Of a DNA stretch of 64,000 nucleotides, positions 1 to 64,000 are shown piece by piece. The notes beneath the pieces were generated by a model. It searched no databases and was not told where the DNA came from. It saw only the letters and a list, made by a program, of their open reading frames with translations. Made by a program: the position numbers and the translations under genes. Position 1 is the first letter of the stretch. Each line of letters begins with the position of its first letter. Origin of the DNA: Synechococcus sp. PCC 7336 (GTDB taxonomy: Bacteria; Cyanobacteriota; Cyanobacteriia; Thermostichales; PCC-7336); assembly GCF_000332275.1 (NCBI RefSeq), contig NZ_CM001776.1:1225268-1289267 (forward strand), written 5' to 3'.

Positions 1-8
1 GATAGATC

Positions 9-146
9 GTGACTAAGCGTACTTTAGGTGGGACGAACCGCAAGCGCCTTCGCGTTTCTGGGTTTCGTGCCCGTATGAGAACCCCCGGTGGCCGTCGCGT
101 CATTCGCCGCCGCAGAGCCAGAGGTCGCGCTCGTTTGGGTGCGTAA
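9..146 (+). CDS. rpmH: 50S ribosomal protein L34
   Basis: A 45-residue, very Arg/Lys-rich protein of the usual L34 length, starting [15 protein letters not shown] and ending in an Arg-rich tail. L34 is a small structural protein of the large ribosomal subunit. I chose the GTG at 9 because it gives the canonical N-terminus (MTKRTLGGT). It lies 5 nt upstream of rnpA, the near-universal rpmH-rnpA order, so the two are probably cotranscribed. Confidence 0.95.
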
Positions 147-151
147 CGCCT

Positions 152-694
152 GTGCTGCCGCGATCGCACCGGCTGCGCTATCGACCGGCATTCGATACGA
201 TCTATCGTCGCGGGCGTTGCTATCGCGGCCAACTTTTGACATTGCGAGCGTGGCAAGTACGATCGCGCCATTCCCGCAGTCGCTCCAGTTCTCAGTATGC
301 CGAGCTGCCAACTTCGGCGCGTCCCACTCAATGGGCGGTAGTGGTCAGTAAAAAAGTCAGTAAAAGAGCAGTCGATCGCAATCGCATCAAACGGCGTATC
401 CGCGCTCAAATTCAGCAGTTTCTGCCGCTGGTGTCGCCAGACTGGCTGGCGATCGTGACGGCCAATCGAGCGCGGAGTTCAGAACGAGCAGCACCAATTT
501 TGACCTGCCCGATCGCCCAACTCCAGGCAGAGCTCCAGCAGCTCTTGCTGCAAGCGGGCTTGCTGCTCGCAGCTCCCGACTCGACCGATAGCGCAGTTTC
601 CACAGTTGGGAATTCTGTGGAAAACTCCAGAAAGCCTTTTGCTGTGGGGGACTGCGAGCCGCCGATGGTGGGGGAGGGGGCGATCGCCCCATAA
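152..694 (+). CDS. rnpA: Ribonuclease P protein component
   Basis: Protein subunit of RNase P, which helps the catalytic RNA remove 5' leaders from pre-tRNAs. The N-terminus (MLPRSHRLRYRPAFDTIYRRG) and the basic core with KVSKRAVDRNRIKRRIR at about residues 67-85 are the family signature. The start is GTG. At 180 residues it is longer than the usual 110-130. The extra C-terminal part, after about residue 130, is rich in Leu, Gln and Ser and does not resemble the family core. Position directly behind rpmH supports the call. Confidence 0.93.
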   Translation: MLPRSHRLRYRPAFDTIYRRGRCYRGQLLTLRAWQVRSRHSRSRSSSQYAELPTSARPTQWAVVVSKKVSKRAVDRNRIKRRIRAQIQQFLPLVSPDWLAIVTANRARSSERAAPILTCPIAQLQAELQQLLLQAGLLLAAPDSTDSAVSTVGNSVENSRKPFAVGDCEPPMVGEGAIAP

Positions 695-727
695 AATGGA
701 TTTAGAGTTTTTTTAGAATTCGACGGT

Positions 728-1138
728 ATGGCCAGCAAAACAGAAGAGGTTTTTTTTGAGGGTAAACCTCACATTGGCGATCTGATTGGCAATACGCTGT
801 TGGGGGCGACGATTGTTGGCCTGCCGCTATTTATCGGTTCCCTCACCCGCCGTCTTTGGGTGAATTACCGCATTACCAATCGTCGCGTGACGGTGATTGG
901 TGGCTGGCTGAGCCGCGATCGCTCCGATATTATCTATAAGGAAATCGCTAAAGTGGCGAGTGTGCCGAGGGGAATTGGTGCTTGGGGGGATATTGTGTTG
1001 ACCCTGAAGGATGGCAGCCGCTTGGAAATGCGATCGGTACCTGAGTTTCGTAAAGTGACGGACTACATTCTGGAGAAAATTGACGATAGGGCCCGTCAGG
1101 TGAGCGGTCCCGCTGGAGAAAAGCGCTCTCGGACTTAG
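728..1138 (+). CDS. PH-domain (bPH2-like) membrane-associated protein
   Basis: A 136-residue protein with one hydrophobic stretch near residues 22-40, followed by YRITNRRVTVIGGWLSRDRS and a short beta-rich segment. This is the pattern of bacterial PH-like (DUF304) proteins. Genes of this type are commonly found between rnpA and yidC in cyanobacteria, which is where this one sits. Its biochemical role is unknown; a membrane-proximal function linked to insertion or envelope processes is only an inference from context. Confidence 0.75.
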   Translation: MASKTEEVFFEGKPHIGDLIGNTLLGATIVGLPLFIGSLTRRLWVNYRITNRRVTVIGGWLSRDRSDIIYKEIAKVASVPRGIGAWGDIVLTLKDGSRLEMRSVPEFRKVTDYILEKIDDRARQVSGPAGEKRSRT

Positions 1139-1332
1139 AGCTCGCCCCTATTTAAGGCGCGATCGCTTGCAGCATGTGGCTGGTTCGTCGGCTCAGTCGT
1201 CCCCGACATGCCCCGGCAGAGAGTCCTGACTGCGATCGCGATAAAATTGCGGTCCGATTCTTGCGAGTCGGACTCCGAGTGGCTGGCAAAACCCACTACA
1301 ATGTAAACCAAACGTTACCAAACGAGACCCGC

Positions 1333-2496
1333 ATGGACTTTGGCATCGGCTTTCTTTCCAACAACGTCATGCTGCCGATTCTGGACTTTTTCTACGGAAT
1401 CTTGCCCAGCTACGGACTCGCCATCATTTTCTTGACCCTCGTGATCCGCTTGGCGCTATTCCCTCTCAATGCGGGTTCCATTCGGAATATGCGCAAGATG
1501 AAAGTGGCTCAGCCCCTGATGCAAAAGAAGCTGAAGGAGGCGCAAGAGAAATACGCCGACGATCCGGTCAAAATGCGGGAAGCTCAATCCGAGCTCTACC
1601 AAGAATTTGGCAATCCTTTGGGGGGCTGCTTTCCACTCCTGCTGCAAATGCCAGTTCTGTTCGCGCTGTTTGCCACCCTAAAGGGCTCGCCGTTTGCAGA
1701 TGTGCCCTTCGATATCAACCTGCAAATATTGCCCGCAGAGTTGAGTGCTGAAGTGGTACCTGCCCCCGTTAGCACCAAGCCTAAAAATCTCTTTTTCAAC
1801 GACTCCGTACATCGTCCGGTGGTGCTGACTGCCCCGATTGGCCAAAAAATTGCCGTGGGAGACAGGACTCAGCTGCAATTACAAAGTGTGCAGGGACGGG
1901 CGTTTGCCGATCTAGTGCGGGAATACCACACTGATGGCGAGATTTCCCTCATTCCTAACTGGCAAATTACGAAAGGGGAAGAGCGGGCCCAGCTGACCTC
2001 CGACGGTCGCTTGCTGGCTTTGCAGCCGGGAGATGTCACCGTTCAGGTCAAAGTACCGGGCGTCGCTGCCAATACTGGATTTTGGTTTATTCAAGAACTG
2101 GGTCGGGTGGGGGCCCGAGCTGAAGATGGCACGATTCACTGGGATATTGTGGGCTTGGTGATTGTCTTCGGGTTGAGTACGTATGTCAGCCAATCGATTT
2201 CGGGCAGCAGTGGCCCCGGGTCGAGTAATCCCAGCCAGAATTCCGTTAATAAAGTTACGCCAATTCTGTTCTCTGGCATGTTCCTGTTTTTCCCGCTGCC
2301 GGCTGGAGTGTTGATTTATATTGTAGTGTCGAATATTTTCCAAACGGTTCAGACGTATTTTCTCTCCCAAGAGCCGCTGCCCGAGAACTTGCAAAAGCTG
2401 GTGGAAATGGAGCAAGAACAACAGGAGCTCGAGGAGAGCAAAGCCAGTAAGCTAAAAGACAGCGGCGGGCGCGGGTCCTTACCATTCGAACGCTAA
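1333..2496 (+). CDS. yidC: Membrane protein insertase YidC/Oxa1 (Alb3 family)
   Basis: Inserts proteins into the plasma and thylakoid membranes. I chose the ATG at 1333 (387 residues, MDFGIGFLSNN) over an in-frame upstream ATG at 1174, because the intervening residues are not YidC-like. The Oxa1 core shows a first membrane helix, the basic cytoplasmic coiled segment (NMRKMKVAQPLMQKK) and NPLGGCFPLLLQMPV. Between the second and third core helices lies a lumen-side insertion of roughly 140 residues. Part of it (ISLIPNWQITKGEERAQLTS, then DGRLLALQPGDVTV) looks like a bacterial Ig-like Big_2 fold. The gene is followed by jag, the standard order. Confidence 0.95.
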   Translation: MDFGIGFLSNNVMLPILDFFYGILPSYGLAIIFLTLVIRLALFPLNAGSIRNMRKMKVAQPLMQKKLKEAQEKYADDPVKMREAQSELYQEFGNPLGGCFPLLLQMPVLFALFATLKGSPFADVPFDINLQILPAELSAEVVPAPVSTKPKNLFFNDSVHRPVVLTAPIGQKIAVGDRTQLQLQSVQGRAFADLVREYHTDGEISLIPNWQITKGEERAQLTSDGRLLALQPGDVTVQVKVPGVAANTGFWFIQELGRVGARAEDGTIHWDIVGLVIVFGLSTYVSQSISGSSGPGSSNPSQNSVNKVTPILFSGMFLFFPLPAGVLIYIVVSNIFQTVQTYFLSQEPLPENLQKLVEMEQEQQELEESKASKLKDSGGRGSLPFER

Positions 2497-2520
2497 CGGG
2501 GTGCTGAGGGCATTAGGGCA

Positions 2521-3012
2521 ATGGCGAGTCAGGCAGAGAGTGCGTTAGAACGCGGTCGCGAGTGGCTGGAATCGGTCTTGCAACTGATGTCGGTGTCTGT
2601 TCCAGTCGTGCAGTCGGAGGACATGCTAGAGATCGAGGCTGCAGATCTATTGGATTCCGAGAAACAGGCACTGCTCGGAGAAGGGGGGGCAACGTTAGAT
2701 GCGCTGCAGTATCTGGCCAATGCGCTATTGAATTTGCATCTGCCGAAAGATGCTCAATTTGCTTACACTATTGAGTTGGACGGCTATCGCCAGAGGCGCC
2801 AAGAGCATTTACAGCAGTTGACGGCAGCAGCAGTTGAGCGAGTGCGATCGAGTGGGACCGAGTATGCAATTGAGTCCCTCTCGGCGGCGGAACGGCGGCA
2901 AGTGCATACGCTGCTGAGCGCTGAAGAATATGCCGATCTGGAAACCTTCAGTCGCGGCAAAGAGCCCCATCGCCATTTAGTCGTTTGTTTAGCCGGGAAG
3001 GCGGAGGCTTGA
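2521..3012 (+). CDS. jag: Jag/KhpB-type RNA-binding protein (KH and R3H domains)
   Basis: A 163-residue protein. After a short N-terminal helical region comes a KH-like segment (LLGEGGATLDALQYLANALL, residues about 58-77). A C-terminal R3H segment follows (IESLSAAERRQVHTLLS), with the typical arginine and histidine spaced within ERRQVH. KhpB/Jag proteins bind RNA, often as partners of KhpA, and are encoded next to yidC in many bacteria. It starts 25 nt after yidC and stops just before the next ATG, so it is part of the same operon. Confidence 0.88.
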   Translation: MASQAESALERGREWLESVLQLMSVSVPVVQSEDMLEIEAADLLDSEKQALLGEGGATLDALQYLANALLNLHLPKDAQFAYTIELDGYRQRRQEHLQQLTAAAVERVRSSGTEYAIESLSAAERRQVHTLLSAEEYADLETFSRGKEPHRHLVVCLAGKAEA

Positions 3013-3013
3013 G

Positions 3014-3505
3014 ATGTTGCGCCCGATTTCGCTCGGGGACCTGTCGCAAGTGTCCGGCGGTAGGCGGGAAATCGAGTTTCGCCAGCCGATCGCCAATTTT
3101 GTCTCTCTAACCCCCGTGCAGGGCTGGGTGAAGATTGTCCATCGAGGCACCTTTGTGGAGGTGGCGGGCTCGTTCCAAACGATTGTTACCCTCAGCTGCC
3201 ATCGCTGTTTGCAAACCTACAACCACCAGCTACAAGCGGAGATGAGCGAAGTATTGTGGTTGGAGAAGGCTCCAGCGGCGATCGCCAAGGAGGCAGAAGT
3301 GGGTATGGAAGACTTGCTGGAAACGCTATCTCCCGATGGGGAGTTCGATCTTGAGGATTGGGTGTACCAACAATTGTGTTTGTCTTTGCCCCAGCGGCAA
3401 CTCTGTGCTGAAGACTGCGCTGGGCTGGTTGCCGAGGTGAAACAGGGGGAAACTGTCGATCGCCGTTGGACTGCACTACAGCAGCTCAAGCAGCAGTTCC
3501 AGTAA
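3014..3505 (+). CDS. YceD/DUF177 family protein
   Basis: A 163-residue protein with the DUF177 hallmark LSCHRCLQTY at about residues 56-65. It has a second acidic LEDWVYQQLCLSLPQRQLC segment with the late Cys residues expected of the family. YceD proteins of bacteria and plastids are linked to 23S rRNA accumulation and to the rpmF region, but the molecular activity is not settled. The ATG overlaps the end of jag within 2 nt, and the ORF ends the left operon. Confidence 0.85.
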   Translation: MLRPISLGDLSQVSGGRREIEFRQPIANFVSLTPVQGWVKIVHRGTFVEVAGSFQTIVTLSCHRCLQTYNHQLQAEMSEVLWLEKAPAAIAKEAEVGMEDLLETLSPDGEFDLEDWVYQQLCLSLPQRQLCAEDCAGLVAEVKQGETVDRRWTALQQLKQQFQ

Positions 3506-3545
3506 GCAGAGATTGGTTATAGGGTGTTTGGGGTGGGGCGCAACC

Positions 3546-5426
3546 TCACCAATCGAGACGCAGCCCTTGCGATCGCAACTGGTTCTGAAGCTGCACTAAA
3601 ACCTCATCGCGGCTGGCCTCAGCTAGAGGGAGATCGGCATTGCCCTGTTGGATATACCAGGCGGCGATCGCACCGGCCGCTCCGCCAACACTCCATTCGC
3701 CGTAGTGGGTGCGGGTGGCGGCGTTGACGATGTGGGTGACAGCAATGCTTTTGCCACCGATGAGAAGATTGTCAACCCGTTGTGGAATCAGGGCTTCAGG
3801 GGGAATATAGATAGGCTTGACAACAAATTCGTTAATGGGGGCCGAAGCAGCTTCGCCGGAGGGTTCCCAATTGCGATAGCGGCAGCCGTGGATATCGATC
3901 GCATAGTTAGTAACGGCGATCGCTCGCGCTCGCCAGTCTCGACCGCCCCTCAGATCGAAGCGAATATCTTGTTCTCGCAGCATAAACTCGTCGTCCCCAT
4001 AAGCCGCCCGTCCCAGAATTCGCCGTCCCTCGCGAATGTAGGGATACATACTCAGACCCGATTGCGTTTGCAAGGGGGAGTCGGGACCGGACAGATGAGC
4101 TAGGGGAACGGTGGGGGTGGAGTGATGTTGCATCAGCCATTCGGAAAACAACAGAGCGCGATTCTCGGCAGCTCGCAAGGCATCGATCTGGAGTCCCCCC
4201 AACCAGTTTCGATCTTGACCCTCAGCCAGGATCTGCTCGGCAGTGAGAATCAGCGGCGGGTTCATCAGATTCCAATCATTACCGCGATTCCAATTCACCA
4301 GGGCGATGTCTCCTCTACCGGGGGTGCCGGTGAGGGGATTGCTGCCGGAGAGGCTGACGATGCGGCGGTAGTGGAAGAAACTGCGACCGGAGAGGAGATT
4401 GAAGCCATTGAGGGAAAAGTCACGCCGGTGTTCTGCTTTGGCATAGCCCGTTTGCAGTTGGGCCAGTTGATTGCGCGATCGCCCGCCATCGTCGGCGATC
4501 GCCAGGGCGAATGGAAAGGTAAAGGCTTGCGTGCAGTCGGGATTGTCAGCTACGGCGTGGGGCTCGCCCGTGGTGGCGTAGCTTTCGGAGCCTAGGCGGT
4601 GGGGTAGGTTAGCCCAGCCCACCAGTTCCCCCGTATCGGTGGCGTCGATGACCGCGAAGGGGCGACCGGCGACCGGCTGAAGGCGTAGGGGAATTTTTTC
4701 AAAGGTGGCGTCGCTCTCCCAGTCGTACCAACGGTGCAGTTCGCGGGAGAGGCGGCCGGTTGGAATGTAATCTGGCGATCGCGGGATGCGGCGGACGGCG
4801 TTGATGGCAATAAGGCGATCGCCCTCGGCATTCCACTCTGCCCCTTTAAACGCGGTAGAGGTGGCCCAGCGGCTGTCGGGAGCCGTCTGGCGGGTTGATT
4901 GCAGTAATGTTTCTGAGGCAGCATGCCCCGCAGCGGGTGGAAAGCACAGATCTCCCACCCAGCAGCCATTAATGTCGGCTACGACGGCGGTTGCGATGCC
5001 TGTAACCTCCGACGGTAGAGCTACGGTTTGGGCCGCGATTAACTGTTTGAAGCGATTCCAATTGCGAGAAAAGTTCTGCCGCTGTCGCATCACCAGCGAT
5101 TCGTCGATCGCCGATACCCCCTGCGAGCTAATCTGTCCCCCCAGCCAAGGGGTGAGTTCGATCAGACAGGTGCGGGCTCCTGCCTGCATGGCGTGCGCCG
5201 CTGCGGCCACACCTCCCAGCGACCCCCCAATCACAACGACTTCGCAGGTCCAAATTTCCGGTGGTGTGGCCGCAGCAGGGTCGGGAGAGCTTGTTGCTAG
5301 GGGCATCTCCGCGCCAATCGTCGGGGATTGGGAGACCGGTAGTAGGTTGCTAAGCCGGACTGCAACGGCTACCCCAGCCAAAAACGTCACCACGGTTCCC
5401 CCCAACAACCAACGCATCGATCCCAT
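3546..5426 (-). CDS. Secreted or membrane-anchored FAD-dependent oxidoreductase
   Basis: A 626-residue protein. Residues 1-35 form a signal or anchor helix (MGSMRWLLGGTVVTFLAGVA), followed by a Pro/Ala/Ser-rich linker. The FAD-binding dinucleotide fold is at about residue 62 (EVVVIGGSLGGVAAAAHAMQ) with a GQISSQGVSAIDE loop. A C-terminal segment (RVDNLLIGGKSIAVTHI... with WSVGGAAGAIAAW) closes the flavin site, as in the FAD_oxidored (PF12831) family. The substrate is unknown. It is convergent with the yceD operon. Confidence 0.85.
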   Translation of the reverse strand: MGSMRWLLGGTVVTFLAGVAVAVRLSNLLPVSQSPTIGAEMPLATSSPDPAAATPPEIWTCEVVVIGGSLGGVAAAAHAMQAGARTCLIELTPWLGGQISSQGVSAIDESLVMRQRQNFSRNWNRFKQLIAAQTVALPSEVTGIATAVVADINGCWVGDLCFPPAAGHAASETLLQSTRQTAPDSRWATSTAFKGAEWNAEGDRLIAINAVRRIPRSPDYIPTGRLSRELHRWYDWESDATFEKIPLRLQPVAGRPFAVIDATDTGELVGWANLPHRLGSESYATTGEPHAVADNPDCTQAFTFPFALAIADDGGRSRNQLAQLQTGYAKAEHRRDFSLNGFNLLSGRSFFHYRRIVSLSGSNPLTGTPGRGDIALVNWNRGNDWNLMNPPLILTAEQILAEGQDRNWLGGLQIDALRAAENRALLFSEWLMQHHSTPTVPLAHLSGPDSPLQTQSGLSMYPYIREGRRILGRAAYGDDEFMLREQDIRFDLRGGRDWRARAIAVTNYAIDIHGCRYRNWEPSGEAASAPINEFVVKPIYIPPEALIPQRVDNLLIGGKSIAVTHIVNAATRTHYGEWSVGGAAGAIAAWYIQQGNADLPLAEASRDEVLVQLQNQLRSQGLRLDW

Positions 5427-5486
5427 GGTTCCAACGCCTGCAAGTCTAATTACGGTTGTGGGAGAATCTGATGCAGTTCCCTAAAA

Positions 5487-7619
5487 TTAGAGAGAAGTAA
5501 AGTCCGCTACCGTCAGAGCAAACTCACCTTTCAGACGCGCGAGAGTCTCGCCCTCAGCGAGCAGTAAAGTCTCGCCATCGATAACCTGTGTAGATACATT
5601 ACTGCCAAATGTGAGCTCTCCAACTAAACCAATGAGGTCAGCCCTCTGCCTGAAGTCCAGGATGAGATCGGTGCCATCCTCAGCAGCCAACACAAAGATG
5701 TCTCTACCGTAACCGCCAGTCAGGATATCATCTCCCTCCCCCCCCGATCGGGGTATCTTTGCCGTTACCCCCAGTGAGTACATCATCTCCCTCATTGCCA
5801 GCGATCGAGTCTTTACCGTGACCGCCAGTCAGAATGTCATTGCCCTCCCCGCCAAATTGCCGATGAGAACAGTAAAAATCTCGACCGGAATCGTGACAGG
5901 TAAACCGTCACTATCTGTGGCTGTTACCGCAAAACTGGTGACGGCGAGATCGCTTGCGAGGCTGCTCGTTTTGATATCGCCTGCAATTGACATCGAACTC
6001 AGACTGCTGCTCGTAGTTAACCCTTCGACATTAGAGGCGAGTGCCAAAACTTGGGAACGAAGCTCGGTATCTTTTGGAGGGGCATCGCCGAACAGGATAA
6101 TGCGTCGGGCGATCGCTTCTCTTCTCCATTCTCCAGCATCACCAGATAGGGCACGGATGAGTCCCGCATTCACGGCTTCGGGAAAATCACCGCCTCCACT
6201 AGCAGAGAGACGGTTAATTGCGCTAATCGCTGCAGCTTTCTGAGCTTCTATTTTCGGTTGGTCGGTGAAGGAGAGAAGAGTGGCTGTGGCAGGATCGTTG
6301 TAGCCAACTACGGCGATTCGAGAATCTAAAAAACCGCGTTCGCCGTCAAAGATGGTACTAATGATGTCTGCGGCGCGGGCTTTAACAGCAGTAAGATCGT
6401 CGCGCATACTGCCAGTTATATCAATAACGAATGCAATATCTTGACCTGGGGAAAGTTTGATTGATTTATCGGCAAATACTGCTGTCTCGACTCCTGTAAG
6501 TGTATCAGTACCGTCCCGACCCGTTGTTTTATCACTGATTTTTATGGTGTCATCGAGAAGAAACTCTATGTCGTAATCGGCAAATGAACCTTTATAAATA
6601 GCTTTATCATCTCCTTCGAAAAGACCTAATACAAAAGATCCACCCTCTATTATGTCATTACCAGCACCTCCGATGAGGCGATCGTCACTGCTAGCACCAT
6701 TCAGAATATCGTTTCCTTCTCCACCTTCAAGTACGTCAGAAAGAAGCCCACCATCAATAATGTCATTACCATCACCACCAACAAGTAGAAAGTCAGAATT
6801 AACGCCATTATTGATATCAAAAATTCCGTCAAATGGATCGAGATTGTCACCTCCGTGGGTTCCGTAAATTACTTTTAAGTTATTATGCTGATAGGCAAGA
6901 AATGGATCTGAAAAGAGGTCGAAGAAGTAATTGATTCCACCATTGTTAAGCAGACTTAAAACTCCTTGTTTGACTGTGCTGCTATCTACACTCGCTTCAA
7001 GCACCCGATCTGCTGCAAAATCACTTTGTGTATAAGTAGAGTAAACTCGGCCAGAGCCCGTGAACTCGATCTGGACTTGACCTCGGCCTAATCCAAAAGG
7101 ATCTAAGACTGGTTGTAGAAAGATATCGTTGAATTGCTGAATTAAAGAGCCTGCAAGAGATTCAAAGCCAAAATTATCATTCTCCGCTCGCACTTCCATG
7201 CCGCTGATAGTTTTGACTCCATTAATAACTCTGAATTCAAGGTTTGTGGTATCTAAGACGAAATTGTTGTTACTACCAAAAATATAGGATCGATCAGCAT
7301 GATCGGCACTTCCAAGACCTGTTTTTTATTGAGAGATCTTAATTTCTAGATCGTTGTCATTTAGTCCTAGTCTAGTACTCAGTTCGGCAAAAGTATATGT
7401 TCTATCATCGAGATTTTCTGCCGCAAAGAATTTTTCCACGGCGCCAAATAGCGAAGGGTAAGCAAAACGTCCTCCACCGCTCGTCAGATAGGTATTCATA
7501 TCATAAGACTTGGATGCTGGGGAAGCATTTAGGGGCCTGATATGCTCGTTGTAGTCGTTTGGTGATGGATTTGCTGTTCCGAAAAGGTAAAGTTTTTTAA
7601 TCTCGATTGGGTCGAACAT
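5487..7619 (-). pseudogene. Broken RTX / von Willebrand factor A protein
   Basis: Three pieces on one strand read as one protein of about 711 codons. Residues 1-97 (MFDPIEIKKLYLFGTANPS) run into an in-frame TAA at 7326-7328, and the same frame then continues to TGA at 5829-5831. The body has RTX calcium-binding nonapeptides (GGDGNDIIDGG, GGEGNDILNG, GGAGNDIIEGG), then a VWA domain with a MIDAS-like DITGSM and GGDFPEAVNAGL. Between about 5746 and 5853 the RTX repeats continue only in a different frame (GGHGKDSIAGNEGDDVLTGG). This implies a lost base near 5850-5858 and a gained G in the C8/G8 run at 5738-5745. After the second indel the original frame resumes to the stop at 5487. Such proteins are usually exported by type I secretion. 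Confidence 0.85.
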
Positions 7620-7808
7620 GGAATGCGCTCCAAGTATGATGTTTCCTTAGAATGTGTAGGTTAGATGTTATCACTACTAATTTTTATAGAGCTCAGAAAA
7701 ATTACTGTCTTTCTCTGGTGCTGTTCAGTTTTTATTGCTGTGGGAGTGTTGTAATATAGGGACAAGCGAAAACCTAGTGTCTATAGCATTCATTGCTGGT
7801 TGGATACA

Positions 7809-9071
7809 ATGGCCTATTCCTCAGGTGCGATATTGGTTGTTTTAGGCAGGCTGCTAGCAAATCAATCCTGTTCAAAGCACATCAATGCAAAGCGGCACCT
7901 GTGTGAGAGTTTTGCGATTGTCGTAGTAGCTATTATCTCGATCGCTACTCAAGTAATGGCTGATACTCTGTCCTATTGCGTTACAGCTGTAGGAGAAACC
8001 CATACACTTCTACCCTCAAATTCCGATCGCCGACGAAATGAGTCACCACAAATAACTATTAACTTGAATAACGAAACATATTACATTATTGCTGGTGAAG
8101 AGCACTTGTTTCTTAAAGACGATCTAGAAAGCTCTCAACCCCTAGCCGTTGTGGAGGTTAAACAGTACGGCACTAATATCATAAAGGCATTGGCATTAGG
8201 CGAAGATGACTGGCTCTGGGTTGATGGTTACGAAGACGATTATTTGGTTCAGATCGATCTTGATGGAACAAAGCCTACAATTGGTTTGCCGACAGCACTC
8301 CCTGAACTGTATACCGAACCGTGCTCTTCATGGGGACGTTATGTGGGCAATTGCTCACGGCGCGAACAGGTGTTTTATAGCACAACACTTCAAAGACCAT
8401 TTATAAGAGGACATCAGGTTAATTTCTTTGGCAAGCCACGCCTCGTAACATATGAAATAGTGGAAGGTGAGGCGAGACAGTTGCCAATAAACATTCAAGA
8501 CTCGCCTTTACTGGTTGATATTTCAGAATTAGGGGGAGTCATTCTAGAAGGACTATCCGGCGAGACACTCTTCTACGACGGGGCAGATATTACGCTTATT
8601 TTTGATATTTCACAAAGACAGAATTTTAATCGGGATATACCAGACTGGTTTGTCACAAGAACACCTCTTGATGGTCGAATTTTCTTAACAAATATTGATT
8701 TAGTGGATCGATATCCATTTTTAATAGAACTGCAACCTGGATTGGTTCTTCAAGAAATTTCGCTTCCTCCTGAAGTCGTAGATAGCTGGATTGAGCTTTT
8801 CTCAATGCCTGACGATCGAAGTTTGTGGGGAGTATCTAGATATAGAATTATAATGGGTATCAATGATGAATTAAACACGGTTCTCACAGTCCCAGAGACA
8901 AGTTATATTAAGGGGAGGGATTTAAGTCAAGACTCTGATGGCTCTATCGTCTTCTCCGTATGGAATAGTGTCACTAGCTCGCCAACTAATTATTTAATTC
9001 TTCCTACATCAGAGGCAGAGTCATGTGAAGTTATTTTAGATGAAGATCGTTCGGTAGTTCTCAATGAGTAA
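7809..9071 (+). CDS. Hypothetical exported protein, possible beta-propeller-like
   Basis: I do not recognise a family. The 420-residue product has a hydrophobic stretch at about residues 35-50 (ESFAIVVVAIISIATQVMA) that could be a signal peptide ending at AQVMADT-like residues. The rest is beta-rich and acidic, with recurring short turns such as GEDDWLWVDGYEDD and Cys pairs (CSSW, NCSRR). ATG 7809 is preferred to a TTG nine bases upstream. The base composition is more A/T-rich than the neighbouring core genes. It is divergent from the broken RTX gene. Confidence 0.6.
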   Translation: MAYSSGAILVVLGRLLANQSCSKHINAKRHLCESFAIVVVAIISIATQVMADTLSYCVTAVGETHTLLPSNSDRRRNESPQITINLNNETYYIIAGEEHLFLKDDLESSQPLAVVEVKQYGTNIIKALALGEDDWLWVDGYEDDYLVQIDLDGTKPTIGLPTALPELYTEPCSSWGRYVGNCSRREQVFYSTTLQRPFIRGHQVNFFGKPRLVTYEIVEGEARQLPINIQDSPLLVDISELGGVILEGLSGETLFYDGADITLIFDISQRQNFNRDIPDWFVTRTPLDGRIFLTNIDLVDRYPFLIELQPGLVLQEISLPPEVVDSWIELFSMPDDRSLWGVSRYRIIMGINDELNTVLTVPETSYIKGRDLSQDSDGSIVFSVWNSVTSSPTNYLILPTSEAESCEVILDEDRSVVLNE

Positions 9072-9523
9072 GAATGAGTTGTAATTGTGACGACCTGCAG
9101 CCAGGATCGATAGAATCTACAAATCGGGTTATTTTCAACGTCAGCTTGAAAAAATGACCAATTTATTAAAGTAGCTTCCGAGTTGTAGCTCGAAAGAAAA
9201 TCGATCGGGGCAAAAGGTAACTCTAGTAATGGAACGTGAATGTCGCTCTCTTATAACTTTAGTCTGACTTATCAAATTTGACTGCCGTAGATATCTGGAC
9301 GTCGGAAGTGGGAGATCGAGATCGTAGAGTATTTCTACGGCAGGAAAGATACTTTCTCTAAGTAAATTTACTCAACAAATTCACACAAAACATATCGGCC
9401 AACCATCAATCGAGATTCTTTGCGGGCAACAATGGGCCGGGCTGAGTTTAACGAGGCGATCGCTGGTAACCGCGAGATAGAAGGGCTACGATCGCCGTTA
9501 ACCCAATCCTTTCCATAGGTGCA
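9072..9523. other. Intergenic region with palindromes
   Basis: No gene seen. Two structures stand out. A perfect 9-bp inverted repeat TGCCGTAGA / TCTACGGCA flanks about 48 nt near 9280-9345. A 12-bp palindrome AGTAAATTTACT lies at 9361-9372, about 150 nt upstream of the HerA-type gene. Either could be an operator or an RNA hairpin; nothing in the sequence decides this. Confidence 0.5.
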
Positions 9524-11212
9524 GTGGTGGAAGCAGTCGAAAACGGCTCAATTGACAGGGACACAGCGGAAACCCCTCAAGCACTGGCGACCGTGACCCA
9601 GGGATCGTTAGGTCAGGGGCTGGAAGCGCGGCTCAATCCGGGGATCTCTGTGGAGGAGATGCGGGTGGGCAAGTTTGTGGTAGTGCGGGGGCAGCGAAAT
9701 CGCTTTTTTGGCCTGCTCTCGGATGTGGCCTTGGGGTCCACTAGCCCGCAGATTTTAATCGATCCGCCCCGCCCCGAAGAAATATTTTTGTCAGAAATAT
9801 TGGCAGGAACGGGGACATTTGGGACGGTGACGCTCGTCCCGATGTTGATGTTGGTGGATGGGAAAGATGCGGATGAGACGCAACTGCTGCCGGTAAAAAC
9901 GGTACCGGCCCATTTTTCACAGGTTTACGAAGCGCGGAAGCGAGACTTTCAAGCGGTGTTTGGGTCGGAAGCCGAGCCGCGATCGCGCAATTTTGCCATC
10001 GGTCAGCCTGTGGATACGGACGTGCCCATCTGCTTGAATCTCGACCGATTTGTGGAGCGCAGTAACGGCATCTTCGGCAAGTCCGGCACGGGGAAATCTT
10101 TCTTGACTCGCCTCTTACTGGCGGGGATTATCCGCAAGCAAGCTGCTGTCAACTTGATCTTTGATATGCATTCGGAATATGGCTGGGAGGCAGCAACGGA
10201 GGAGAGTGGGGCCAATACTGTCAAGGGCTTGAAGCAATTGTTTCCCGGGCAGGTACAGATCTACACCCTCGATGCCGATTCGACTAAGCGGCGGGGGGTT
10301 CGAGATGCGTTGGAGCTATTTATTAGTTTCAACCAGATTGAAGTGGAAGATCTGATGTTGTTGCGGGAGGAGCTAAACCTTTCAGAAGCGAGCTTGGAGA
10401 ATGCGGTCATTTTGCGCAATGAGTTCGGGCGAGACTGGATTTCGAGACTCTTGACAATGTCGAATGCCGAGATTCAAGAGTTTTGCGAGCAGCGGATGGG
10501 TCATAAGGCGTCGATTATGGCACTGCAGCGCAAGCTGACGCGGTTGGAAGATTTGGACTACATTCGGTCGGCGACTCCCCACAATTACATCAACCAAATT
10601 TTGGAGTCGCTGGAGGCGGGCCAGCACGTTGTGATCGAGTTTGGTTCTCAATCCAACATGCTCTCTTACATGTTGGCCAGCAATGTAATTACTCGCCGCA
10701 TTCACAAAGCCTACGTTCACAAAGCCGAGCGCTACTTATACAGCAAGAATCCAGCAGATAAACCCCGGCAACTGACGATCGCGATCGAGGAGGCCCACCG
10801 GTTCTTAGCTCCGCAGACGGTGAAGCAAACCATTTACGGCACGATCGCCCGCGAAATGCGCAAGTATTTTGTCACGCTGTTGGTAGTGGATCAGCGACCG
10901 TCGGGGATCGATAGCGAGGTGATGTCCCAAATCGGTACGCGGATTACGGCACTGCTCAATGACGAGAAAGATATCGATGCGGTGTTTACAGGGGTGTCGG
11001 GGGGACAGAATCTGCGCACGATCTTGGCGAAATTGGATTCCAAGCAGCAGGCATTGATCTTGGGCCATGCAGTGCCGATGCCGGTGGTGGTGCGCACGCG
11101 GCCGTATGACGAGCGGTTTTATGCCGAGATTGGGGAACCCGATTGGAGTGAGGCGTCAGATGAGGAGGTTTTGCGGGCGGCAGAATTGGCGCGAACGCAG
11201 TTGGGCCTGTAG
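9524..11212 (+). CDS. HerA/VirB4-like ATPase (DUF87)
   Basis: A 562-residue ATPase. An N-terminal beta-barrel-like region (HAS-barrel type, residues about 20-130) precedes Walker A GIFGKSGTGKS at about residue 181. Walker B is AIEEAHRF near residue 418, followed by VVDQRPSGIDSEV and a C-terminal FTGVSGGQNLRTILAKL. HerA proteins are hexameric DNA translocases. In bacteria some act with nucleases in DNA repair or defence, but no NurA or Sir2 partner lies next to this gene, so it looks like the stand-alone cyanobacterial type. It starts GTG GTG; the first is taken. Confidence 0.85.
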   Translation: MVEAVENGSIDRDTAETPQALATVTQGSLGQGLEARLNPGISVEEMRVGKFVVVRGQRNRFFGLLSDVALGSTSPQILIDPPRPEEIFLSEILAGTGTFGTVTLVPMLMLVDGKDADETQLLPVKTVPAHFSQVYEARKRDFQAVFGSEAEPRSRNFAIGQPVDTDVPICLNLDRFVERSNGIFGKSGTGKSFLTRLLLAGIIRKQAAVNLIFDMHSEYGWEAATEESGANTVKGLKQLFPGQVQIYTLDADSTKRRGVRDALELFISFNQIEVEDLMLLREELNLSEASLENAVILRNEFGRDWISRLLTMSNAEIQEFCEQRMGHKASIMALQRKLTRLEDLDYIRSATPHNYINQILESLEAGQHVVIEFGSQSNMLSYMLASNVITRRIHKAYVHKAERYLYSKNPADKPRQLTIAIEEAHRFLAPQTVKQTIYGTIAREMRKYFVTLLVVDQRPSGIDSEVMSQIGTRITALLNDEKDIDAVFTGVSGGQNLRTILAKLDSKQQALILGHAVPMPVVVRTRPYDERFYAEIGEPDWSEASDEEVLRAAELARTQLGL

Positions 11213-11652
11213 GGACTGTACGGCTTTGCGTTCGTCCTTCTCAGTTTCCATACAAACCAGTTTGTTAAATGTTGTGACATCTCGAAATTGACTGGCCAGA
11301 GCTGAAATTCTTTTGCCACAAACTTTGTAGGGATTTTGAGGAACTTCAGTAGAGCTGTTACTAGCGTTGACGGGAGGTGATGCTCTCAATAATATACAGA
11401 CTAGTTGGTATACATACGACCAACAGATCGTCCATAGGAGAGCAAAGGGCAATGCGATCCATGCAGGACTCAAGGCGTCTGGCCTTTCGAATTTGCACAG
11501 ACAAACCTAGTAGGCAGCTCGGAATGAATCTATCCCCAACTCCCAAGAGTATATAAAAGAAGCTCTCAATACCTGCATGATGGTGAGTCAGAAAACAACA
11601 CTGCAGGATAATTTTCAGGCGTTCAGCGATCTGTTCAAAAACCTTCTCTCAA
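11213..11652. other. Intergenic, no gene recognised
   Basis: About 440 nt between the HerA-type gene and the truncated IS copy. The open frames here are short, overlap each other and show no known domain. No inverted repeat matching the IS end (ACCTCTTGC) occurs here, so the left end of the IS has been lost rather than displaced. Confidence 0.6.
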
Positions 11653-12299
11653 TTGGGTTTTTTCCTCGGGATGAAACTATTGGGGTGATGAGTCGCAATT
11701 TCTTGATATCCGTTGTCTTGCAAGCTTTGCGTCTCGGGATGGAAATGAATGCCAGAGGCTTTGAACAGATTGAAATCGTGGCGACGCCCCTGACCAAAGA
11801 AGGTACAGATGACTTCTCTGGTTTGCTGGTCGAGGATGATTTGACATTTGAGCGTATGTTGCTTCTTCTTGCCGGAATAGAAGTGTCTTTGCTTGCGATT
11901 GGGGCGTTCAATCGGAGTTTCTGTTACATCCATCACCACCACTTCAGGTCTGCCAAAGCCTCGAAACAAGCGCTTTTTACCGGGTAAACGAAATAAACCA
12001 GAGCCCATCAGACTATCCTCAAGCCAATGAACAATGCGGCAAACGGTCGATTCGGACATCCCCCAATCGGTGCCGATATGAAAGTATGGACGATATTCTC
12101 GCCAATACTCTAGGGCCACCAGCACAAGGTCCTCCAAGCAGAGGCTGGGTTTGCGACCCCGTCCTGGGGTTTCAGGCAATTGGGCTTTGAAGCTTTTGAC
12201 CATGCTTTTAAAGGTGGGGCGATGCACACCAAATCTGCGTTTAAACGATTTAGGGTTGAGTCGTTGGGCTGATTCGTAGTTCATCGGCAGCAACATCAA
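11649..12299 (-). pseudogene. IS5-like transposase, 3'-truncated (copy 1)
   Basis: The first 216 residues of a DDE transposase with an N-terminal helix-turn-helix (GMSESTVCRIVHWLE). The DDE_Tnp_4-type catalytic core begins at VVVMDVTETPIERP, and a second block is QGRRHDFNLFKASG. It matches copy 2 up to FIPRKKP and then ends where the IS is cut at about 11653. The catalytic Glu region (ERICIEHVNR in copy 2) is absent, so it cannot be active. Confidence 0.88.
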
Positions 12300-12401
12300 T
12301 TATCTTCGCCCTGTGGTATGCCATAGTTAGCGCTCCATTAGCAAGCACTATGAGACGAAGGAAAACATATAATCTTATCACAAAATTTTTTTGCAAGAGG
12401 T
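11653..12401 (-). mobile_element. IS5-like element, copy 1, truncated at its left (3') end
   Basis: Nearly identical (about ten differences by eye) to 21717-22464. The right terminus ends in TTGCAAGAGGT (terminal repeat ACCTCTTGCAA on the minus strand). Homology stops abruptly near 11653, so the last quarter of the transposase and the left inverted repeat are missing. Same orientation as copy 2, about 10 kb away. Confidence 0.88.
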
Positions 12402-12410
12402 CTGTTAAGT

Positions 12411-13562
12411 CTAATTACTGTATGTTATGTCTATAATGTGAGGAGCAAAAAATATCTTTGGGCGCTCCACCATATCTGATTTAGCCAGTATTCCTACATC
12501 AATCAAACGTTCTATATCAGTACTGGCAGTCGGATAGGATATGTCACACATTTCTTTTACCTGAGGGATTGTGACTGCTGGTGATTCAAATAAACTTTCG
12601 ATGATTCGATTGAGCCGAATATTACCTCTAGACTTGTCTAAAATCTCCATATATTTATTGCGAAGCACCAGTAACTCGCCAAAACGCCTAATAGCATCTC
12701 TCGACTGTTCGATAGTTCCTCGTAGACAAAATTTAATCCAGCCTTCCCAATTACCCTTTGAACTCACTTCGAACAATAACTTTATATATTCATCTTTATA
12801 CTTATCAAAGAAGGCACTGAGATATAGCCAAGGCTTTTTAAGATTGCACTGCTCGTAAATCATCAAAGATAGGAGCAATCTTCCAACTCGACCATTTCCA
12901 TCAAGGAAAGGATGAATCGTTTCGAATTGATAGTGTGCCATAAAGCAGAAGATTAGCTTATCGACATCCTTTTCTTTATGAATAGCTTTTTCAAGATCGT
13001 ATAAACAAGGTTTTAGCTCATTTGGAGGCGGTGGAATAAAGCGTCTGTCTGAACCAATATGAACTTGGACACGCCGGAAATTGCCTGGATCTTTCTGTGC
13101 TCCTCTCACGCCTGCCAATAGTTCTCGGTGGATTTCTCGAATTAGGTTCAGTGAGAGTGGCCTTTCAGTCAAAAGATGCAAGCCCAACTCTAACGCTCTG
13201 TTATAGTTCCACACCTCTTGCCAAGAGCCCATTGGATCGCTCGCCGATTTTGGCTCTTTTGGATCGATCTCAAACAGCAAAAGCTGCTCTGGCGTTGCGT
13301 AAGTCCCTTCTAGGCTAGAAGAGCGCAAGGCTTCACGGCGTTGCAGTGGCCGCAACAGCAAATTGTAATTTGGAATGTTGTACCCAACGCCATCAAGCCG
13401 CGCTAATTCCTCACGCGCCAGGGCTAGTAGTTTCCAAACTTCAGTTGAGTTGTTCCATTTTATCGGTAGAGGATTAGGGATATATGCCCAGTCCTGCTTG
13501 TCACCTGTTGATATTTTCGAGAGTTTACCAGGAAATTCACCTGAAAATATATCCTCGTCCAT
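12411..13562 (-). CDS. Fic-domain protein with C-terminal winged helix
   Basis: A 383-residue protein with an N-terminal Fic_N region. The Fic core motif HPFLDGNGRVGR is at about residues 215-226, and the C-terminal part is a winged-helix (TIPQVKEMCDISYPTASTDI). Fic enzymes transfer AMP (or another nucleotide moiety) to target proteins. An inhibitory-helix motif of the form S-x-x-x-E-G (SSSLEG, near residue 82) suggests the class with built-in N-terminal autoinhibition. The gene looks intact and sits just inside IS copy 1. The palindromes upstream are probably bound by its own winged helix (inference). Confidence 0.9.
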   Translation of the reverse strand: MDEDIFSGEFPGKLSKISTGDKQDWAYIPNPLPIKWNNSTEVWKLLALAREELARLDGVGYNIPNYNLLLRPLQRREALRSSSLEGTYATPEQLLLFEIDPKEPKSASDPMGSWQEVWNYNRALELGLHLLTERPLSLNLIREIHRELLAGVRGAQKDPGNFRRVQVHIGSDRRFIPPPPNELKPCLYDLEKAIHKEKDVDKLIFCFMAHYQFETIHPFLDGNGRVGRLLLSLMIYEQCNLKKPWLYLSAFFDKYKDEYIKLLFEVSSKGNWEGWIKFCLRGTIEQSRDAIRRFGELLVLRNKYMEILDKSRGNIRLNRIIESLFESPAVTIPQVKEMCDISYPTASTDIERLIDVGILAKSDMVERPKIFFAPHIIDITYSN

Positions 13563-13576
13563 CCAGACCTCAACAA

Positions 13577-13645
13577 AATTTTAATTCGCAGACCCCAATT
13601 AAAATTATAGCCGAAAAATTTTAATTCGTAATCTTGAATTAAAGT
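13577..13645. promoter_or_regulatory. Two tandem palindromes upstream of fic (putative operators)
   Basis: Unit 1 is AATTTTAATT (13577-13586), a 10-nt spacer, then AATTAAAATT (13597-13606), a perfect 10-bp inverted repeat. Unit 2 is AATTTTAATT (13617-13626), a 10-nt spacer, then AATTAAA (13637-13643). The units are 40 bp apart. They lie 15-83 bp upstream of the fic ATG. Fic proteins of this type often carry a DNA-binding tail, so autoregulation is likely. Confidence 0.65.
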
Positions 13646-13890
13646 AAGTGTGGCTTTATGTGCTGAAGTGCTTGCTGGATAGGGGATTGCCCTGTAATCT
13701 CATAGCTTCCTGCTGGCGCGAACCTGAGTTTGAGCTGGCCGAATTTCTGCTGGCAAGGCGTGTCACCTTCAGAGGCAGGCTTAACAAAGCTTTGAGCCTT
13801 GCTGCTCCCCCAAGAAACCAGGGTATCTTGGCTTAGGCCAATTTCTACAGCTACTGGTTCTCCACGGCGATCGCTGCTTGGATTTGTTCG
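13639..13890 (-). other. Possible gene remnant upstream of fic
   Basis: An open minus-strand frame of about 80 codons reads GEPVAVEIGLSQDTLVSWG and ends QQALQHIKPHLL at TAA 13641-13639, inside the second fic palindrome. It has no ATG, GTG or TTG start in a sensible place and no family I recognise. It may be the 3' end of a gene whose front was lost in rearrangement, or chance. It overlaps the coiled-coil gene remnant at 13849-13896. Confidence 0.25.
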
Positions 13891-13896
13891 GGTGTC
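13849..13896 (-). pseudogene. Truncated copy of the MTPEQIQAAIA small coiled-coil gene
   Basis: The first 11 codons (MTPEQIQAAIA) equal the start of the complete gene at 16788-17045, then the frame stops after VENQ. The sequence upstream of the ATG is also shared in part (a pyrimidine-rich CCCTATCGTAAGCC-type stretch on the plus strand). It is therefore a fragment of a duplicated unit. Confidence 0.55.
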
Positions 13897-14605
13897 ATGG
13901 TTGTTCCCTTCCCTATCGTAAGCCTGCGCCCCTCCCAGCTATTTCCCTTTAGCGGAAGACACCGTAAAACCCTGCTGCTTAAGTTCAGGTATATCAGGTG
14001 CCTTCCGATAAAATGAAGAGCGATCGCACCTCCGCCAAGAAACGCGATCGTCAAGAACTATAACCACCGGTATTCTAAGCGATGTCCACTACTGGAAACA
14101 ACTCCAAGCGCACCAAGGTCTTTGTCAGCTACAGCCACAAGGATACTTCTGCTCTAGATCGAATGCTGGTGCATTTGGCCCCACTTGAGCGTGAAGGATT
14201 GGATCTTTGGGTCGATACAAAAATCAAATCAGGTCAGGACTGAGAAACGGAAATTAAGACGGCTTTGAATGAGGCTAGGGTTGCTATTTTGCTGGTCAGT
14301 GCTGATTTCATAGCATCTGACTTTATCTATAAGGATGAGCTGCCACCGATATTCATGGCTGCAAAAAAGGAAGGACTTGTTGTCCTACCCGTAATTCTAT
14401 CTACGTGCCGCTTCAGTCGAAGTCGTTTGGGCATATTTCAGGCGGTCAATGAACCTTCTAAACCACTTCTGGAGTTGTCCTACAATGAGAAAGAAAAAGT
14501 CTGGGACCGGTTAGGTAGTCGAGTTGAAGAGCTTTTTGGATTGGAGGAAGAACAAAAGTCTAGTCAACGGGTTCCATTGCAGCCAGTTGTTTCAAATGAG
14601 GCTAA

Positions 14606-15466
14606 GAGCGTGTCTGAAAAGGTCAGCAGATAAAGTTGAGAGGCTGAGTTAGAGCCTCCCAACCAATGACACGCCAATCCTACGACACCGATCTAACCCC
14701 TGCCCAGTGCGAGCTTCTAGCTCCGCTATTACCGCCAGCTAAGCCAGGCGGTCGTCCCCGCAGCGTCAACGTTTTCGAAGTGGTCAATGCCATCTTCTAT
14801 CTGTTGAGAGCCGGATGTGCCTGGCGTCTGCTGCCCCACGACTTCCCCGCTTGGCAAACGGTCTACCATTACTTCCGTCAGTGGGAAGCCGATGGCACCT
14901 GGGAAGCTCTCAACCATGCTCTGCGCCAGCAACTGAGAGAAACGGTGGGGCGCAATCCTTCTCCCTCGGCAGCCTGCCTGGATTCCCAATCGGTCAAAAC
15001 AGCTGGTGCCGCTCAAGAAACAGGCTTTGATGGAGGCAAAAAAGTTAAAGGTCGCAAGCGCACTATCCTGGTTGATACGATGGGTCTACTGCTGGGTGCC
15101 AAGGTCCACAGTGCCCGACGCTCCGACCATGACGGCCTCACCTTGCTGGGGATTTGGTTTGCCAGTATGTGGAGTTGCTTGCAATTGATTTGGACCGATA
15201 AAACCTTTGGTGGCAAATCTTTTGTGGCTTGGGTTGAGCAAGCGTTTGGCTGGACTATTGAAGTCGTACAACGGCCTGCTGAGCAAAAAGGGTTCCAGCT
15301 TTTACCTCGGCGATGGGTGGTTGAGCGCACCTTTGCCTGGTTTGGTCGATACCGTCGCTTGAGCAAGGACTACGAATATTTGCCCACTACGAGTGAGACG
15401 ATGCTTTACGCTGCTATGGTCAATCTCATGCTTCGTAGGCTGGCTTGAGACTTTTCAGACACGTTC
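14606..15466 (+). mobile_element. IS5-family insertion sequence, 861 bp, inside the TIR-FGE gene
   Basis: Terminal inverted repeats are GAGCGTGTCTGAAAAG on the left and GAACGTGTCTGAAAAG on the right (read inward). They are flanked by a 3-bp target duplication TAA at 14603-14605 and 15467-15469. One transposase gene fills the element. The duplication is still exact, so the insertion looks recent. Confidence 0.9.
14666..15448 (+). CDS. IS5-family transposase
   Basis: A 260-residue protein with the IS5-type N-terminus (LTPAQCELLAPLLPPAKPGG) and RAGCAWRLLPHDFPAWQTVY. The DDE core has LDSQSVKTAGA (first Asp), WTDKTFGGKSF (second Asp) and RRWVVERTFAWFGRYRRL (Glu). Length and motifs look complete, so the element may be active. 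It is divergent from the other IS in this window, with no close similarity to it. Confidence 0.93.
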   Translation: MTRQSYDTDLTPAQCELLAPLLPPAKPGGRPRSVNVFEVVNAIFYLLRAGCAWRLLPHDFPAWQTVYHYFRQWEADGTWEALNHALRQQLRETVGRNPSPSAACLDSQSVKTAGAAQETGFDGGKKVKGRKRTILVDTMGLLLGAKVHSARRSDHDGLTLLGIWFASMWSCLQLIWTDKTFGGKSFVAWVEQAFGWTIEVVQRPAEQKGFQLLPRRWVVERTFAWFGRYRRLSKDYEYLPTTSETMLYAAMVNLMLRRLA

Positions 15467-16118
15467 TAAGGAGGCTCCTAAAAGCTTTTTAGAAGACCTG
15501 GGCAATGGGATAGGGCTGGAGATGATTGCAATCCCTGGGGGAGGCTTTTGGATGGGGTCGCCAGATCGTGAAGCAGAGAGGAAAGATGGTGAAGACCCTC
15601 AACATCGCGTCAATCTATCTCCATTTTGGATGGGGAAATATCCGGTAACTCAAGCACAGTGGATGGAGGTGGCGGCTTTCCCGAAAGTGGAGTTAGAGCT
15701 TAAACCTCAACCTTCATGCTTCTCCGGCCTCGACCGTCCCGTAGAGTTAATCTCTTGGCACGAGGCTGTTGAATTCTGCGCCCGTTTGGCCAGACAAACG
15801 GGCAAAGAGTATCGGCTACCCAGCGAGGCGGAATGGGAATATGCCTGTCGTGCTGGAACCTTCACCCCTTTCTCTTTTGGGGAGACCATCACAACGGACT
15901 TAGCGAATTTTGATGGCCGATCCATCTATGGGAGTGGATCGAAGGGTGAATATCGGAAACAAACCACTCCTGTAGGTACCTTCAAAGCAAATGCTTTCGG
16001 ACTGTACGACATGCACGGGAACGTGTGGGAATGGTGCGAGGACCGCTGGCATGAAAATTATACGGGCGCGCCCGCAGGGGGAACCCCCTGGAATGAAGGG
16101 AAGGGTAGTAGCCGGGTG

Positions 16119-16222
16119 CTGCGCGGTGGTTCGTGGTACTACCCTCCGAGGCTCTGCCGGTCGGCCTTTCGCGACTGGGACTTTCCCGAGGGCCGCAACG
16201 ACCTCTGCGGTTTTCGCGTCGC
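16119..16222 (+). other. Candidate DGR variable region (VR) at the FGE C-terminus
   Basis: Invariant anchors RGGSW, CRSA and GFRV frame a stretch (16137-16208). Its codons TAC, TAC, CTC, TTT, GAC, GAC, TTT, AAC, GAC, CTC and TGC are what adenine-specific mutation of AAC-rich template codons would give. In known cyanobacterial retroelement targets the same positions are mostly Asn in the template. A C/G-rich stretch (CCTGTTCCCCCGCG, about 16222-16235) follows, as at initiation-of-mutagenic-homing sites. No template repeat or reverse transcriptase was recognised in the window. Confidence 0.65.
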
Positions 16223-16402
16223 CTGTTCCCCCGCGAGGAATTCTTCATAGCCCTTTTTCACTTGTTGCCCTCTTGCCCTTTGCTCAAATCGCCCTAAGGA
16301 CGATTTGCAATTAAGCACTTTTGCCCTTACTCAGCAGGGTTTCCAGGCTTCGATCGCCACCCAAATCGACTTGCGTTTAAACACTTTGGGGCGATCGCCT
16401 TC

Positions 16403-16714
16403 TCAGTCCACTCTTTGTTCGAGACGCTTCAGCACCCCACCCACGTCATTCGCAATGTCTTCAAGCGCTCGCAGTCTGAGGTCCGTCTCCTCTCTCCATT
16501 GACGGGTGGACTCAGCGTTGCTCATCACAACAGTGCTGAGCTGAGCGATCGCCGCCCCAAGCTGGGCATTGTTGCTGACGATCTGGGCATTCGTCGCGTT
16601 CATTTGCCCCAGCATGACTTCGGTGCGTTGCATGTAACCGGTTACCTGATTGGTCAATGCTTCAACAGAGTGTGCTGCTGAAGCTACTTGTTTGGCTAAT
16701 TTGTCTTCGTCCAT
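16403..16714 (-). CDS. Small coiled-coil protein, hypothetical
   Basis: A 103-residue protein that appears almost entirely helical (EALTNQVTGYMQRTEVMLGQ, ALEDIANDVGGVLKRLEQ) with heptad-like spacing. No known domain seen. An AGGAGA-like ribosome binding site lies just upstream of the ATG. The 5' leader resembles those of its two neighbours with MTPEQIQ starts, so the three may be one duplicated family. Function unknown. Confidence 0.55.
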   Translation of the reverse strand: MDEDKLAKQVASAAHSVEALTNQVTGYMQRTEVMLGQMNATNAQIVSNNAQLGAAIAQLSTVVMSNAESTRQWREETDLRLRALEDIANDVGGVLKRLEQRVD

Positions 16715-16787
16715 TTCAGTAGATCTCCTTTGCTGGGGGTTGGAGGCGATCGCTTACCCCTCCCCTATGGTGAGCCCGCGTCCTGCT

Positions 16788-17045
16788 TCACCTCTCCCAA
16801 TCTGCTAAAGCTTGAATCGCTCGCGCATTGCTCTCGATGGCGCGGGCGTTGCTATCGACAAGCTGACGAGTTTCCCTCAAATCATCATGCACAGCCCTAA
16901 GGTCTTGCTCGATCGCTTCAAAGGCTTGTCTGGAAAACTCAAAGCTTTCTCGCTGTGCGTTCGCCAGTTGCGCGATTAGATCGGCAGTACGATCCTGCTT
17001 GATGGTCAACTGCGCGATCGCTGCTTGAATTTGTTCGGGCGTCAT
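16788..17045 (-). CDS. Small coiled-coil protein (MTPEQIQAAIA family), hypothetical
   Basis: 85 residues beginning MTPEQIQAAIAQLTIKQ, with a helical body and a terminal repeat NARAIESNARAIQALADWER. Such short coiled-coil proteins, often repeated as paralogues, are frequent in cyanobacteria and have no assigned function. The fragment at 13849-13896 is a truncated relative. It lies immediately downstream of the antirepressor gene on the same strand. Confidence 0.6.
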   Translation of the reverse strand: MTPEQIQAAIAQLTIKQDRTADLIAQLANAQRESFEFSRQAFEAIEQDLRAVHDDLRETRQLVDSNARAIESNARAIQALADWER

Positions 17046-17083
17046 GGTTGGTTCCTATCCCTCCCATATCGTCCGATTGCGTC

Positions 17084-17836
17084 CTACAAGCATCCGTTCA
17101 TCCAATTCAGCCGCCGCTCCACATCAAAAGTATTCATGGTGGTTGCCGCCAGCGCCTCAGTCCATGCGTCCGAGTTCCGGCCCATGCCTATGCTTTCGAG
17201 CAATACCCACATCTTCTTCGTATCGGCACTCTTCCCTTTCATCACGTCATATCGGCGGCATAGGGCAGTGATGCCAAAGTTCTCGTAAGCCTGCTGGGTA
17301 CTGGAATCGATGGTGCGATCGCGATACTCAGTCCTAACAATCTCGCCAGTCCCCAGAATCGCAGCTTTGAATGGCTCAGGTGCAAATTGGGCGATCGCTT
17401 CCCGCTTCTCTACGAGTAGGCGCTGTTCGGCGGCAGCCTTAGCTTTGGCTTCTGCCACCTTCAACTCAAGCTCTAAGATCTTGCGCTGTTGGACTGGGAT
17501 GACCTCGGCAGCCTTCTTTGCCAGCCGTTCACACCGCAAAAAATATTCTCTAGTGCTACGACCTTGCTCGGTGCCAGCCATCATGGCGAGCATCTTGAAG
17601 CAATCGGTGGTGAGCGTAACTTGCTCTGCATGCTTTGTGCCTGTCTGGTGCTGCTTATCAATATTGATAAGCAGGTAATCTACTCCCTCCACAAAATCTT
17701 GCAACAGCTTCCGTTTTGCATTGCCTTTGGTGCTATATCCAATCCACTTCCAAGCCTGCTCGAAGTCAATAGGAAAGTCTTCCCCAGAATCGAGCATCGA
17801 CATGATAGCTGTCTCGGTGAGAGCGATCGCAGACAT
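17084..17836 (-). CDS. Phage-type antirepressor (MSV199/AntA-like)
   Basis: 250 residues from ATG 17836, whose first base overlaps the stop codon of the GIY-YIG gene (TGATG), so the two are translationally coupled. The N-terminal half (DFEQAWKWIGYSTKGNAKRK, FVEGVDYLLIN, TTDCFKMLAMMAGTEQGRST) matches the MSV199/AntA-type domain of phage antirepressors. The C-terminus has a coiled coil and a conserved-looking FGITALCRRYDVM segment. These proteins relieve repression in temperate phages, which here points to a phage remnant or phage-derived island. Confidence 0.75.
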   Translation of the reverse strand: MSAIALTETAIMSMLDSGEDFPIDFEQAWKWIGYSTKGNAKRKLLQDFVEGVDYLLINIDKQHQTGTKHAEQVTLTTDCFKMLAMMAGTEQGRSTREYFLRCERLAKKAAEVIPVQQRKILELELKVAEAKAKAAAEQRLLVEKREAIAQFAPEPFKAAILGTGEIVRTEYRDRTIDSSTQQAYENFGITALCRRYDVMKGKSADTKKMWVLLESIGMGRNSDAWTEALAATTMNTFDVERRLNWMNGCL

Positions 17837-18396
17837 CACGCGGCCTCCTCGATAAGGAGGAACAGTCCATCCCGGCCTTCTAGTGGGCACTCAAAATAGT
17901 TCAGTAGCTTCTCTATCGTGTCTATATCAACCCGCTTAAAGCGGTTCCCATAGAGCTTGGAAATCGTATTGCTTGACAAGCCAATTGCATCGACCAAATC
18001 TCGCTGAGTCAGGTCGCGCTCGGCCATCAAGACCTTCAGTCGGCATTTCAGCGTTGTCTCTCCTAGGTCTTTCATCGCTGGCACCCGAGTGGTTCGCAAG
18101 CCATTCAATGGAGGATCGAACCACTCAATAAGCGCCGCTTCGACCTCGTCTAGTAGGTCTGCATCGACCTCTAAATAGGCAATGCGAACCCCTGTTCCCT
18201 TGCTCAGGTCATTCAGCCTGTGATGCTGAATCCATCTCCTATAGAGATTGGCAGACCGCCCGACGTACTGGACTTTATCTTGACCATTAATCGCCAAGTA
18301 AACAGCACTGCACTCAGGCAGATCGCCCCTCTCTTCTAAGGTGACAGATGGCAGCGATAAGGGGTCGAGAGTGGAAGAGGTAAAGGTTTCAGTCAT
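17836..18396 (-). CDS. GIY-YIG nuclease domain fused to an XRE-type HTH
   Basis: 186 residues. The N-terminal half carries GIY-YIG elements SAVYLAINGQDKVQYVGRS and LYRRWIQHH, plus the late Glu-rich IEWFDPPLNG. The C-terminal half is a helix-turn-helix (LTQRDLVDAIGLSSNTISKL). It starts 8 nt inside the end of the upstream small gene. GIY-YIG domains cut DNA; with an XRE domain on the same chain the protein may be a repressor with a nuclease-derived sensor, or a site-targeted nuclease. Both readings are inference. Confidence 0.8.
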   Translation of the reverse strand: MTETFTSSTLDPLSLPSVTLEERGDLPECSAVYLAINGQDKVQYVGRSANLYRRWIQHHRLNDLSKGTGVRIAYLEVDADLLDEVEAALIEWFDPPLNGLRTTRVPAMKDLGETTLKCRLKVLMAERDLTQRDLVDAIGLSSNTISKLYGNRFKRVDIDTIEKLLNYFECPLEGRDGLFLLIEEAA

Positions 18397-18667
18397 CGTC
18401 TTCCACCTTTACAAGATCATCTAGGCTCAGCGCCTTGCCAGCCCATCGAGAGCAAATCCTCCGCAACTTAATGGCGTTGAGAAAATCCCCCTTTTCTAGC
18501 TGCCCATTTCGCGCTCTTGTGAGGGTGTGCCGGGTCACGACATCATCCTTGTACCGATCTTCGATTTCCTTGTGGACGGCATACACAGACTCCATCTCAC
18601 CGCCCTCTTTGCGCGGCCACCATTCAGAAATGTCTACGTATGCCTTCATATCAATGCAAACAGTCAC
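18389..18667 (-). CDS. Small hypothetical protein, first gene of the GIY-YIG/antirepressor operon
   Basis: About 92 residues from GTG 18667, chosen because a GGAGGT box sits a few bases upstream; longer in-frame starts reach 18712. The sequence (MKAYVDISEWWPRKEGG, then RHTLTRARNGQLEKGD) has a possible HTH-like middle but no recognised family. It overlaps the next gene by 8 nt. It is the most promoter-proximal gene of a three-gene unit, as expected for a regulator. Confidence 0.55.
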   Translation of the reverse strand: MTVCIDMKAYVDISEWWPRKEGGEMESVYAVHKEIEDRYKDDVVTRHTLTRARNGQLEKGDFLNAIKLRRICSRWAGKALSLDDLVKVEDDD

Positions 18668-18710
18668 ATTCACCTCCAGAAATACGGTAATCGCTGACTG
18701 ATTACCAGGC

Positions 18711-18787
18711 ATCCTGATTACAGGATAGCTGACTATCTAGTTATTGGAAATCAATATATTGACAATCAGTTAGCAGGATAGCATAAT
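18711..18787 (+). promoter_or_regulatory. Rightward sigma-70-type promoter with CAGGAT operators
   Basis: TTGACA (18759-18764), a 17-bp spacer and CATAAT (18782-18787) form a near-consensus promoter facing the small + strand genes from 18867. A palindrome ATCCTG-ATTA-CAGGAT is at 18711-18726, just upstream of the leftward operon. A further CAGGAT half-site at 18774-18779 lies inside the promoter spacer. A repressor bound there would block both directions, as in a phage switch. Confidence 0.6.
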
Positions 18788-18866
18788 TAGGGCATAGAGA
18801 AAGCGCCCCCGACTACCAATCTGAAGCGCCTTCTCCACAAACAAAAGCTATTTGGAGCTTTCCACC

Positions 18867-19025
18867 ATGCTATCCCAACCCAAAACGGCTGCTCTGAGGA
18901 GCCGTCTCGATCGCCTACAGCGCGAGCAACTCGAATACGCCCCCGCCCCCGCCAGTCTGGTTGAAATCCAACTCGATATCAGGATGGTCCGCAATCAGCT
19001 AGCTGCACTCCGGCAGACTGCCTAG
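18867..19025 (+). CDS. Small helical protein, hypothetical (52 aa)
   Basis: 52 codons from ATG 18867 to TAG 19025, reading MLSQPKTAALRSRLDRLQRE and ending RNQLAALRQTA. The composition (Leu, Gln, Arg in heptads) suggests a coiled coil. It is the first gene downstream of the strong promoter at 18759-18787, with a GGAGCTTT-type weak ribosome binding site. No family recognised. Confidence 0.5.
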   Translation: MLSQPKTAALRSRLDRLQREQLEYAPAPASLVEIQLDIRMVRNQLAALRQTA

Positions 19026-19097
19026 CCCCCTCACCCAGCATTGCCCCTCGCAGTGCTGGGCTCCTTTATAGACCAACCACCCATGGGGATACGAGCA

Positions 19098-19355
19098 ATG
19101 TTTATCGACCAACACGAAATCTTTTACCCCGATGCCCCCTTCCCCATATTGGAGGAGCAAATCGCGGACCTCGAAACCACCATCCGCGAAATCGAAGAGG
19201 ACCCCGCCTGGTACGCAGAACTGAATTGCATGACCTTGGCACACGTCGATCGCAAACTCGATCGCCTTTACTGCCGTCTAGAAGCCCTGCAAAGCCAGCT
19301 AGAAGGCGTGCAGCGAGTAGAGCGCGAGTTTGAGGCGGCAGCAGCGATCGCCTAA
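19098..19355 (+). CDS. Small coiled-coil protein, hypothetical
   Basis: 85 residues from ATG 19098 (FIDQHEIFYPDAP). The helical body is EEQIADLETTIREIEEDPAW and DRKLDRLYCRLEALQSQLEG. In-frame starts exist upstream at 19041 and 19083. Same strand and spacing as the previous small gene, so probably one transcript. No known function. Confidence 0.5.
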   Translation: MFIDQHEIFYPDAPFPILEEQIADLETTIREIEEDPAWYAELNCMTLAHVDRKLDRLYCRLEALQSQLEGVQRVEREFEAAAAIA

Positions 19356-19432
19356 CCAACATCTCGACCGATGGCGATCGCGTCACTAAACCGCTCGCCA
19401 AACAATAAACCTCAGCTTCGGAGATTTGACCC

Positions 19433-19816
19433 ATGAAACTACAAATTACCCCTGATGGCGGGCTGACTACCCGCAGCGAATTAGAGACGTTTTTGACCTG
19501 ACTGGCTGGGACTGCAGAGTGTCTGGCAGAGGCAATCTATGCCAAGGATGGGGAATCAGCTCAGCATTACGCCACCTGGGGTCTGTCGCAGGACATCGAA
19601 CGGGTTCGCGACCTTATCCTCTCTTTGAGATGGACTGATGACGGTCGCATAGAGGATGCCAAGATGCCCACTGACTCGGTGGCTGCCCCTCGGACCCTGA
19701 TAGCTCGAACGCTGGCTGTGCTGATTGATTTGAAGGCGGGCAGACAGAATAGGGCTGCGCTGGAGTCGTTGGTTCAGGAGCTGACGCGGCTAACTATTGA
19801 TGGCAGTGGGGGCTGA
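19433..19816 (+). pseudogene. Hypothetical small gene with in-frame TGA
   Basis: The frame from ATG 19433 (MKLQITPDGGLTTRSELE) meets TGA at 19499-19501 (FLT-stop-LAGTAECLAEA) and then stays open to 19816. A TGG-to-TGA change would restore a 127-residue protein with a helical C-terminus (RTLIARTLAVLIDLKAG). It has no recognised domain. It is the last of the three small + strand genes after the promoter. Confidence 0.55.
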
Positions 19817-19827
19817 ACTCAAACTAT

Positions 19828-19891
19828 GGGCCACTATACCCACACTTGGTGTTAGCATATATGCACCAGATGTGGGGCCACATCTACACCC
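19828..19891. promoter_or_regulatory. Repeated GGGCCAC boxes before the RHH gene
   Basis: GGGCCACTATACCCACAC (from 19828) and GGGCCACATCTACACCC (19875-19891) are two similar sites 47 bp apart. The second ends 17 bp before the ATG of the ribbon-helix-helix gene. RHH proteins commonly bind such paired sites in their own promoters. Confidence 0.4.
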
Positions 19892-19908
19892 GTTCTGCAG
19901 TTATCATC

Positions 19909-20142
19909 ATGACACGATCAACGTTTAATCTGCGTTTGCCAGAAGCCCTCAGCGCGAAGGTAAAAGCCAGGGCTGATAAAACAGGCAAGAGCCTAAATCA
20001 GGAACTCTCTGACCTGATTAACTACGCCTTCTTGCTGGAAGATTTAACTGTAGAAGATTCACAAGTAGTGATTCGTCACGCAAAGGGCTACAGGGAAGAT
20101 CAAGAGGTAATTGTTCCCAATCCTCAGAAATTATATCCATGA
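19909..20142 (+). CDS. Arc-type ribbon-helix-helix protein
   Basis: 77 residues from ATG 19909. TRSTFNLRLPEALSAKVKAR followed by ADKTGKSLNQELSDLINYAF is a textbook Arc/MetJ ribbon-helix-helix with the beta-strand FNLRLP. It is a small DNA-binding repressor or antitoxin. Its TGA overlaps the ATG of the next gene (ATGA), so the pair is coupled. Confidence 0.75.
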   Translation: MTRSTFNLRLPEALSAKVKARADKTGKSLNQELSDLINYAFLLEDLTVEDSQVVIRHAKGYREDQEVIVPNPQKLYP

Positions 20143-20465
20143 GCCAAGGTGGTGACGGAGGCGATCGCGAAGAGTCCCAAAGCATTCCCCTTGAGGTCAA
20201 GTCAGTCGGGCCGATTAACCAGGTTACCCAGGTCAAGATCGATCTGCACCAGCCGCTTCCGCAGGCAAAAGTAGAGAAGAGTTTCCAGGATATAGCTTGG
20301 GAATCTTTAGTTTGGATAATCCAGAATCCAGAGTGGCTTTTGAAGTGGATGCTGACAGCTTTAGTTATTCAGATACTTTTCAGCCAAGGTTTCAACTTTG
20401 ACACCCTCAGAAGGGTTTTCAATCTGGACTCTCAAACTTCGGGACCGCAGATCCCCTCACCCTAA
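20139..20465 (+). CDS. Hypothetical single-pass membrane protein coupled to the RHH gene
   Basis: 108 residues. There is a Gly/Asp/Glu-rich N-terminus, a mid section PLPQAKVEKSFQDIAWESLV, and one hydrophobic segment (LLKWMLTALVIQILFSQ) at about residues 67-83. No family recognised. The 4-nt overlap with the RHH gene suggests an operon. It could be the effector half of a regulatory or toxin-antitoxin pair, which is inference from arrangement only. Confidence 0.5.
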   Translation: MSQGGDGGDREESQSIPLEVKSVGPINQVTQVKIDLHQPLPQAKVEKSFQDIAWESLVWIIQNPEWLLKWMLTALVIQILFSQGFNFDTLRRVFNLDSQTSGPQIPSP

Positions 20466-20498
20466 AGACAGGTCGATCGCTGCTGGACGGGATCGCCC

Positions 20499-20690
20499 TC
20501 AACGCCCAATCCGCATCATGCTCTGCTTCAAGTAGAGCCACAAGGCTGCACAGTACAAGCTCTGGAGTTCCCAGTAAAACGCAGTTGGATTTGCCAGTGG
20601 GGCCACTCAGCTTGCTCCATTTGGCGCTGCAGCTCCCAGATGTCGCCTTGCCATTCTTCCTTTTGGCGATCGCACACATCACTTGTTCGT
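20499..20690 (-). pseudogene. Possible gene fragment with a frameshift
   Basis: On the minus strand RQKEEWQGDIWELQRQMEQA followed, one base out of frame, by FYWELQSLYCAALWLYLKQS and ending MMRIGR looks protein-like, with a break near 20580. No start codon fits and no family is recognised. It fills most of the gap between the membrane protein and the DUF433 gene. Confidence 0.25.
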
Positions 20691-20725
20691 TAAGATCTTG
20701 GGGATAGTCGCTTTTTCGGGCTGAC

Positions 20726-21067
20726 ATGAGCGTTCAAGTTGAATTCCAAGCTACAGCCCCACCCTTACGCTGGGATGAGGCAGGGGGCATTCGGATTGGT
20801 CAAAGCCGAGTGGCCCTCGACAGTTTGCTCGCGACCTATCACGCTGGCTCAACTCCCGAAGAGATCGCCGTTCAGTATCCTATCCTTCCTCTCACGGAGA
20901 TCTACGCTGCCATTGCTTACTACCTCGCCCATCGCCAGCAGATGGACGTCTACTTGGAGCAGCGCCGTCAACAAGCTCAACAGCGGCGGAAGCGCTTTAC
21001 ACAAGACCATAACTTGACTGACCTGAGACAACGGCTACTGGCTCGCCGTCAGTCTCAAAGAGGCTGA
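20726..21067 (+). CDS. DUF433 antitoxin
   Basis: 113 residues with the DUF433 pattern GGIRIGQSRVALDSLLATYH, then GSTPEEIAVQYPILPLTEIY and AAIAYYLAHRQQMDVYL. DUF433 proteins are HTH-like antitoxins encoded just before DUF5615 PIN-like toxins. It has a basic C-terminal tail and ends 6 nt before the toxin GTG. Confidence 0.88.
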   Translation: MSVQVEFQATAPPLRWDEAGGIRIGQSRVALDSLLATYHAGSTPEEIAVQYPILPLTEIYAAIAYYLAHRQQMDVYLEQRRQQAQQRRKRFTQDHNLTDLRQRLLARRQSQRG

Positions 21068-21073
21068 TGTCAA

Positions 21074-21379
21074 GTGCGTCTATTGACCGACGAAAACTTC
21101 AATGGGGCAATATTGCGAGGGTCGATCGGACGTTTACCCGAGCTGGATGTAGTCCGAGTGCAGGATGTGGGGCTGATTCATGCTGACGATCCGACGATTC
21201 TGGATTGGGCTGCAAATGAAGAACGCATCTTGCTCATTCACGACGTCGCCACCATCACCCTGTATACCTACGAGCGCATCAGCCGTGGACTGCCCATGCC
21301 AGGGGTTGTCGAGGTCATTGCAACTGCCCCCATCGGACAGGTCATTGATGACTTGGAATTATTCATTCTGTGCAGTTAG
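21074..21379 (+). CDS. DUF5615 PIN-like toxin
   Basis: 101 residues from GTG 21074. RLLTDENFNGAILRG has the N-terminal Asp/Glu/Asn of the Mut7-C/DUF5615 PIN-like fold. VRVQDVGLIHADDPTILDWA and RILLIHDVATITLYTYERI carry the later conserved Asp residues. Presumed RNase toxin paired with the DUF433 antitoxin. It lies just left of IS copy 2. Confidence 0.88.
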   Translation: MRLLTDENFNGAILRGSIGRLPELDVVRVQDVGLIHADDPTILDWAANEERILLIHDVATITLYTYERISRGLPMPGVVEVIATAPIGQVIDDLELFILCS

Positions 21380-21469
21380 CCTGACGAATACGAAGGTCGG
21401 ATTCTGTTCATCCCGTTCTCGTAACTGTCATCGCAGTTAATTTGAGTACACACATTCAGAAGTCAATAG

Positions 21470-22464
21470 ACCTCTTGCAAAATTAATCTGTGGTGCTATG
21501 GAAGACTTTGGCTGAGGAGCTAAGCAGCAGCAAGCTCATAGTTGTAGATAGCGGCAATCAGATTACACCGCAGGCCATAACGTTGTTCTGCGATTGCGGT
21601 AGCGTTCTCGCAGAATCCTGAAAATCTTGAGACTTCGGTTGACATGTTCAATGCAGATGCGCTCGCGCCCCAACTCTTGATTGTAAGATTTCTCCAGGGA
21701 TGAGAGCTCTCCACCCTTGGGCTTTTTCCTCGGGATGAAACTATTGGGGTGATGAGTCTCAATTTCTTGATATCCGTTGTCTTGCAAGCTTTGCGTCTCG
21801 GGATGGAAATGAATGCCAGAGGCTTTGAACAGATTGAAATCGTGGCGACGCCCCTGACCAAAGAAGGTACAGATGACTTCTCTGGTTTGCTGGTCGAGGA
21901 TGATTTGACACTTGAGCGTATGTTGCTTCTTCTTGCCGGAATAGAAGTGTCTTTGCTTGCGATTGGGGCGTTCAATCAGAGTTTCTGTTACATCCATCAC
22001 CACCACTTCAGGTCTGCCAAAGCCTCGAAACAAGCGCTTTTTACCGGGTAAACGAAATAAACCAGAGCCCATCAGACTATCCTCAAGCCAATGAACAATG
22101 CGGCAAACGGTCGATTCGGACATCCCCCAATCGGTGCCGATATGAAAGTATGGACGATATTCTCGCCAATACTCTAGGGCCACCAGCACACGGTCCTCCA
22201 AGCAGAGGCTGGGTTTGCGACCCCGTCCTGGGGTTTCAGGCAATTGGGCTTTTAAGCTTTTGACCATGCTTTTAAAGGTGGGGCGATGCACACCAAATCG
22301 GCGTTTAAACGATTTAGGGTTGAGTCGTTGGGCTGATTCGTAGTTCATCGGCAGCAACATCAATTATCTTCGCCCTGTGGTATGCCATATTTAGCGTTCC
22401 ATTAGCAAGCACTATGAGACGAAGGAAAACATATAATCTTATCACAAAATTTTTTGCAAGAGGT
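21470..22464 (-). mobile_element. IS5-like element, copy 2, both ends present
   Basis: Bounded by ACCTCTTGCAA (21470-21480) and its inverse TTGCAAGAGGT (22454-22464), about 995 bp. It contains one transposase gene. The flanking bases do not show a clear target duplication. It is in the same orientation as copy 1 (11653-12401), about 98-99% identical to it over about 750 bp by eye. Confidence 0.9.
21520..22363 (-). pseudogene. IS5-like transposase (copy 2), frameshifted near its C-terminus
   Basis: HTH and DDE core as in copy 1, and here including ERICIEHVNRSLKIFRILRE with the catalytic Glu. The main frame ends early at 21563 (RNRRTTLWPAV). One base out of frame, RYGLRCNLIAAIYNYELAAA runs to a stop at 21520, which is the ending expected for this family. 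A single-base change near 21588 therefore breaks the last 20 or so residues. Activity is doubtful but not excluded. Confidence 0.8.
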
Positions 22465-22706
22465 TTAATAGAGAGCGTTTTTTGTTTAGACGATCGGATC
22501 TGTGTTTCGAAATAGACATTTATTTTTTACTGCCAAAATGACCTTTTTTTCTCAATGTGGATCGCTCTTCTTCTCTAAACCCCATATTAGTCTTGCATAT
22601 CTATCACAGTGCCCTTTATCGCAGCTTTATGCATTGAGAGGATTTAGATAATAGGGTTATTCGAGGCATGGGTTCTCGAACTGTTCGACTAAAAGGAGTC
22701 AAACCA

Positions 22707-23003
22707 ATGATTGCAAATTACAAATACGCAGGACTTGCAGCAGCTGTTGGAGTTCTCACCGTCCTTACTGCTACCTCAGTTTCCGCTCGACCTGCTATCC
22801 TGCAACGTCTGGGCCAGATCGAAGCACAAGGCAATAGTCGCAACCGTATTGAGCGAGTCTCCTATACGCAGCGCAGAACTGAAGGTGCTGCTGTTGCTTC
22901 TACAGATGTATCCAGCACGATCGCCACCGAACCCAATGAGCGGGAGTCCGACATCTCAAGGACTCTAGAACGGATTAACGCGCGTAGATCGAGGTCGCAA
23001 TAG
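22707..23003 (+). CDS. Small exported hypothetical protein
   Basis: 98 residues from ATG 22707, preceded by AAAAGGAGT at ideal spacing. The N-terminus is a signal peptide (AGLAAAVGVLTVLTATSVSA, cleavage likely after SVSA). The mature part is polar, with RLGQIEAQGNSRNR and ERINARRSRSQ at the end. No family recognised. It stands alone to the right of the island. Confidence 0.6.
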   Translation: MIANYKYAGLAAAVGVLTVLTATSVSARPAILQRLGQIEAQGNSRNRIERVSYTQRRTEGAAVASTDVSSTIATEPNERESDISRTLERINARRSRSQ

Positions 23004-23039
23004 CTTCGACTGATTTCCAATTGAGCACTCACCGAAGCA

Positions 23040-23336
23040 TTGCTAATGAGGTACGTCATGATGACTCAAACTGTTCTGCTGTTGGAGGGTTCAACGACGG
23101 CGATCGCAGACATCTCAAACTATGCCATCCACTTGATACATGCCGATCGCTCGTTTCTCTCAGGTCGCTTGAGCGAAGAGCAGACTAAACTCGCCCAACT
23201 GCTATCGCAGATTTCGGCAGGCATCGATCCGGCAAAGGTTCGCAATGCCGCAGCAGAAATCGTTTCCTACTGCATTGTGGTAGGAGAAATGGCTAATTAC
23301 GCTTGGCTGAAGCACGACGAGCTGATTTCGGCTTAA
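23040..23336 (+). CDS. Hypothetical protein
   Basis: Up to 98 residues (MTQTVLLLEGSTTAIADISN, then RLSEEQTKLAQLLSQISAGI), helical and soluble-looking. Several Met codons near the start make the exact N-terminus uncertain. No known domain. It follows the exported protein by about 40 nt. Confidence 0.45.
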   Translation: MLMRYVMMTQTVLLLEGSTTAIADISNYAIHLIHADRSFLSGRLSEEQTKLAQLLSQISAGIDPAKVRNAAAEIVSYCIVVGEMANYAWLKHDELISA

Positions 23337-23679
23337 GTGGAAGTAGTGGTACAACAACTGTTGGGCTAGAAACTCCCAATTGGGTTGCTCCACTCACTAG
23401 CAGGCTACTGCCTATACGCAATTCTCAATTTAGCGAGCAATTTTTGAAGTTTTGTACAGCAGATAATATTCTGCAATCTCAGTAAACTTTTTTGGATGCA
23501 ATGCATCTGCTCTTTCGTAGAGATATACACTTGCAAAGTGAAGAGAAAGTTAACCTTTTTGACTCCATAAGTCCTCGCATTTTCCGATCGCTGACTAAAC
23601 AGCGGCTGGTTCGAGAGAATTGAAGTCTCTCGAGCCAACCGCGATCGCATCAAGTACTTGTGGCAAAGGATCGGGAGCG
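23337..23679. other. Intergenic region with a long hairpin
   Basis: No gene recognised. 23602-23618 and 23626-23642 form a 17-bp stem (one mismatch, one G-T pair) around a 7-nt loop, just past the 3' end of nfu. There is no T-run, so it is not a classic rho-independent terminator, but it may protect or end the nfu transcript. Confidence 0.45.
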
Positions 23680-23925
23680 TTACGCAACCTGTTCCACTTC
23701 GATGATGTCGGGAATCGTCATACGCAGCTTGCGTTCGATACCCATCTTGAGAGTATAGGTGGAACTGGGACAGGAACCGCAAGCCCCTTGCAGGCGCAGC
23801 TTGACCACCGGACCATCCAGTTCGACTAGCTCCACGTTGCCGCCATCAGCCATCAGGTAGGGGCGTAACTCGTCCAGTACTATTTCAACATTTTCGGGAG
23901 TGAGTTCGAGGGTGTCCGCAGACAT
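23680..23925 (-). CDS. nfu: NifU-like Fe-S scaffold protein (Nfu)
   Basis: 81 residues consisting of a NifU C-terminal domain: [20 protein letters not shown], then [20 protein letters not shown] with the CxxC pair that holds a transferable 4Fe-4S or 2Fe-2S cluster. The size matches stand-alone cyanobacterial Nfu, which supplies clusters to photosystem I and other proteins. It starts at ATG 23925. Confidence 0.93.
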
Positions 23926-24104
23926 GGGTGCAATCTCCAGTCAATGGGGTGGGTTTTGTCTCTTTATTGTAGGCCAAGTCTCCCAGAGACTCATTGGAGG
24001 TGTATCTGGCGATCGCGCTCGGCGATCGTCGCATCGCTTCTGTCATCCGTGATACCGTTGAAAATAAATCACTTTTTAAAACCCTAAGAAGCGAGGGTAT
24101 CCTC

Positions 24105-25148
24105 ATGAGTCGAGAATTTCGGGTTGGCATCTTAGGTGCAACGGGAGCAGTGGGCGAGGAATTGATTGCTCTGTTGGCCGAGCGCAACTTTCCAGTCTCC
24201 CAACTCAAGCTGTTGGCTTCGGAACGCTCTGCCGGTAACACTCTCGACTTTAAAGGAGAGACTCTGACGGTTGAAGCGGTCAATGCTGATGCTTTTAAGG
24301 GGCTCGACATTATTTTTGCCTCCGCAGGCGGCAGCATCTCGAAACAGTGGGCCGATAACATCATCTCCAGCGGCGCTGTCGCGATCGATAACTCCAGCGC
24401 CTTTCGCATGGACCCCGACACGCCACTGGTCATTCCCGAAGTGAACCCCGGTGACGCGCGGCACCACAAAGGACTGATTGCAAACCCCAACTGCACCACC
24501 ATTCTCATGTGCGTAGCGGTTTATCCCCTGCATCGCGTTAACCCGATTCGGCGGATTGTGGTGTCCACCTACCAATCTGCCAGCGGTGCTGGAGCCCGTG
24601 CCATGCAGGAGTTGGAGAGCCAAGCTGCCGACCTGCTGGCCGATCGCCCTGCCAATCCCCAAGTTTTTCCGCACCCAATCGCCTTTAACCTGTTCTTGCA
24701 CAATTCCCCCGTGAACGACGAGGGGTACTGCCAAGAAGAAATGAAGATGGTGAACGAGGCGCGCAAGATGATGCACATCCCCGACCTGCGCCTAACAGCC
24801 ACCTGTGTCCGCGTGCCGGTATTGCGCGCCCATGCCGAAGCGGTCAACATCGAGTTCGATCGCCCCTTCGATGCCGCAGAAGCAAAGCAGATTATTGCTA
24901 ATGCTCCCGGCACGATGTTGATTGATGACTGGCAGGCGAACCGCTTCCCCATGCCTGTCGATGTCAGCGGCAATGACGATGTGGCCGTGGGACGCATCCG
25001 TCAGGATATTTCCCATCCCAATTGCCTCGATTTGTGGCTGTGTGGCGACCAAATTCGCAAAGGGGCTGCCCTCAATGCCATTCAAATTGGCGAGCTATTG
25101 ATTCAGGAGGATTTGGTGCGGGTGCCTCAACTGGTGCGAGCGGTGTAG
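24105..25148 (+). CDS. asd: Aspartate-semialdehyde dehydrogenase
   Basis: Reduces aspartyl phosphate to aspartate semialdehyde with NADPH, feeding lysine, threonine and methionine synthesis. 347 residues from ATG 24105 (MSREFRVGILGATGAVGEEL, with the NADP-binding GATGAVG). The active-site Cys is in NPNCTTI near residue 129, and RVPVLRAHAEAVNIEF carries the late conserved residues. An in-frame upstream start at 23994 adds 37 non-conserved residues and was rejected. The usual partner dapA does not follow here. Confidence 0.95.
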   Translation: MSREFRVGILGATGAVGEELIALLAERNFPVSQLKLLASERSAGNTLDFKGETLTVEAVNADAFKGLDIIFASAGGSISKQWADNIISSGAVAIDNSSAFRMDPDTPLVIPEVNPGDARHHKGLIANPNCTTILMCVAVYPLHRVNPIRRIVVSTYQSASGAGARAMQELESQAADLLADRPANPQVFPHPIAFNLFLHNSPVNDEGYCQEEMKMVNEARKMMHIPDLRLTATCVRVPVLRAHAEAVNIEFDRPFDAAEAKQIIANAPGTMLIDDWQANRFPMPVDVSGNDDVAVGRIRQDISHPNCLDLWLCGDQIRKGAALNAIQIGELLIQEDLVRVPQLVRAV

Positions 25149-25391
25149 CGATTTGGGCATTCTGTATGGGGGGATGGCGTGCGAGCAACGCTATCTCTGT
25201 GATGCGGAGGGGCTGTGCAGTGATGTGCGGGCTCGCCCAAGTTCTGTTACATTTTGAAAGACTCTTACAATTCGTCACGATTTGTAAGGACAGCTAGCCT
25301 GCGGTCTCTGACTCATCAGGATAGAGCGGCTGGCGGGCACGAGAGCCTTTAACCCCTCACCCGAAGACTCACCCCTCCCGTTGGATTTGCC

Positions 25392-27050
25392 ATGCTGCGC
25401 CTGGAACGTATTGCCAAAATTTATCCCAATAACGAAGTGCTCAAAGACGTGACTTGGGAGGTAAAACCGGGTCAGCGGATTGGCTTGGTGGGGGTGAATG
25501 GTGCGGGGAAAACAACGCAGCTCAAAATTGTGGCGGGGGAAATCGAGCCGACGGCCGGTCAGGTGGTGCGTCCGGCGTCCCTCAATATTGCCTATCTGAC
25601 TCAGGAGTTTGAGGGGGAGCTCGATCGCTGCGTGCGCGACGAGTTTTGGACGGTGTTCGCAGAGGCGAATGAAAACCAGCAGCAGCAGAAGGTCATCCAG
25701 AAGCGATTGGAGACAATTACGCCGGATGATGCGGAGGAACTGGAAAAGCTGCTGAAAAAGATGGATCGCCTGCAGCGGGAATTTGAGGGGATGGATGGCT
25801 ATGCCCTCGAAAGTCAGATTGAGAAGATGATGCCCGAGGTGGGGTTTGCGCCAGGAGATGGCGATCGCCTCATCAGCGAGTTTTCGGGGGGCTGGCAGAT
25901 GCGGATTAGTTTGGGCAAGGTGCTGTTGCAGGAGCCAGATATTCTACTACTGGACGAGCCCACCAACCATTTGGATTTAAAGACGATTGAGTGGTTGGAG
26001 ACCTATCTTAAGGGATTGAAGCAGCCGATGGTGATTGTGTCCCACGATCGCCATTTTCTCGATCGCCTCTGTACCCACATTGTGGAAACGGAACGCGGGG
26101 TTTCGAGTACGTATGTGGGGAATTACAGTCGCTATTTGGCGCAGAAGGAGGAAGCGGCTGCGGCTCAGGTGAGTGCCTTCGATCGGCAGCAAAAGGAGCT
26201 GGCCCAGCAGCAGGCGTTTGTGGATAAGTTTCGAGCCAGTGCGACGCGGAGCACGCAGGCTAAATCGCGGGAGAAGCAGCTCGCCAAGATCGATCGCATT
26301 GATGCACCTCAGTCCCAGTTGAAGTCTTTACAGTTCCGTTTCCCGCCTGCCCCTCGCAGCGGGCGCATGGTGGTGGAGATCTCGGATTTGACCCATGGAT
26401 ATGGCGACGATCTGCTCTATCTCGGCGCTGCGTTGGAGGTGGAGAGGGGCGAGCGAGTGGCGTTCCTCGGTCCCAATGGCTGCGGCAAGTCGTCGTTGTT
26501 GCGGCTGATTGTGGGGGAAGAGGAGCCGATGGATGGGGCGATCGCGTTGGGGCACAACGTTTTGCCCAGCTATTTCGCCCAGAATCAGGCGGATGCCCTC
26601 GACCTGACCAAAACGGTGATGAACACCATCCACGATGAAGCACCCCACCTGAAGGATGAAGAGGTGCGGACGATGTTGGGGCAGTTTTTGTTTTCGAATG
26701 ACACCGTATTTAAGCCGGTTGAGGCGTTGAGTGGGGGTGAGAAGGGGCGGTTGGCACTTGCCAAGATGCTGCTGCGCAAGGCCAATCTGCTCGTACTGGA
26801 CGAGCCCACCAACCATCTGGATATTCCGGCGAAGGAAACTTTGGAGAATGCCTTAAAGCATTACGACGGTACAGTGTTGGTGGTGTCTCACGATCGCTAT
26901 TTCATTCGGCAGGTGGCCACTAAGGTGGTCGATATTCGGGATGGGGAGTTTCGCATTTATGCAGGCTATGACGAATATTACGAGAAGACCCACGCGAAGC
27001 CGAAGCAAAAGAAGAGCAAGTTGGCGGCAGGCAAAGGGAAACGACGATAG
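25392..27050 (+). CDS. ABC-F family ATPase (ribosome-associated, EttA/Uup type)
   Basis: 552 residues with two ABC domains and no membrane segments. Walker A GVNGAGKTT is near residue 37 and GPNGCGKSS near residue 362. Signatures are EFSGGWQMRISLGK and LSGGEKGRLALAK, and both Walker B motifs are followed by LLDEPTNHLD-type sequence. A charged linker (QKELAQQQAFVDKF...) of about 80 residues separates them, and the C-terminus is Lys-rich. ABC-F proteins act on ribosomes rather than in transport; which subfamily cannot be fixed by eye. Confidence 0.92.
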   Translation: MLRLERIAKIYPNNEVLKDVTWEVKPGQRIGLVGVNGAGKTTQLKIVAGEIEPTAGQVVRPASLNIAYLTQEFEGELDRCVRDEFWTVFAEANENQQQQKVIQKRLETITPDDAEELEKLLKKMDRLQREFEGMDGYALESQIEKMMPEVGFAPGDGDRLISEFSGGWQMRISLGKVLLQEPDILLLDEPTNHLDLKTIEWLETYLKGLKQPMVIVSHDRHFLDRLCTHIVETERGVSSTYVGNYSRYLAQKEEAAAAQVSAFDRQQKELAQQQAFVDKFRASATRSTQAKSREKQLAKIDRIDAPQSQLKSLQFRFPPAPRSGRMVVEISDLTHGYGDDLLYLGAALEVERGERVAFLGPNGCGKSSLLRLIVGEEEPMDGAIALGHNVLPSYFAQNQADALDLTKTVMNTIHDEAPHLKDEEVRTMLGQFLFSNDTVFKPVEALSGGEKGRLALAKMLLRKANLLVLDEPTNHLDIPAKETLENALKHYDGTVLVVSHDRYFIRQVATKVVDIRDGEFRIYAGYDEYYEKTHAKPKQKKSKLAAGKGKRR

Positions 27051-27124
27051 TCGCTAACAATCAGGGTTAATTCTTGACTAGACATCCTAAACCTTCATCG
27101 TCTAATACAAATTTGACCCCCTAC

Positions 27125-28180
27125 TCATAGCAAATAGAAACGAATCCCTCTCCAACTCCAGTCAGATGCTCCTGAGCCAATCCAACGCGCATCAAAGGGC
27201 TGAGTTCCCAATCTCAGGTGAAAAGTAATTAAACCTTTATCTGACTCGTTTAAAATATGATGGCCGTATAACCTGTCTATTAATACCCATGCGTCCTGAT
27301 GGAAACACTGGTAGAGCTGATTGTGAGAAAGCTTGTCACTTGCTTTCTTCGATTCATCTACGCCTTCAAATTCAATCTGATTTTTTCTATTTGTGTGCGG
27401 CTTGAATTTCCCATGTGTCATTTGACCAGAAACAACCTTGATTGCATCTAGAGAATTCCCATGGTGATGCTTACTCGATCTTTGCCCTGGATTCCAAGAA
27501 ATTATATATCCAGTAAGAGCATCAGTTTGAAACACTTTTTTTCTTGCATACTCTTCATCTCCATACCTAGATTTTTCTATCAAAACCTTGCTAGATATAT
27601 AAGCTTTCTGAACAATATTTCTGAACGTGTCTATGTCTAATGGATTTTTTTGCGATCGTAGACTATTTATCATACGCTGTACGCTCAGAATTGTTATGAC
27701 TGTTTCTCGATATTCTGCCGTCTTTGTATATTCCTCCATATCTTTATGTTTATAGAATCTATTTAGAGAATTAGTGATTAACTCGGAAGTCACAAGCATC
27801 TTTACAAAAGCATCTCGCCGCTTTTCTGCTCGGATTTCATCGATTAAACTTTTCAGATTTTTTTCTTTGTTTGAACTGCTTTGAGATCTAATCAAAAGAT
27901 ACCTACTTAGGAGTTCTACATCCTCCTTCTCTACGAGACTAGTTTCATCCCGATCTGAATAGATTCTCAGATCTCGATCGCCCTCTATTATTTTAACTAG
28001 CTCCTCCAAGCTGCAATTGAGAGATTGACAGAGCATATAAATCTTCTTGATTGTCTTATCGCACTTGCCCTTTTCCCAATTCTCTAGCGTCTGTTTAGCT
28101 ATACCTACTTTTTCCGCTAGCTCAACTTGAGTTAGCCCATTAATTCCTCTCAATGATTTGATTCCGTGAATTTCACTCAT
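27125..28180 (-). CDS. XRE-family HTH fused to a cysteine-dioxygenase-like cupin
   Basis: 351 residues from ATG 28180 (a TTG ten codons upstream is less likely). Residues about 5-65 are an XRE helix-turn-helix (LTQVELAEKVGIAKQTLENW). A helical middle of about 130 residues is unrecognised. The C-terminal domain has ISWNPGQRSSKHHHGNSLDA followed by IKVVSGQM, like the His-x-His metal site of type I cysteine dioxygenase, and a late LYGHHILN pair. It may be a transcription factor sensing a thiol or small acid through the cupin. The gene is A/T-rich and lone. Confidence 0.7.
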   Translation of the reverse strand: MSEIHGIKSLRGINGLTQVELAEKVGIAKQTLENWEKGKCDKTIKKIYMLCQSLNCSLEELVKIIEGDRDLRIYSDRDETSLVEKEDVELLSRYLLIRSQSSSNKEKNLKSLIDEIRAEKRRDAFVKMLVTSELITNSLNRFYKHKDMEEYTKTAEYRETVITILSVQRMINSLRSQKNPLDIDTFRNIVQKAYISSKVLIEKSRYGDEEYARKKVFQTDALTGYIISWNPGQRSSKHHHGNSLDAIKVVSGQMTHGKFKPHTNRKNQIEFEGVDESKKASDKLSHNQLYQCFHQDAWVLIDRLYGHHILNESDKGLITFHLRLGTQPFDARWIGSGASDWSWRGIRFYLL

Positions 28181-28780
28181 GAGCCAGACTCTCACTTGGG
28201 AAGCATTCAAATGAAGGAATTTATGGTACTATCAATACTTTGTCTATATAGTAGTGCCCCAGTAACACTCAATAGCAGAAGAGTGGAGATAGGTGCTTGT
28301 ACGATATTTATCGTGAGCCACTTACTTTAGAGATACTTCCAATTAATATTAGCTGACAATCGATGTGAGTTTCTAGGATCTTTCTGAGATAATACTAGAA
28401 AAGTATTTTTGTCTCCTAAGTATTAGTACTCATTAAAGAGTTGAAATATATACTGCTTATATTTCTGGACTCATGTCAAACTCACTACATTAAGCAACTA
28501 TGTGATTGGTTAATCCTGAACGATTCAGGATATGAGGCGCTAAAATCTTTGCCTTTCGAACACTCGCTCCTTACTTCCAGGGCACTACCTTTGATTGAAG
28601 TATTTATAAGTCAAGCTGCCGCAGTGCTTTTGAGCTAGCTGCAGTCTTGCCAATTTTCAAGCCCTTACCAAGAAAGAATTTCTTATTACTCTACCATTCA
28701 AGATATTCGAGAAGCAGAACTACTACTCGATTTATCTCTCATTTCTATTAAAATTTGGATTGGTTACCAGGATTACCTTA
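28181..28780. other. A/T-rich intergenic region, no convincing gene
   Basis: About 600 nt between the XRE-cupin gene and the RES toxin gene. The only open frame of note (28441-28638, TTG start) has no family or ribosome binding site and is probably chance. The composition is markedly A/T-rich compared with the core genes. Confidence 0.5.
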
Positions 28781-29326
28781 CTAAGTGCATTTTACTTGGA
28801 TGGAAAAGCGTCCTATTAGCTCTGCAGAGATTAAACATTGTCGAGGACTATTAGGCAGCTTCTCCAGAAATAAAACCAGATTCCATTTTTCTAAGTTATC
28901 GAGAAAGCACATAGAAGGGACAAAAATGCCTTGCGCAGGTGTAGCAGTACGGATCGATCTGGCAACACTTCGAGCAATTTGCTCATCCATGAAGCTATGG
29001 GGGCCTTTTACCACACCGAAGTTATCCCAAATAGCTTTATTGCATAGGTTGATAGTGCTCTCTAGCTTAATCTCGATACTATAAACCTTCCGAGACAGAG
29101 CTTGCCCGGCTAGACCTGGCCTACTCTCTCTAAAATGGCGAGCATACTCTCCAAGAGCAACATCTTGACTCTTAGCTAGATATATTGTCCTTTCTCCAGC
29201 ATAATTCCAGCGATGTTCACGAACCCTCCTAACGTTTCCAAAATCAAATATTGTATTGTCTGGAGCATCTGGAATGTGCCGAATGGCATGGCCAGACCAA
29301 GGGGAACAAAAGTCTTCTAGGCTCAT
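28781..29326 (-). CDS. RES-domain toxin
   Basis: 181 residues. The RES fold is seen in RRVREHRWNYAGERTIYLAK with the Arg and Tyr of the family, then DVALGEYARHFRES with the Glu. Other conserved-looking blocks are RSVARSIRTATPAQGIFVPS and ...LEKWNLVLFLE. RES proteins of toxin-antitoxin pairs degrade NAD+. It lies 6 nt behind the Xre antitoxin, on the same strand. Confidence 0.82.
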   Translation of the reverse strand: MSLEDFCSPWSGHAIRHIPDAPDNTIFDFGNVRRVREHRWNYAGERTIYLAKSQDVALGEYARHFRESRPGLAGQALSRKVYSIEIKLESTINLCNKAIWDNFGVVKGPHSFMDEQIARSVARSIRTATPAQGIFVPSMCFLDNLEKWNLVLFLEKLPNSPRQCLISAELIGRFSIQVKCT

Positions 29327-29332
29327 CAGTTG

Positions 29333-29695
29333 TCAGAAAGCACCCTCATAGTCTTTAGCTAGGGCCGACAAAACAAGATCGAACTTGCCCGCTTGCAGGA
29401 GATCGTAGGCAGCAAGGCCAGAAAACACTTTCAAACGGGTTCTTATAAACTTTTTAAATCCTTCAGGTGTGTATACAGAGAGGCCAAGAGCAATGACTTC
29501 TTGCAAGCTTTTGAGTGTCTCGAAGACATCAGGGGCTGGCAGCTCGCACTTACCAGGCTCCCATCCTCTAATGGTTTCTGGGCTGACCTTCATAATCTTT
29601 GCCATCTCATCATAGGTAAGTCCTAGATTTTGGCGGATGGATGAGGGGTCTAGCCCTCGAATAGGAGGACATGGCGCTGCAGGAGACATAGACAT
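29333..29695 (-). CDS. Xre-type antitoxin of the RES pair
   Basis: 120 residues with an HTH (NLGLTYDEMAKIMKVSPETI, RGWEPGKCELPAP). A C-terminal toxin-binding-like segment follows (YTPEGFKKFIRTRLKVFSGL, AAYDLLQAGKFDLVLSALAK). Antitoxin-first order and 6-nt spacing match RES-Xre modules. The C-terminal part may substitute for the MbcA/ParS domain of other pairs. Confidence 0.8.
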   Translation of the reverse strand: MSMSPAAPCPPIRGLDPSSIRQNLGLTYDEMAKIMKVSPETIRGWEPGKCELPAPDVFETLKSLQEVIALGLSVYTPEGFKKFIRTRLKVFSGLAAYDLLQAGKFDLVLSALAKDYEGAF

Positions 29696-30114
29696 AACGA
29701 TTTACCTTATGACTTAGACAACAGCTTGCAAGCATATATGTCATAAAAGTACTTTTCCCATACTTGGAGAGTATTTTACTTTACGATAAATTCGTTTTTA
29801 TGACGACCAGTTTGGTGGGAGCACAATATAGAAGCACTGCTGCATACTGACAATAACTGGTATACCCAATCTAATGTCTTATAAGTATGCTCCTTGCTAG
29901 GGTAGCATAGCATTATTTTTATAGGGGCTTCTTCCAGAAGAATCTATAAAAAAACATTGACAGAGGTATTCGAACTCCTCATAATACATGCTTTTATAAA
30001 CTCAGGTAGGTGGAGGTGAAGATGGGTGCAGATCGCTTCTTCGCAGTATCTCGGTCGGCACCTGGAACTGAGGGGATATACTGCCTAGCAACACGATCTC
30101 CCCCATTCAGCTTC
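29696..30114. promoter_or_regulatory. Divergent control region with TTATGAC boxes
   Basis: The box TTATGAC or its inverse occurs at 29707-29713, 29740-29746 (GTCATAA) and 29798-29804. The last two are arms of a 9-bp inverted repeat (GTCATAAAA / TTTTATGAC). They lie 12-109 bp upstream of the antitoxin ATG and are likely operators for the Xre protein. The rest of the interval, up to the sugar-binding protein, holds no gene I can support. Confidence 0.5.
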
Positions 30115-31377
30115 ATGCCCCTTTCCCGCCGTCAATTTCTGAGCGCCTCTGCTGCTTTCACCCTCGGGGCTTGCGCTGCCGCCACCAGCCCGACGGGAGG
30201 CAATTCCAACAACGAGCTGACCTTCTGGACCATGCAGCTCAAACCCACCTTTAACGAGTACATGGCCGCTTTGGTTGCCCAATTCGAACAACAACATCCG
30301 GGCGTGACAGTGCAGTGGGTGGATGTGCCTTGGGGGGAGATGAAGGACAAAATTCTGACGGCGATCGCCGCTCGGACAGGCCCAGATGTCGTCAATCTCA
30401 ATCCGCAGTTTGCGACGAAGCTGGCAGAAAAAGACGCCTTAGTCGATTTGGGACAGCTAGTAGGGGCGGAAAATCGGGCGAACTATTTCCCCAACCTCTG
30501 GAAAGCCAATCAGTTAGGAGAGACCACCTTCGGATTGCCTTGGTACGTAGCCACCGATATTGCGGCTTACAACCGCGATCTGTTCGCGCGGGCCGGTCTC
30601 GATCCCGACAAGCCACCTCAGACCTATGAGGAGCTCGCGAGCGCCGCAACCCAAATTGCCTCAAACACGGATAAATTAGCCTTTTTGCTGACGATGGATG
30701 GCTCGCAGGTACTGGAGTCGATGGTGCAGATGGGTCTGCAACTGCTCGCTCCCGATGGTCGGGCAGCTTTTGACTCGGCGGCAGGGCGGGCAGCTTTTGG
30801 CTATTGGGTGGACTTATTCCAGCAGGGGGTTGTGCCGCGAGAAATGCTGACGGAGAGTCATCGAAGGGCGATCGAGCTCTATCAGGCGGGGGAGTTGGCC
30901 ATGCTGCTGACAGGACCGCAGTTGTTAGTGCAGGTGGCTGAAAATGCTCCCAGTATTGCCAGTGTGACGGATGTGACGGCGCAAATTTCCGGTTCCAGCG
31001 GCGTCAAGAGTGCCAGTGTTATGAATGTCGCCATTCCCAAACAGGCCCGCAACATCGATCTCGCCCTCCAGTTCGCGCTGTTTGTCACCAGCGATCGCAA
31101 TCAATTAGAATTTTCCAAACTTGCCAACACCTTACCCTCTACGATCGCCAGCACTCGATCGGCCTTTTTCTCTGAAGGTGGCGCAACCATCCTCGACAAA
31201 GCCCGCATCGTCAGTGCCCGACAATTACCGAACGCCGAAGTCCTGATTCCCCCAGTGGAGGGGTTAGATAAACTGCAAACCCTCATCTACGACCAGTTGC
31301 AACTGGCAATGTTGGGCAGTAAAACTGTCGAACAAGCTGTTAGCACAGCAGCTCAACAGTGGAACCAGTTAATATGA
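30115..31377 (+). CDS. Sugar ABC transporter substrate-binding lipoprotein
   Basis: 420 residues from ATG 30115. The N-terminus MPLSRRQFLSASAAFTLGAC has a twin-arginine-like SRRQFL and a lipobox LGAC, so it is a lipoprotein of the periplasmic face. The body follows the family-1 sugar-binding pattern: FEQQHPGVTVQWVDVPWGEM, then TGPDVVNLNPQFATKLAEKD, and YELASAATQIA-type helices. Its stop overlaps the ATG of the first permease. An upstream in-frame start at 30010 was rejected because it would bury the signal peptide. The substrate is not readable from sequence. Confidence 0.9.
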   Translation: MPLSRRQFLSASAAFTLGACAAATSPTGGNSNNELTFWTMQLKPTFNEYMAALVAQFEQQHPGVTVQWVDVPWGEMKDKILTAIAARTGPDVVNLNPQFATKLAEKDALVDLGQLVGAENRANYFPNLWKANQLGETTFGLPWYVATDIAAYNRDLFARAGLDPDKPPQTYEELASAATQIASNTDKLAFLLTMDGSQVLESMVQMGLQLLAPDGRAAFDSAAGRAAFGYWVDLFQQGVVPREMLTESHRRAIELYQAGELAMLLTGPQLLVQVAENAPSIASVTDVTAQISGSSGVKSASVMNVAIPKQARNIDLALQFALFVTSDRNQLEFSKLANTLPSTIASTRSAFFSEGGATILDKARIVSARQLPNAEVLIPPVEGLDKLQTLIYDQLQLAMLGSKTVEQAVSTAAQQWNQLI

Positions 31378-32249
31378 GCGATCGCTCCCCCTGGACTCCC
31401 TATCTATTCCTTTTCCCCGCTCTATTAGTGTTGGGGATTGTCTCATTCTGGCCTGCTCTACAAGCCATCTACTACAGTCTGACCAGCTACGATCTCCTCA
31501 GTCCTCCGCACTTTCACGGACTCCAGAATTATATCGACTTAGCAGGCGATCGCCTCTTTTGGAAAGTGCTTGGCAATACACTCGTCTACTTAGCCGTTGC
31601 CGTTCCAGCACTCATTTTTTTGCCTCTTATTTTAGCGATTCTAGTCAACCAAAAGCTGAAAGGCATTCACACCTTTCGCGTACTCTACTATCTGCCAGTG
31701 GTTGTTTCCGTTGTGGTTGCCGGGCTTGCTTGGAAATGGATTTATGCCGAGAATGGACTACTAAATTTTCTGCTATCTTTACTCACCTTCCGAGAGATTC
31801 GTATCCCCTGGCTGACCGATCCCAATTTGGCTCTGCTGGCCATTATTGCTGTCACGGTTTGGAAGGGGTTGGGTTATTATATGGTGATTTATCTGGCCGG
31901 ATTGCAGTCTATTCCTCAAAATGTTTACGAAGCGGCTGAGATTGATGGCTCGGATGGCTGGCAGAAACATTGGGATATTACGGTGCCGTTGATGAGACCC
32001 TATCTGTTTCTAGTGGGAGTGTTAGCGGCGATCGCTTCTATGAAAGTCTTTGAAGAAATCTACGCGATCTCTCCCAATGGCGGTCCGGCCAACAGTACGA
32101 AGACACTGGTGTACTATCTGTACGAAAAAGGCTTTAGCGATTTAGACATGGGGTATGCGGCGGCAATCGGAGTGGTTCTGTTTGCGATTGTTGTGGGATT
32201 ATCTCTATCCGCGGCTCGCCTCTTACACATTCGAGGAATCCAATTGTGA
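31374..32249 (+). CDS. Sugar ABC transporter permease (MalF/UgpA type)
   Basis: 291 residues, about six membrane helices (PYLFLFPALLVLGIVSFWPA first). The ABC-interacting loop EAAEIDGSDGWQKHWDITVP is near residue 190. It overlaps the binding-protein stop by 4 nt (ATGA) and the next permease by 4 nt. One half of the heterodimeric membrane channel. No ATPase gene is next door, so a shared ATPase encoded elsewhere is likely, as is usual for sugar importers of this class. Confidence 0.92.
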   Translation: MSDRSPWTPYLFLFPALLVLGIVSFWPALQAIYYSLTSYDLLSPPHFHGLQNYIDLAGDRLFWKVLGNTLVYLAVAVPALIFLPLILAILVNQKLKGIHTFRVLYYLPVVVSVVVAGLAWKWIYAENGLLNFLLSLLTFREIRIPWLTDPNLALLAIIAVTVWKGLGYYMVIYLAGLQSIPQNVYEAAEIDGSDGWQKHWDITVPLMRPYLFLVGVLAAIASMKVFEEIYAISPNGGPANSTKTLVYYLYEKGFSDLDMGYAAAIGVVLFAIVVGLSLSAARLLHIRGIQL

Positions 32250-33073
32250 AGCGAGCCATTTGGACAGCGCTGCGCAACTACTGGCTGTTGGTGGCGATCG
32301 CCATTGTCGCCGTCGGACCCATCCTCTGGCTCTTCAGCACTGCCCTCAAATCCCCCAGCGAAAATATCTTTGCCTATCCCCCTCAACTGATTCCACAAGC
32401 TCCGACGTTGGAAAACTTTGGCCGCGTTTGGCGAGATAATCCCTTCCCGCAATATTTATGGAACAGTTCGGTGGTGTCGGCGATCGCCGTTGTCTGCAAT
32501 CTCCTCTTTTGCTCCCTCGCCGCCTATCCCCTCGCGCGTCTCGAGTTTCGCGGCAAATCCCTTATTTTCTGGGGAATTGTCGGCACTAGTGCTATTCCCT
32601 TTCAAATTACGATGATTCCGCTATACGTTCTTGCCGTTCAACTGAATTTAAAAAATACCTATTTAGGGTTAGTCTTTCCCTATGCCACTTCAGCTTTCGG
32701 GATTTTCCTCTTGCGCCAAGCCTTCCAAACGGTTCCTCTAGAACTGGAAGAGGCTGCTCGCATTGATGGCTGCAGTCCTATCGGAATTTGGTGGAATGTC
32801 ATGCTTCCATCGATTCGATCTGCGCTGACCACCCTAGCGATCTTTACCTTTGTGGGTATGTGGGGAGATTTTTTGTGGCCACTGGTGATGTTGGACGATC
32901 CCCAACGGTTTACGTTGCCTTTGGGGGTGGCCAATTTGGCGAGTGCCTTTTCGGCAGATTGGCGGGCGATCGCCGCTGGCTCCATCCTCTCGATCCTGCC
33001 AGTCTTGGGCTTTTTTGCCGCCCTGCAGCAGTTCATCATTCCCTCAGAGTCGGGTAGCGGCATTAAAGGCTAG
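32246..33073 (+). CDS. Sugar ABC transporter permease (MalG/UgpE type)
   Basis: 275 residues from GTG 32246, overlapping the previous stop. Six predicted helices. The EAA loop is ELEEAARIDGCSPIGIWWNV near residues 165-185 with the Asp-Gly of the family. The second channel subunit. The 3' end overlaps the convergent TspO-like gene by 11 nt. Confidence 0.92.
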   Translation: MKRAIWTALRNYWLLVAIAIVAVGPILWLFSTALKSPSENIFAYPPQLIPQAPTLENFGRVWRDNPFPQYLWNSSVVSAIAVVCNLLFCSLAAYPLARLEFRGKSLIFWGIVGTSAIPFQITMIPLYVLAVQLNLKNTYLGLVFPYATSAFGIFLLRQAFQTVPLELEEAARIDGCSPIGIWWNVMLPSIRSALTTLAIFTFVGMWGDFLWPLVMLDDPQRFTLPLGVANLASAFSADWRAIAAGSILSILPVLGFFAALQQFIIPSESGSGIKG

Positions 33074-33842
33074 GGAGAGAACTGCGATCGCCCTTCCTCA
33101 ACTGGGTCGCCAAAACCAGCAAGCTCAGGAAGACAGAGGCGACTATCGCAGTCACAGCAATGAGAGGAATAGCATGCTGCCGGACTGCGATCGCGATCGA
33201 GGCCCAGACAATCACGAGAGGATAGGCTGCATCTTTTCGATGGGTGGCAGCGATCGTGGCGATCGCCGCACTCACAATGATTAAAATTGCGGTCCAGACA
33301 GGCGGTGAAATCCCCCAACCGCTCCAGTCTAGAGCAGAGAGGGCTATGGCAACGTTGACGACTGTGGCGACGGTAATCCAGCCCAGGTAGATGCTGATGG
33401 GCTGGCGGACGAGCCATTGTTCTTGGGGGGAGACTCGTTGCTGGCCCACCTCCAGCCTCAGGTAGATGGCAATCAGGGGCAGCAAGATACCCAGCATAGC
33501 CAGAAGGGATAAGAGGAACTGGCGAGAGAGAAACAGAAAGACCCAAATAGCTTGGGCGATACAGGCCCACACCAGTCGATATCCTATGCGGCGCAAGCTG
33601 GGATTTTGTCGTTGGGCGGGGAGCAGTTGATAGACGCCAAAAGAAAATAGGGCCAGATAAATGAGGCCCCAAATGGCAAAGGCGTAGCTGGCCGGCGTAA
33701 TTTGTACGCCGGCAAAAAGGGTGTTAGAAATCTCGCCAATGTTGAGCCCATTGAGGGGATAGAAATTGGAGAGTACATTGACGAGGAATGCGCCCAAAAT
33801 GGCTGCGATCGTCGCTAGTTGTCGTAGCAGGTCGGATGGCAT
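33063..33842 (-). CDS. TspO-like tryptophan-rich membrane protein
   Basis: 259 residues with about seven hydrophobic segments. It has ITPASYAFAIWGLIYLALFS and QPISIYLGWITVATVVNVAI, the two blocks typical of TspO/MBR-related bacterial proteins. It is longer than classic TspO (about 160 residues), so it belongs to the extended family seen in cyanobacteria. Function unknown beyond membrane location; linkage to the sugar importer is only positional. Confidence 0.7.
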   Translation of the reverse strand: MPSDLLRQLATIAAILGAFLVNVLSNFYPLNGLNIGEISNTLFAGVQITPASYAFAIWGLIYLALFSFGVYQLLPAQRQNPSLRRIGYRLVWACIAQAIWVFLFLSRQFLLSLLAMLGILLPLIAIYLRLEVGQQRVSPQEQWLVRQPISIYLGWITVATVVNVAIALSALDWSGWGISPPVWTAILIIVSAAIATIAATHRKDAAYPLVIVWASIAIAVRQHAIPLIAVTAIVASVFLSLLVLATQLRKGDRSSLPSL

Positions 33843-33953
33843 TGCTCAGCTCAGAAAGATATAAGAAGTTGTGGTAGTCAATCCGATATGCGCATCCCCA
33901 ATGCCCAGTCGCGATCGCCAATTGCCCTCGCGCTAAGACACCTCGCCCTCACC

Positions 33954-35564
33954 TCAATGTCTCAGCCGGTGCAGTCTCTGATGGTGCTGCTCTGACGAGA
34001 TGCGATTGTAGATCGAGCACAGGTCGGCCAGTTTTTCCACCACCTCAGAAGAGAGTAAATCGGAGGTAAACCGCCACTGCCAGTTCTCCGTCACTGTTGC
34101 GGGGAAATTCATGCGGGAGTCGCGATCGAGCCCCAACACATCCTGCAGGGGAATGACGGCGATATCTGCCACAGAAGACATTGCCATGCGAATAAAGTCC
34201 CAATGAATGCCGTCATGGCGGATGTCATCGAGGGAGCGATAGCCCAGATAGCGGAGCACATTCTGGCGTTCGTGAGGGGCGATGCCGTAGCCTCGATCGG
34301 GCCGCATGTGTTCTCCGTAAAACCATCCCACCATCGTGTCGTTATCGTGGGTTCCAGTGTAGACGGCGCAATTGCGAACGTAGTTAAACGGAAGGTAGGG
34401 GTTGTTGGGGTTGCCGTCAAAGGCAAACTGCAAAATCCGCATGCCGGGAAATTGGAATTGGTCCCGCAGAGCTTCCACTTCGGGAGTAATCACCCCCAAG
34501 TCTTCTGCCACAATCGGCAACTGTCCCAGGCGATCGCGCAATACTTCAAAAAAATGTGCCCCCGGTCCTTCCACCCATTTGCCCTCAATCGCCGTCTCGG
34601 CACCCCCCGGCACCGACCAATAAGCTTCAAAGGCCCGGAAATGATCGATGCGTACAACGTCCACAAACCGCAGTAGGTGCTGAAACCGGAAGATCCACCA
34701 GTCGTAACCGCGCTCTTTCAGTACATCCCAGCGGTAAATTGGATTGCCCCACAGCTGGCCAGTATCGCTGAAATAGTCGGGCGGGACGCCAGCCACTTGC
34801 TCCGGTTTGCAGTCTTCGTCGAGGTAAAACCGTTCGCGGTTGGCCCAAACATCGGCACTGTTATAGGCCACGTAAATGGGCACATCGCCGAAAATTTTGA
34901 CATCGTGCTTGCCCGCATAGGCTTTGAGATCGAGCCATTGCTGCAAAAACACAAACTCGACAAACTGACGATATTCAATTTCATCCGCATACATCTGGCG
35001 GGCAGCAGCGATCGCCTCTGGCTCCCGCCGTGCAATACTCGCCCCCTCGATATCCGGCCAATCGCACCACTCGCAACCCTCGTGAGCTGCATGCAGGACC
35101 GCAAAGAGAGCATAGTCGTCCAGCCAATCAGCTTCTGCCTGACAAAACACTTGAAAGTCTTTGTGTCGGGTATCGCTCGCATCTGCCTTAAAGCGCGCAA
35201 ACGCCGTGCGCATCAAATGGCGCTTGAGCCGGATCGTGGCGGGGTAATCGACTAAACCCGGAAATTGAGCCTGGAGTTGCGGCCACTCGGCGGTGGTTTG
35301 CCAATCTTGAGGATCGAGCCAGCCCGCCTGCGCCAGCAATTCGGGGCTGATCAGCAAGGGGTTGCCCGCGATCGCCGAATAACAAGCATAGGGTGAATTC
35401 CCAAATCCCGTCGGCCCTAATGGCAGAATTTGCCACAATTTCTGGCCGCCCGCCACCAAAAAATCGACGAACTGGTAGGCGGTTGGCCCCATATCGCCAA
35501 TGCCAAACGGACTGGGTAGAGAGGTGGGATGCAGTAAAATCCCACTCATGCGATCGAATGGCAC
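33954..35564 (-). CDS. malQ: 4-alpha-glucanotransferase (amylomaltase)
   Basis: 536 residues, GH77. Motifs include SGILLHPTSLPSPFGIGDMG at the start, FGDVPIYVAYNSADVWANRE, RIDHFRAFEAYWSVP and PIVAEDLGVITPEV with the acid/base and stabilising residues. The C-terminal TGTHDNDTMVGW is also family-typical. It transfers glucan chains between maltodextrins in glycogen breakdown. GTG 35564 gives MPFDRMSG, the usual N-terminus. With the sugar importer and the debranching gene it makes this a carbohydrate region. Confidence 0.95.
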   Translation of the reverse strand: MPFDRMSGILLHPTSLPSPFGIGDMGPTAYQFVDFLVAGGQKLWQILPLGPTGFGNSPYACYSAIAGNPLLISPELLAQAGWLDPQDWQTTAEWPQLQAQFPGLVDYPATIRLKRHLMRTAFARFKADASDTRHKDFQVFCQAEADWLDDYALFAVLHAAHEGCEWCDWPDIEGASIARREPEAIAAARQMYADEIEYRQFVEFVFLQQWLDLKAYAGKHDVKIFGDVPIYVAYNSADVWANRERFYLDEDCKPEQVAGVPPDYFSDTGQLWGNPIYRWDVLKERGYDWWIFRFQHLLRFVDVVRIDHFRAFEAYWSVPGGAETAIEGKWVEGPGAHFFEVLRDRLGQLPIVAEDLGVITPEVEALRDQFQFPGMRILQFAFDGNPNNPYLPFNYVRNCAVYTGTHDNDTMVGWFYGEHMRPDRGYGIAPHERQNVLRYLGYRSLDDIRHDGIHWDFIRMAMSSVADIAVIPLQDVLGLDRDSRMNFPATVTENWQWRFTSDLLSSEVVEKLADLCSIYNRISSEQHHQRLHRLRH

Positions 35565-35778
35565 AGTTTGTCCCCGCGAATATCTTCCAAAGTCTATCGC
35601 GTTAGAGCAATTTTCAGGTGGACCGCATACGCTCTAATACTCAAATCCAGAACCTCCAACCTCCTTCGGCACAGAAGATATACGACTCACCTTGAAAATG
35701 CTTTCTGTGGGACAGAGTTCTGCCGACGCCGCTTGAATTTCATATACTAGCTAGCGATAGTTACTTCGAAGTAGGTGT

Positions 35779-35988
35779 GTGACAGAACTCAATACGAGCA
35801 TTCCCAGTACTCGCTGGCTGCAGGCGCTGATTCAAACCCATCGCACTGTAGAGATAAAACTCCAAACCTCCGATCTAATAGCGGGCAGCATCCAATGGAT
35901 CGATCCCGATTGCATTTGTTTGATCGATAGTAGTGGGGCCGAGCAGTTGATCTGGCGGCAAGCGATCGCGATCGTGCGGCCCATTTGA
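35779..35988 (+). CDS. hfq: Hfq (short cyanobacterial form)
   Basis: 69 residues from GTG. It fits the divergent cyanobacterial Hfq: TRWLQALIQTHRTVEIKLQT, then SDLIAGSIQWIDPDCICLID and a final IWRQAIAIVRPI. It is an Sm-like ring protein. In cyanobacteria it is linked to pilus function and motility more than to sRNA pairing. No hflX or miaA neighbours. Confidence 0.82.
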   Translation: MTELNTSIPSTRWLQALIQTHRTVEIKLQTSDLIAGSIQWIDPDCICLIDSSGAEQLIWRQAIAIVRPI

Positions 35989-36141
35989 GTGGAAGAGCAG
36001 CACCCGTAGAGGGTTGACCGGCTAGGGAAATCGGGGGGTCGAATGGGGAATGGCTCGACGCTCTATTCGGAGATCGCAGGGGTTCGGAGGGTCGACCAGT
36101 TAGCGGTACAGTGAACATCGCGTTTGAATGGGAGGCTCGAT

Positions 36142-36933
36142 ATGGAAGTCATTCCAGCTATTGACCTGCTGGGGGGGCGCTGCGTGCGCCTGTTTCAGGG
36201 GGATTACGATCGCTCGGAGGTGTTTGGGGACGATCCGGTGGCGATGGCCCGTCGTTGGGCTGATGCAGGGGCTACCCGCCTGCATTTGGTGGATCTGGAC
36301 GGGGCGAAAACGGGAGAGCCGGTTAATTTTGAGGCGATTCGAGCGATTGTCTCCGCCCTCGATATCCCCGTGCAGGTGGGGGGAGGGGTGCGATCGCTGG
36401 TCACAGCCGAGCAACTGTTGGGCTTTGGGGTAGATCGCGTCATCGTGGGTACGCTGGCGGTGGAGCAGCCGGAGCTCTTAGCTCTGATGTGCGATCGCCA
36501 TCCCCATCGCATTGCCGTCGGCATTGATGCCCGTAACGGCAAGGTGGCCACGCGGGGCTGGGTGGATACTACCGAGGTGAAGGCGACCGATTTGGTCGAG
36601 CAGGTTTGCCAGCATGCGATCGCCGCCATTATCTACACCGATATTCATCGCGACGGCACCCTCAGCGGCCCTAACATCGAACAACTGAGGGCGGTGACCG
36701 AGGTCTCGTCCGTTCCGGCGATCGCATCGGGGGGCATTAGTTCTATTACCGATCTGCTAGCCCTGCTCCCCCTATGCTCCCCAGGGCGGGCGGGGGCTGC
36801 CGTAGTCGGGGCGATCGTCGGCAAGGCTCTGTATGCAGGCAGCATTTCCCTTAAAGAAGCCCTGCAGGCAGTGGGGAACGGTCGCTGGCAAGATATACCG
36901 GAAACTTGGGCGGATGGCTCGGCCCTAGCTTAG
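36142..36933 (+). CDS. hisA: Phosphoribosylformimino-5-aminoimidazole carboxamide ribotide isomerase
   Basis: Fourth step of histidine synthesis. 263 residues from ATG 36142, preceded by GGGAGG; an upstream in-frame ATG at 36124 adds six residues. The TIM-barrel motifs [32 protein letters not shown] and VQVGGGVRS are present. Further motifs are [31 protein letters not shown] and IASGGISS. Length is slightly above the usual 240-260. Confidence 0.95.
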
Positions 36934-37113
36934 TCTGGGGTCAGTCTGAAAGAACTACCAGACCTGAGTTCCAGGTTCGGGGATAGAAGGCGATCGAGCA
37001 GATTAAAAAGTAGTTAAACTTTTGTGTCCCCATTTAGGGGCTTCAGAAGTCTACGGTAAACTAATGCCATAACAAATCTGGTAGCACTCATCATATTCGC
37101 TGGAGCTCTTTGA

Positions 37114-37362
<249 letters not shown>

Positions 37363-37397
37363 GGTTACAGAGAAGTTACTCCTTCACACTCATCAAT

Positions 37398-37427
37398 AGG
37401 CGTCCATTAACTGGACGCCTTTCTTTG
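37398..37427 (+). terminator. Rho-independent terminator after psaC
   Basis: AGGCGTCCA (37398-37406), a 5-nt loop, then TGGACGCCT (37412-37420) is a perfect 9-bp stem followed by TTCTTT. It also sits at the 3' end of the convergent Rpn-family gene and could serve both. Confidence 0.85.
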
Positions 37428-37440
37428 ATGGATTTGCCTC

Positions 37441-38559
37441 TTAGGCATTTTCTCCATCAGAATTTACCGTTCGGAGAACCTCCAAGTATTCGGCCAGTTG
37501 TTTGAGTGAGGCAGCGGTTAAAGCTGTATCGAGTAGCTCCTCTAGCTGCACTACGGTCAGCTCCTGAAGTTGAGTCTGAAGTGAACTCGGAATAGAACCA
37601 AACCGACGTTCCATTAAACGCAGTAGCATACGGAGCGCTTCTTGTTGTCGCCCCTGTTCGAGCCCTTGTTCGAGCCCTTGTTCGAGCCCTTGTTCGAGCC
37701 CTTGTTCGAGCCCTTGTTCGAGCCCTTGTTCGAGCCCTCGTTCGAGCCCCTGTTCGAGCCCTTGTTCGAGCCCTTTGGCCAGACCGATTCTTTCCACACT
37801 GCTGATGTAAGGCATCCTCTGCTCCCGCTCGTAAGCTTGAATCTCCTCCCAAACCTCTTGCTCCAACTCCTCCGGCAATGCCATCACCCAATCGATGAAG
37901 TGAAAGAGCTGGATGATATCCTCGCGCTCGTAGCCCCGTTCGTACAGCCGCCGAATCAACCGCAGTTTCCACTGCAGGCGATCGCGCTCGTCCCCACGAG
38001 TGGCCTGCGCCTGCAGGTGAGCCATCGCAACGGTTGCAAACGGATTGCTGCTGGCCTCCAATTCGGCCCAGCGCTGCTTGTAGCCTAGCAACTTTGCTGT
38101 GAGAAAGCGGAATTCCAGGCGACAGCCCAAGACCTCGCGCACAAACTCGCTGGGCTGCCAGTTGGGACTGGTGTCGCAGAGGATGGCTAAACTCGCCACG
38201 GGGTGACCGTAGCGCTCGGCAATGCGGGTGTTGTAGATATACATGCGCTCGGGGAAAGAGTCATCTCTCTGGCCCTGCACTTCCACATGAATGAGAATCC
38301 ACAGGTCCCGTCCGTCGAGCAGCCAAACCCGCACCAGTTTGTCCGCATAACGACGGCCCAATTCGGCATCGCGGGCGATCTGCTGGAGCTCTTTGTCGAG
38401 AAACTCGTAGGGACGCGACCAGTCGATTTGGGCCTGAGCGGCGGGGAAGAAGAGCCGGAGACAGGGCTCAAAATAGAGCTCCAGCATCTCCTTCCAGGGG
38501 GTATCGAAGTCTGCTCGGGGTGAGGTCATGTCTCGGGCGAACCACAACGTCTGACTCAC
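37441..38559 (-). CDS. Rpn-family PD-(D/E)XK nuclease / DUF4351 protein with GLEQ repeats
   Basis: 372 residues. The N-terminus (MTSPRADFDTPWKEMLELYF) and RVWLLDGRDLWILIHVEVQG carry the Asp and the E-x-Q (EVQ) of the PD-(D/E)XK fold typical of Rpn/PDDEXK proteins. A C-terminal LLLRLMERRFGSIPSSLQTQ is DUF4351-like. Between them lie ten copies of GLEQ (one GLER). Rpn proteins are DNA nucleases, sometimes phage-defence related. The repeat length is probably variable between strains. Confidence 0.82.
   Translation of the reverse strand: MSQTLWFARDMTSPRADFDTPWKEMLELYFEPCLRLFFPAAQAQIDWSRPYEFLDKELQQIARDAELGRRYADKLVRVWLLDGRDLWILIHVEVQGQRDDSFPERMYIYNTRIAERYGHPVASLAILCDTSPNWQPSEFVREVLGCRLEFRFLTAKLLGYKQRWAELEASSNPFATVAMAHLQAQATRGDERDRLQWKLRLIRRLYERGYEREDIIQLFHFIDWVMALPEELEQEVWEEIQAYEREQRMPYISSVERIGLAKGLEQGLEQGLERGLEQGLEQGLEQGLEQGLEQGLEQGLEQGRQQEALRMLLRLMERRFGSIPSSLQTQLQELTVVQLEELLDTALTAASLKQLAEYLEVLRTVNSDGENA
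37655..37774 (-). repeat. Ten 12-bp tandem repeats in the Rpn-family gene
   Basis: The plus-strand unit TGTTCGAGCCCT is repeated ten times with only one-base variants (units at 37739 and the two flanking it). Because the unit is 12 bp it keeps the frame and encodes the tetrapeptide GLEQ. No stop arises on either strand in any frame, which explains the many spurious open frames here. Confidence 0.93.
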
Positions 38560-38805
38560 TCTAGAGTACCGCTAGGGTAAGGTCGAGGCTGCTGATGGGC
38601 TCTCGCAATCTGCCAGCGGCGATCGCGAACTGCACTGACAGAGCTCGATCGCCCGGTAACTTCTGAGCTGGAAATCGCCTTAGATTGTGGGCGATCGAGC
38701 TGCCAGAAGCCGACTTGGCCCCTATGGATAGCGACTTGCAAATGCTCGTCCCCGATCTGTTGACAAATCCGCAGAAGTTGAACGTATTCGATCGCCCGAC
38801 CGGCA
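38560..38805. other. Short gap, one weak possible reading
   Basis: Between the Rpn gene and the ABC ATPase, the minus strand has a protein-like frame DDAGRAIEYVQLLRICQQIG continuing DEHLQVAIHRGQVGFWQLDR. It has no ATG and only a late TTG (38741). It might be a small hypothetical gene or a remnant. Confidence is low. Confidence 0.25.
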
Positions 38806-39849
38806 TCATCGAACCTTGTCAGCGGCCTCGGCTTGTCGAGCGCGAACCTCGTGCAGAAAAAAGTCCTCTAGGGATTGCTTGTGCTGGCGGAGCTCGACCA
38901 ACTGAGCTCCCAATTGTTGCAGCATAGTCGTGCAGTCCCCCGTTTGACCCAGCCAATCTCCAGACCACAGTGCAGATTCGAGCGATGCGGAGGTAGGGGA
39001 GAGCAACTCCCAGTTTTGCAGTTGGCGGGAAAGTGATTCGAGCTCGCCGCCAATTCCCCGAACGCGATAGCCCGACTGGCTGGCTAAGAGTTCTTCTAGG
39101 GTGCCCTGCGCCACCATATCCCCTTGGATTAGCAAACCGACGCGATCGCAAATCGCTTCCACATCTGACAGAACGTGGCTGTTGAAAAAGACGGTTTTGC
39201 CTTGCCGCTTGAGATTGAGGATAATTTCCCTGAATTGAGCCCGACCCACCGGATCGAGGCCGGACATGGGTTCGTCGAGAAAAACCAGCTCGGGATTGTT
39301 AATCAGGGCTTGAGCCATTCCCACCCGCTGCATCATGCCCTTAGAGTATTTGCGCAACTGTCGATTGCGGGCGGTATCGACGGGCAAGCCGACTTCTTCT
39401 AACAGCTGCGGAATTCGCTCTTTTAAGACTTTGCGAGGGATTTGGAAGAGCTCTCCAGAAAATTGTAAAAACTCCCAGCCCGTCAAATAGTCGTACAGAT
39501 AAGCGTTTTCGGGCAGATAGCCCACCTGTTGTTTAATGCTGGGATCGCCTAAGGGGCAATCGAGGATGGTGCCGCTACCGGAACTGGCTTGAATGATGCC
39601 GAGCAGGCATTTAATTGTGGTGGTTTTGCCCGCCCCATTGGGACCCAATAAACCGTAGGTTTCCCCTCGGGCAACCGTGAGGGTACAGTCTTTGAGCGGG
39701 GTGACAACTTTGTTCAGCCAAAAACCAGTACGATAAGTCTTGCTCAATCCTCGTACTGAGAGGGCAGCGTTCTGGGGAGATGGCGCTGAGGAGGGAGCAA
39801 GTACCTTTGGTGGATTTGTCGTTACAGCCATAGGAGAGTGCATGGACAT
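38806..39849 (-). CDS. ABC-2 type transporter ATP-binding protein
   Basis: 347 residues. Walker A GLLGPNGAGKTTTIKCLLGI is near residue 70. The signature RKYSKGMMQRVGMAQALINN is followed by Walker B ELVFLDEPMSGLDPVGR and the H-loop FNSHVLSDVEAIC. A C-terminal 90-residue extension (QSGYRVRGIGGELESLSRQL) is typical of export ATPases. No permease gene is adjacent, so the partner is elsewhere. Substrate unknown. Confidence 0.9.
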   Translation of the reverse strand: MSMHSPMAVTTNPPKVLAPSSAPSPQNAALSVRGLSKTYRTGFWLNKVVTPLKDCTLTVARGETYGLLGPNGAGKTTTIKCLLGIIQASSGSGTILDCPLGDPSIKQQVGYLPENAYLYDYLTGWEFLQFSGELFQIPRKVLKERIPQLLEEVGLPVDTARNRQLRKYSKGMMQRVGMAQALINNPELVFLDEPMSGLDPVGRAQFREIILNLKRQGKTVFFNSHVLSDVEAICDRVGLLIQGDMVAQGTLEELLASQSGYRVRGIGGELESLSRQLQNWELLSPTSASLESALWSGDWLGQTGDCTTMLQQLGAQLVELRQHKQSLEDFFLHEVRARQAEAADKVR

Positions 39850-40206
39850 TCACGTTAAAAGGTGCGTGTGGAGATAAGTCCAGCGAGAGCAAAGCGGCTC
39901 GTGCCGCCACGCCTTCTAGCGACCGACGCCGAGTCGATCCCCCCATCGAGTCTCAGTAGCAATCGTCAGCACGCACGGCAAGTTCTCACTGGCCTTCTGA
40001 TTGAGTTAGTTTGCCCAAGTCGGCAGCAGCAATTGTCAGAACGGCAGCGGCAAAACTGGGTTAGAGGGTTAGTCACCGGACAGATTCGAGGACAATAGCA
40101 GCTTAGGGGCTCGGAAAAACCTTGGAGATCTGCTCGGGCCGCTCGCTGAGGCTATCCTGCTCGCTCGGTCGCCATACTCGATCTAGACCTGTATAAGTGA
40201 CGCACT
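39850..40206. other. Intergenic, divergent promoters presumed
   Basis: About 360 nt between the divergent ABC ATPase and debranching genes. One 78-codon plus frame (39862-40098, GTG start) has an Arg/Gln-rich sequence without known features and is not supported as a gene. No clear promoter boxes picked by eye. Confidence 0.45.
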
Positions 40207-42210
40207 ATGACCATTCGATTTGGGCGAGCGATTTGCGGTCACTTATCGGCAGCAGGCTCTCGCGAGTGGCTAGTCACTAATGGCATTGGGGGTTACGCCT
40301 GCGGCACGATCGCCGGACATCTAACCCGCCACTATCACGGCCTACTCGTGGCCGCCCTCGATCTTCCCCTACAACGCCACCTATTACTGACTCGATTGGA
40401 GGAAACAGCCACTGACCGACAGCAGATCTATCCCCTCTACACCAATTGCTGGGCGGATGGCGCAGTTGAACCTCGGGGCGATCGCCATATCGAGAGCTTT
40501 CAACTGGACGGTACAGTTCCCCACTGGACCTACGCGATCGCCGATGCCCGCTTGCACAAGCGCATTTGGATGCAAGCGGGCGAAAACACCACCTACATCA
40601 ACTATTCCCTCCAGCGCACTCAATCTCCGATCGCCCTCTCCATCAAAGTGCTGGTCAACTACCGCGACCACCACGGCGGCAGCACTGAGGGAGACTGGCA
40701 GATCGAGCCGTTAGCCAATGGAATCTGCGTTCGAGCCTTTCCAGAGGCCACGCCGTTTTACATCTTGGCCCCGACAAATCATTTCGAACTCAAACGGGAA
40801 TGGTATCGCAATTACTCGCTGGCAATGGAACAGTATCGCGGTACTGGCGATCGCGAGAATCATCTCCATGCCGCCACCCTCAATACCACTCTGAGGCCGG
40901 GGGAAAGCTTGACCCTTGCGGCCAGCACTCAGGCGTCACCGTCACTGGATGGGGAAAAAGCGCTGGGCGATCGTCGCGATCGCGATACGCACCTGCTGAA
41001 CCGCTGGCAAGCTGTCGCGCCCAATCCCGACAGACCCGACTGGAGCGAACAGCTCGTCCTAGCTGCCGACCAATTTATCGTGGCTCGTCCGCTGCAGGGG
41101 GAGCCGGACGGTCAATCGGTGATTGCCGGATATCCCTGGTTTAGCGATTGGGGACGCGATCTGGCGATTGCTTTGCCCGGACTGGCGATCGCCACGGGCC
41201 GCCCCGAATTAGCCCGACCCATCCTGCGCACCTTTGCTCGCTATCTCGATCGGGGCATGTTGCCCAACGTCTTCCCCGAATCGGGGCAGCAACCGGAATA
41301 CAACACCGTCGATGCCGTGCTGTGGTACTTCGAAGCCGTACGCGCTTATGTTGACGCGACTGACGACATCGACCTGCTCGAAGAAGTCTTTCCTGCCTTG
41401 GCCGAAACGATTGACTGGCATCGTCGGGGCACCCGCTACAACATTCACCTCGACCCCGAGGACGGGCTGATCTACGCAGGCGAACCCGGGGTGCAATTAA
41501 CCTGGATGGACGCCAAGGTGGGCGATTGGGTGGTGACACCCCGCACGGGCAAACCGATCGAGATTCAGGCGCTGTGGTACAACGCTCTGGCGATCGCTGC
41601 AACCTTTGCCCGCCAGTTAAATAAACCTCAACAAGAGTATCGTCAGTTGGCCGAGCAATGCGCTCGAGGCTTTCAGCGATTTTGGAGCGATTCGCTGGGC
41701 TACTGCTTCGATGTCTTAAATACTCCCGACGGCGACGATAGTAGTTTGCGGCCCAATCAAATTTTTGCCGTTGCTCTCCCCTATAAGACCCTATCGTCAC
41801 TACCTCCATTACTCGCGCCCGATCGCCAAAAAGCGGTTGTGGATACTGTGGCTCGCCATCTGCTAACCTCCTACGGCTTGCGATCGCTCTCCCCCACCCA
41901 TCCCGACTATCGCGGTCACTACGGCGGCGATGCTTGGCAGCGGGATGGAGCTTATCATCAGGGAACCGTATGGGGTTGGCTGCTCGGTCCCTTCACTAGC
42001 GCTCATCTCGCGGTCTATAACGATCCCATTCAGGCCCGCGAGTGGCTCGCCCCGATTGCCGACCATCTCGCCGATGCCGGACTGGGCAGTGTCAGTGAAA
42101 TTTTTGATGGCGACCCGCCCCACACCCCTCGCGGCTGTTTCGCTCAAGCCTGGAGTGTGGCTGAAATTCTGCGAGTATGGACGCAGATCGAAGCCGACCG
42201 CAATCCTTAA
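40207..42210 (+). CDS. Glycogen debranching enzyme (amylo-alpha-1,6-glucosidase, GH133)
   Basis: 667 residues. The N-terminal glycogen_deb_N region begins SREWLVTNGIGGYACGTIAG and continues HLTRHYHGLLVAAL. The catalytic (alpha/alpha)6-type C-terminal domain has WFSDWGRDLAIALPGLAIAT, DAVLWYFEAVRAYV and AGEPGVQLTWMDAKVGDWVV. It ends with HQGTVWGWLLGPFTSAHLAV and a GDPPHTPRGCFAQAWSVAEI segment. Family members remove alpha-1,6 branches from glycogen. Together with malQ about 5 kb away it suggests a role in glycogen turnover. Confidence 0.9.
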   Translation: MTIRFGRAICGHLSAAGSREWLVTNGIGGYACGTIAGHLTRHYHGLLVAALDLPLQRHLLLTRLEETATDRQQIYPLYTNCWADGAVEPRGDRHIESFQLDGTVPHWTYAIADARLHKRIWMQAGENTTYINYSLQRTQSPIALSIKVLVNYRDHHGGSTEGDWQIEPLANGICVRAFPEATPFYILAPTNHFELKREWYRNYSLAMEQYRGTGDRENHLHAATLNTTLRPGESLTLAASTQASPSLDGEKALGDRRDRDTHLLNRWQAVAPNPDRPDWSEQLVLAADQFIVARPLQGEPDGQSVIAGYPWFSDWGRDLAIALPGLAIATGRPELARPILRTFARYLDRGMLPNVFPESGQQPEYNTVDAVLWYFEAVRAYVDATDDIDLLEEVFPALAETIDWHRRGTRYNIHLDPEDGLIYAGEPGVQLTWMDAKVGDWVVTPRTGKPIEIQALWYNALAIAATFARQLNKPQQEYRQLAEQCARGFQRFWSDSLGYCFDVLNTPDGDDSSLRPNQIFAVALPYKTLSSLPPLLAPDRQKAVVDTVARHLLTSYGLRSLSPTHPDYRGHYGGDAWQRDGAYHQGTVWGWLLGPFTSAHLAVYNDPIQAREWLAPIADHLADAGLGSVSEIFDGDPPHTPRGCFAQAWSVAEILRVWTQIEADRNP

Positions 42211-42528
42211 ATCCTCCATTTTGGGAGACTTGCGGTCACCATCGATGTGTGTGCTGGAGGTTTAAAGATTATTTAAGTAGTTTTACCTGCTGAAAATCCA
42301 AATAGTTGAACTCAACAGCGATCGCGCTCTCCCTTCCAGATCTCCTTCAATGACACCCCTTCAAAGATGGCAATAGTTCTTATCGAGTTGCTTCAAGGCG
42401 ATCGCACTGGAGTAGCGGGGAGTAGGCAGTTTAAGTGGGAGGTAATTGTAACTATGGAGGCGCGTAGTGTTGAAGTCTGTCAAATTTAAGGCAAACTGAG
42501 AACACAGAGCATTTGAGAAGACCTCACT
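42211..42528. other. Intergenic, no feature beyond HIP1 sites
   Basis: About 320 nt between the debranching enzyme and the IrrE gene. It contains GCGATCGC-like elements but no gene, tRNA or terminator I can support. Confidence 0.4.
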
Positions 42529-43770
42529 GTGCCACGTGTTAATCCACAGATACTGATATGGGCTCGCGAAACCGCTGGGCTCAGTCTTGGTGAGGCGGCC
42601 AAGAAAGTTGGGATTAACAAGGCCAAAGGAATGTCTGCAGATGAACGCCTTGCGGCATTAGAGTCTGGAGAAGTAGAGCCAACTCTACCGCAGCTCAAGC
42701 GGATGGCTAAACAGTACCGAAGATCGCTTGTAACCTTTTTTCTTTCAGATCCTCCAGAAAAAGCCGACCGGGGCGAAGACTTTCGTACTAAACCTGGAGA
42801 TTTAGCCCAAGAGGAAGCAGCACTTCTCGATGCTCTACTTCGAGATGTCAAAACTAGGCAGAATCTTATCAAGTCTGCTTTAGAAGACGATGAGGACGTA
42901 TCTGAACTACAATTTGTCAAGTCATTAAGTATTAATGATGGAGTTCCTGCATTTGTGGATAAGATTCATGAGACGATTAAATTAGATTTAAGCCAATACC
43001 GTGCAGAACCTAATATAAAAAAAGCTTTTGCTCTCCTTCGAGAGCATGTCCAAGAATCAGGGATATTTGTATTACTTCTAAGCAATTTGGGGACTCACCA
43101 TACAAATATTTCACTAGGAACTTATCGTGGCATTGCGCTTTTCGATCCAATAGCTCCATTTATTGTAATCAATGATTTAGACTCACCTTACGCATGGTCG
43201 TTTACTTTGCTGCATGAAATGTGCCACATTTTAATGGGGAAATCTGGGGTAAGTGGAGAGCTAGAGCGTATAGAAATTGGCAACGAGAAATCACGCTCAG
43301 CTAATGTTGAGCGCTTTTGTAATGTTGTAGCTAGTGAAGTTCTCCTGCCTTCTGATGATTTAGACAAGTTAAAGATGACTGGAGGTGAAGATATTCCTAC
43401 CCTTGCGAAATTCATTGGCGACTTTGCTGAGAATAGATATGTAAGTCGCTCTATGGTAGCCTATCGCATGTTGCTAAGCGATCGAATTACAACAGATACG
43501 TGGGCAAAGCTAGCATCTCTTTTTCGTTCACAATGGAAATCTCAACAAGAGAGAAAGAAAGAACGTGAGCGTGAATCTAATAGTGGGCCAAATTGGTACA
43601 CTGTACGTCGGTATAAAGTTGGGAGCTCTCTTCTAAGTACTGTTTCAGAAATGATGAACTTGGGAGGCTTGACAACTGTCAAAGCAGCTCGTGTTTTAGG
43701 TGTCAAAGCACATCATGTTGAGCAGATGCTCGCGGCAGGTTCCTCCTCTATGTCTAAGGAGGGGGGATAA
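42529..43770 (+). CDS. XRE-type HTH and ImmA/IrrE metallopeptidase protein
   Basis: 413 residues from GTG 42529. An N-terminal HTH (LIWARETAGLSLGEAAKKVG) precedes the M78-type peptidase domain with HEMCHIL at about residue 228. The late metal ligand region is ANVERFCNVVASEVLLPS. ImmA/IrrE proteins cleave repressors or control toxins. It ends 3 nt before the DUF4411 gene, so it is most likely its antitoxin. The A/T-rich composition suggests transfer. Confidence 0.85.
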   Translation: MPRVNPQILIWARETAGLSLGEAAKKVGINKAKGMSADERLAALESGEVEPTLPQLKRMAKQYRRSLVTFFLSDPPEKADRGEDFRTKPGDLAQEEAALLDALLRDVKTRQNLIKSALEDDEDVSELQFVKSLSINDGVPAFVDKIHETIKLDLSQYRAEPNIKKAFALLREHVQESGIFVLLLSNLGTHHTNISLGTYRGIALFDPIAPFIVINDLDSPYAWSFTLLHEMCHILMGKSGVSGELERIEIGNEKSRSANVERFCNVVASEVLLPSDDLDKLKMTGGEDIPTLAKFIGDFAENRYVSRSMVAYRMLLSDRITTDTWAKLASLFRSQWKSQQERKKERERESNSGPNWYTVRRYKVGSSLLSTVSEMMNLGGLTTVKAARVLGVKAHHVEQMLAAGSSSMSKEGG

Positions 43771-43773
43771 CAG

Positions 43774-44280
43774 TTGCTCTATCTTCTAGATACAAATGTT
43801 TTGATTGATGCAAATCGAGATTACTACTCAATTGCGCGTGTGCCAGAATTTTGGGAGTGGCTAGAGGAGTTGGGGAAACAAGGCAGAGTTAAAATTCCAA
43901 ATGAAATGTTTGATGAAATAAAACAAGGTAAGAAAGAGGACGAACTAACGAAATGGGTTAATAATGGTCAAGTTCGGGACGCTTTACTGCTTGATGAAGA
44001 GTTCGATCCAATCTTGGTACAGAAAGCAGTACACGTAGGCTATGCAAACGATCTGACAGATATAGAGATTGAAGAGATAGGGTACGATCCTTTTTTGATT
44101 GCTGATGCTCTTGCTGACCCTAAAAATAGAGTTGTTGTAACCACAGAAGTCTCAAAGCCGAAAAAACAAAGAGCTAATCGACGTGTTCCAGATGTGTGTA
44201 ACGCTGTTGGTATTCAGTCCTGTCACACTTTTCAAATGATCCGTAAATTGGATTTCAGTACTAACTGGAGAGAGGGTTAG
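43774..44280 (+). CDS. DUF4411 PIN-domain toxin
   Basis: 168 residues from TTG 43774, behind a strong AGGAGGGGGG box. The N-terminus MLYLLDTNVLIDANRDYYSI holds the first PIN aspartate. DPFLIADALADPKNRVVVTT holds the later Asp residues, followed by RRVPDVCNAVGIQSCHTFQM. PIN domains are Mg-dependent RNases. Paired with the IrrE-type regulator upstream, as in HTH-IrrE/PIN modules. Confidence 0.85.
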   Translation: MLYLLDTNVLIDANRDYYSIARVPEFWEWLEELGKQGRVKIPNEMFDEIKQGKKEDELTKWVNNGQVRDALLLDEEFDPILVQKAVHVGYANDLTDIEIEEIGYDPFLIADALADPKNRVVVTTEVSKPKKQRANRRVPDVCNAVGIQSCHTFQMIRKLDFSTNWREG

Positions 44281-44616
44281 CACGCAAAGTAAGTGTGAGC
44301 AGTGTGAGCCTGAGTTGACCTGTGCCTTCCTGAGTCCCAAGGCTTCTCTTCCTATCCACTAGTAGTCTATTCTTGTGCAATTGCGATCGCCTCTTCAGAC
44401 AAGGTTGTGGAGATTGGCCAACTCACAAATCGGGAAGCCTCCATCAGTTAAGTTCGAAAAAACTAAGTATGCCCAACATGACCCGTGGTGCTTGTACTCA
44501 TCCTGAGCTATCCTCCCTGCGGACAACCCTTGTCATTGAAGGCGATCGCCCTTGAAGATCGCGCGGATAGACGGTCTCGCTAGGCTATATGTGGTTTTAC
44601 CCACTCTAATCCCCAC
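44281..44616. other. Intergenic, nothing recognised
   Basis: About 335 nt after the DUF4411 gene. HIP1-type sites and no supported gene. A short plus frame (44373-44555) lacks features of a coding region. Confidence 0.45.
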
Positions 44617-47301
44617 ATGGATATCATCCTCTGCCATGAAACCGCCGACTTTGATGCTCTCGGAGCCGCTGTCGGAGCCGCTCGACTCTATCCCGGTGCC
44701 CGCATCGTCCTAACCGGCGGAGCCCATCAATCGGTGCGCGAATTTCTCGGGCTGTATCGGGATGAATATCCCCTACTGGAATTGCGCTCGGTGGACGAGC
44801 GATCGCTCCACCGCATTGTCTTGGTAGATGTGCAAGCGCCTCGACGACTGGGCAAAGCTGCCGAATGGCTGTATCGCCCCGAGATCGAAGTCCACGTTTA
44901 CGATCACCACCCCAACCCAACCCCCGCCGACTATCGTCCCGCTCTCTGGTGCGTCGAACCCGTGGGCTCCACCTCCACCTTGATTGTGGAACGATTGCAG
45001 GAAAAAGGCATCGACCTCAGCCCCTTCGAAGTCACTGCCCTCGCCCTCGGCATCCATGTCGATACCGGTTCTCTCACCTTTGGCAGCAGCACTGCCCGCG
45101 ACGCCAAAGCCTTAACCTGGCTGATGGAACGGGGGGTCAATCTCGACGTGCTCGCCACCTACATCGATCGCGGCCTCACCCCCCAAATGCAGGACTTGTT
45201 GGCGCGCGGTTTGGACGAATTGGGGGAAGTTGCTCGCGAGCAAGCGGGCTATCGGTTGGCGGTCTGGACCGTCCGCAGCGCCACCTATCTGAGGGGGTTA
45301 GCGGGCATTGTGGAACAACTGATTGACTTGACCGATGTGGATGTTTTGGTGGCGATCGCCAAACAAGACCATCGCATTAGTATCATCGGGCGATCGCAAC
45401 AGGACTTCGCGCAACTGCAGGAGGTCATGCAACGCTACGGCGGCGGCGGCCACCCTCGGGCAGCATCGGCATCCCTAAGCACCAAGCACGAGGATCGCGA
45501 CATCGAACAGATTGCCGAGGAGATTCGCTCGGCGTTGCGCGATCGCGTTCCCCAGCCCGTGCGGGCGGCTGACATCATGTCCTCTCCCGTGCGCACCATC
45601 CGCCCCGAAACCACCATCGACGAAGCTCAACGGCTGCTCTTGCGCTACGGCCATTCGGGCTTATCCGTGATGAATCGGCACAACCAACTGGTGGGGGTCA
45701 TCTCCCGTCGCGATCTCGATTTGGCCCTCCACCACGGCTTCGGCCATGCCCCCGTGCGAGGCTACATGACAACCCCCGTGCGCACCATCGCCCCCGATAC
45801 CTCCCTCAACGAGATTCAAGATTTGATGCTGAAGTGGGATATCGGTCGCTTGCCCGTGCTCGATCGGGGAGAACTGGCGGGCATCGTCACCCGCACGGAC
45901 GTGCTGCGCCAACTGCACGATCTATCGCCTGCCACCCCCTTGCAGTTAGAAGTGCGCGATCGCCTGCAGGTACGGCTCAAAAAAATGCTTCCCCCCCGCT
46001 ACCGGGACATTCTGCAGCAAGCGGCGATCGAGGCGGATCGCCTGCAGTTGCATCTCTATCTGGTGGGGGGAACCGTGCGCGATTTACTCCTCGATCGCCC
46101 CACTGACGATCTGGACCTCGTTGTGGATGGTCGCCACCCGATCGCGACCGAGGGCAAAGAACCGGAAGGATGGGGGGTGAAATTGGCGCGATCGCTGCAA
46201 TTCCACTACCCCGACGCCAAGCTCGAAATCCACGGCAAATTCCAAACGGCTGCCCTCACCTGGCCGGATGGCCTCTGGCTCGACATCGCCACCGCCCGCA
46301 CCGAATTCTATCCCTACCCTGCCGCTGCCCCCGAAGTTGCCGCCAGCTCCATTCAGCAGGATCTGTATCGGCGCGATTTCAGCATCAACGCCCTCGCCCT
46401 GCGTCTCAACGGGCCGCCAGCGGGAGAAATTCTCGACTTTTTCGGCGGCTTGGACGATCTGGAGCACCATCAAATTCGGGTGCTGCATCCCAATAGCTTT
46501 ATCGAAGACCCCACCCGCACCATCCGAGCGGTCCGCTTTGCCGTTCGTCTCGGCTTCAGCCTCGACGATCGCACCCGCGACTATGCTATTGCCGCCAGCC
46601 ATCTGGCCCACGGCCAGCAGTTTCCCACCCCGGCCCTCGAACAGGGAGCCCGCCTGAAGCAGGAACTGGGCTATGTTCTCTGCAGCGATCGCTGGCCCGA
46701 GGCGTTGCAACTGCTGAACGACTTGGGAGCCCTGCGATATTTGCATCCCGACCTACATCTCAGCTCGCAAATCCTGCCACAAATGCGTCGGGTGGGAGCT
46801 TGGGCCTATCACTTTAGTGCCCGTCACCCCGATCTGCATCGCCGCACCCTCTGGCAACTGCGCTTGGAATGCCTGCTGGCCCACTGTCCCCAAGCAGCCG
46901 AAATCGCCCAATCTCTCAACTGGCCGAAAGAGGGACTAGAGCGGCTGCAGCAATTTCCCGTCTGGCGCGATTGCCTGCTGCCGCAACTGGCTGGCGACCT
47001 CCTCCCCAGCCAAGTGGTCGCCCATCTCAACCCCCTACGCACTGCCGATGTCGTTCTGCTTGCAGGCGAGGCGTCCCCCCACTGCCGCCGTTATTTGTGG
47101 CAATACCTGAGCGTCTGGCAATTCATCAAGGCCCCCTTAGACGGCCACGCGCTCAAACAGATGGGCTACCGGGTCGGACCTCAATTCAAAGCCATCCTGC
47201 AAGCAATGCGCAGCGCCACCCTCGATGGCGCAATTTGCGATACCGATGGGGCGATCGCCTTTCTCCAAACCCACTTCCCCCTGAAATCTGCGCAGCCTTA
47301 A
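44617..47301 (+). CDS. DHH-CBS-tRNA nucleotidyltransferase fusion
   Basis: 894 residues in four parts. The DHH phosphoesterase domain has CHETADFDALGAAVGAARL and YDHHPNPT; DHHA1 has RYGGGGHPRAAS. A tandem pair of CBS domains lies at about 320-430 (MSSPVRTIRPETTIDEA, MTTPVRTIAPDTSLNEI). The nucleotidyltransferase head is LYLVGGTVRDLLLDRPTDDL, with YRRDFSINALALRLNG, DPTRTIRAVRFAVRLGFSLD and a C-terminal RNA-binding part. In cyanobacteria such proteins act as the A-adding part of split CCA addition. The DHH and CBS parts may sense nucleotides. Confidence 0.93.
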   Translation: MDIILCHETADFDALGAAVGAARLYPGARIVLTGGAHQSVREFLGLYRDEYPLLELRSVDERSLHRIVLVDVQAPRRLGKAAEWLYRPEIEVHVYDHHPNPTPADYRPALWCVEPVGSTSTLIVERLQEKGIDLSPFEVTALALGIHVDTGSLTFGSSTARDAKALTWLMERGVNLDVLATYIDRGLTPQMQDLLARGLDELGEVAREQAGYRLAVWTVRSATYLRGLAGIVEQLIDLTDVDVLVAIAKQDHRISIIGRSQQDFAQLQEVMQRYGGGGHPRAASASLSTKHEDRDIEQIAEEIRSALRDRVPQPVRAADIMSSPVRTIRPETTIDEAQRLLLRYGHSGLSVMNRHNQLVGVISRRDLDLALHHGFGHAPVRGYMTTPVRTIAPDTSLNEIQDLMLKWDIGRLPVLDRGELAGIVTRTDVLRQLHDLSPATPLQLEVRDRLQVRLKKMLPPRYRDILQQAAIEADRLQLHLYLVGGTVRDLLLDRPTDDLDLVVDGRHPIATEGKEPEGWGVKLARSLQFHYPDAKLEIHGKFQTAALTWPDGLWLDIATARTEFYPYPAAAPEVAASSIQQDLYRRDFSINALALRLNGPPAGEILDFFGGLDDLEHHQIRVLHPNSFIEDPTRTIRAVRFAVRLGFSLDDRTRDYAIAASHLAHGQQFPTPALEQGARLKQELGYVLCSDRWPEALQLLNDLGALRYLHPDLHLSSQILPQMRRVGAWAYHFSARHPDLHRRTLWQLRLECLLAHCPQAAEIAQSLNWPKEGLERLQQFPVWRDCLLPQLAGDLLPSQVVAHLNPLRTADVVLLAGEASPHCRRYLWQYLSVWQFIKAPLDGHALKQMGYRVGPQFKAILQAMRSATLDGAICDTDGAIAFLQTHFPLKSAQP

Positions 47302-47475
47302 ACCCCAATCTACCGTTCGGTTCCCCTTCCCCCAAGTCTGAGGGAAGAGTTAGGGGGTGGAGGGAAGACGCTTGTCGAACTGAATAAATGGGTACTCTAT
47401 GACTACTCGTCACTGTCCGCCAGACAGAACGGTGAAGCGTTAGTCCTTTAGAAATCCAGACCTGCGATTGCAGCT

Positions 47476-48573
47476 ATGTCATTGAATTCGCTTAAAAAAG
47501 CTGTTGTGCCCGCTACCCTGTTAGCTGGCATCCTATTCCTCGGCCTGTCGATTGCCTTGAAGGTGAACGAACACAAGTCTCTCGTTGTGGAAATCGAACG
47601 GGATCGCATCTTCGATGCCCGCGTCAGAGATGCTGCTTGGCCCTATGTGATGTTCTCATTCGCCGCAAGCGCGATGGTCGGAACGACAGCTCTATCAATC
47701 GCTGGCTGGCGGGCAGCGAACCAAAGCAAAACAACACTGGCAAAACGTCAGGCCGAACTGGAGCTAAAACTGGCCCAGAAAAACGAGGAAATTGAAGCTC
47801 TGCGGCTCTCTCCCGCTCAGCTGGAAGCCATTGGTCTGACCTGCTTCATGTCAGATGCCCCCCCAGTGGCAAGCCAGTCTCAATCGACCGAGCCTATTTC
47901 TGCATCTGAAGCCGCTGTCGAGATCGAGGCATCTCCCGAAGGCGATCGCCTGCTCTCAGGCTTAGAATCCTGGCTGGATCGCCCCTCCCTCCACAGAGAT
48001 TCTCAATCTCAACTGCAAGCCCCAAACTCTGTCGAACTGGAAACTTCCATCGACGCCTCGACTTCCTCGATCGAACGCCTCTTTGGCAACTGGCTGGCCT
48101 CAGTCGAAAACACTGCCCCAACCGATGCTTCAGTCGCACCCTCCCCATCCAATATCGCCGACGAGCCTTTAGAGCTCGAAGCACTGCAAGAGCTGGATCT
48201 GTGGGTGCAAGATTTGACAGCCCAAGTGAATCGAGTCGCAGACATTGCCAAGCGCGATCGCCCACTCGATACAACCCCCGTCAGCCCAGCGATCGCCCAT
48301 CCCGAGCTCTCCGACACGAATGCGATCGCAAACCGGCAACCCCTGGCTAAAGAGCCTGCACCCCCTACCTCCAGCCTGGAAGATCGCATCGCATCCAGCC
48401 TTTCGTCCCTTGCCAAAGCAGAAGACCTTTCTCGCCACGTGACGGTCGCCCTGCAGCCCGAGGAGGGCAATATCGATCCAGCCGCATTCGATCGCATGCA
48501 GCAACAGTTGAATCTGTTACAGGTGTTGGAGCAGCGCCTGCAAGATTTGGAGTCTTATGTTCAAACTCGGTAA
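47476..48573 (+). CDS. Hypothetical protein upstream of the cellulose synthase gene
   Basis: 365 residues. Two membrane helices (ATLLAGILFLGLSIAL near residues 14-29, YVMFSFAASAMVGTTALSIA near 57-76) precede a coiled coil (RQAELELKLAQKNEEIEALR). A long Ser/Pro/Glu-rich region leads to a C-terminal helix (QQQLNLLQVLEQRLQDLESY). No family recognised. The last 17 nt overlap the next gene, so the two products are probably made together. Confidence 0.65.
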   Translation: MSLNSLKKAVVPATLLAGILFLGLSIALKVNEHKSLVVEIERDRIFDARVRDAAWPYVMFSFAASAMVGTTALSIAGWRAANQSKTTLAKRQAELELKLAQKNEEIEALRLSPAQLEAIGLTCFMSDAPPVASQSQSTEPISASEAAVEIEASPEGDRLLSGLESWLDRPSLHRDSQSQLQAPNSVELETSIDASTSSIERLFGNWLASVENTAPTDASVAPSPSNIADEPLELEALQELDLWVQDLTAQVNRVADIAKRDRPLDTTPVSPAIAHPELSDTNAIANRQPLAKEPAPPTSSLEDRIASSLSSLAKAEDLSRHVTVALQPEEGNIDPAAFDRMQQQLNLLQVLEQRLQDLESYVQTR

Positions 48574-51199
48574 TGGGTGCTCTGCCGAAGTGTTAGATCG
48601 CTGGTTTCAACGCTTTAACCGTCAATGCTCGCAGGCCCTCAAACGATTCCCCCAGTGGCAGTTAGTCGCCTGCCTCCTCCTGCTCGCTGTTGCCGCCATC
48701 CCCTTAATCGTCACCTCCCTGCAGGTTTGGCAGCAAGCCGCTTTAGCCTTCGCCGTGCTGGGCTTGGGCGAGCTTGCCATTCAAATTGATAACCGCTTCG
48801 GCGGCCGCGAATACTCCGAGCTCTCCCATAACCTCCACTTATTTCTCATCGCCCTCAGCTTGCTGACCACCATGCGGTACCTCTACTACCGGGTGGTCTA
48901 TACGCTCAACTTCGCCAATATTCCCGACGGTATCGCCAGTGTGCTGCTCTTCAGTGCCGAGCTATATGCGATCGTGATGTTGTTGCTCAGCTTTTTCCAA
49001 ACCCTCAGAATTAAACATCGCCCGTCAATCCCGCTGGATGAAGCCAAGCAGGATGAGTGGCCCAAAGTGGATGTTTACATTCCCACCTACAACGAGGATG
49101 TGGAAATTGTCCGCAAAACGGTGCTGGCAGCACTGGCCCTCGACTATCCCCAACACAAAAAAGGGGTGTATATCCTCGACGACGGGCGTGCGGCTAAATA
49201 TGCCTCGCGGCGCAAAGAACTCTACGCCATGTGTGACGAAATCTCGGCGGACCCAGACCACCCCGGCATCGTCGAGATGATGACGCGGGATGACAATTCC
49301 CACGCCAAAGCCGGGAATATCAACCAGACCTTTCCCAAAACCAAGGGCGAGCTGGTGCTGATCCTGGACTGCGATCACATGCCCGCCCGCAGCCTCCTGA
49401 AAGAAGTGGTGGGCTTTTTCAACAACGAGCAGTTGGCCTTAGTGCAGACCCCCCATTGGTTTTTCAATCCCGATCCATTCGAACGCAATCTCCTGACCCG
49501 TGGCAAAATTCCTGTCAACAACGAGCTGTTTTATAAGGTCTTGCAAAAGGGCAACGACTTTTGGAACGCCACGTTCTTTTGCGGCTCTGCTGCTGTCATT
49601 CGGAAAGAGTACGTCCTGCAGGTGGGCGGAATCGCGGTCGAGACCGTCACAGAAGACTGCCATACGGCCTTCCGACTGCATTCGTTGGGCTATAAGTCGT
49701 TCTACTACGACAAAATTATGGTGGCGGGCTTGGCCCCCGAGCTGCTCTCGGCCTATGTCGGCCAGCAGGTGCGCTGGGCGAGGGGGATGGCCCAAATTCT
49801 GCGCACTGAAAACCCTCTCATTAACCCCAAACTCAATCTCACGATCGCGCAGCGGTTGTGTTATTTCAGTGCGACCTTCTGCTTTTTCTATGGCATTCCG
49901 CGCCTCATTTATGCTGTGGTGCCGACCCTCTATCTCCTGTTTGGCATCAACCCCATTCGAGGTTTGGGGGTGGAAACATTGCTATACGCGCTCCCTCACA
50001 TCATCCTCTCTCTGAACGCCAACCACATTGTCCACAAACACGTCCGCTACTCTTGGTGGAATGAGCTGTTCGAGTTTGTTTTGGCCTTTCAAACGGCATA
50101 TGTCACGTTCATGGCCGTGATTAACCCCAGCCTGGGATCGTTTAACGTCACCGATAAAGGCATGTTGGTCACCCAGCGCAATTTCGACTGGCAGTCGGCG
50201 CGCTATCTACTCTGGCTGTTGGGGCTGATTGGGGTAGCAATCTGTGCGGTTCCCTTTTGGATTTTGTTGCGTCCGGAAGATATAGAGGCCACGTTGGTGA
50301 ATGCCGCTTGGTGTGCTTTCAATCTGGTTTTGCTCGGGGGAGGGGTATTGGTGTGTTTGGAACAGGCACAATTGCGAGAATCCCACCGCCTCAATCGCAA
50401 GCTGGAGGCGACGATCTTTGGCCCCGGTCGGCAGTGGCAGGGATATACCTTGGATGTGAGCGAGACGGGGGCCCGCATTCGTTTGAATCGAAAGCCCGAT
50501 CTCTCTGAAGACCTAGAGGTAGAGCTCGTGGGAGATTACGGACGTCGAGTGCGGCTGCTGCGATCGCGCATCGTCTGGACGCGCCCGGTTGACAGCGGCC
50601 AGGTGGATGTGGGCGTCGATTTTGGCATCGGTCAGAACTCCGCTTGGGCCCAGCCAAATGCCGCCCCCGAGGAGTACGAGCTCTATCGCAAGCAACTGGA
50701 CAACCTAGCACTGGTGCTCTATTCGGATGTGAAAGAGTGGTTCTCGCAACATCGTGCCGAGATCGATCGCCCCTTGCACTCGATGTGGTTTATCGCAACC
50801 GCCATGGGCAGGGCCTTACAAGAGTTTATTCCCTACCAAAGCGTTGTAGCGCGCCAAAAAATACAACTGCCCGCCCAACTGTTCTGGCAAGGGCAGTTTC
50901 ACCCCAGCAATGTAACGGAATTGGGCAGTCGCAGTCTGAAACTAGAGGCGCAATTACCGGCTCGCTTGGATGTGGCGGCTCTAGAGCGCGATCGCCCGGT
51001 ATTGGGTGTGCGGCTGAGGGGGCCGGGAGGCCAGTTCCTCAATCTCGTAACGCAAGTGGATCGGTTGCAGCCATTACAGGGCACTCAGCGGACTGCGATC
51101 GAACTTTCGTTTCCCGAATCGTTGCGATCGCAGCAGTCAGCGAAACTGAAGCCGCTTTTGGCTCAACTCAACCAGCAACAGGCTGCGCAGGTAGCCTGA
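48557..51199 (+). CDS. Cellulose-synthase-like glycosyltransferase with PilZ domain
   Basis: 880 residues, GT2 family. Membrane helices flank a catalytic domain with DVYIPTYNEDVEIVRKTVLA and DDGR near residue 204. The N-acceptor site is ILDCDHMPARS near 270, with TEDCHTAFRLH near 364 and QQVRWARGMAQ near 403 (Q-x-x-R-W). After more helices a PilZ-like domain (about 615-690) has GYTLDVSETGARIRLNRK, the DxSxxG motif that binds cyclic-di-GMP. BcsA makes beta-glucan from UDP-glucose. No bcsB or bcsZ is adjacent, so the polymer is uncertain. Confidence 0.88.
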   Translation: MFKLGNGCSAEVLDRWFQRFNRQCSQALKRFPQWQLVACLLLLAVAAIPLIVTSLQVWQQAALAFAVLGLGELAIQIDNRFGGREYSELSHNLHLFLIALSLLTTMRYLYYRVVYTLNFANIPDGIASVLLFSAELYAIVMLLLSFFQTLRIKHRPSIPLDEAKQDEWPKVDVYIPTYNEDVEIVRKTVLAALALDYPQHKKGVYILDDGRAAKYASRRKELYAMCDEISADPDHPGIVEMMTRDDNSHAKAGNINQTFPKTKGELVLILDCDHMPARSLLKEVVGFFNNEQLALVQTPHWFFNPDPFERNLLTRGKIPVNNELFYKVLQKGNDFWNATFFCGSAAVIRKEYVLQVGGIAVETVTEDCHTAFRLHSLGYKSFYYDKIMVAGLAPELLSAYVGQQVRWARGMAQILRTENPLINPKLNLTIAQRLCYFSATFCFFYGIPRLIYAVVPTLYLLFGINPIRGLGVETLLYALPHIILSLNANHIVHKHVRYSWWNELFEFVLAFQTAYVTFMAVINPSLGSFNVTDKGMLVTQRNFDWQSARYLLWLLGLIGVAICAVPFWILLRPEDIEATLVNAAWCAFNLVLLGGGVLVCLEQAQLRESHRLNRKLEATIFGPGRQWQGYTLDVSETGARIRLNRKPDLSEDLEVELVGDYGRRVRLLRSRIVWTRPVDSGQVDVGVDFGIGQNSAWAQPNAAPEEYELYRKQLDNLALVLYSDVKEWFSQHRAEIDRPLHSMWFIATAMGRALQEFIPYQSVVARQKIQLPAQLFWQGQFHPSNVTELGSRSLKLEAQLPARLDVAALERDRPVLGVRLRGPGGQFLNLVTQVDRLQPLQGTQRTAIELSFPESLRSQQSAKLKPLLAQLNQQQAAQVA

Positions 51200-51271
51200 A
51201 GTCTAGTTTTCCGGTAATTCCTGGATCGTCTGTACACTGATAAAACCTATCCCCGAGCCAGAGAATCTGCG

Positions 51272-52126
51272 GTGGAACCTTCAAAAATCTGGGAAATCGA
51301 TTTTTATTCGCGGCCTCTGCTGGACGAGCGAGGCAAGCGAGTCTGGGAGTTGCTGGCCTGCGATAGCCACGGCACCTACAAACGATCTAGCTACTGTGCC
51401 AATACGCAAGCGACTACCCCTTGGGTGGCAGCACAACTGCAAGAATGGATTGACGAAGCTCCCGTTCGTCCCACCACCATTCGGGCCTTTCGCGAACGTA
51501 TCAAAACTATTTTGGCGCGATCGTGCGACAAGATAGGAGTGCCGTTCAAGTTGACGCGGCGGGTGTTTGCGCTGGCCAGTTGGATGCAGCAGCGGGCCAA
51601 AGAGGTCTACCCCAACGAGCCCGAGTATAGATACGAGCCCGAAGCGATCGCGATTCCGATTGAGATGGAGCGAGAGGCTCCCAATCCGCTGCCAGATGCG
51701 CTACAGCCCGATCGCTGGGCTTTGGTGACGCTGCGGGTGCGCGACATGCGCGAAGCGGGGGAATGGCCGCGAGACTTTGGGGAATTGTTTTCGGCGGAAT
51801 GGGACCGGTTCGATCCCGACACGATTGTGCCGGGGCTATTGCTGTTTTCCAGTCGAGCCAAGGCACTGGCTGCTTGGATGACTGGCGTAGAGCCAGTGTT
51901 TTTGAAAGCTTATGGCGGCCAGCAAGCGGGGCTGGTCTTGGAGTCGGGGGCGAGCGATCGCGATATTGTGGCGCGTTTCAATAGCGAGGCCACTCGTGCC
52001 GAGGGAGAGGGCTTCGAGCGGCGCAAGCTGGAGGTGAGAGGATTGCACTTTTTGGGCATTCAAGCAGACCCGAGGAGCCAATCGTTTTCAGGTTTGTGGC
52101 TGTTGCGGGAGATCGACTTGACCTAG
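51272..52126 (+). CDS. Tab2/Atab2 family RNA-binding protein
   Basis: 284 residues from GTG 51272. WEIDFYSRPLLDERGKRVWE is the start signature of the Tab2 (DUF1092) family, and the two-part RNA-binding layout ends HFLGIQADPRSQSFSGLWLL. Plant and algal Tab2 proteins control translation of photosystem I mRNAs; the cyanobacterial forms are assumed similar. It follows the cellulose-synthase-like gene by about 70 nt. Confidence 0.85.
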   Translation: MEPSKIWEIDFYSRPLLDERGKRVWELLACDSHGTYKRSSYCANTQATTPWVAAQLQEWIDEAPVRPTTIRAFRERIKTILARSCDKIGVPFKLTRRVFALASWMQQRAKEVYPNEPEYRYEPEAIAIPIEMEREAPNPLPDALQPDRWALVTLRVRDMREAGEWPRDFGELFSAEWDRFDPDTIVPGLLLFSSRAKALAAWMTGVEPVFLKAYGGQQAGLVLESGASDRDIVARFNSEATRAEGEGFERRKLEVRGLHFLGIQADPRSQSFSGLWLLREIDLT

Positions 52127-52207
52127 CATTGACTGCGATCGCGCCATCTTTTCATCTTTCAAAAGTCATCCAAGCATAACGTCACCGAACATTAAAGAGA
52201 AGCAGGA

Positions 52208-53470
52208 ATGTTGAAAGACAGAATAGATGAACTCTGCCAGCATAGAAAGGTTGGTGATTTTATCAAAAGCAATGCATATGACTTCTGGACTCTACTCGCC
52301 CTATCGACTTTATTTGGACTGGCAGTCTACTTCACCGAGCAAAGTGTGCAGCCAATTGTTTTACAGAAATTTGATATTTGGTTTGATGGCGATATTCCTA
52401 GGGTTATCGAGACCGCCATCCAAAGAAATAGTTTCTATAATCTGAGGTCAACAAAGGTTCACCCTCTGTTCCCATTGTTCATTGTTCCTATTACTTCAAT
52501 TATTTCTGCCGTCCCAGGTGTCAGCAATCTTAGAGCAGTTCAAATCTTAATAGCCATATCTGCATCTATATGGCTTGGCTTGCTATATATACTTTTTAGG
52601 GCTATGGGATGTCGTCGTCCAGACAGTATACTGTTTAGTGTTTTGGCTTCAGTCAGCGCATCTTCAATCTTTTGGTTTGCGGTTCCAGAATCATTTTCAT
52701 TTGGGTCGGTCACTATTCTTGTCGCGATAGCATGCGTAGCCGCTAGTGAATATATCGAGCTGCCGAGAATATATTTCATCATAGCTGGGATTCTTTCAAT
52801 GAGTATGACCATCACAAACTGGATGGTTGGAATTATTGCAACTGTGGTTTCGATGCCGAGAAGAAAAGCAGCTAAGACATTGGGACAAACCTTTATCGCG
52901 ATCGCAATTTTATGGGGAATTCAGAGGCTATTTTTTGCCAACACCCAATTTTTCTTAGATCAGCGCAGCACTGGGCTCAAGCAATTTACCCTAAATCCTG
53001 AATCTGGAGGGATTTTTAGGGTACTCAAATCTTTCTTTTTTCATAGCATTGTAATGCCTCAATGGTCAAGCGTCGAAAATATTCAACATCCCGATTTTCC
53101 AAAGCTCATTACCCAATTCTCATCTCCCGGATCGGGCAGTCTGTGGGGATCGATCGCTGTCGTCCTTTGGACTGTACTGATTGGGCTTGGTGTTTACAGT
53201 CTGTATAAGCAAAAAGTCAGATCGAGATTGAGGCTTGCTATTGGTTTGACGCTGCTCGGGCAGCTATTGCTGCACATACTTTATGGCACTGAAACATTCC
53301 TATTCTCTCTGCATTTTCTGCCACTGCTGATTCTGGTTTCAGCGTATGGAACCTTAGGCAAATTTCGGAGGATTAGTTTACTGACATGCTTTTTCTTGAC
53401 GATTTTTTGCTCGATCAATAATGCCTTGATGTTTTCCCGGTTAGATGTTTTGCTGAGTAGCCTATCTTGA
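52208..53470 (+). CDS. Polytopic membrane protein, GT-C-like, unknown function
   Basis: 420 residues with about nine to ten hydrophobic segments and short loops. The first loop, after helix 1, has FDIWFDGDIPRVIETAI with acidic residues, as in GT-C lipid-linked glycosyltransferases. No catalytic family is certain. The gene is A/T-rich compared with its neighbours, which suggests transfer. Confidence 0.55.
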   Translation: MLKDRIDELCQHRKVGDFIKSNAYDFWTLLALSTLFGLAVYFTEQSVQPIVLQKFDIWFDGDIPRVIETAIQRNSFYNLRSTKVHPLFPLFIVPITSIISAVPGVSNLRAVQILIAISASIWLGLLYILFRAMGCRRPDSILFSVLASVSASSIFWFAVPESFSFGSVTILVAIACVAASEYIELPRIYFIIAGILSMSMTITNWMVGIIATVVSMPRRKAAKTLGQTFIAIAILWGIQRLFFANTQFFLDQRSTGLKQFTLNPESGGIFRVLKSFFFHSIVMPQWSSVENIQHPDFPKLITQFSSPGSGSLWGSIAVVLWTVLIGLGVYSLYKQKVRSRLRLAIGLTLLGQLLLHILYGTETFLFSLHFLPLLILVSAYGTLGKFRRISLLTCFFLTIFCSINNALMFSRLDVLLSSLS

Positions 53471-53590
53471 CAATCTGCGCTCTACAGCGTCAATAACAGC
53501 CAGGGTTCTCATTTCCCACCTCCTAAATAACCCTGTTGGAAGTCCCGAGCGCGACTGACCGAGCTTGCTGAGTGATGGGTCCGATCGACA

Positions 53591-53662
53591 TGGGCGCTAC
53601 TGGGTTCGAACCAGTGACCTCTTCCGTGTGAAGGAAGCGCGCTACCACTGTGCCAAGCGCCC
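53591..53662 (-). tRNA. tRNA-Val (anticodon CAC)
   Basis: On the minus strand the 7-bp acceptor GGGCGCT / AGCGCCC is closed by discriminator A. The anticodon arm is CTTCC-TTCACAC-GGAAG with anticodon CAC. The T arm has GGTTCGAAC. Length 72 nt, no encoded CCA. It reads GUG valine codons. Confidence 0.93.
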
Positions 53663-53757
53663 CGAGGTCCTCAATCCTATCACGCCTCTACCCGTTCCTA
53701 CCTGCCCGATCGCGGTAGCGATCGCAGGGTTCTGGCATCGAGAGCAGGGGCGAGGAC

Positions 53758-54039
53758 TCAGGACCAATGACCGATCGGCAGTGAGGAGAACTGAAAACCG
53801 TACTGGGCGATCGGGCCACTCACCCAACCCGCACTCAGCAAAATACTCAAGCCGAGAAAGACCGCCAACACAATCCAAGTGAATTGATTCAAACTTTTCT
53901 CGGCACTCTTGGTACTCGAAAATAATTGTCCCTGACCGCCGATCGCCCCAATCCCATCTCCCTTAGGACTGTGCAGCAACACTAACACCACCATCAAAAT
54001 GGCGGAAACAGTCCAGAAAAATTCCAGTACAGCAGTCAT
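53758..54039 (-). CDS. secG: Preprotein translocase subunit SecG
   Basis: 93 residues from ATG 54039 (longer starts up to 54066 are less likely). Two membrane helices (VSAILMVVLVLLHSPKGDGI and FTWIVLAVFLGLSILLSAG) are joined by the GGQGQLFSSTKSAEKSLNQF loop, the SecG pattern. SecG assists SecYE in protein export. It lies next to tRNA-Val and thf1, all on the minus strand. Confidence 0.92.
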   Translation of the reverse strand: MTAVLEFFWTVSAILMVVLVLLHSPKGDGIGAIGGQGQLFSSTKSAEKSLNQFTWIVLAVFLGLSILLSAGWVSGPIAQYGFQFSSLPIGHWS

Positions 54040-54110
54040 GACATCGGTTCTCGCAACAAGACTCAATTAACTACTCAAATTAAACCACTCATCCCGAGCG
54101 ATCGGAACAA

Positions 54111-54854
54111 TCACCCCTCTTCCGCTGGGGCCGGAGGCTCGATGGAGGCATCCTCTGTCTTGGGGAGGGGTGGCTCGGCAGCAGGCGGGCTGGTTTTCGC
54201 TTGAGTCTTCTGGCGGCGAGCTGCTTCTGCTAAATCTCGCATCAATGCCTGTGCCTGCTCCAATTTGCTGATGTTGGAACGATAGAGATCGAGATCTTTT
54301 TCCACCCGCTCCTTCGATAGATTCAAGGTTTGGGTTAAATCCACAAACAGTTCGGTGCGGCGATCGCGATCTCCTAGATGGCCAGCCACTGTCTCGAAGG
54401 CGATGTATAACCCCAACAAAAAGGTGCGGCTGTAGTGGAACTTCTCGTCATCGCGGATCTTTTCCAAAATCCCAGCGATCCCGCCGATATCCTCAACACC
54501 TGCTTGCAACTGGAGTACGCTGACAGCGCGATCGGAATCGCTCGACTCTAGTAACTCCAACAACTTAGCGGCATCGTGTCGAATTACGGAGGGTTTGAGT
54601 TGCAGAGACTGACAGAGGGCATCGAAGATTTTGTCCGGCTCTGCCTCTGGTGTATACCCCTGCGTAAACTGCTCGAACACCTTTGTCATCCCCAAGGCAA
54701 AAAAGGGGTTGTAAGAGAAGCTACTGTTTACCGTCACCAGATGGAGTTCCGTTAAGAACTCCTCCACAAAGCTACGGTAGATGGAGTTGATCGGGCGCTG
54801 GTAGCCCTGCTGGAAGGCGGTTTTAGTTGCGGCGACAGTACGAACGGCGTTCAC
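54111..54854 (-). CDS. thf1: Thylakoid formation protein Thf1/Psb29
   Basis: 247 residues from GTG 54854. Family features are MNAVRTVAATKTAFQQGYQR, PINSIYRSFVEEFLTELHLV and YNPFFALGMTKVFEQFTQGY. A DRDRRTELFVDLTQTLNLSK segment is followed by a C-terminal coiled coil and a Pro/Ala-rich tail. Thf1/Psb29 is needed for photosystem II repair through FtsH and for thylakoid formation. The 3' end lies about 70 nt before secG. Confidence 0.92.
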   Translation of the reverse strand: MNAVRTVAATKTAFQQGYQRPINSIYRSFVEEFLTELHLVTVNSSFSYNPFFALGMTKVFEQFTQGYTPEAEPDKIFDALCQSLQLKPSVIRHDAAKLLELLESSDSDRAVSVLQLQAGVEDIGGIAGILEKIRDDEKFHYSRTFLLGLYIAFETVAGHLGDRDRRTELFVDLTQTLNLSKERVEKDLDLYRSNISKLEQAQALMRDLAEAARRQKTQAKTSPPAAEPPLPKTEDASIEPPAPAEEG

Positions 54855-54929
54855 GTTATCTGAGGACTTTTATGGAGGAGCTTTCCCATTCTCGCTTGAC
54901 AGTGGCGGTACAGCAAGTATTGGCCGAGC

Positions 54930-55868
54930 TCACGAACCGATCAAAATCTCCTGCAGAGCCAGCTTGAGGTCGGGATATTGAAACTGGTAGCCTTGCTCTA
55001 AGGTGCGTTTGGGCAGGACCCGCTGACCCGTTAGGACAATTTGGGCGGCTTCTCCCAACAGCAGTTCGAGGGCGATGCTGGGGACGGGCAGCCAAGAGGG
55101 TCGAGCGATTACTTGCCCGAGGATATTGCAGAAGGTGGCCATTTTGACGGGGTTGGGGGCAGTGCCGTTTATAACGCCGGAAACGCTGTCGTGGGTGAGG
55201 GCATAAACGATCGCGCCAGCCAGGTCATCTCGATGAATCCACGAGGTCCACTGGCGACCGCTGCCGATCGGGCCGCCTACAAACATTTGGAAGGGGCCGA
55301 GCATTTGAGCCAGAGCGCCGCCGCCGGGACCGAGCACGATGCCAATGCGCACTTGCACGAGGCGGACTCCCAAGTTGGCGAGGGGGCGGGCGGCAGCTTC
55401 CCATTCTTTGCAGACGCGGGCGAGAAAGTCGTCGGCTGGCGGACTGGATTCATCCAATAATTCGTCGCCGCGATCGCCGTAATAGCCGATGGCTGAAGCA
55501 CTGACAACTACTTGAGGCTTCGAGTCCATCTGTCCGATCGCCTCCACCAGCTTGCTGGTGGTCTGGGCTCGACTTTGCAAAATTTCAGTCTTTTTTTTCT
55601 GCGTCCAGCGCGATCCGATCAGACTTTCGCCCGCCAAGTGGACAACACCTTCGCAGCCAGTCAGAGCCTCCTTCCAGCTTTGACGATCGAGGGGATCGTA
55701 TGGGGTCAGACTGAGGCGATCGGCTCGATCGGCGGGGAGGTCGGCAAATGCGGGTTGGGCTGCAGCTGGATTGCGGCTGAGCACGCGCACGCTGTGTCCG
55801 GCGGCCAGCAGCATCTGCGCCAAGCGCCGCCCGACAAATCCAGAACCTCCAGAAATCGCAATCTTCAT
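54930..55868 (-). CDS. TIGR01777-family NAD-dependent epimerase
   Basis: 312 residues. The Rossmann N-terminus KIAISGGSGFVGRRLAQMLL is followed by VVHLAGESLIGSRWTQKKKT. Further family blocks are VVSASAIGYYGDRGDELLDE, IGIVLGPGGGALAQMLGPFQ and QWTSWIHRDDLAGAIVYALT. VSGVINGTAPNPVKMATFCN precedes a C-terminal DUF1731-like end. It is an atypical short-chain dehydrogenase, like plant SulA, which is placed in chloroplast division. Biochemical role unproven. Confidence 0.9.
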   Translation of the reverse strand: MKIAISGGSGFVGRRLAQMLLAAGHSVRVLSRNPAAAQPAFADLPADRADRLSLTPYDPLDRQSWKEALTGCEGVVHLAGESLIGSRWTQKKKTEILQSRAQTTSKLVEAIGQMDSKPQVVVSASAIGYYGDRGDELLDESSPPADDFLARVCKEWEAAARPLANLGVRLVQVRIGIVLGPGGGALAQMLGPFQMFVGGPIGSGRQWTSWIHRDDLAGAIVYALTHDSVSGVINGTAPNPVKMATFCNILGQVIARPSWLPVPSIALELLLGEAAQIVLTGQRVLPKRTLEQGYQFQYPDLKLALQEILIGS

Positions 55869-56010
55869 TAATGGATTCGCGCAACAGTTGTTAAAAGCCT
55901 AGCGTATGTCGGTTTCGGCTCGATCCCATTCGGCTGGCTGTGGGTCTGAGGAATGCGAGGCAGGCATGGGGTTGATGGTTGAAGCTCGAAAATCTAGGAC
56001 AGTTGGGGAT

Positions 56011-57021
56011 CTAGGCTCGCGGCATTTTCTTGCGAACGAGCTGCGAAGCTGTTTCTAGCAGGTTGAAGTCAATATCGAGCTCCATCGCCCCATAGCTGTA
56101 GCGATCGTGAATACCCATCACGCACTGTTCGAGATTCGAATTCCCCCCTTGAGGGCCAATCCCCTCTAACGTGCTTTCCACCTGTCGCGCTCCTACGCCG
56201 ATCGCCGCCAGGACATTTTCGACAGCCCATCCCCGATGGTTGTGACAGTGTATCGCCAGCGTCACCTGCCCCAACTGCGGAACGGCGTCCTGCAGTTGTA
56301 ATAGAAACTGAGCAAATGCCTCTGGAACGGCAATCCCTTTGGTATCGGCAATACTAATCGTGGTGGCCCCGCAGGCAATGGCGACATCCACCGCCTGACA
56401 CACCACCTCGATGTCACTGGCAGTAGCCTCTACAGCCGACCACTGCACATCTTCTAACCGATCTTTTGCCCGGAGGATGCTATCTCGCACGCGATCTAAC
56501 AGGGGGCGAACATTCTCCAGTTGCGTCACCCGAGTGGACTCATAAGTATTGAGGCGGGGTTTCGCGGCTGACTGCAAAGCGTCTGCCACCCGCTCGATAT
56601 CGGCCCGATCGGGACTGGCTAAGCCACAAACTGTTGCCCGCTGGATGGTGGGGGCGATCGCCTCCAATCCCTCTAAATCCTGTTTGCCGTTCAGACAAGA
56701 GCCAGCTTCGATCGCATCAATCCCCATGCGATCGAGCAGCGACGCGATCGCCACCCGTTCCTCGATCCCCAATCTCAGCCCCCGCATCTGCAAGCCATCT
56801 CGCAGGCTGGTGTCGAATAACAGAATTCGGCCGCTCGATCGATCCACTACTGCTTCCCCATCCGATGCGCTTCGCGATCGCCCCCTGTCAGGGGCCACTC
56901 TCCACAATAGCGGTCTGCCCGTGGGATAGGGATGAACCAGAGGGTCGGGTTGGGATTGGGCTTCTGCGATCGCTTGGCCGCCTAGCGAGTACGATTGACT
57001 CTCGCGCAAATTTGCGCACAA
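56011..57021 (-). CDS. LeuA-like HMGL-domain protein
   Basis: 336 residues comprising only a DRE-TIM barrel; the LeuA regulatory domain is missing. LLFDTSLRDGLQMRGLRLGI parallels LRDGEQ of isopropylmalate synthase, but with Leu where Glu is usual. HCHNHRGWAVENVLAAIGVG parallels HCHNDLG with His for Asp. The second half (LNTYESTRVTQLENVRPLLD, TTISIADTKGIAVPEAFAQF, STLEGIGPQGGNSNLEQCVM) is well kept. It may be a related aldolase or synthase of unknown substrate. The Arg/Ser-rich first 60 residues are probably not conserved. Confidence 0.7.
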   Translation of the reverse strand: MCANLRESQSYSLGGQAIAEAQSQPDPLVHPYPTGRPLLWRVAPDRGRSRSASDGEAVVDRSSGRILLFDTSLRDGLQMRGLRLGIEERVAIASLLDRMGIDAIEAGSCLNGKQDLEGLEAIAPTIQRATVCGLASPDRADIERVADALQSAAKPRLNTYESTRVTQLENVRPLLDRVRDSILRAKDRLEDVQWSAVEATASDIEVVCQAVDVAIACGATTISIADTKGIAVPEAFAQFLLQLQDAVPQLGQVTLAIHCHNHRGWAVENVLAAIGVGARQVESTLEGIGPQGGNSNLEQCVMGIHDRYSYGAMELDIDFNLLETASQLVRKKMPRA

Positions 57022-57349
57022 ACATTCACGCCTGCGGGTTTTTCCCAGTCTAATTTCATCGCAACAATTGGAAATAATACTTGAAATATCTTTTCGAGGA
57101 AACCCTTTTGGCGGTCAGGCGTCAAAATAGTCTGAAAGGCATTCAGTTCGAATCGGTAAAATAGCGAGGAATAGCTTAAATATCGATGCCACTGCTTATG
57201 TGTGTCGCATAATTCACATATCGAAGTATTGATTGACAACTGTGCCGAAAAGTGTATCCAGACTGGAGGATATCGCTGCAACGGCAGGTTTGTTTGCCAG
57301 TCGATAGCCGATAACTCGTGCAGATTGTCCACTTATTACATCATTACTT
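57022..57349. other. Divergent intergenic region
   Basis: About 330 nt. A 116-codon minus frame (56982-57332, MDNLHELSAIDWQTNLPLQR) spans it and overlaps the start of the LeuA-like gene. I see no family, so I do not call it, though it reads somewhat like protein. No terminator or tRNA. Confidence 0.4.
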
Positions 57350-59005
57350 ATGACTGAAATCGTGCAGCTATCTATGGCGTCATTCGACCCTAGCGTGCTG
57401 ACCCCGCCTCCCACCTTCGCTCAAGCGGGGCCAGTAGTCGAATTTTTCAATAACCTGACCGGTGAATTAGGAGGTTTTCTCCCCAATTTGCTGGGGGCTA
57501 TTCTCGTCCTCTTGGGCGGCTGGCTATTTGCCGTCCTTGCAGCGACCGCCACCAAAAAAATCCTCCACAGCACTGACTGGGACAACAAACTTTTTCAATG
57601 GGTGACTGGTCAAGACTTACGGGAGCGGCCCCCCACTGAAAAGTGGGGCTACACCATTGTGTTCTGGACTATCGCGATCTTCACGATCGTGGCATTCTTC
57701 AACACCCTCCAATTAGAAGCCGTATCTTCCCCCTTGAATGACTTTTTAGCGCAAGTGTTTAACTACTTGCCAAAATTGCTGTCTGCTATCGGCTTGGTCG
57801 TGGTGGCTTGGTTGGTGGCAACTGCAGTTAAATTGCTGCTGGTGCGGGGCCTCGCTCCCCTGCGGCTGGATGACAAGTTGGCAGAGCAAGGTGAGGGGGA
57901 AGGGGCTGCTCCCATTCCTGTAAGCGAAACGATTGCCAATATCCTCTACTGGTTTATCTGGCTGTTTTTCCTGCCCACGATTCTGGGGGTGCTGGAGCTC
58001 GAAGGCCCCCTAGCACCAGTGCAAGATCTGCTAAACCGCATTCTCGATGCCATTCCGAATATTCTGGTGGCGATCGTCATCGGTTTTGTGGGCTGGCTGC
58101 TGGCCAAGATCGTGCGGGGGATCGTGACTAACTTACTGGCTTCCACGGGTATCGATCGCTTTGGCGAACAGTTTGGTTTGCCCTCTAGAGCGGCTGAAGG
58201 GGAAGAGGGCGAGAGAGCTACGGCCTTCTCTCTATCTGGGGCGATCGGTACGATCGTTTTCGTCTTGATTTTGATTCCGACGATCGTAGCGGCACTGAAC
58301 GAGTTGGCGATTGAATCGATTTCGGACCCGGCGATCGCCATGCTAGATCGGGTGCTGACGTTTATTCCTCAAGCGGTGACAGCAGCGGTCATCCTAGCAG
58401 TGTTTTATGTCATTGGCCGTCTCGTGGGGAACTTCGTCACCGGTTTCTTGGCCGGGATCGGCTTCAATAACATCAGCAGTTGGCTAGGCCTTCCTTCACT
58501 ACCCGCTTTGCCTGCAGCGGCAGAGCAAGAGCAAGCGGCTGGAGATAGCCCTCCCACTAAATCTCCGTCTGAAATCGTCGGTATCGGGGTGGCGGTGGCG
58601 ATCGTCTTATTGGGGGCCGTAGCTGCCACTGAAGTGTTGGCCCTAGCCGCCATCAGCGACATTGCCGAGCAACTGTTGGAGATTGCGGGCAAGGTGTTGG
58701 TGGGCGTGCTCATCTTTGGCATCGGGCTGTATCTGGCCAATCTGGCTGGCCGATTCATCTCCAGTACCGGCACGGGCAGCCAAACCAAGCTGCTGGCCTT
58801 GGCCGCGCGGGTGGGCATTTTGGTGTTGGTGGGGGCAATGGCTTTACAGCAAATCGGGATTGCCTCTCAGATTGTCAACCTGGCCTTTGGCTTCTTCTTT
58901 GGCAGTTTGGCGATCGCCTTTGCCATCGCCTTCGGCTTGGGCGGTCGCAAAGTGGCTGGCGAAAAATTGCGCAATTGGCTAGACAGCTTCAGCTCGTCGA
59001 CTTAA
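57350..59005 (+). CDS. CmpX/MscS-TM-helix family membrane protein
   Basis: 551 residues. Several copies of the conserved TM-helix repeat are seen (NLLGAILVLLGGWLFAVLAA, LLSAIGLVVVAWLVATAVK, NILVAIVIGFVGWLLAKIVR, AVTAAVILAVFYVIGRLVGN). The C-terminus ends FGLGGRKVAGEKLRNWLDSF. This is the arrangement of CmpX-type small-conductance channel-related proteins, which act in osmotic or membrane stress. A second Met eight codons in is also possible. It precedes clpP and the three MscS genes, a cluster of channel genes. Confidence 0.82.
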   Translation: MTEIVQLSMASFDPSVLTPPPTFAQAGPVVEFFNNLTGELGGFLPNLLGAILVLLGGWLFAVLAATATKKILHSTDWDNKLFQWVTGQDLRERPPTEKWGYTIVFWTIAIFTIVAFFNTLQLEAVSSPLNDFLAQVFNYLPKLLSAIGLVVVAWLVATAVKLLLVRGLAPLRLDDKLAEQGEGEGAAPIPVSETIANILYWFIWLFFLPTILGVLELEGPLAPVQDLLNRILDAIPNILVAIVIGFVGWLLAKIVRGIVTNLLASTGIDRFGEQFGLPSRAAEGEEGERATAFSLSGAIGTIVFVLILIPTIVAALNELAIESISDPAIAMLDRVLTFIPQAVTAAVILAVFYVIGRLVGNFVTGFLAGIGFNNISSWLGLPSLPALPAAAEQEQAAGDSPPTKSPSEIVGIGVAVAIVLLGAVAATEVLALAAISDIAEQLLEIAGKVLVGVLIFGIGLYLANLAGRFISSTGTGSQTKLLALAARVGILVLVGAMALQQIGIASQIVNLAFGFFFGSLAIAFAIAFGLGGRKVAGEKLRNWLDSFSSST

Positions 59006-59153
59006 CGGCGATCTCCCCAACGGCTGTGCAGCAGTCTCCTCGAAATAGGAGTCGTTGATTGCAACTCCAGTTCCACCTAGAACAATGAGATATGCCATGC
59101 TGGTAAGGAAATCTTGCCAGCATTTTCTTTTGCATTCACCGGAGCCTGTTTGT

Positions 59154-59780
59154 ATGTCTGCGTTCAATGCCATCCCGACTGTTATTGAGGAATCCAGTCG
59201 CGGCGAAAAAGCATTCGATATCTACTCCCGCCTCCTGCGCGATCGGATTATCTTTTTGGGCAAGGGGATCGATGACGAAGTCGCCAACCTGGCGATCGCC
59301 CAGATGCTGTTTTTAGAGTCGGAGGACCCAGCCAGAGATATCTATCTCTATATCAACAGTCCGGGCGGCTCGGTCTATGCCGGCATGGGTATTTTCGACA
59401 CGATGGAGCATATCCAGCCAGCCGTTTGCACGGTGTGTATGGGCTTGGCCGCCAGCATGGGAGCATTTTTGCTCAATGCCGGAGCTCCCGGCAAACGGAT
59501 GGCGCTACCCAATGCTCGTATCATGATTCACCAGCCGCTGGGGGGAGCACAGGGACAGGCGACTGATGTGGAGATTCAGGCGCGGGAGACTCTGTTTGTC
59601 AAGCAGCAATTGAACCAGATTATGGCAGAGCGAACGGGACAGCCTTTGGAGAGAATCGAGCGCGATACGGATCGCGATTTCTTTATGTCTCCAGTGGAGG
59701 CCAAGGCATACGGTCTGATCGATATGGTGATTGAAAAGCATCTGTTACCGTCAGACAAGCGTCCGACCACAGGGGCTTGA
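59154..59780 (+). CDS. clpP: ATP-dependent Clp protease proteolytic subunit
   Basis: 208 residues from ATG 59154; in-frame starts upstream (59055) add non-family residues. The fold shows [20 protein letters not shown] and [20 protein letters not shown]. The nucleophile Ser is in [15 protein letters not shown], the His in [11 protein letters not shown] and the Asp in [11 protein letters not shown]. It forms the tetradecameric chamber used with ClpC/ClpX. One of several cyanobacterial clpP paralogues. Confidence 0.95.
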
Positions 59781-59800
59781 GGGAGTTACTTGGCGCTCGA

Positions 59801-60916
59801 TTATATTGTGACCGGAGACTCGACATAAATTGTCGGCTCTTTAGCTGTAAAATCGATGTTGTGGACTTGAAGCTTGGCGGCGATCGCCTTGTTGGCTAAT
59901 TCCAGCAGGCGCTTTCTTAAAGCAATTGAGCTTTCACTAGAACCGAGAATAAAAAATGTTATCCTAGCCTGGGTAAATTTATCAGCTCGATCGGGGGTGA
60001 AGGTGACGCTCGTGCTGCCTGGATCGATGCCAAACACTGAATTTGTACTTTCAGAAATGACTTGCTTGACTAAGGCTGAATGCTTCTTATCAATCGAATT
60101 CTTGAAATCTAAGTAGAGCATCACCATAACTTTCTTAGCTCGGGTTACATTCTCGATTTCCATCGAGATTAGGTTTGAATTTGGGATAATGAGCAGTGTA
60201 CTTTTCGCTGGCGTTCGGATTTTGGTCGATCGCAACCCAATTGACTCAACTCTACCGAGCTGACCATTTGCTAAGCGAATATATTCTCCCGGAACGAAAG
60301 GGCGATCTAAGTAGAGCACAATCGTACTGAGCAACTGCTCCAAAATCTTTTGAGCTGCAAAGGCTACGGCCAATCCACTGAGCCCAAAACTTGCCAGTAA
60401 ACCAATGAGATTGAATTGCTGACTCTGCGCAAAGGCAAGGATAGCAATAAATCCAATGATGAGATTTATAAATGTTTCGAAAACCAGTAAAATATCATCA
60501 ACTTGGCGACCGTACCGGCGAAGCAGATCGATGCCATATATTCTGACAATCTGCCGGAATAGACGCGAGAAACCCCAAGCAACTGCTGCAATAGTCAATA
60601 GGTCGACAAAGGGGTTGAAGAAAGCATGCACCCTTGTATATTTTTCTTCAATCCAGACCAAAGAGAGAGAAATGAGTACGAGTGTTCCCGCAAAACGAAT
60701 CGATCCCGAGATAGGTTCAATTAGAGTGTCATAGGTAGACACTGTAGTTGGAGAGAAGAATCTCGAGATGATACATCGTATTATATCTGGCAGGAATTGA
60801 CCAACAATTGCGGATACTAAGATCGAGATTGCGAATATGACCAGAATTGGGAATTGGACAAGGGTCTCCACGATCGCCTTCAATTCGAGCATATCTAATA
60901 GCTGAGATGGATTCAT
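59801..60916 (-). CDS. MscS-family mechanosensitive channel (1 of 3)
   Basis: 371 residues. Four N-terminal hydrophobic segments lead to the pore helix region LLASFGLSGLAVAFAAQKIL. The MscS beta domain follows (LDRPFVPGEYIRLANGQLGR, VESIGLRSTKIRTPAKSTLL, IIPNSNLISMEIENVTRAKK). The C-terminus ends EPTIYVESPVTI, nearly the same as its upstream neighbour. It is probably a duplicated gene, 15 nt behind it. Confidence 0.9.
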   Translation of the reverse strand: MNPSQLLDMLELKAIVETLVQFPILVIFAISILVSAIVGQFLPDIIRCIISRFFSPTTVSTYDTLIEPISGSIRFAGTLVLISLSLVWIEEKYTRVHAFFNPFVDLLTIAAVAWGFSRLFRQIVRIYGIDLLRRYGRQVDDILLVFETFINLIIGFIAILAFAQSQQFNLIGLLASFGLSGLAVAFAAQKILEQLLSTIVLYLDRPFVPGEYIRLANGQLGRVESIGLRSTKIRTPAKSTLLIIPNSNLISMEIENVTRAKKVMVMLYLDFKNSIDKKHSALVKQVISESTNSVFGIDPGSTSVTFTPDRADKFTQARITFFILGSSESSIALRKRLLELANKAIAAKLQVHNIDFTAKEPTIYVESPVTI

Positions 60917-60931
60917 GGCCCGCGCTCGAGA

Positions 60932-62026
60932 CTAGATGGCAATCGGAGAGTCGACGTAGATTGTAGATTCGTCGGATTGGAATTGGATGTCATAGCTGCG
61001 TAGCCGTTCGGCAATCTTTTGATTGGCCAAGTCGAGGACCTGGACTCGCAGGTCCATAGAGAGCTCGCCCGAGCCCAGAATGAAAAAGGTCACTTGTACT
61101 TGCGTTGTATTGTCTTCTAAATTGTCTTTGAACGTCACATCTGTATTGCGAGTATCGAGGCCAAAGATCTCTTTCGTACTCTCAGCAATCACTTGCTGAA
61201 TCAAGGCTCGTTCGTCTTGATGTAGAGATTGTAAAAAGACTAGATTCACAAGCGCCATCATCTTTTTCGCCCCAGTGAAATTTTCGATCGCGACCTGTGT
61301 TAAACCCGTGTTGGGTACAACGACTACGGTTCCTTTCCCTGAGATACGAATTTTGGTGGAACGCCAACCGATAGACTCGACGCGACCGAAGGTTCCGTCT
61401 GGCAAACCAATGTAGTCATCCACCACAAAGGGGCGATCGATATAGAGAACAATGCCCCCCAAAAATTGTTCTAGAGTCTTTTGGGCTGCAAACGCGATCG
61501 CCAACCCGCCAATACCTAAGCCAGCAAATAGACTGATGACATTGATGTGGTGAAATTCTAGGAAGACAATCACTACAGCAATATAAATTCCTAAGCCGAC
61601 AGCGAATTTAATGAGTATTAGCAGCTCGCTGTTCAGTTTATGACTTTTATTGAGCTCGGCAATCAGATAGTAATCGTCGAAAAAAACTTTGAAACAGCGA
61701 TATAAAACCGTACCGAGGCTAAAAGAAAACACAAGACCTACGAGGGTCTCTAGATCTTTGACGATCGAGACTCTCAATGGTATCAAAATCAAACAAAGAT
61801 CGAGGAGGAGTATGTATGCAGAAATCTTGACAAAATTTTGTTGCGGTTTAATCGCTTTCTCGTAGAGAGTTGATATTCGAGGTAGCTTTTGTTTCAGCGT
61901 GCGCATAGCTACAATCATGCCTCGAATGGCTAACGCAGCGATCGCGATCGTTGCCAGAGCCAAGAGCTGAATTTGCCAATTGACATCTTTTACTCCATCA
62001 AAAGGTATATTAAAAGCCTCCAGCAC
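60932..62026 (-). CDS. MscS-family mechanosensitive channel (2 of 3)
   Basis: 364 residues from GTG 62026. Pore segment SLFAGLGIGGLAIAFAAQKT and beta domain IDRPFVVDDYIGLPDGTFGR with VESIGWRSTKIRISGKGTVV and VVPNTGLTQVAIENFTGAKK. The C-terminus DESTIYVDSPIAI mirrors copy 1, so the two are tandem paralogues in one operon. MscS channels open under hypo-osmotic stress. Confidence 0.9.
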   Translation of the reverse strand: MLEAFNIPFDGVKDVNWQIQLLALATIAIAALAIRGMIVAMRTLKQKLPRISTLYEKAIKPQQNFVKISAYILLLDLCLILIPLRVSIVKDLETLVGLVFSFSLGTVLYRCFKVFFDDYYLIAELNKSHKLNSELLILIKFAVGLGIYIAVVIVFLEFHHINVISLFAGLGIGGLAIAFAAQKTLEQFLGGIVLYIDRPFVVDDYIGLPDGTFGRVESIGWRSTKIRISGKGTVVVVPNTGLTQVAIENFTGAKKMMALVNLVFLQSLHQDERALIQQVIAESTKEIFGLDTRNTDVTFKDNLEDNTTQVQVTFFILGSGELSMDLRVQVLDLANQKIAERLRSYDIQFQSDESTIYVDSPIAI

Positions 62027-62149
62027 GATCTAACCTCGTTTTCTCGGTATGTTGTCAGCAGTCTTTATAGTGGCTGTAGACCCCTCACGGAGTGGTGTTT
62101 GTTATGATTTTATTGCACTGAATCATACTCAACATTTGGCAATAGAACA

Positions 62150-62551
62150 ATGAGGCACAGGCTTGGGACGGAAAATGTAGCAGAAACTATAGCCTTTGCG
62201 CTCGAGAGGTTGAGTATTGTTTGCTCTATCTTAATAATTTTTCTGATGGGGTCTACTGCGATTGAATCAGCAATGAATGGACCTCAAGCCTCGCCACTGC
62301 AATTATCGCCGTCGGTGCCGGAGACTAACACGATTCCCTCTTCACCTTTTACCATGCCATCAATGCCATCGTTGAATAGTGGGCCGACCTCTCCGTCCAA
62401 AGCCTCCAGCAGTACAGACAATGTTGAGGATGCTGCCAAAACGCGGCAATCGTTTTCGAGATACGTTCTAGATCCTCCCGCACCATTCAATATTGACGGG
62501 CGTGCCCCTACTCCTTCAACGAATGCAGACAGCAACATGGGCATCCAATAG
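62150..62551 (+). CDS. Hypothetical small membrane protein
   Basis: 133 residues with one hydrophobic segment (LSIVCSILIIFLMGSTAI, about residues 21-38) and a long Ser/Pro/Thr-rich tail. No family recognised. It lies on the plus strand between two minus-strand MscS genes. The signal is composition only, so it may not be a real gene. Confidence 0.4.
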   Translation: MRHRLGTENVAETIAFALERLSIVCSILIIFLMGSTAIESAMNGPQASPLQLSPSVPETNTIPSSPFTMPSMPSLNSGPTSPSKASSSTDNVEDAAKTRQSFSRYVLDPPAPFNIDGRAPTPSTNADSNMGIQ

Positions 62552-62629
62552 TCTGTCTCGGCGGCAGAAAGAACGTAGGGCTCAGTACATAGGACACGCT
62601 GATTGCCTAGTCGATTGATATCCAGGCTG

Positions 62630-64000
62630 TCAGGGTGTCGGGTCTTTTGCTGCCTGAAACTCCGATCTCGATTCAAAGGTTTCCTTTTTCGAATTAGGTT
62701 TGGCAGAGGTCTGAACGACGTCTTCGAGTTTTCCAGGGGTGCGAATGTGCAAGTCCCTTTGGGGAAACGGAATGGTAATGCTGTGACGATTCAACTCCCG
62801 TTCCAGCTCGAAATAGAGTTCGCTGGTCAGCACGAATTGTTCGGCAGGTCGTAACGACCATACCAAGAGATCGAAATTCAGAGAAGAATCCCCAAAACCT
62901 CGGAACAGCACTTGCGGGGCCGGAGATTTCAGCACTTTGTCGTGATTGTTGGCCACCTCTGAGAGAATCTCTCTCACCTGTTGAGTGTCAGAACCGTAGG
63001 CGACACCCACTGGAACGTGCAGGCGGCAGCGGGGATCGCGATAGCTCCAACTAATCACGTTCGACTCCATGAAGCGGGAGTTCGGCACGATGACATTAAT
63101 GCTATCGAGGGTTCGAATAATGGTGGATCTCAGGCTGACTCGCTCGACTGTCCCTAACAACCCATCCACCTCGACAAAATCCCCCACTTGGACGGGGCGC
63201 TCGAACAGCATTACAATGCCGCTGATAAAGTTGTTGCTCAAATTTTGCAAGCCGATCCCGATCCCCAAACCCACAGCACCCGCAATCAGCGCTAGCGAAC
63301 TAAAGTCGATACCAATCAGGGGCACGACAATCAACACCCCCACCAAGGTCAGGGCATATTTGATCAAAGTGGCAATGGTTTCTCGATCGCCCACATCCAG
63401 GCCAAATCGCGTCAGGAAATGGAGCTTAAAGGTGTTGCTGAGGTTGCGGGCAAGGGTAAAAACGATCAGAGATAACACGAAAAAGGCAACCACACTGACA
63501 ATCGAGACTTGACTGTTGGGCAGGATGGGGCGGCTGAGCACACCCCATACCGTCTCGAAAGCCACCTCTAAGCGGCGATAGAACACCTTTTGGAAAGGGG
63601 CTAGAACGGGCAAGAGTTCGAGCGAAAAATGAATGGCCCCCGTGACAATGCCGAGGCGGATCGACCACTTGGCCAATTCTGCGCTTGCATCGATCCAGAG
63701 TTGCCAAATGGGGTTGAGGTGACTGCGTTCGAATGCCTTGAGGCGACGAATAGCGCGATCGCTGAGACGCATCAATCCAATCGCGACTGCCACAATGGCC
63801 GAGACATATAGCAGATTGCGAGCCAATAAGAGGGGTTGACTGGCTTGCTGTAAGACAATCCGGCGATCGCGTTCTTCGCTGATGGCGGGGGCGAGCTGCT
63901 TGGCCCATTGTTGGGCCACCACCTTCACTTGAGCCACACTCGTCTCGTCCCCCCCAATCCCTAAATGGTTGGCAGCATCTTTGCGGGTGACGGTGAAGAG
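62630..64000 (-). CDS. MscS-family mechanosensitive channel (3 of 3), 5' end beyond window
   Basis: Partial: the frame is open to the window edge (LFTVTRKDAANHLGIGGDET and on), so the true start lies beyond 64000. Several membrane helices, then the pore segment LIAGAVGLGIGIGLQNLSNN and beta domain FERPVQVGDFVEVDGLLGTV, RVSLRSTIIRTLDSINVIVP, SRFMESNVISWSYRDPRCRL. Unlike copies 1 and 2 it has LQNLSNN instead of AAQK at the pore, so it belongs to another MscS subgroup, perhaps with a long periplasmic N-terminus. Confidence 0.88.
   Translation of the reverse strand, partial: LFTVTRKDAANHLGIGGDETSVAQVKVVAQQWAKQLAPAISEERDRRIVLQQASQPLLLARNLLYVSAIVAVAIGLMRLSDRAIRRLKAFERSHLNPIWQLWIDASAELAKWSIRLGIVTGAIHFSLELLPVLAPFQKVFYRRLEVAFETVWGVLSRPILPNSQVSIVSVVAFFVLSLIVFTLARNLSNTFKLHFLTRFGLDVGDRETIATLIKYALTLVGVLIVVPLIGIDFSSLALIAGAVGLGIGIGLQNLSNNFISGIVMLFERPVQVGDFVEVDGLLGTVERVSLRSTIIRTLDSINVIVPNSRFMESNVISWSYRDPRCRLHVPVGVAYGSDTQQVREILSEVANNHDKVLKSPAPQVLFRGFGDSSLNFDLLVWSLRPAEQFVLTSELYFELERELNRHSITIPFPQRDLHIRTPGKLEDVVQTSAKPNSKKETFESRSEFQAAKDPTP

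Follow-up and report, generated by a model that had tools for sequence, protein, structure and literature searches.

A predicted modular switch of cyanobacterial plasmids in an IS-flanked chromosomal locus of Synechococcus sp. PCC 7336

The analysed DNA, hereafter the window, is a stretch of 64,000 nucleotides from Synechococcus sp. PCC 7336, a cyanobacterium with a 5.07-Mb genome in a single contig. The features of the locus are listed below, in window coordinates.

16788..17045, minus strand: coiled-coil ORF, 85 aa, downstream of the Ant gene (phmmer E 5e-4 and a profile match)
17084..17836, minus strand: third leftward gene, AntA-type antirepressor-like protein (Ant), 250 aa, starting at ATG 17836 (PHROG anti-repressor; Pfam AntA below threshold)
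17836..18396, minus strand: GIY-YIG nuclease domain joined to a Cro/C1-type HTH (GIY-YIG-HTH), 186 aa (Pfam, above cut-off)
18389..18667, minus strand: small regulator-slot protein, 92 aa, probable GTG start with SD GGAGGTG, stop at 18389; homologues in plasmid regulator slots
18686..18706, no strand: inverted repeat GGTAATC-N7-GATTACC, ahead of the SD of the small gene
18711..18726, no strand: predicted operator 2, ATCCTG-ATTA-CAGGAT, with the counterpart ATTCTGTAATCAGATA in L038, L039 and L116
18759..18787, plus strand: rightward promoter TTGACA-17-CATAAT
18764..18779, no strand: predicted operator 1, AATCAGTTAGCAGGAT (other strand ATCCTGCTAACTGATT), inside the promoter spacer
18798..18835, plus strand: conserved 5'-leader stem-loop (blastn, covariance model, covariation)
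18867..19025, plus strand: first rightward ORF, 52 aa from ATG, SD GGAG (ORF list)
19041..19355, plus strand: second rightward ORF, 104 aa (ORF list)

The original prediction, made from the letters alone, had described a leftward unit of three genes (small gene, GIY-YIG-HTH and Ant) with overlapping ends. All three ORFs are present: the small gene and the GIY-YIG-HTH gene share 8 nt, and the ATG of Ant overlaps the stop of the GIY-YIG gene by 1 nt, within TGATG. The same order of three genes was searched for in other genomes, and in its exact form was found nowhere else. A relative of the coiled-coil ORF comes after the GIY-YIG gene in a Fischerella plasmid. The locus is flanked by transposase ORFs of the same IS family and in the same orientation, at 11649-12299 (cut short) and 21563-22363, and can therefore be described as an IS-bounded island; a further transposase ORF lies at 14666-15448. 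The bounds formed by the IS pair are composite-transposon-like. Of the neighbouring ORFs that were examined, none was recognised as a phage structural gene.

The rightward promoter is near consensus, as had been proposed, with 11 matches out of 12. The CAGGAT half-site in its spacer was located at 18774-18779, and the ATCCTG-CAGGAT palindrome is indeed found beside it, at 18711-18726. Taken alone the palindrome is modest, 0.19 copies being expected per window at up to one mismatch, and the spacer inverted repeats are individually weak statistically in several loci. The promoter/operator region is conserved far above chance. Searched against plasmid sequence totalling 7.3 Gb, the 39 nt covering promoter and spacer matched at just two places (94.9%, E 1e-7, and 92.3%, E 5e-6). 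Each lies on a plasmid of Nostoc sp. ATCC 53789, directly upstream of a small-protein homologue. The 23-nt core, searched at 0-1 mismatch in 386 genomes, was found only in the genome under study and in one other (G101), where it adjoins a small-protein homologue as well. Identical or one-mismatch copies of operator 1 occur only upstream of such homologues, and none of the three operator-sharing loci has a GIY-YIG gene at that position. Operator-like units (ATTCTG...), counted by eye, number three in the plasmids and two in the window.

A scan of the own genome with the operator pattern returned 21 scattered matches with no second cluster among them, so that no regulon is claimed. The inverted repeat at 18686-18706, which the original prediction had overlooked, is a candidate operator or leader hairpin; it is absent from the plasmid loci L038 and L039. 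A binding site for GIY-YIG-HTH at 18724-18743 was also considered and was set aside as a by-eye guess.

The second feature overlooked at first is the leader stem-loop, of sequence GAGAAAGCGCCCCCGACTACCAATCTGAAGCGCCTTCTC and loop GACTACCAATC. By blastn it was matched in 15 cyanobacterial plasmid records (E<=0.05, best 1e-8), and the same promoter precedes the hairpin in plasmids. The loci named with this stem-loop are the window, L032, L033, L035, L061, L070 and L133-L141. At every locus inspected it lies within a short operon leader, and the operon diverges from a small gene in the regulator slot, annotated as HTH or hypothetical; in most of 18 loci scanned the -10 box and the loop motif are 21-28 nt apart. 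The stem shows double changes in 6 of its 10 outer pairs, and 88% of the cells are paired, versus 33-57% when the pairing is slid. A covariance model built on it recovered the stem-loop of the own genome with an E of 2e-13, and others in further genomes. Of the new genome loci scoring E<=1e-5, 13 out of 17 are preceded immediately by a divergent XRE gene and carry a TTGAC-type promoter; the remaining four, without the divergent XRE gene, are L183, L186 and two terminator-like matches. The low-scoring matches L192 and L193, terminator-like hairpins in 2-Mb genomes, were not accepted as members.

The own genome holds no second exact copy of the stem-loop, and Rfam returned no match of weight, the CopA and MIR2118 matches being dismissed as far below gathering scores. 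Against phage sequences, the leader gave nothing beyond chance, and the promoter region no matches or chance-level ones. In L038, L039, L116 and L086 a second hairpin class, with a loop around GGAAAACTTC / GGAAACTTTGG, occupies the position that the first class has at other loci.

The window thus has the TTGACA promoter, the leader stem-loop and the divergent regulator by which the plasmid switch is defined here. Two genes conserved in the plasmids, namely the first gene of the operon (cluster 3) and the gene after the regulator (cluster 2), are both missing from it, which makes the locus a variant of the switch rather than a typical member. The first rightward ORF has no relative in the loci compared, and the second none in plasmids; since the conserved first gene is lacking, the target of the switch may be another one at this locus, or the switch may be a relic. 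No description of the plasmid switch or of its leader was found in the literature, as far as an incomplete coverage goes.

Plasmid counterparts of the promoter, the operator in its spacer and the leader are nearly always divergent from a regulator gene, and the regulator itself varies. In L032, L038, L133 and L138 the first operon proteins are 80-89% identical, whilst the regulators have no detectable similarity; the protein after the regulator is likewise 59-76% identical between plasmids with unrelated regulators. By these comparisons the slot is exchangeable, and is occupied by a plain HTH protein, by the small protein or by a GIY-YIG-HTH. The predicted operators are placed over the promoters as in immunity regions, an operator-like site lying in the rightward spacer and a second one upstream of the small gene, and the spacer operator differs along with the regulator between loci. 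On this sequence evidence, a modular switch that is widespread on cyanobacterial plasmids is represented here by a chromosomal copy flanked by IS elements. The bidirectional switch of regulator and operators that had been predicted is therefore retained, its promoter, spacer operator and leader recurring in cyanobacterial plasmids. The phage-style label is not: promoter, leader and regulators are nearest to plasmids, and clear phage relatives exist for Ant only.

For the small gene, GTG 18667 is a more probable start than ATG 18712, because its homologues align from the GTG; with this start, the promoter and the palindrome fall outside its coding region. The homologues are about 50% identical and occupy the regulator slot of plasmid loci with a common operator region. 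No Pfam domain was found in the protein, an ASCH match (E 0.11) was dismissed, and the AlphaFold model is all-helical and of low confidence (pLDDT 44). The original prediction had assigned the CAGGAT sites to GIY-YIG-HTH. Since the operators are almost identical in three plasmid-type loci that have the small protein only, the sites follow the small protein where the GIY-YIG gene is absent, and the small protein probably binds them.

In GIY-YIG-HTH, both domains exceed the Pfam cut-offs (GIY-YIG, PF01541, 26.3 bits versus 22.6; HTH_26, 57.1 bits versus 22). The catalytic core, Y33, Y44, G46, R54, H58, E86 and N98, is kept nearly without exception among 35-38 family members. The damage or cut sensor that had been suggested finds no support in these residues, which point to a working nuclease. 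With its active site conserved and its HTH drawn from the pool of solo regulators, the protein looks like an active operator-directed nuclease, or a nuclease-repressor. Of 386 genomes sampled across the phylum, 120 contain relatives at E<=0.001, many of which match only in the HTH or only in the GIY domain. Relatives are also present in 35 plasmid records, every one of them cyanobacterial according to the organism list. Most homologues have no antirepressor neighbour, an outcome that the original prediction had itself named as one that would refute it. Phage matches were limited to the HTH of two phages, with no phage relative over the GIY domain, and a search of viral contigs with the single protein gave no match. 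Frequently the gene lies behind a short HTH gene, the two overlapping at their ends; elsewhere, where it carries an HTH of its own, it encodes the sole regulator beside the divergent operon, as in L032, L033, L035 and L070. In these four loci, where the spacer contains an inverted repeat (p 0.005 in L033 and L070, 0.06-0.10 in L032 and L035), GIY-YIG-HTH is likely to bind the operator of its own promoter; in the window such binding is doubtful.

The AF2 model of GIY-YIG-HTH is of low confidence (pLDDT 56), and neither this model nor that of the small protein is strong enough to serve as an argument. Foldseek returned nothing at E<=0.001 and only Cro/HipB-like HTHs at E>=0.05. The meaningful PDB matches of the GIY-YIG profile are the UvrC GIY-YIG domain (1yd6) and Cro/C1-type proteins; TAL-effector matches were rejected as repeat artefacts, every stretch shown scoring below 6 bits.

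GIY domains of other chimeras are 38-61% identical to that of the window, and the HTHs attached to this domain fall into three or more classes, each also found as a solo switch regulator. This combination makes domain shuffling within one pool of regulators a well supported reading of the sequences. The L034 chimera has an HTH that barely differs from the solo regulator L176 (146 bits). The window HTH is nearest to the solo regulators L074, L136 and L189, yet distant (40-46 bits), and its class accompanies other operators in L074, L189 and L063. The L034 chimera (L034:4536-6486, Nostoc C057 p057_H) adjoins TnsA/TniQ-type transposon genes.

Ant matches PHROG anti-repressor families with E of 1.5e-9 and 1.1e-8, and Pfam AntA below threshold (E 7e-4, 20.5 bits versus a cut-off of 27). 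It had been labelled MSV199-type; the Pfam MSV199 match is below cut-off (E 0.2), and AntA-type is the better description. Relatives occur in cyanophages, a Nodularia phage antirepressor reaching E 2e-21. Gloeothece plasmids have a relative located behind an HTH gene, and at certain Nostoc-type loci a gene of Ant or KilA-N type lies within the divergent operon. Among the loci compared, only the window has an antirepressor-family gene directly after the GIY-YIG gene on the same strand. In a Dolichospermum-type plasmid (L099:4938-6381), an AntA-type gene is interrupted by a stretch with a GIY-YIG ORF of 233 aa, possibly a homing endonuclease inside an antirepressor gene.

From the comparison of loci, the preferred model takes the shared promoter and leader, the exchange of regulators, the co-occurrence of operators and small protein, the conserved catalytic residues and the domain shuffling; repression, cleavage with its target, and the role of Ant are what we infer. 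The fixed promoter and leader stem-loop would drive the rightward operon, and the divergently encoded regulator would occupy operators at two places, one within the promoter spacer and one ahead of the regulator gene, shutting off the operon and limiting its own synthesis. The small 92-aa protein would be the operator-specific repressor, acting on both promoters via ATYCTG-N4-YWGRTW sites. GIY-YIG-HTH would be a working nuclease, with a DNA-binding domain from the same pool of switch regulators, and would most likely act on DNA with cognate operators, either adding to repression at its own locus or cutting rival elements that carry a related switch, or both. The AntA-type protein would probably relieve repression by binding a regulator. 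As a whole, this explanation, of a plasmid switch with the small protein as repressor, GIY-YIG-HTH as working nuclease and Ant relieving repression, is given a probability of roughly two in three.

GIY-YIG-HTH might itself be the main repressor of both promoters, as an I-TevI-like nuclease doubling as autorepressor, with the small protein as co-regulator. It is the only switch regulator in the four plasmid-type loci named above, the slot of L134 is filled by a regulator consisting of an HTH alone, which shares 52% identity with the HTH of GIY-YIG-HTH, and I-TevI is a GIY-YIG enzyme that is a proven autorepressor and hardly cuts its bound operator (PMC2988022). The operators of the window match loci with the small protein only, and the window HTH class goes with the other operators of L074, L189 and L063, which renders this assignment unlikely for the window. 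A lysis-lysogeny switch left by a prophage, in which Ant would be the antirepressor and GIY-YIG-HTH a repressor with a damage or cut sensor, would account for the cyanophage relatives and PHROG matches of Ant and for the divergent architecture. It is very improbable: phage sequences match neither the promoter region nor the leader above chance level, GIY-YIG-HTH has relatives on plasmids and none in phages over the GIY domain, and the intact catalytic residues give no sign of a degenerate sensor.

The locus could also be the inert remains of a plasmid that had integrated, bounded by IS elements and with its function gone, as would fit the IS copies at both sides, a broken TIR ORF and the absence of conserved plasmid genes from the rightward operon. 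The three leftward ORFs, the active-site residues, promoter, operators and hairpin are all intact and match distant plasmids, and inertness is not considered a likely state. That the GIY-YIG gene is a homing endonuclease merely parasitising regulator loci agrees with the interrupted Ant gene of L099, with remnant-like GIY-YIG starts after the HTH genes in L182 and L188, and with a weak match to the intron endonuclease family TIGR01453. At many loci the gene overlaps an HTH gene or comes right after one, and in some it encodes the only regulator; it is thus not simply a passenger, and this origin appears improbable.

Lambdoid phage immunity regions exchange regulator and operator between conserved flanks, as the plasmid switch appears to do, and share with it divergent promoters, an HTH regulator (CI/Cro-type) and predicted operators over the promoters. 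The plasmid switch differs in being carried by cyanobacterial plasmids, in its constant leader stem-loop and in a regulator that is sometimes fused to GIY-YIG and has no CI-type cleavage domain. AntA/AntB phage antirepressors resemble Ant in its AntA-like N-terminal region and its PHROG matches; Ant is below the Pfam cut-off, lies in a plasmid-type locus and has a predicted function. I-TevI, the GIY-YIG endonuclease of the T4 td intron, is a transcriptional autorepressor that binds its operator, where it cuts roughly 100-fold less than at its homing site (PMC2988022). GIY-YIG-HTH is likewise a GIY-YIG family member at a promoter, with an N-terminal catalytic and a C-terminal DNA-binding domain. 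It differs in being free-standing in a regulator operon, with a Cro/C1-type HTH and without zinc finger, long linker or intron. Odn of phage ICP1, a chimeric GIY-YIG/T5orf172 nuclease with the origin-binding domain of a rival, cuts that rival and may drive module swapping (PMC8263062). The likeness holds at the family level, a GIY-YIG superfamily domain being joined to a DNA-binding domain common to related elements (the HTH of L034 and the solo L176). In GIY-YIG-HTH the domain order is reversed, the shared domain is a switch repressor HTH and not a replication initiator, and cleavage is predicted.

GIY-YIG-HTHs might be weapons between plasmids, their nuclease and sibling-switch HTH cutting the switch operators of rivals and so driving the exchange of regulator-operator modules between conserved flanks, with the constant leader RNA element marking the shared operon; this we regard as tentative and somewhat unlikely. 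The interest of the locus lies in a leader that is conserved, in regulators that are exchanged and in a nuclease-HTH chimera that recurs. Large cyanobacterial plasmids gain an immunity-region-like control module recognisable by sequence, which brings with it a putative leader RNA family absent from Rfam and the nuclease-regulator chimera. The question is raised whether nuclease domains on repressor HTHs keep related mobile elements in check and cause regulators to be swapped, and the exchanged operator/regulator pairs could serve as a natural orthogonal repressor set for cyanobacteria.

Several other genes of the island were recorded. A Fic-family protein at 12411-13562 has a strong PADLOC SoFic match (E 2e-105). 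The TIR-domain ORF at 14082-14633, apparently broken into two frames, adjoins an IS and an FGE-sulfatase gene. To the right of the switch lie an Arc/HicB-type RHH gene (19846-20142) and a DUF433-DUF5615 pair (20726-21379), whose arrangement is toxin-antitoxin-like.
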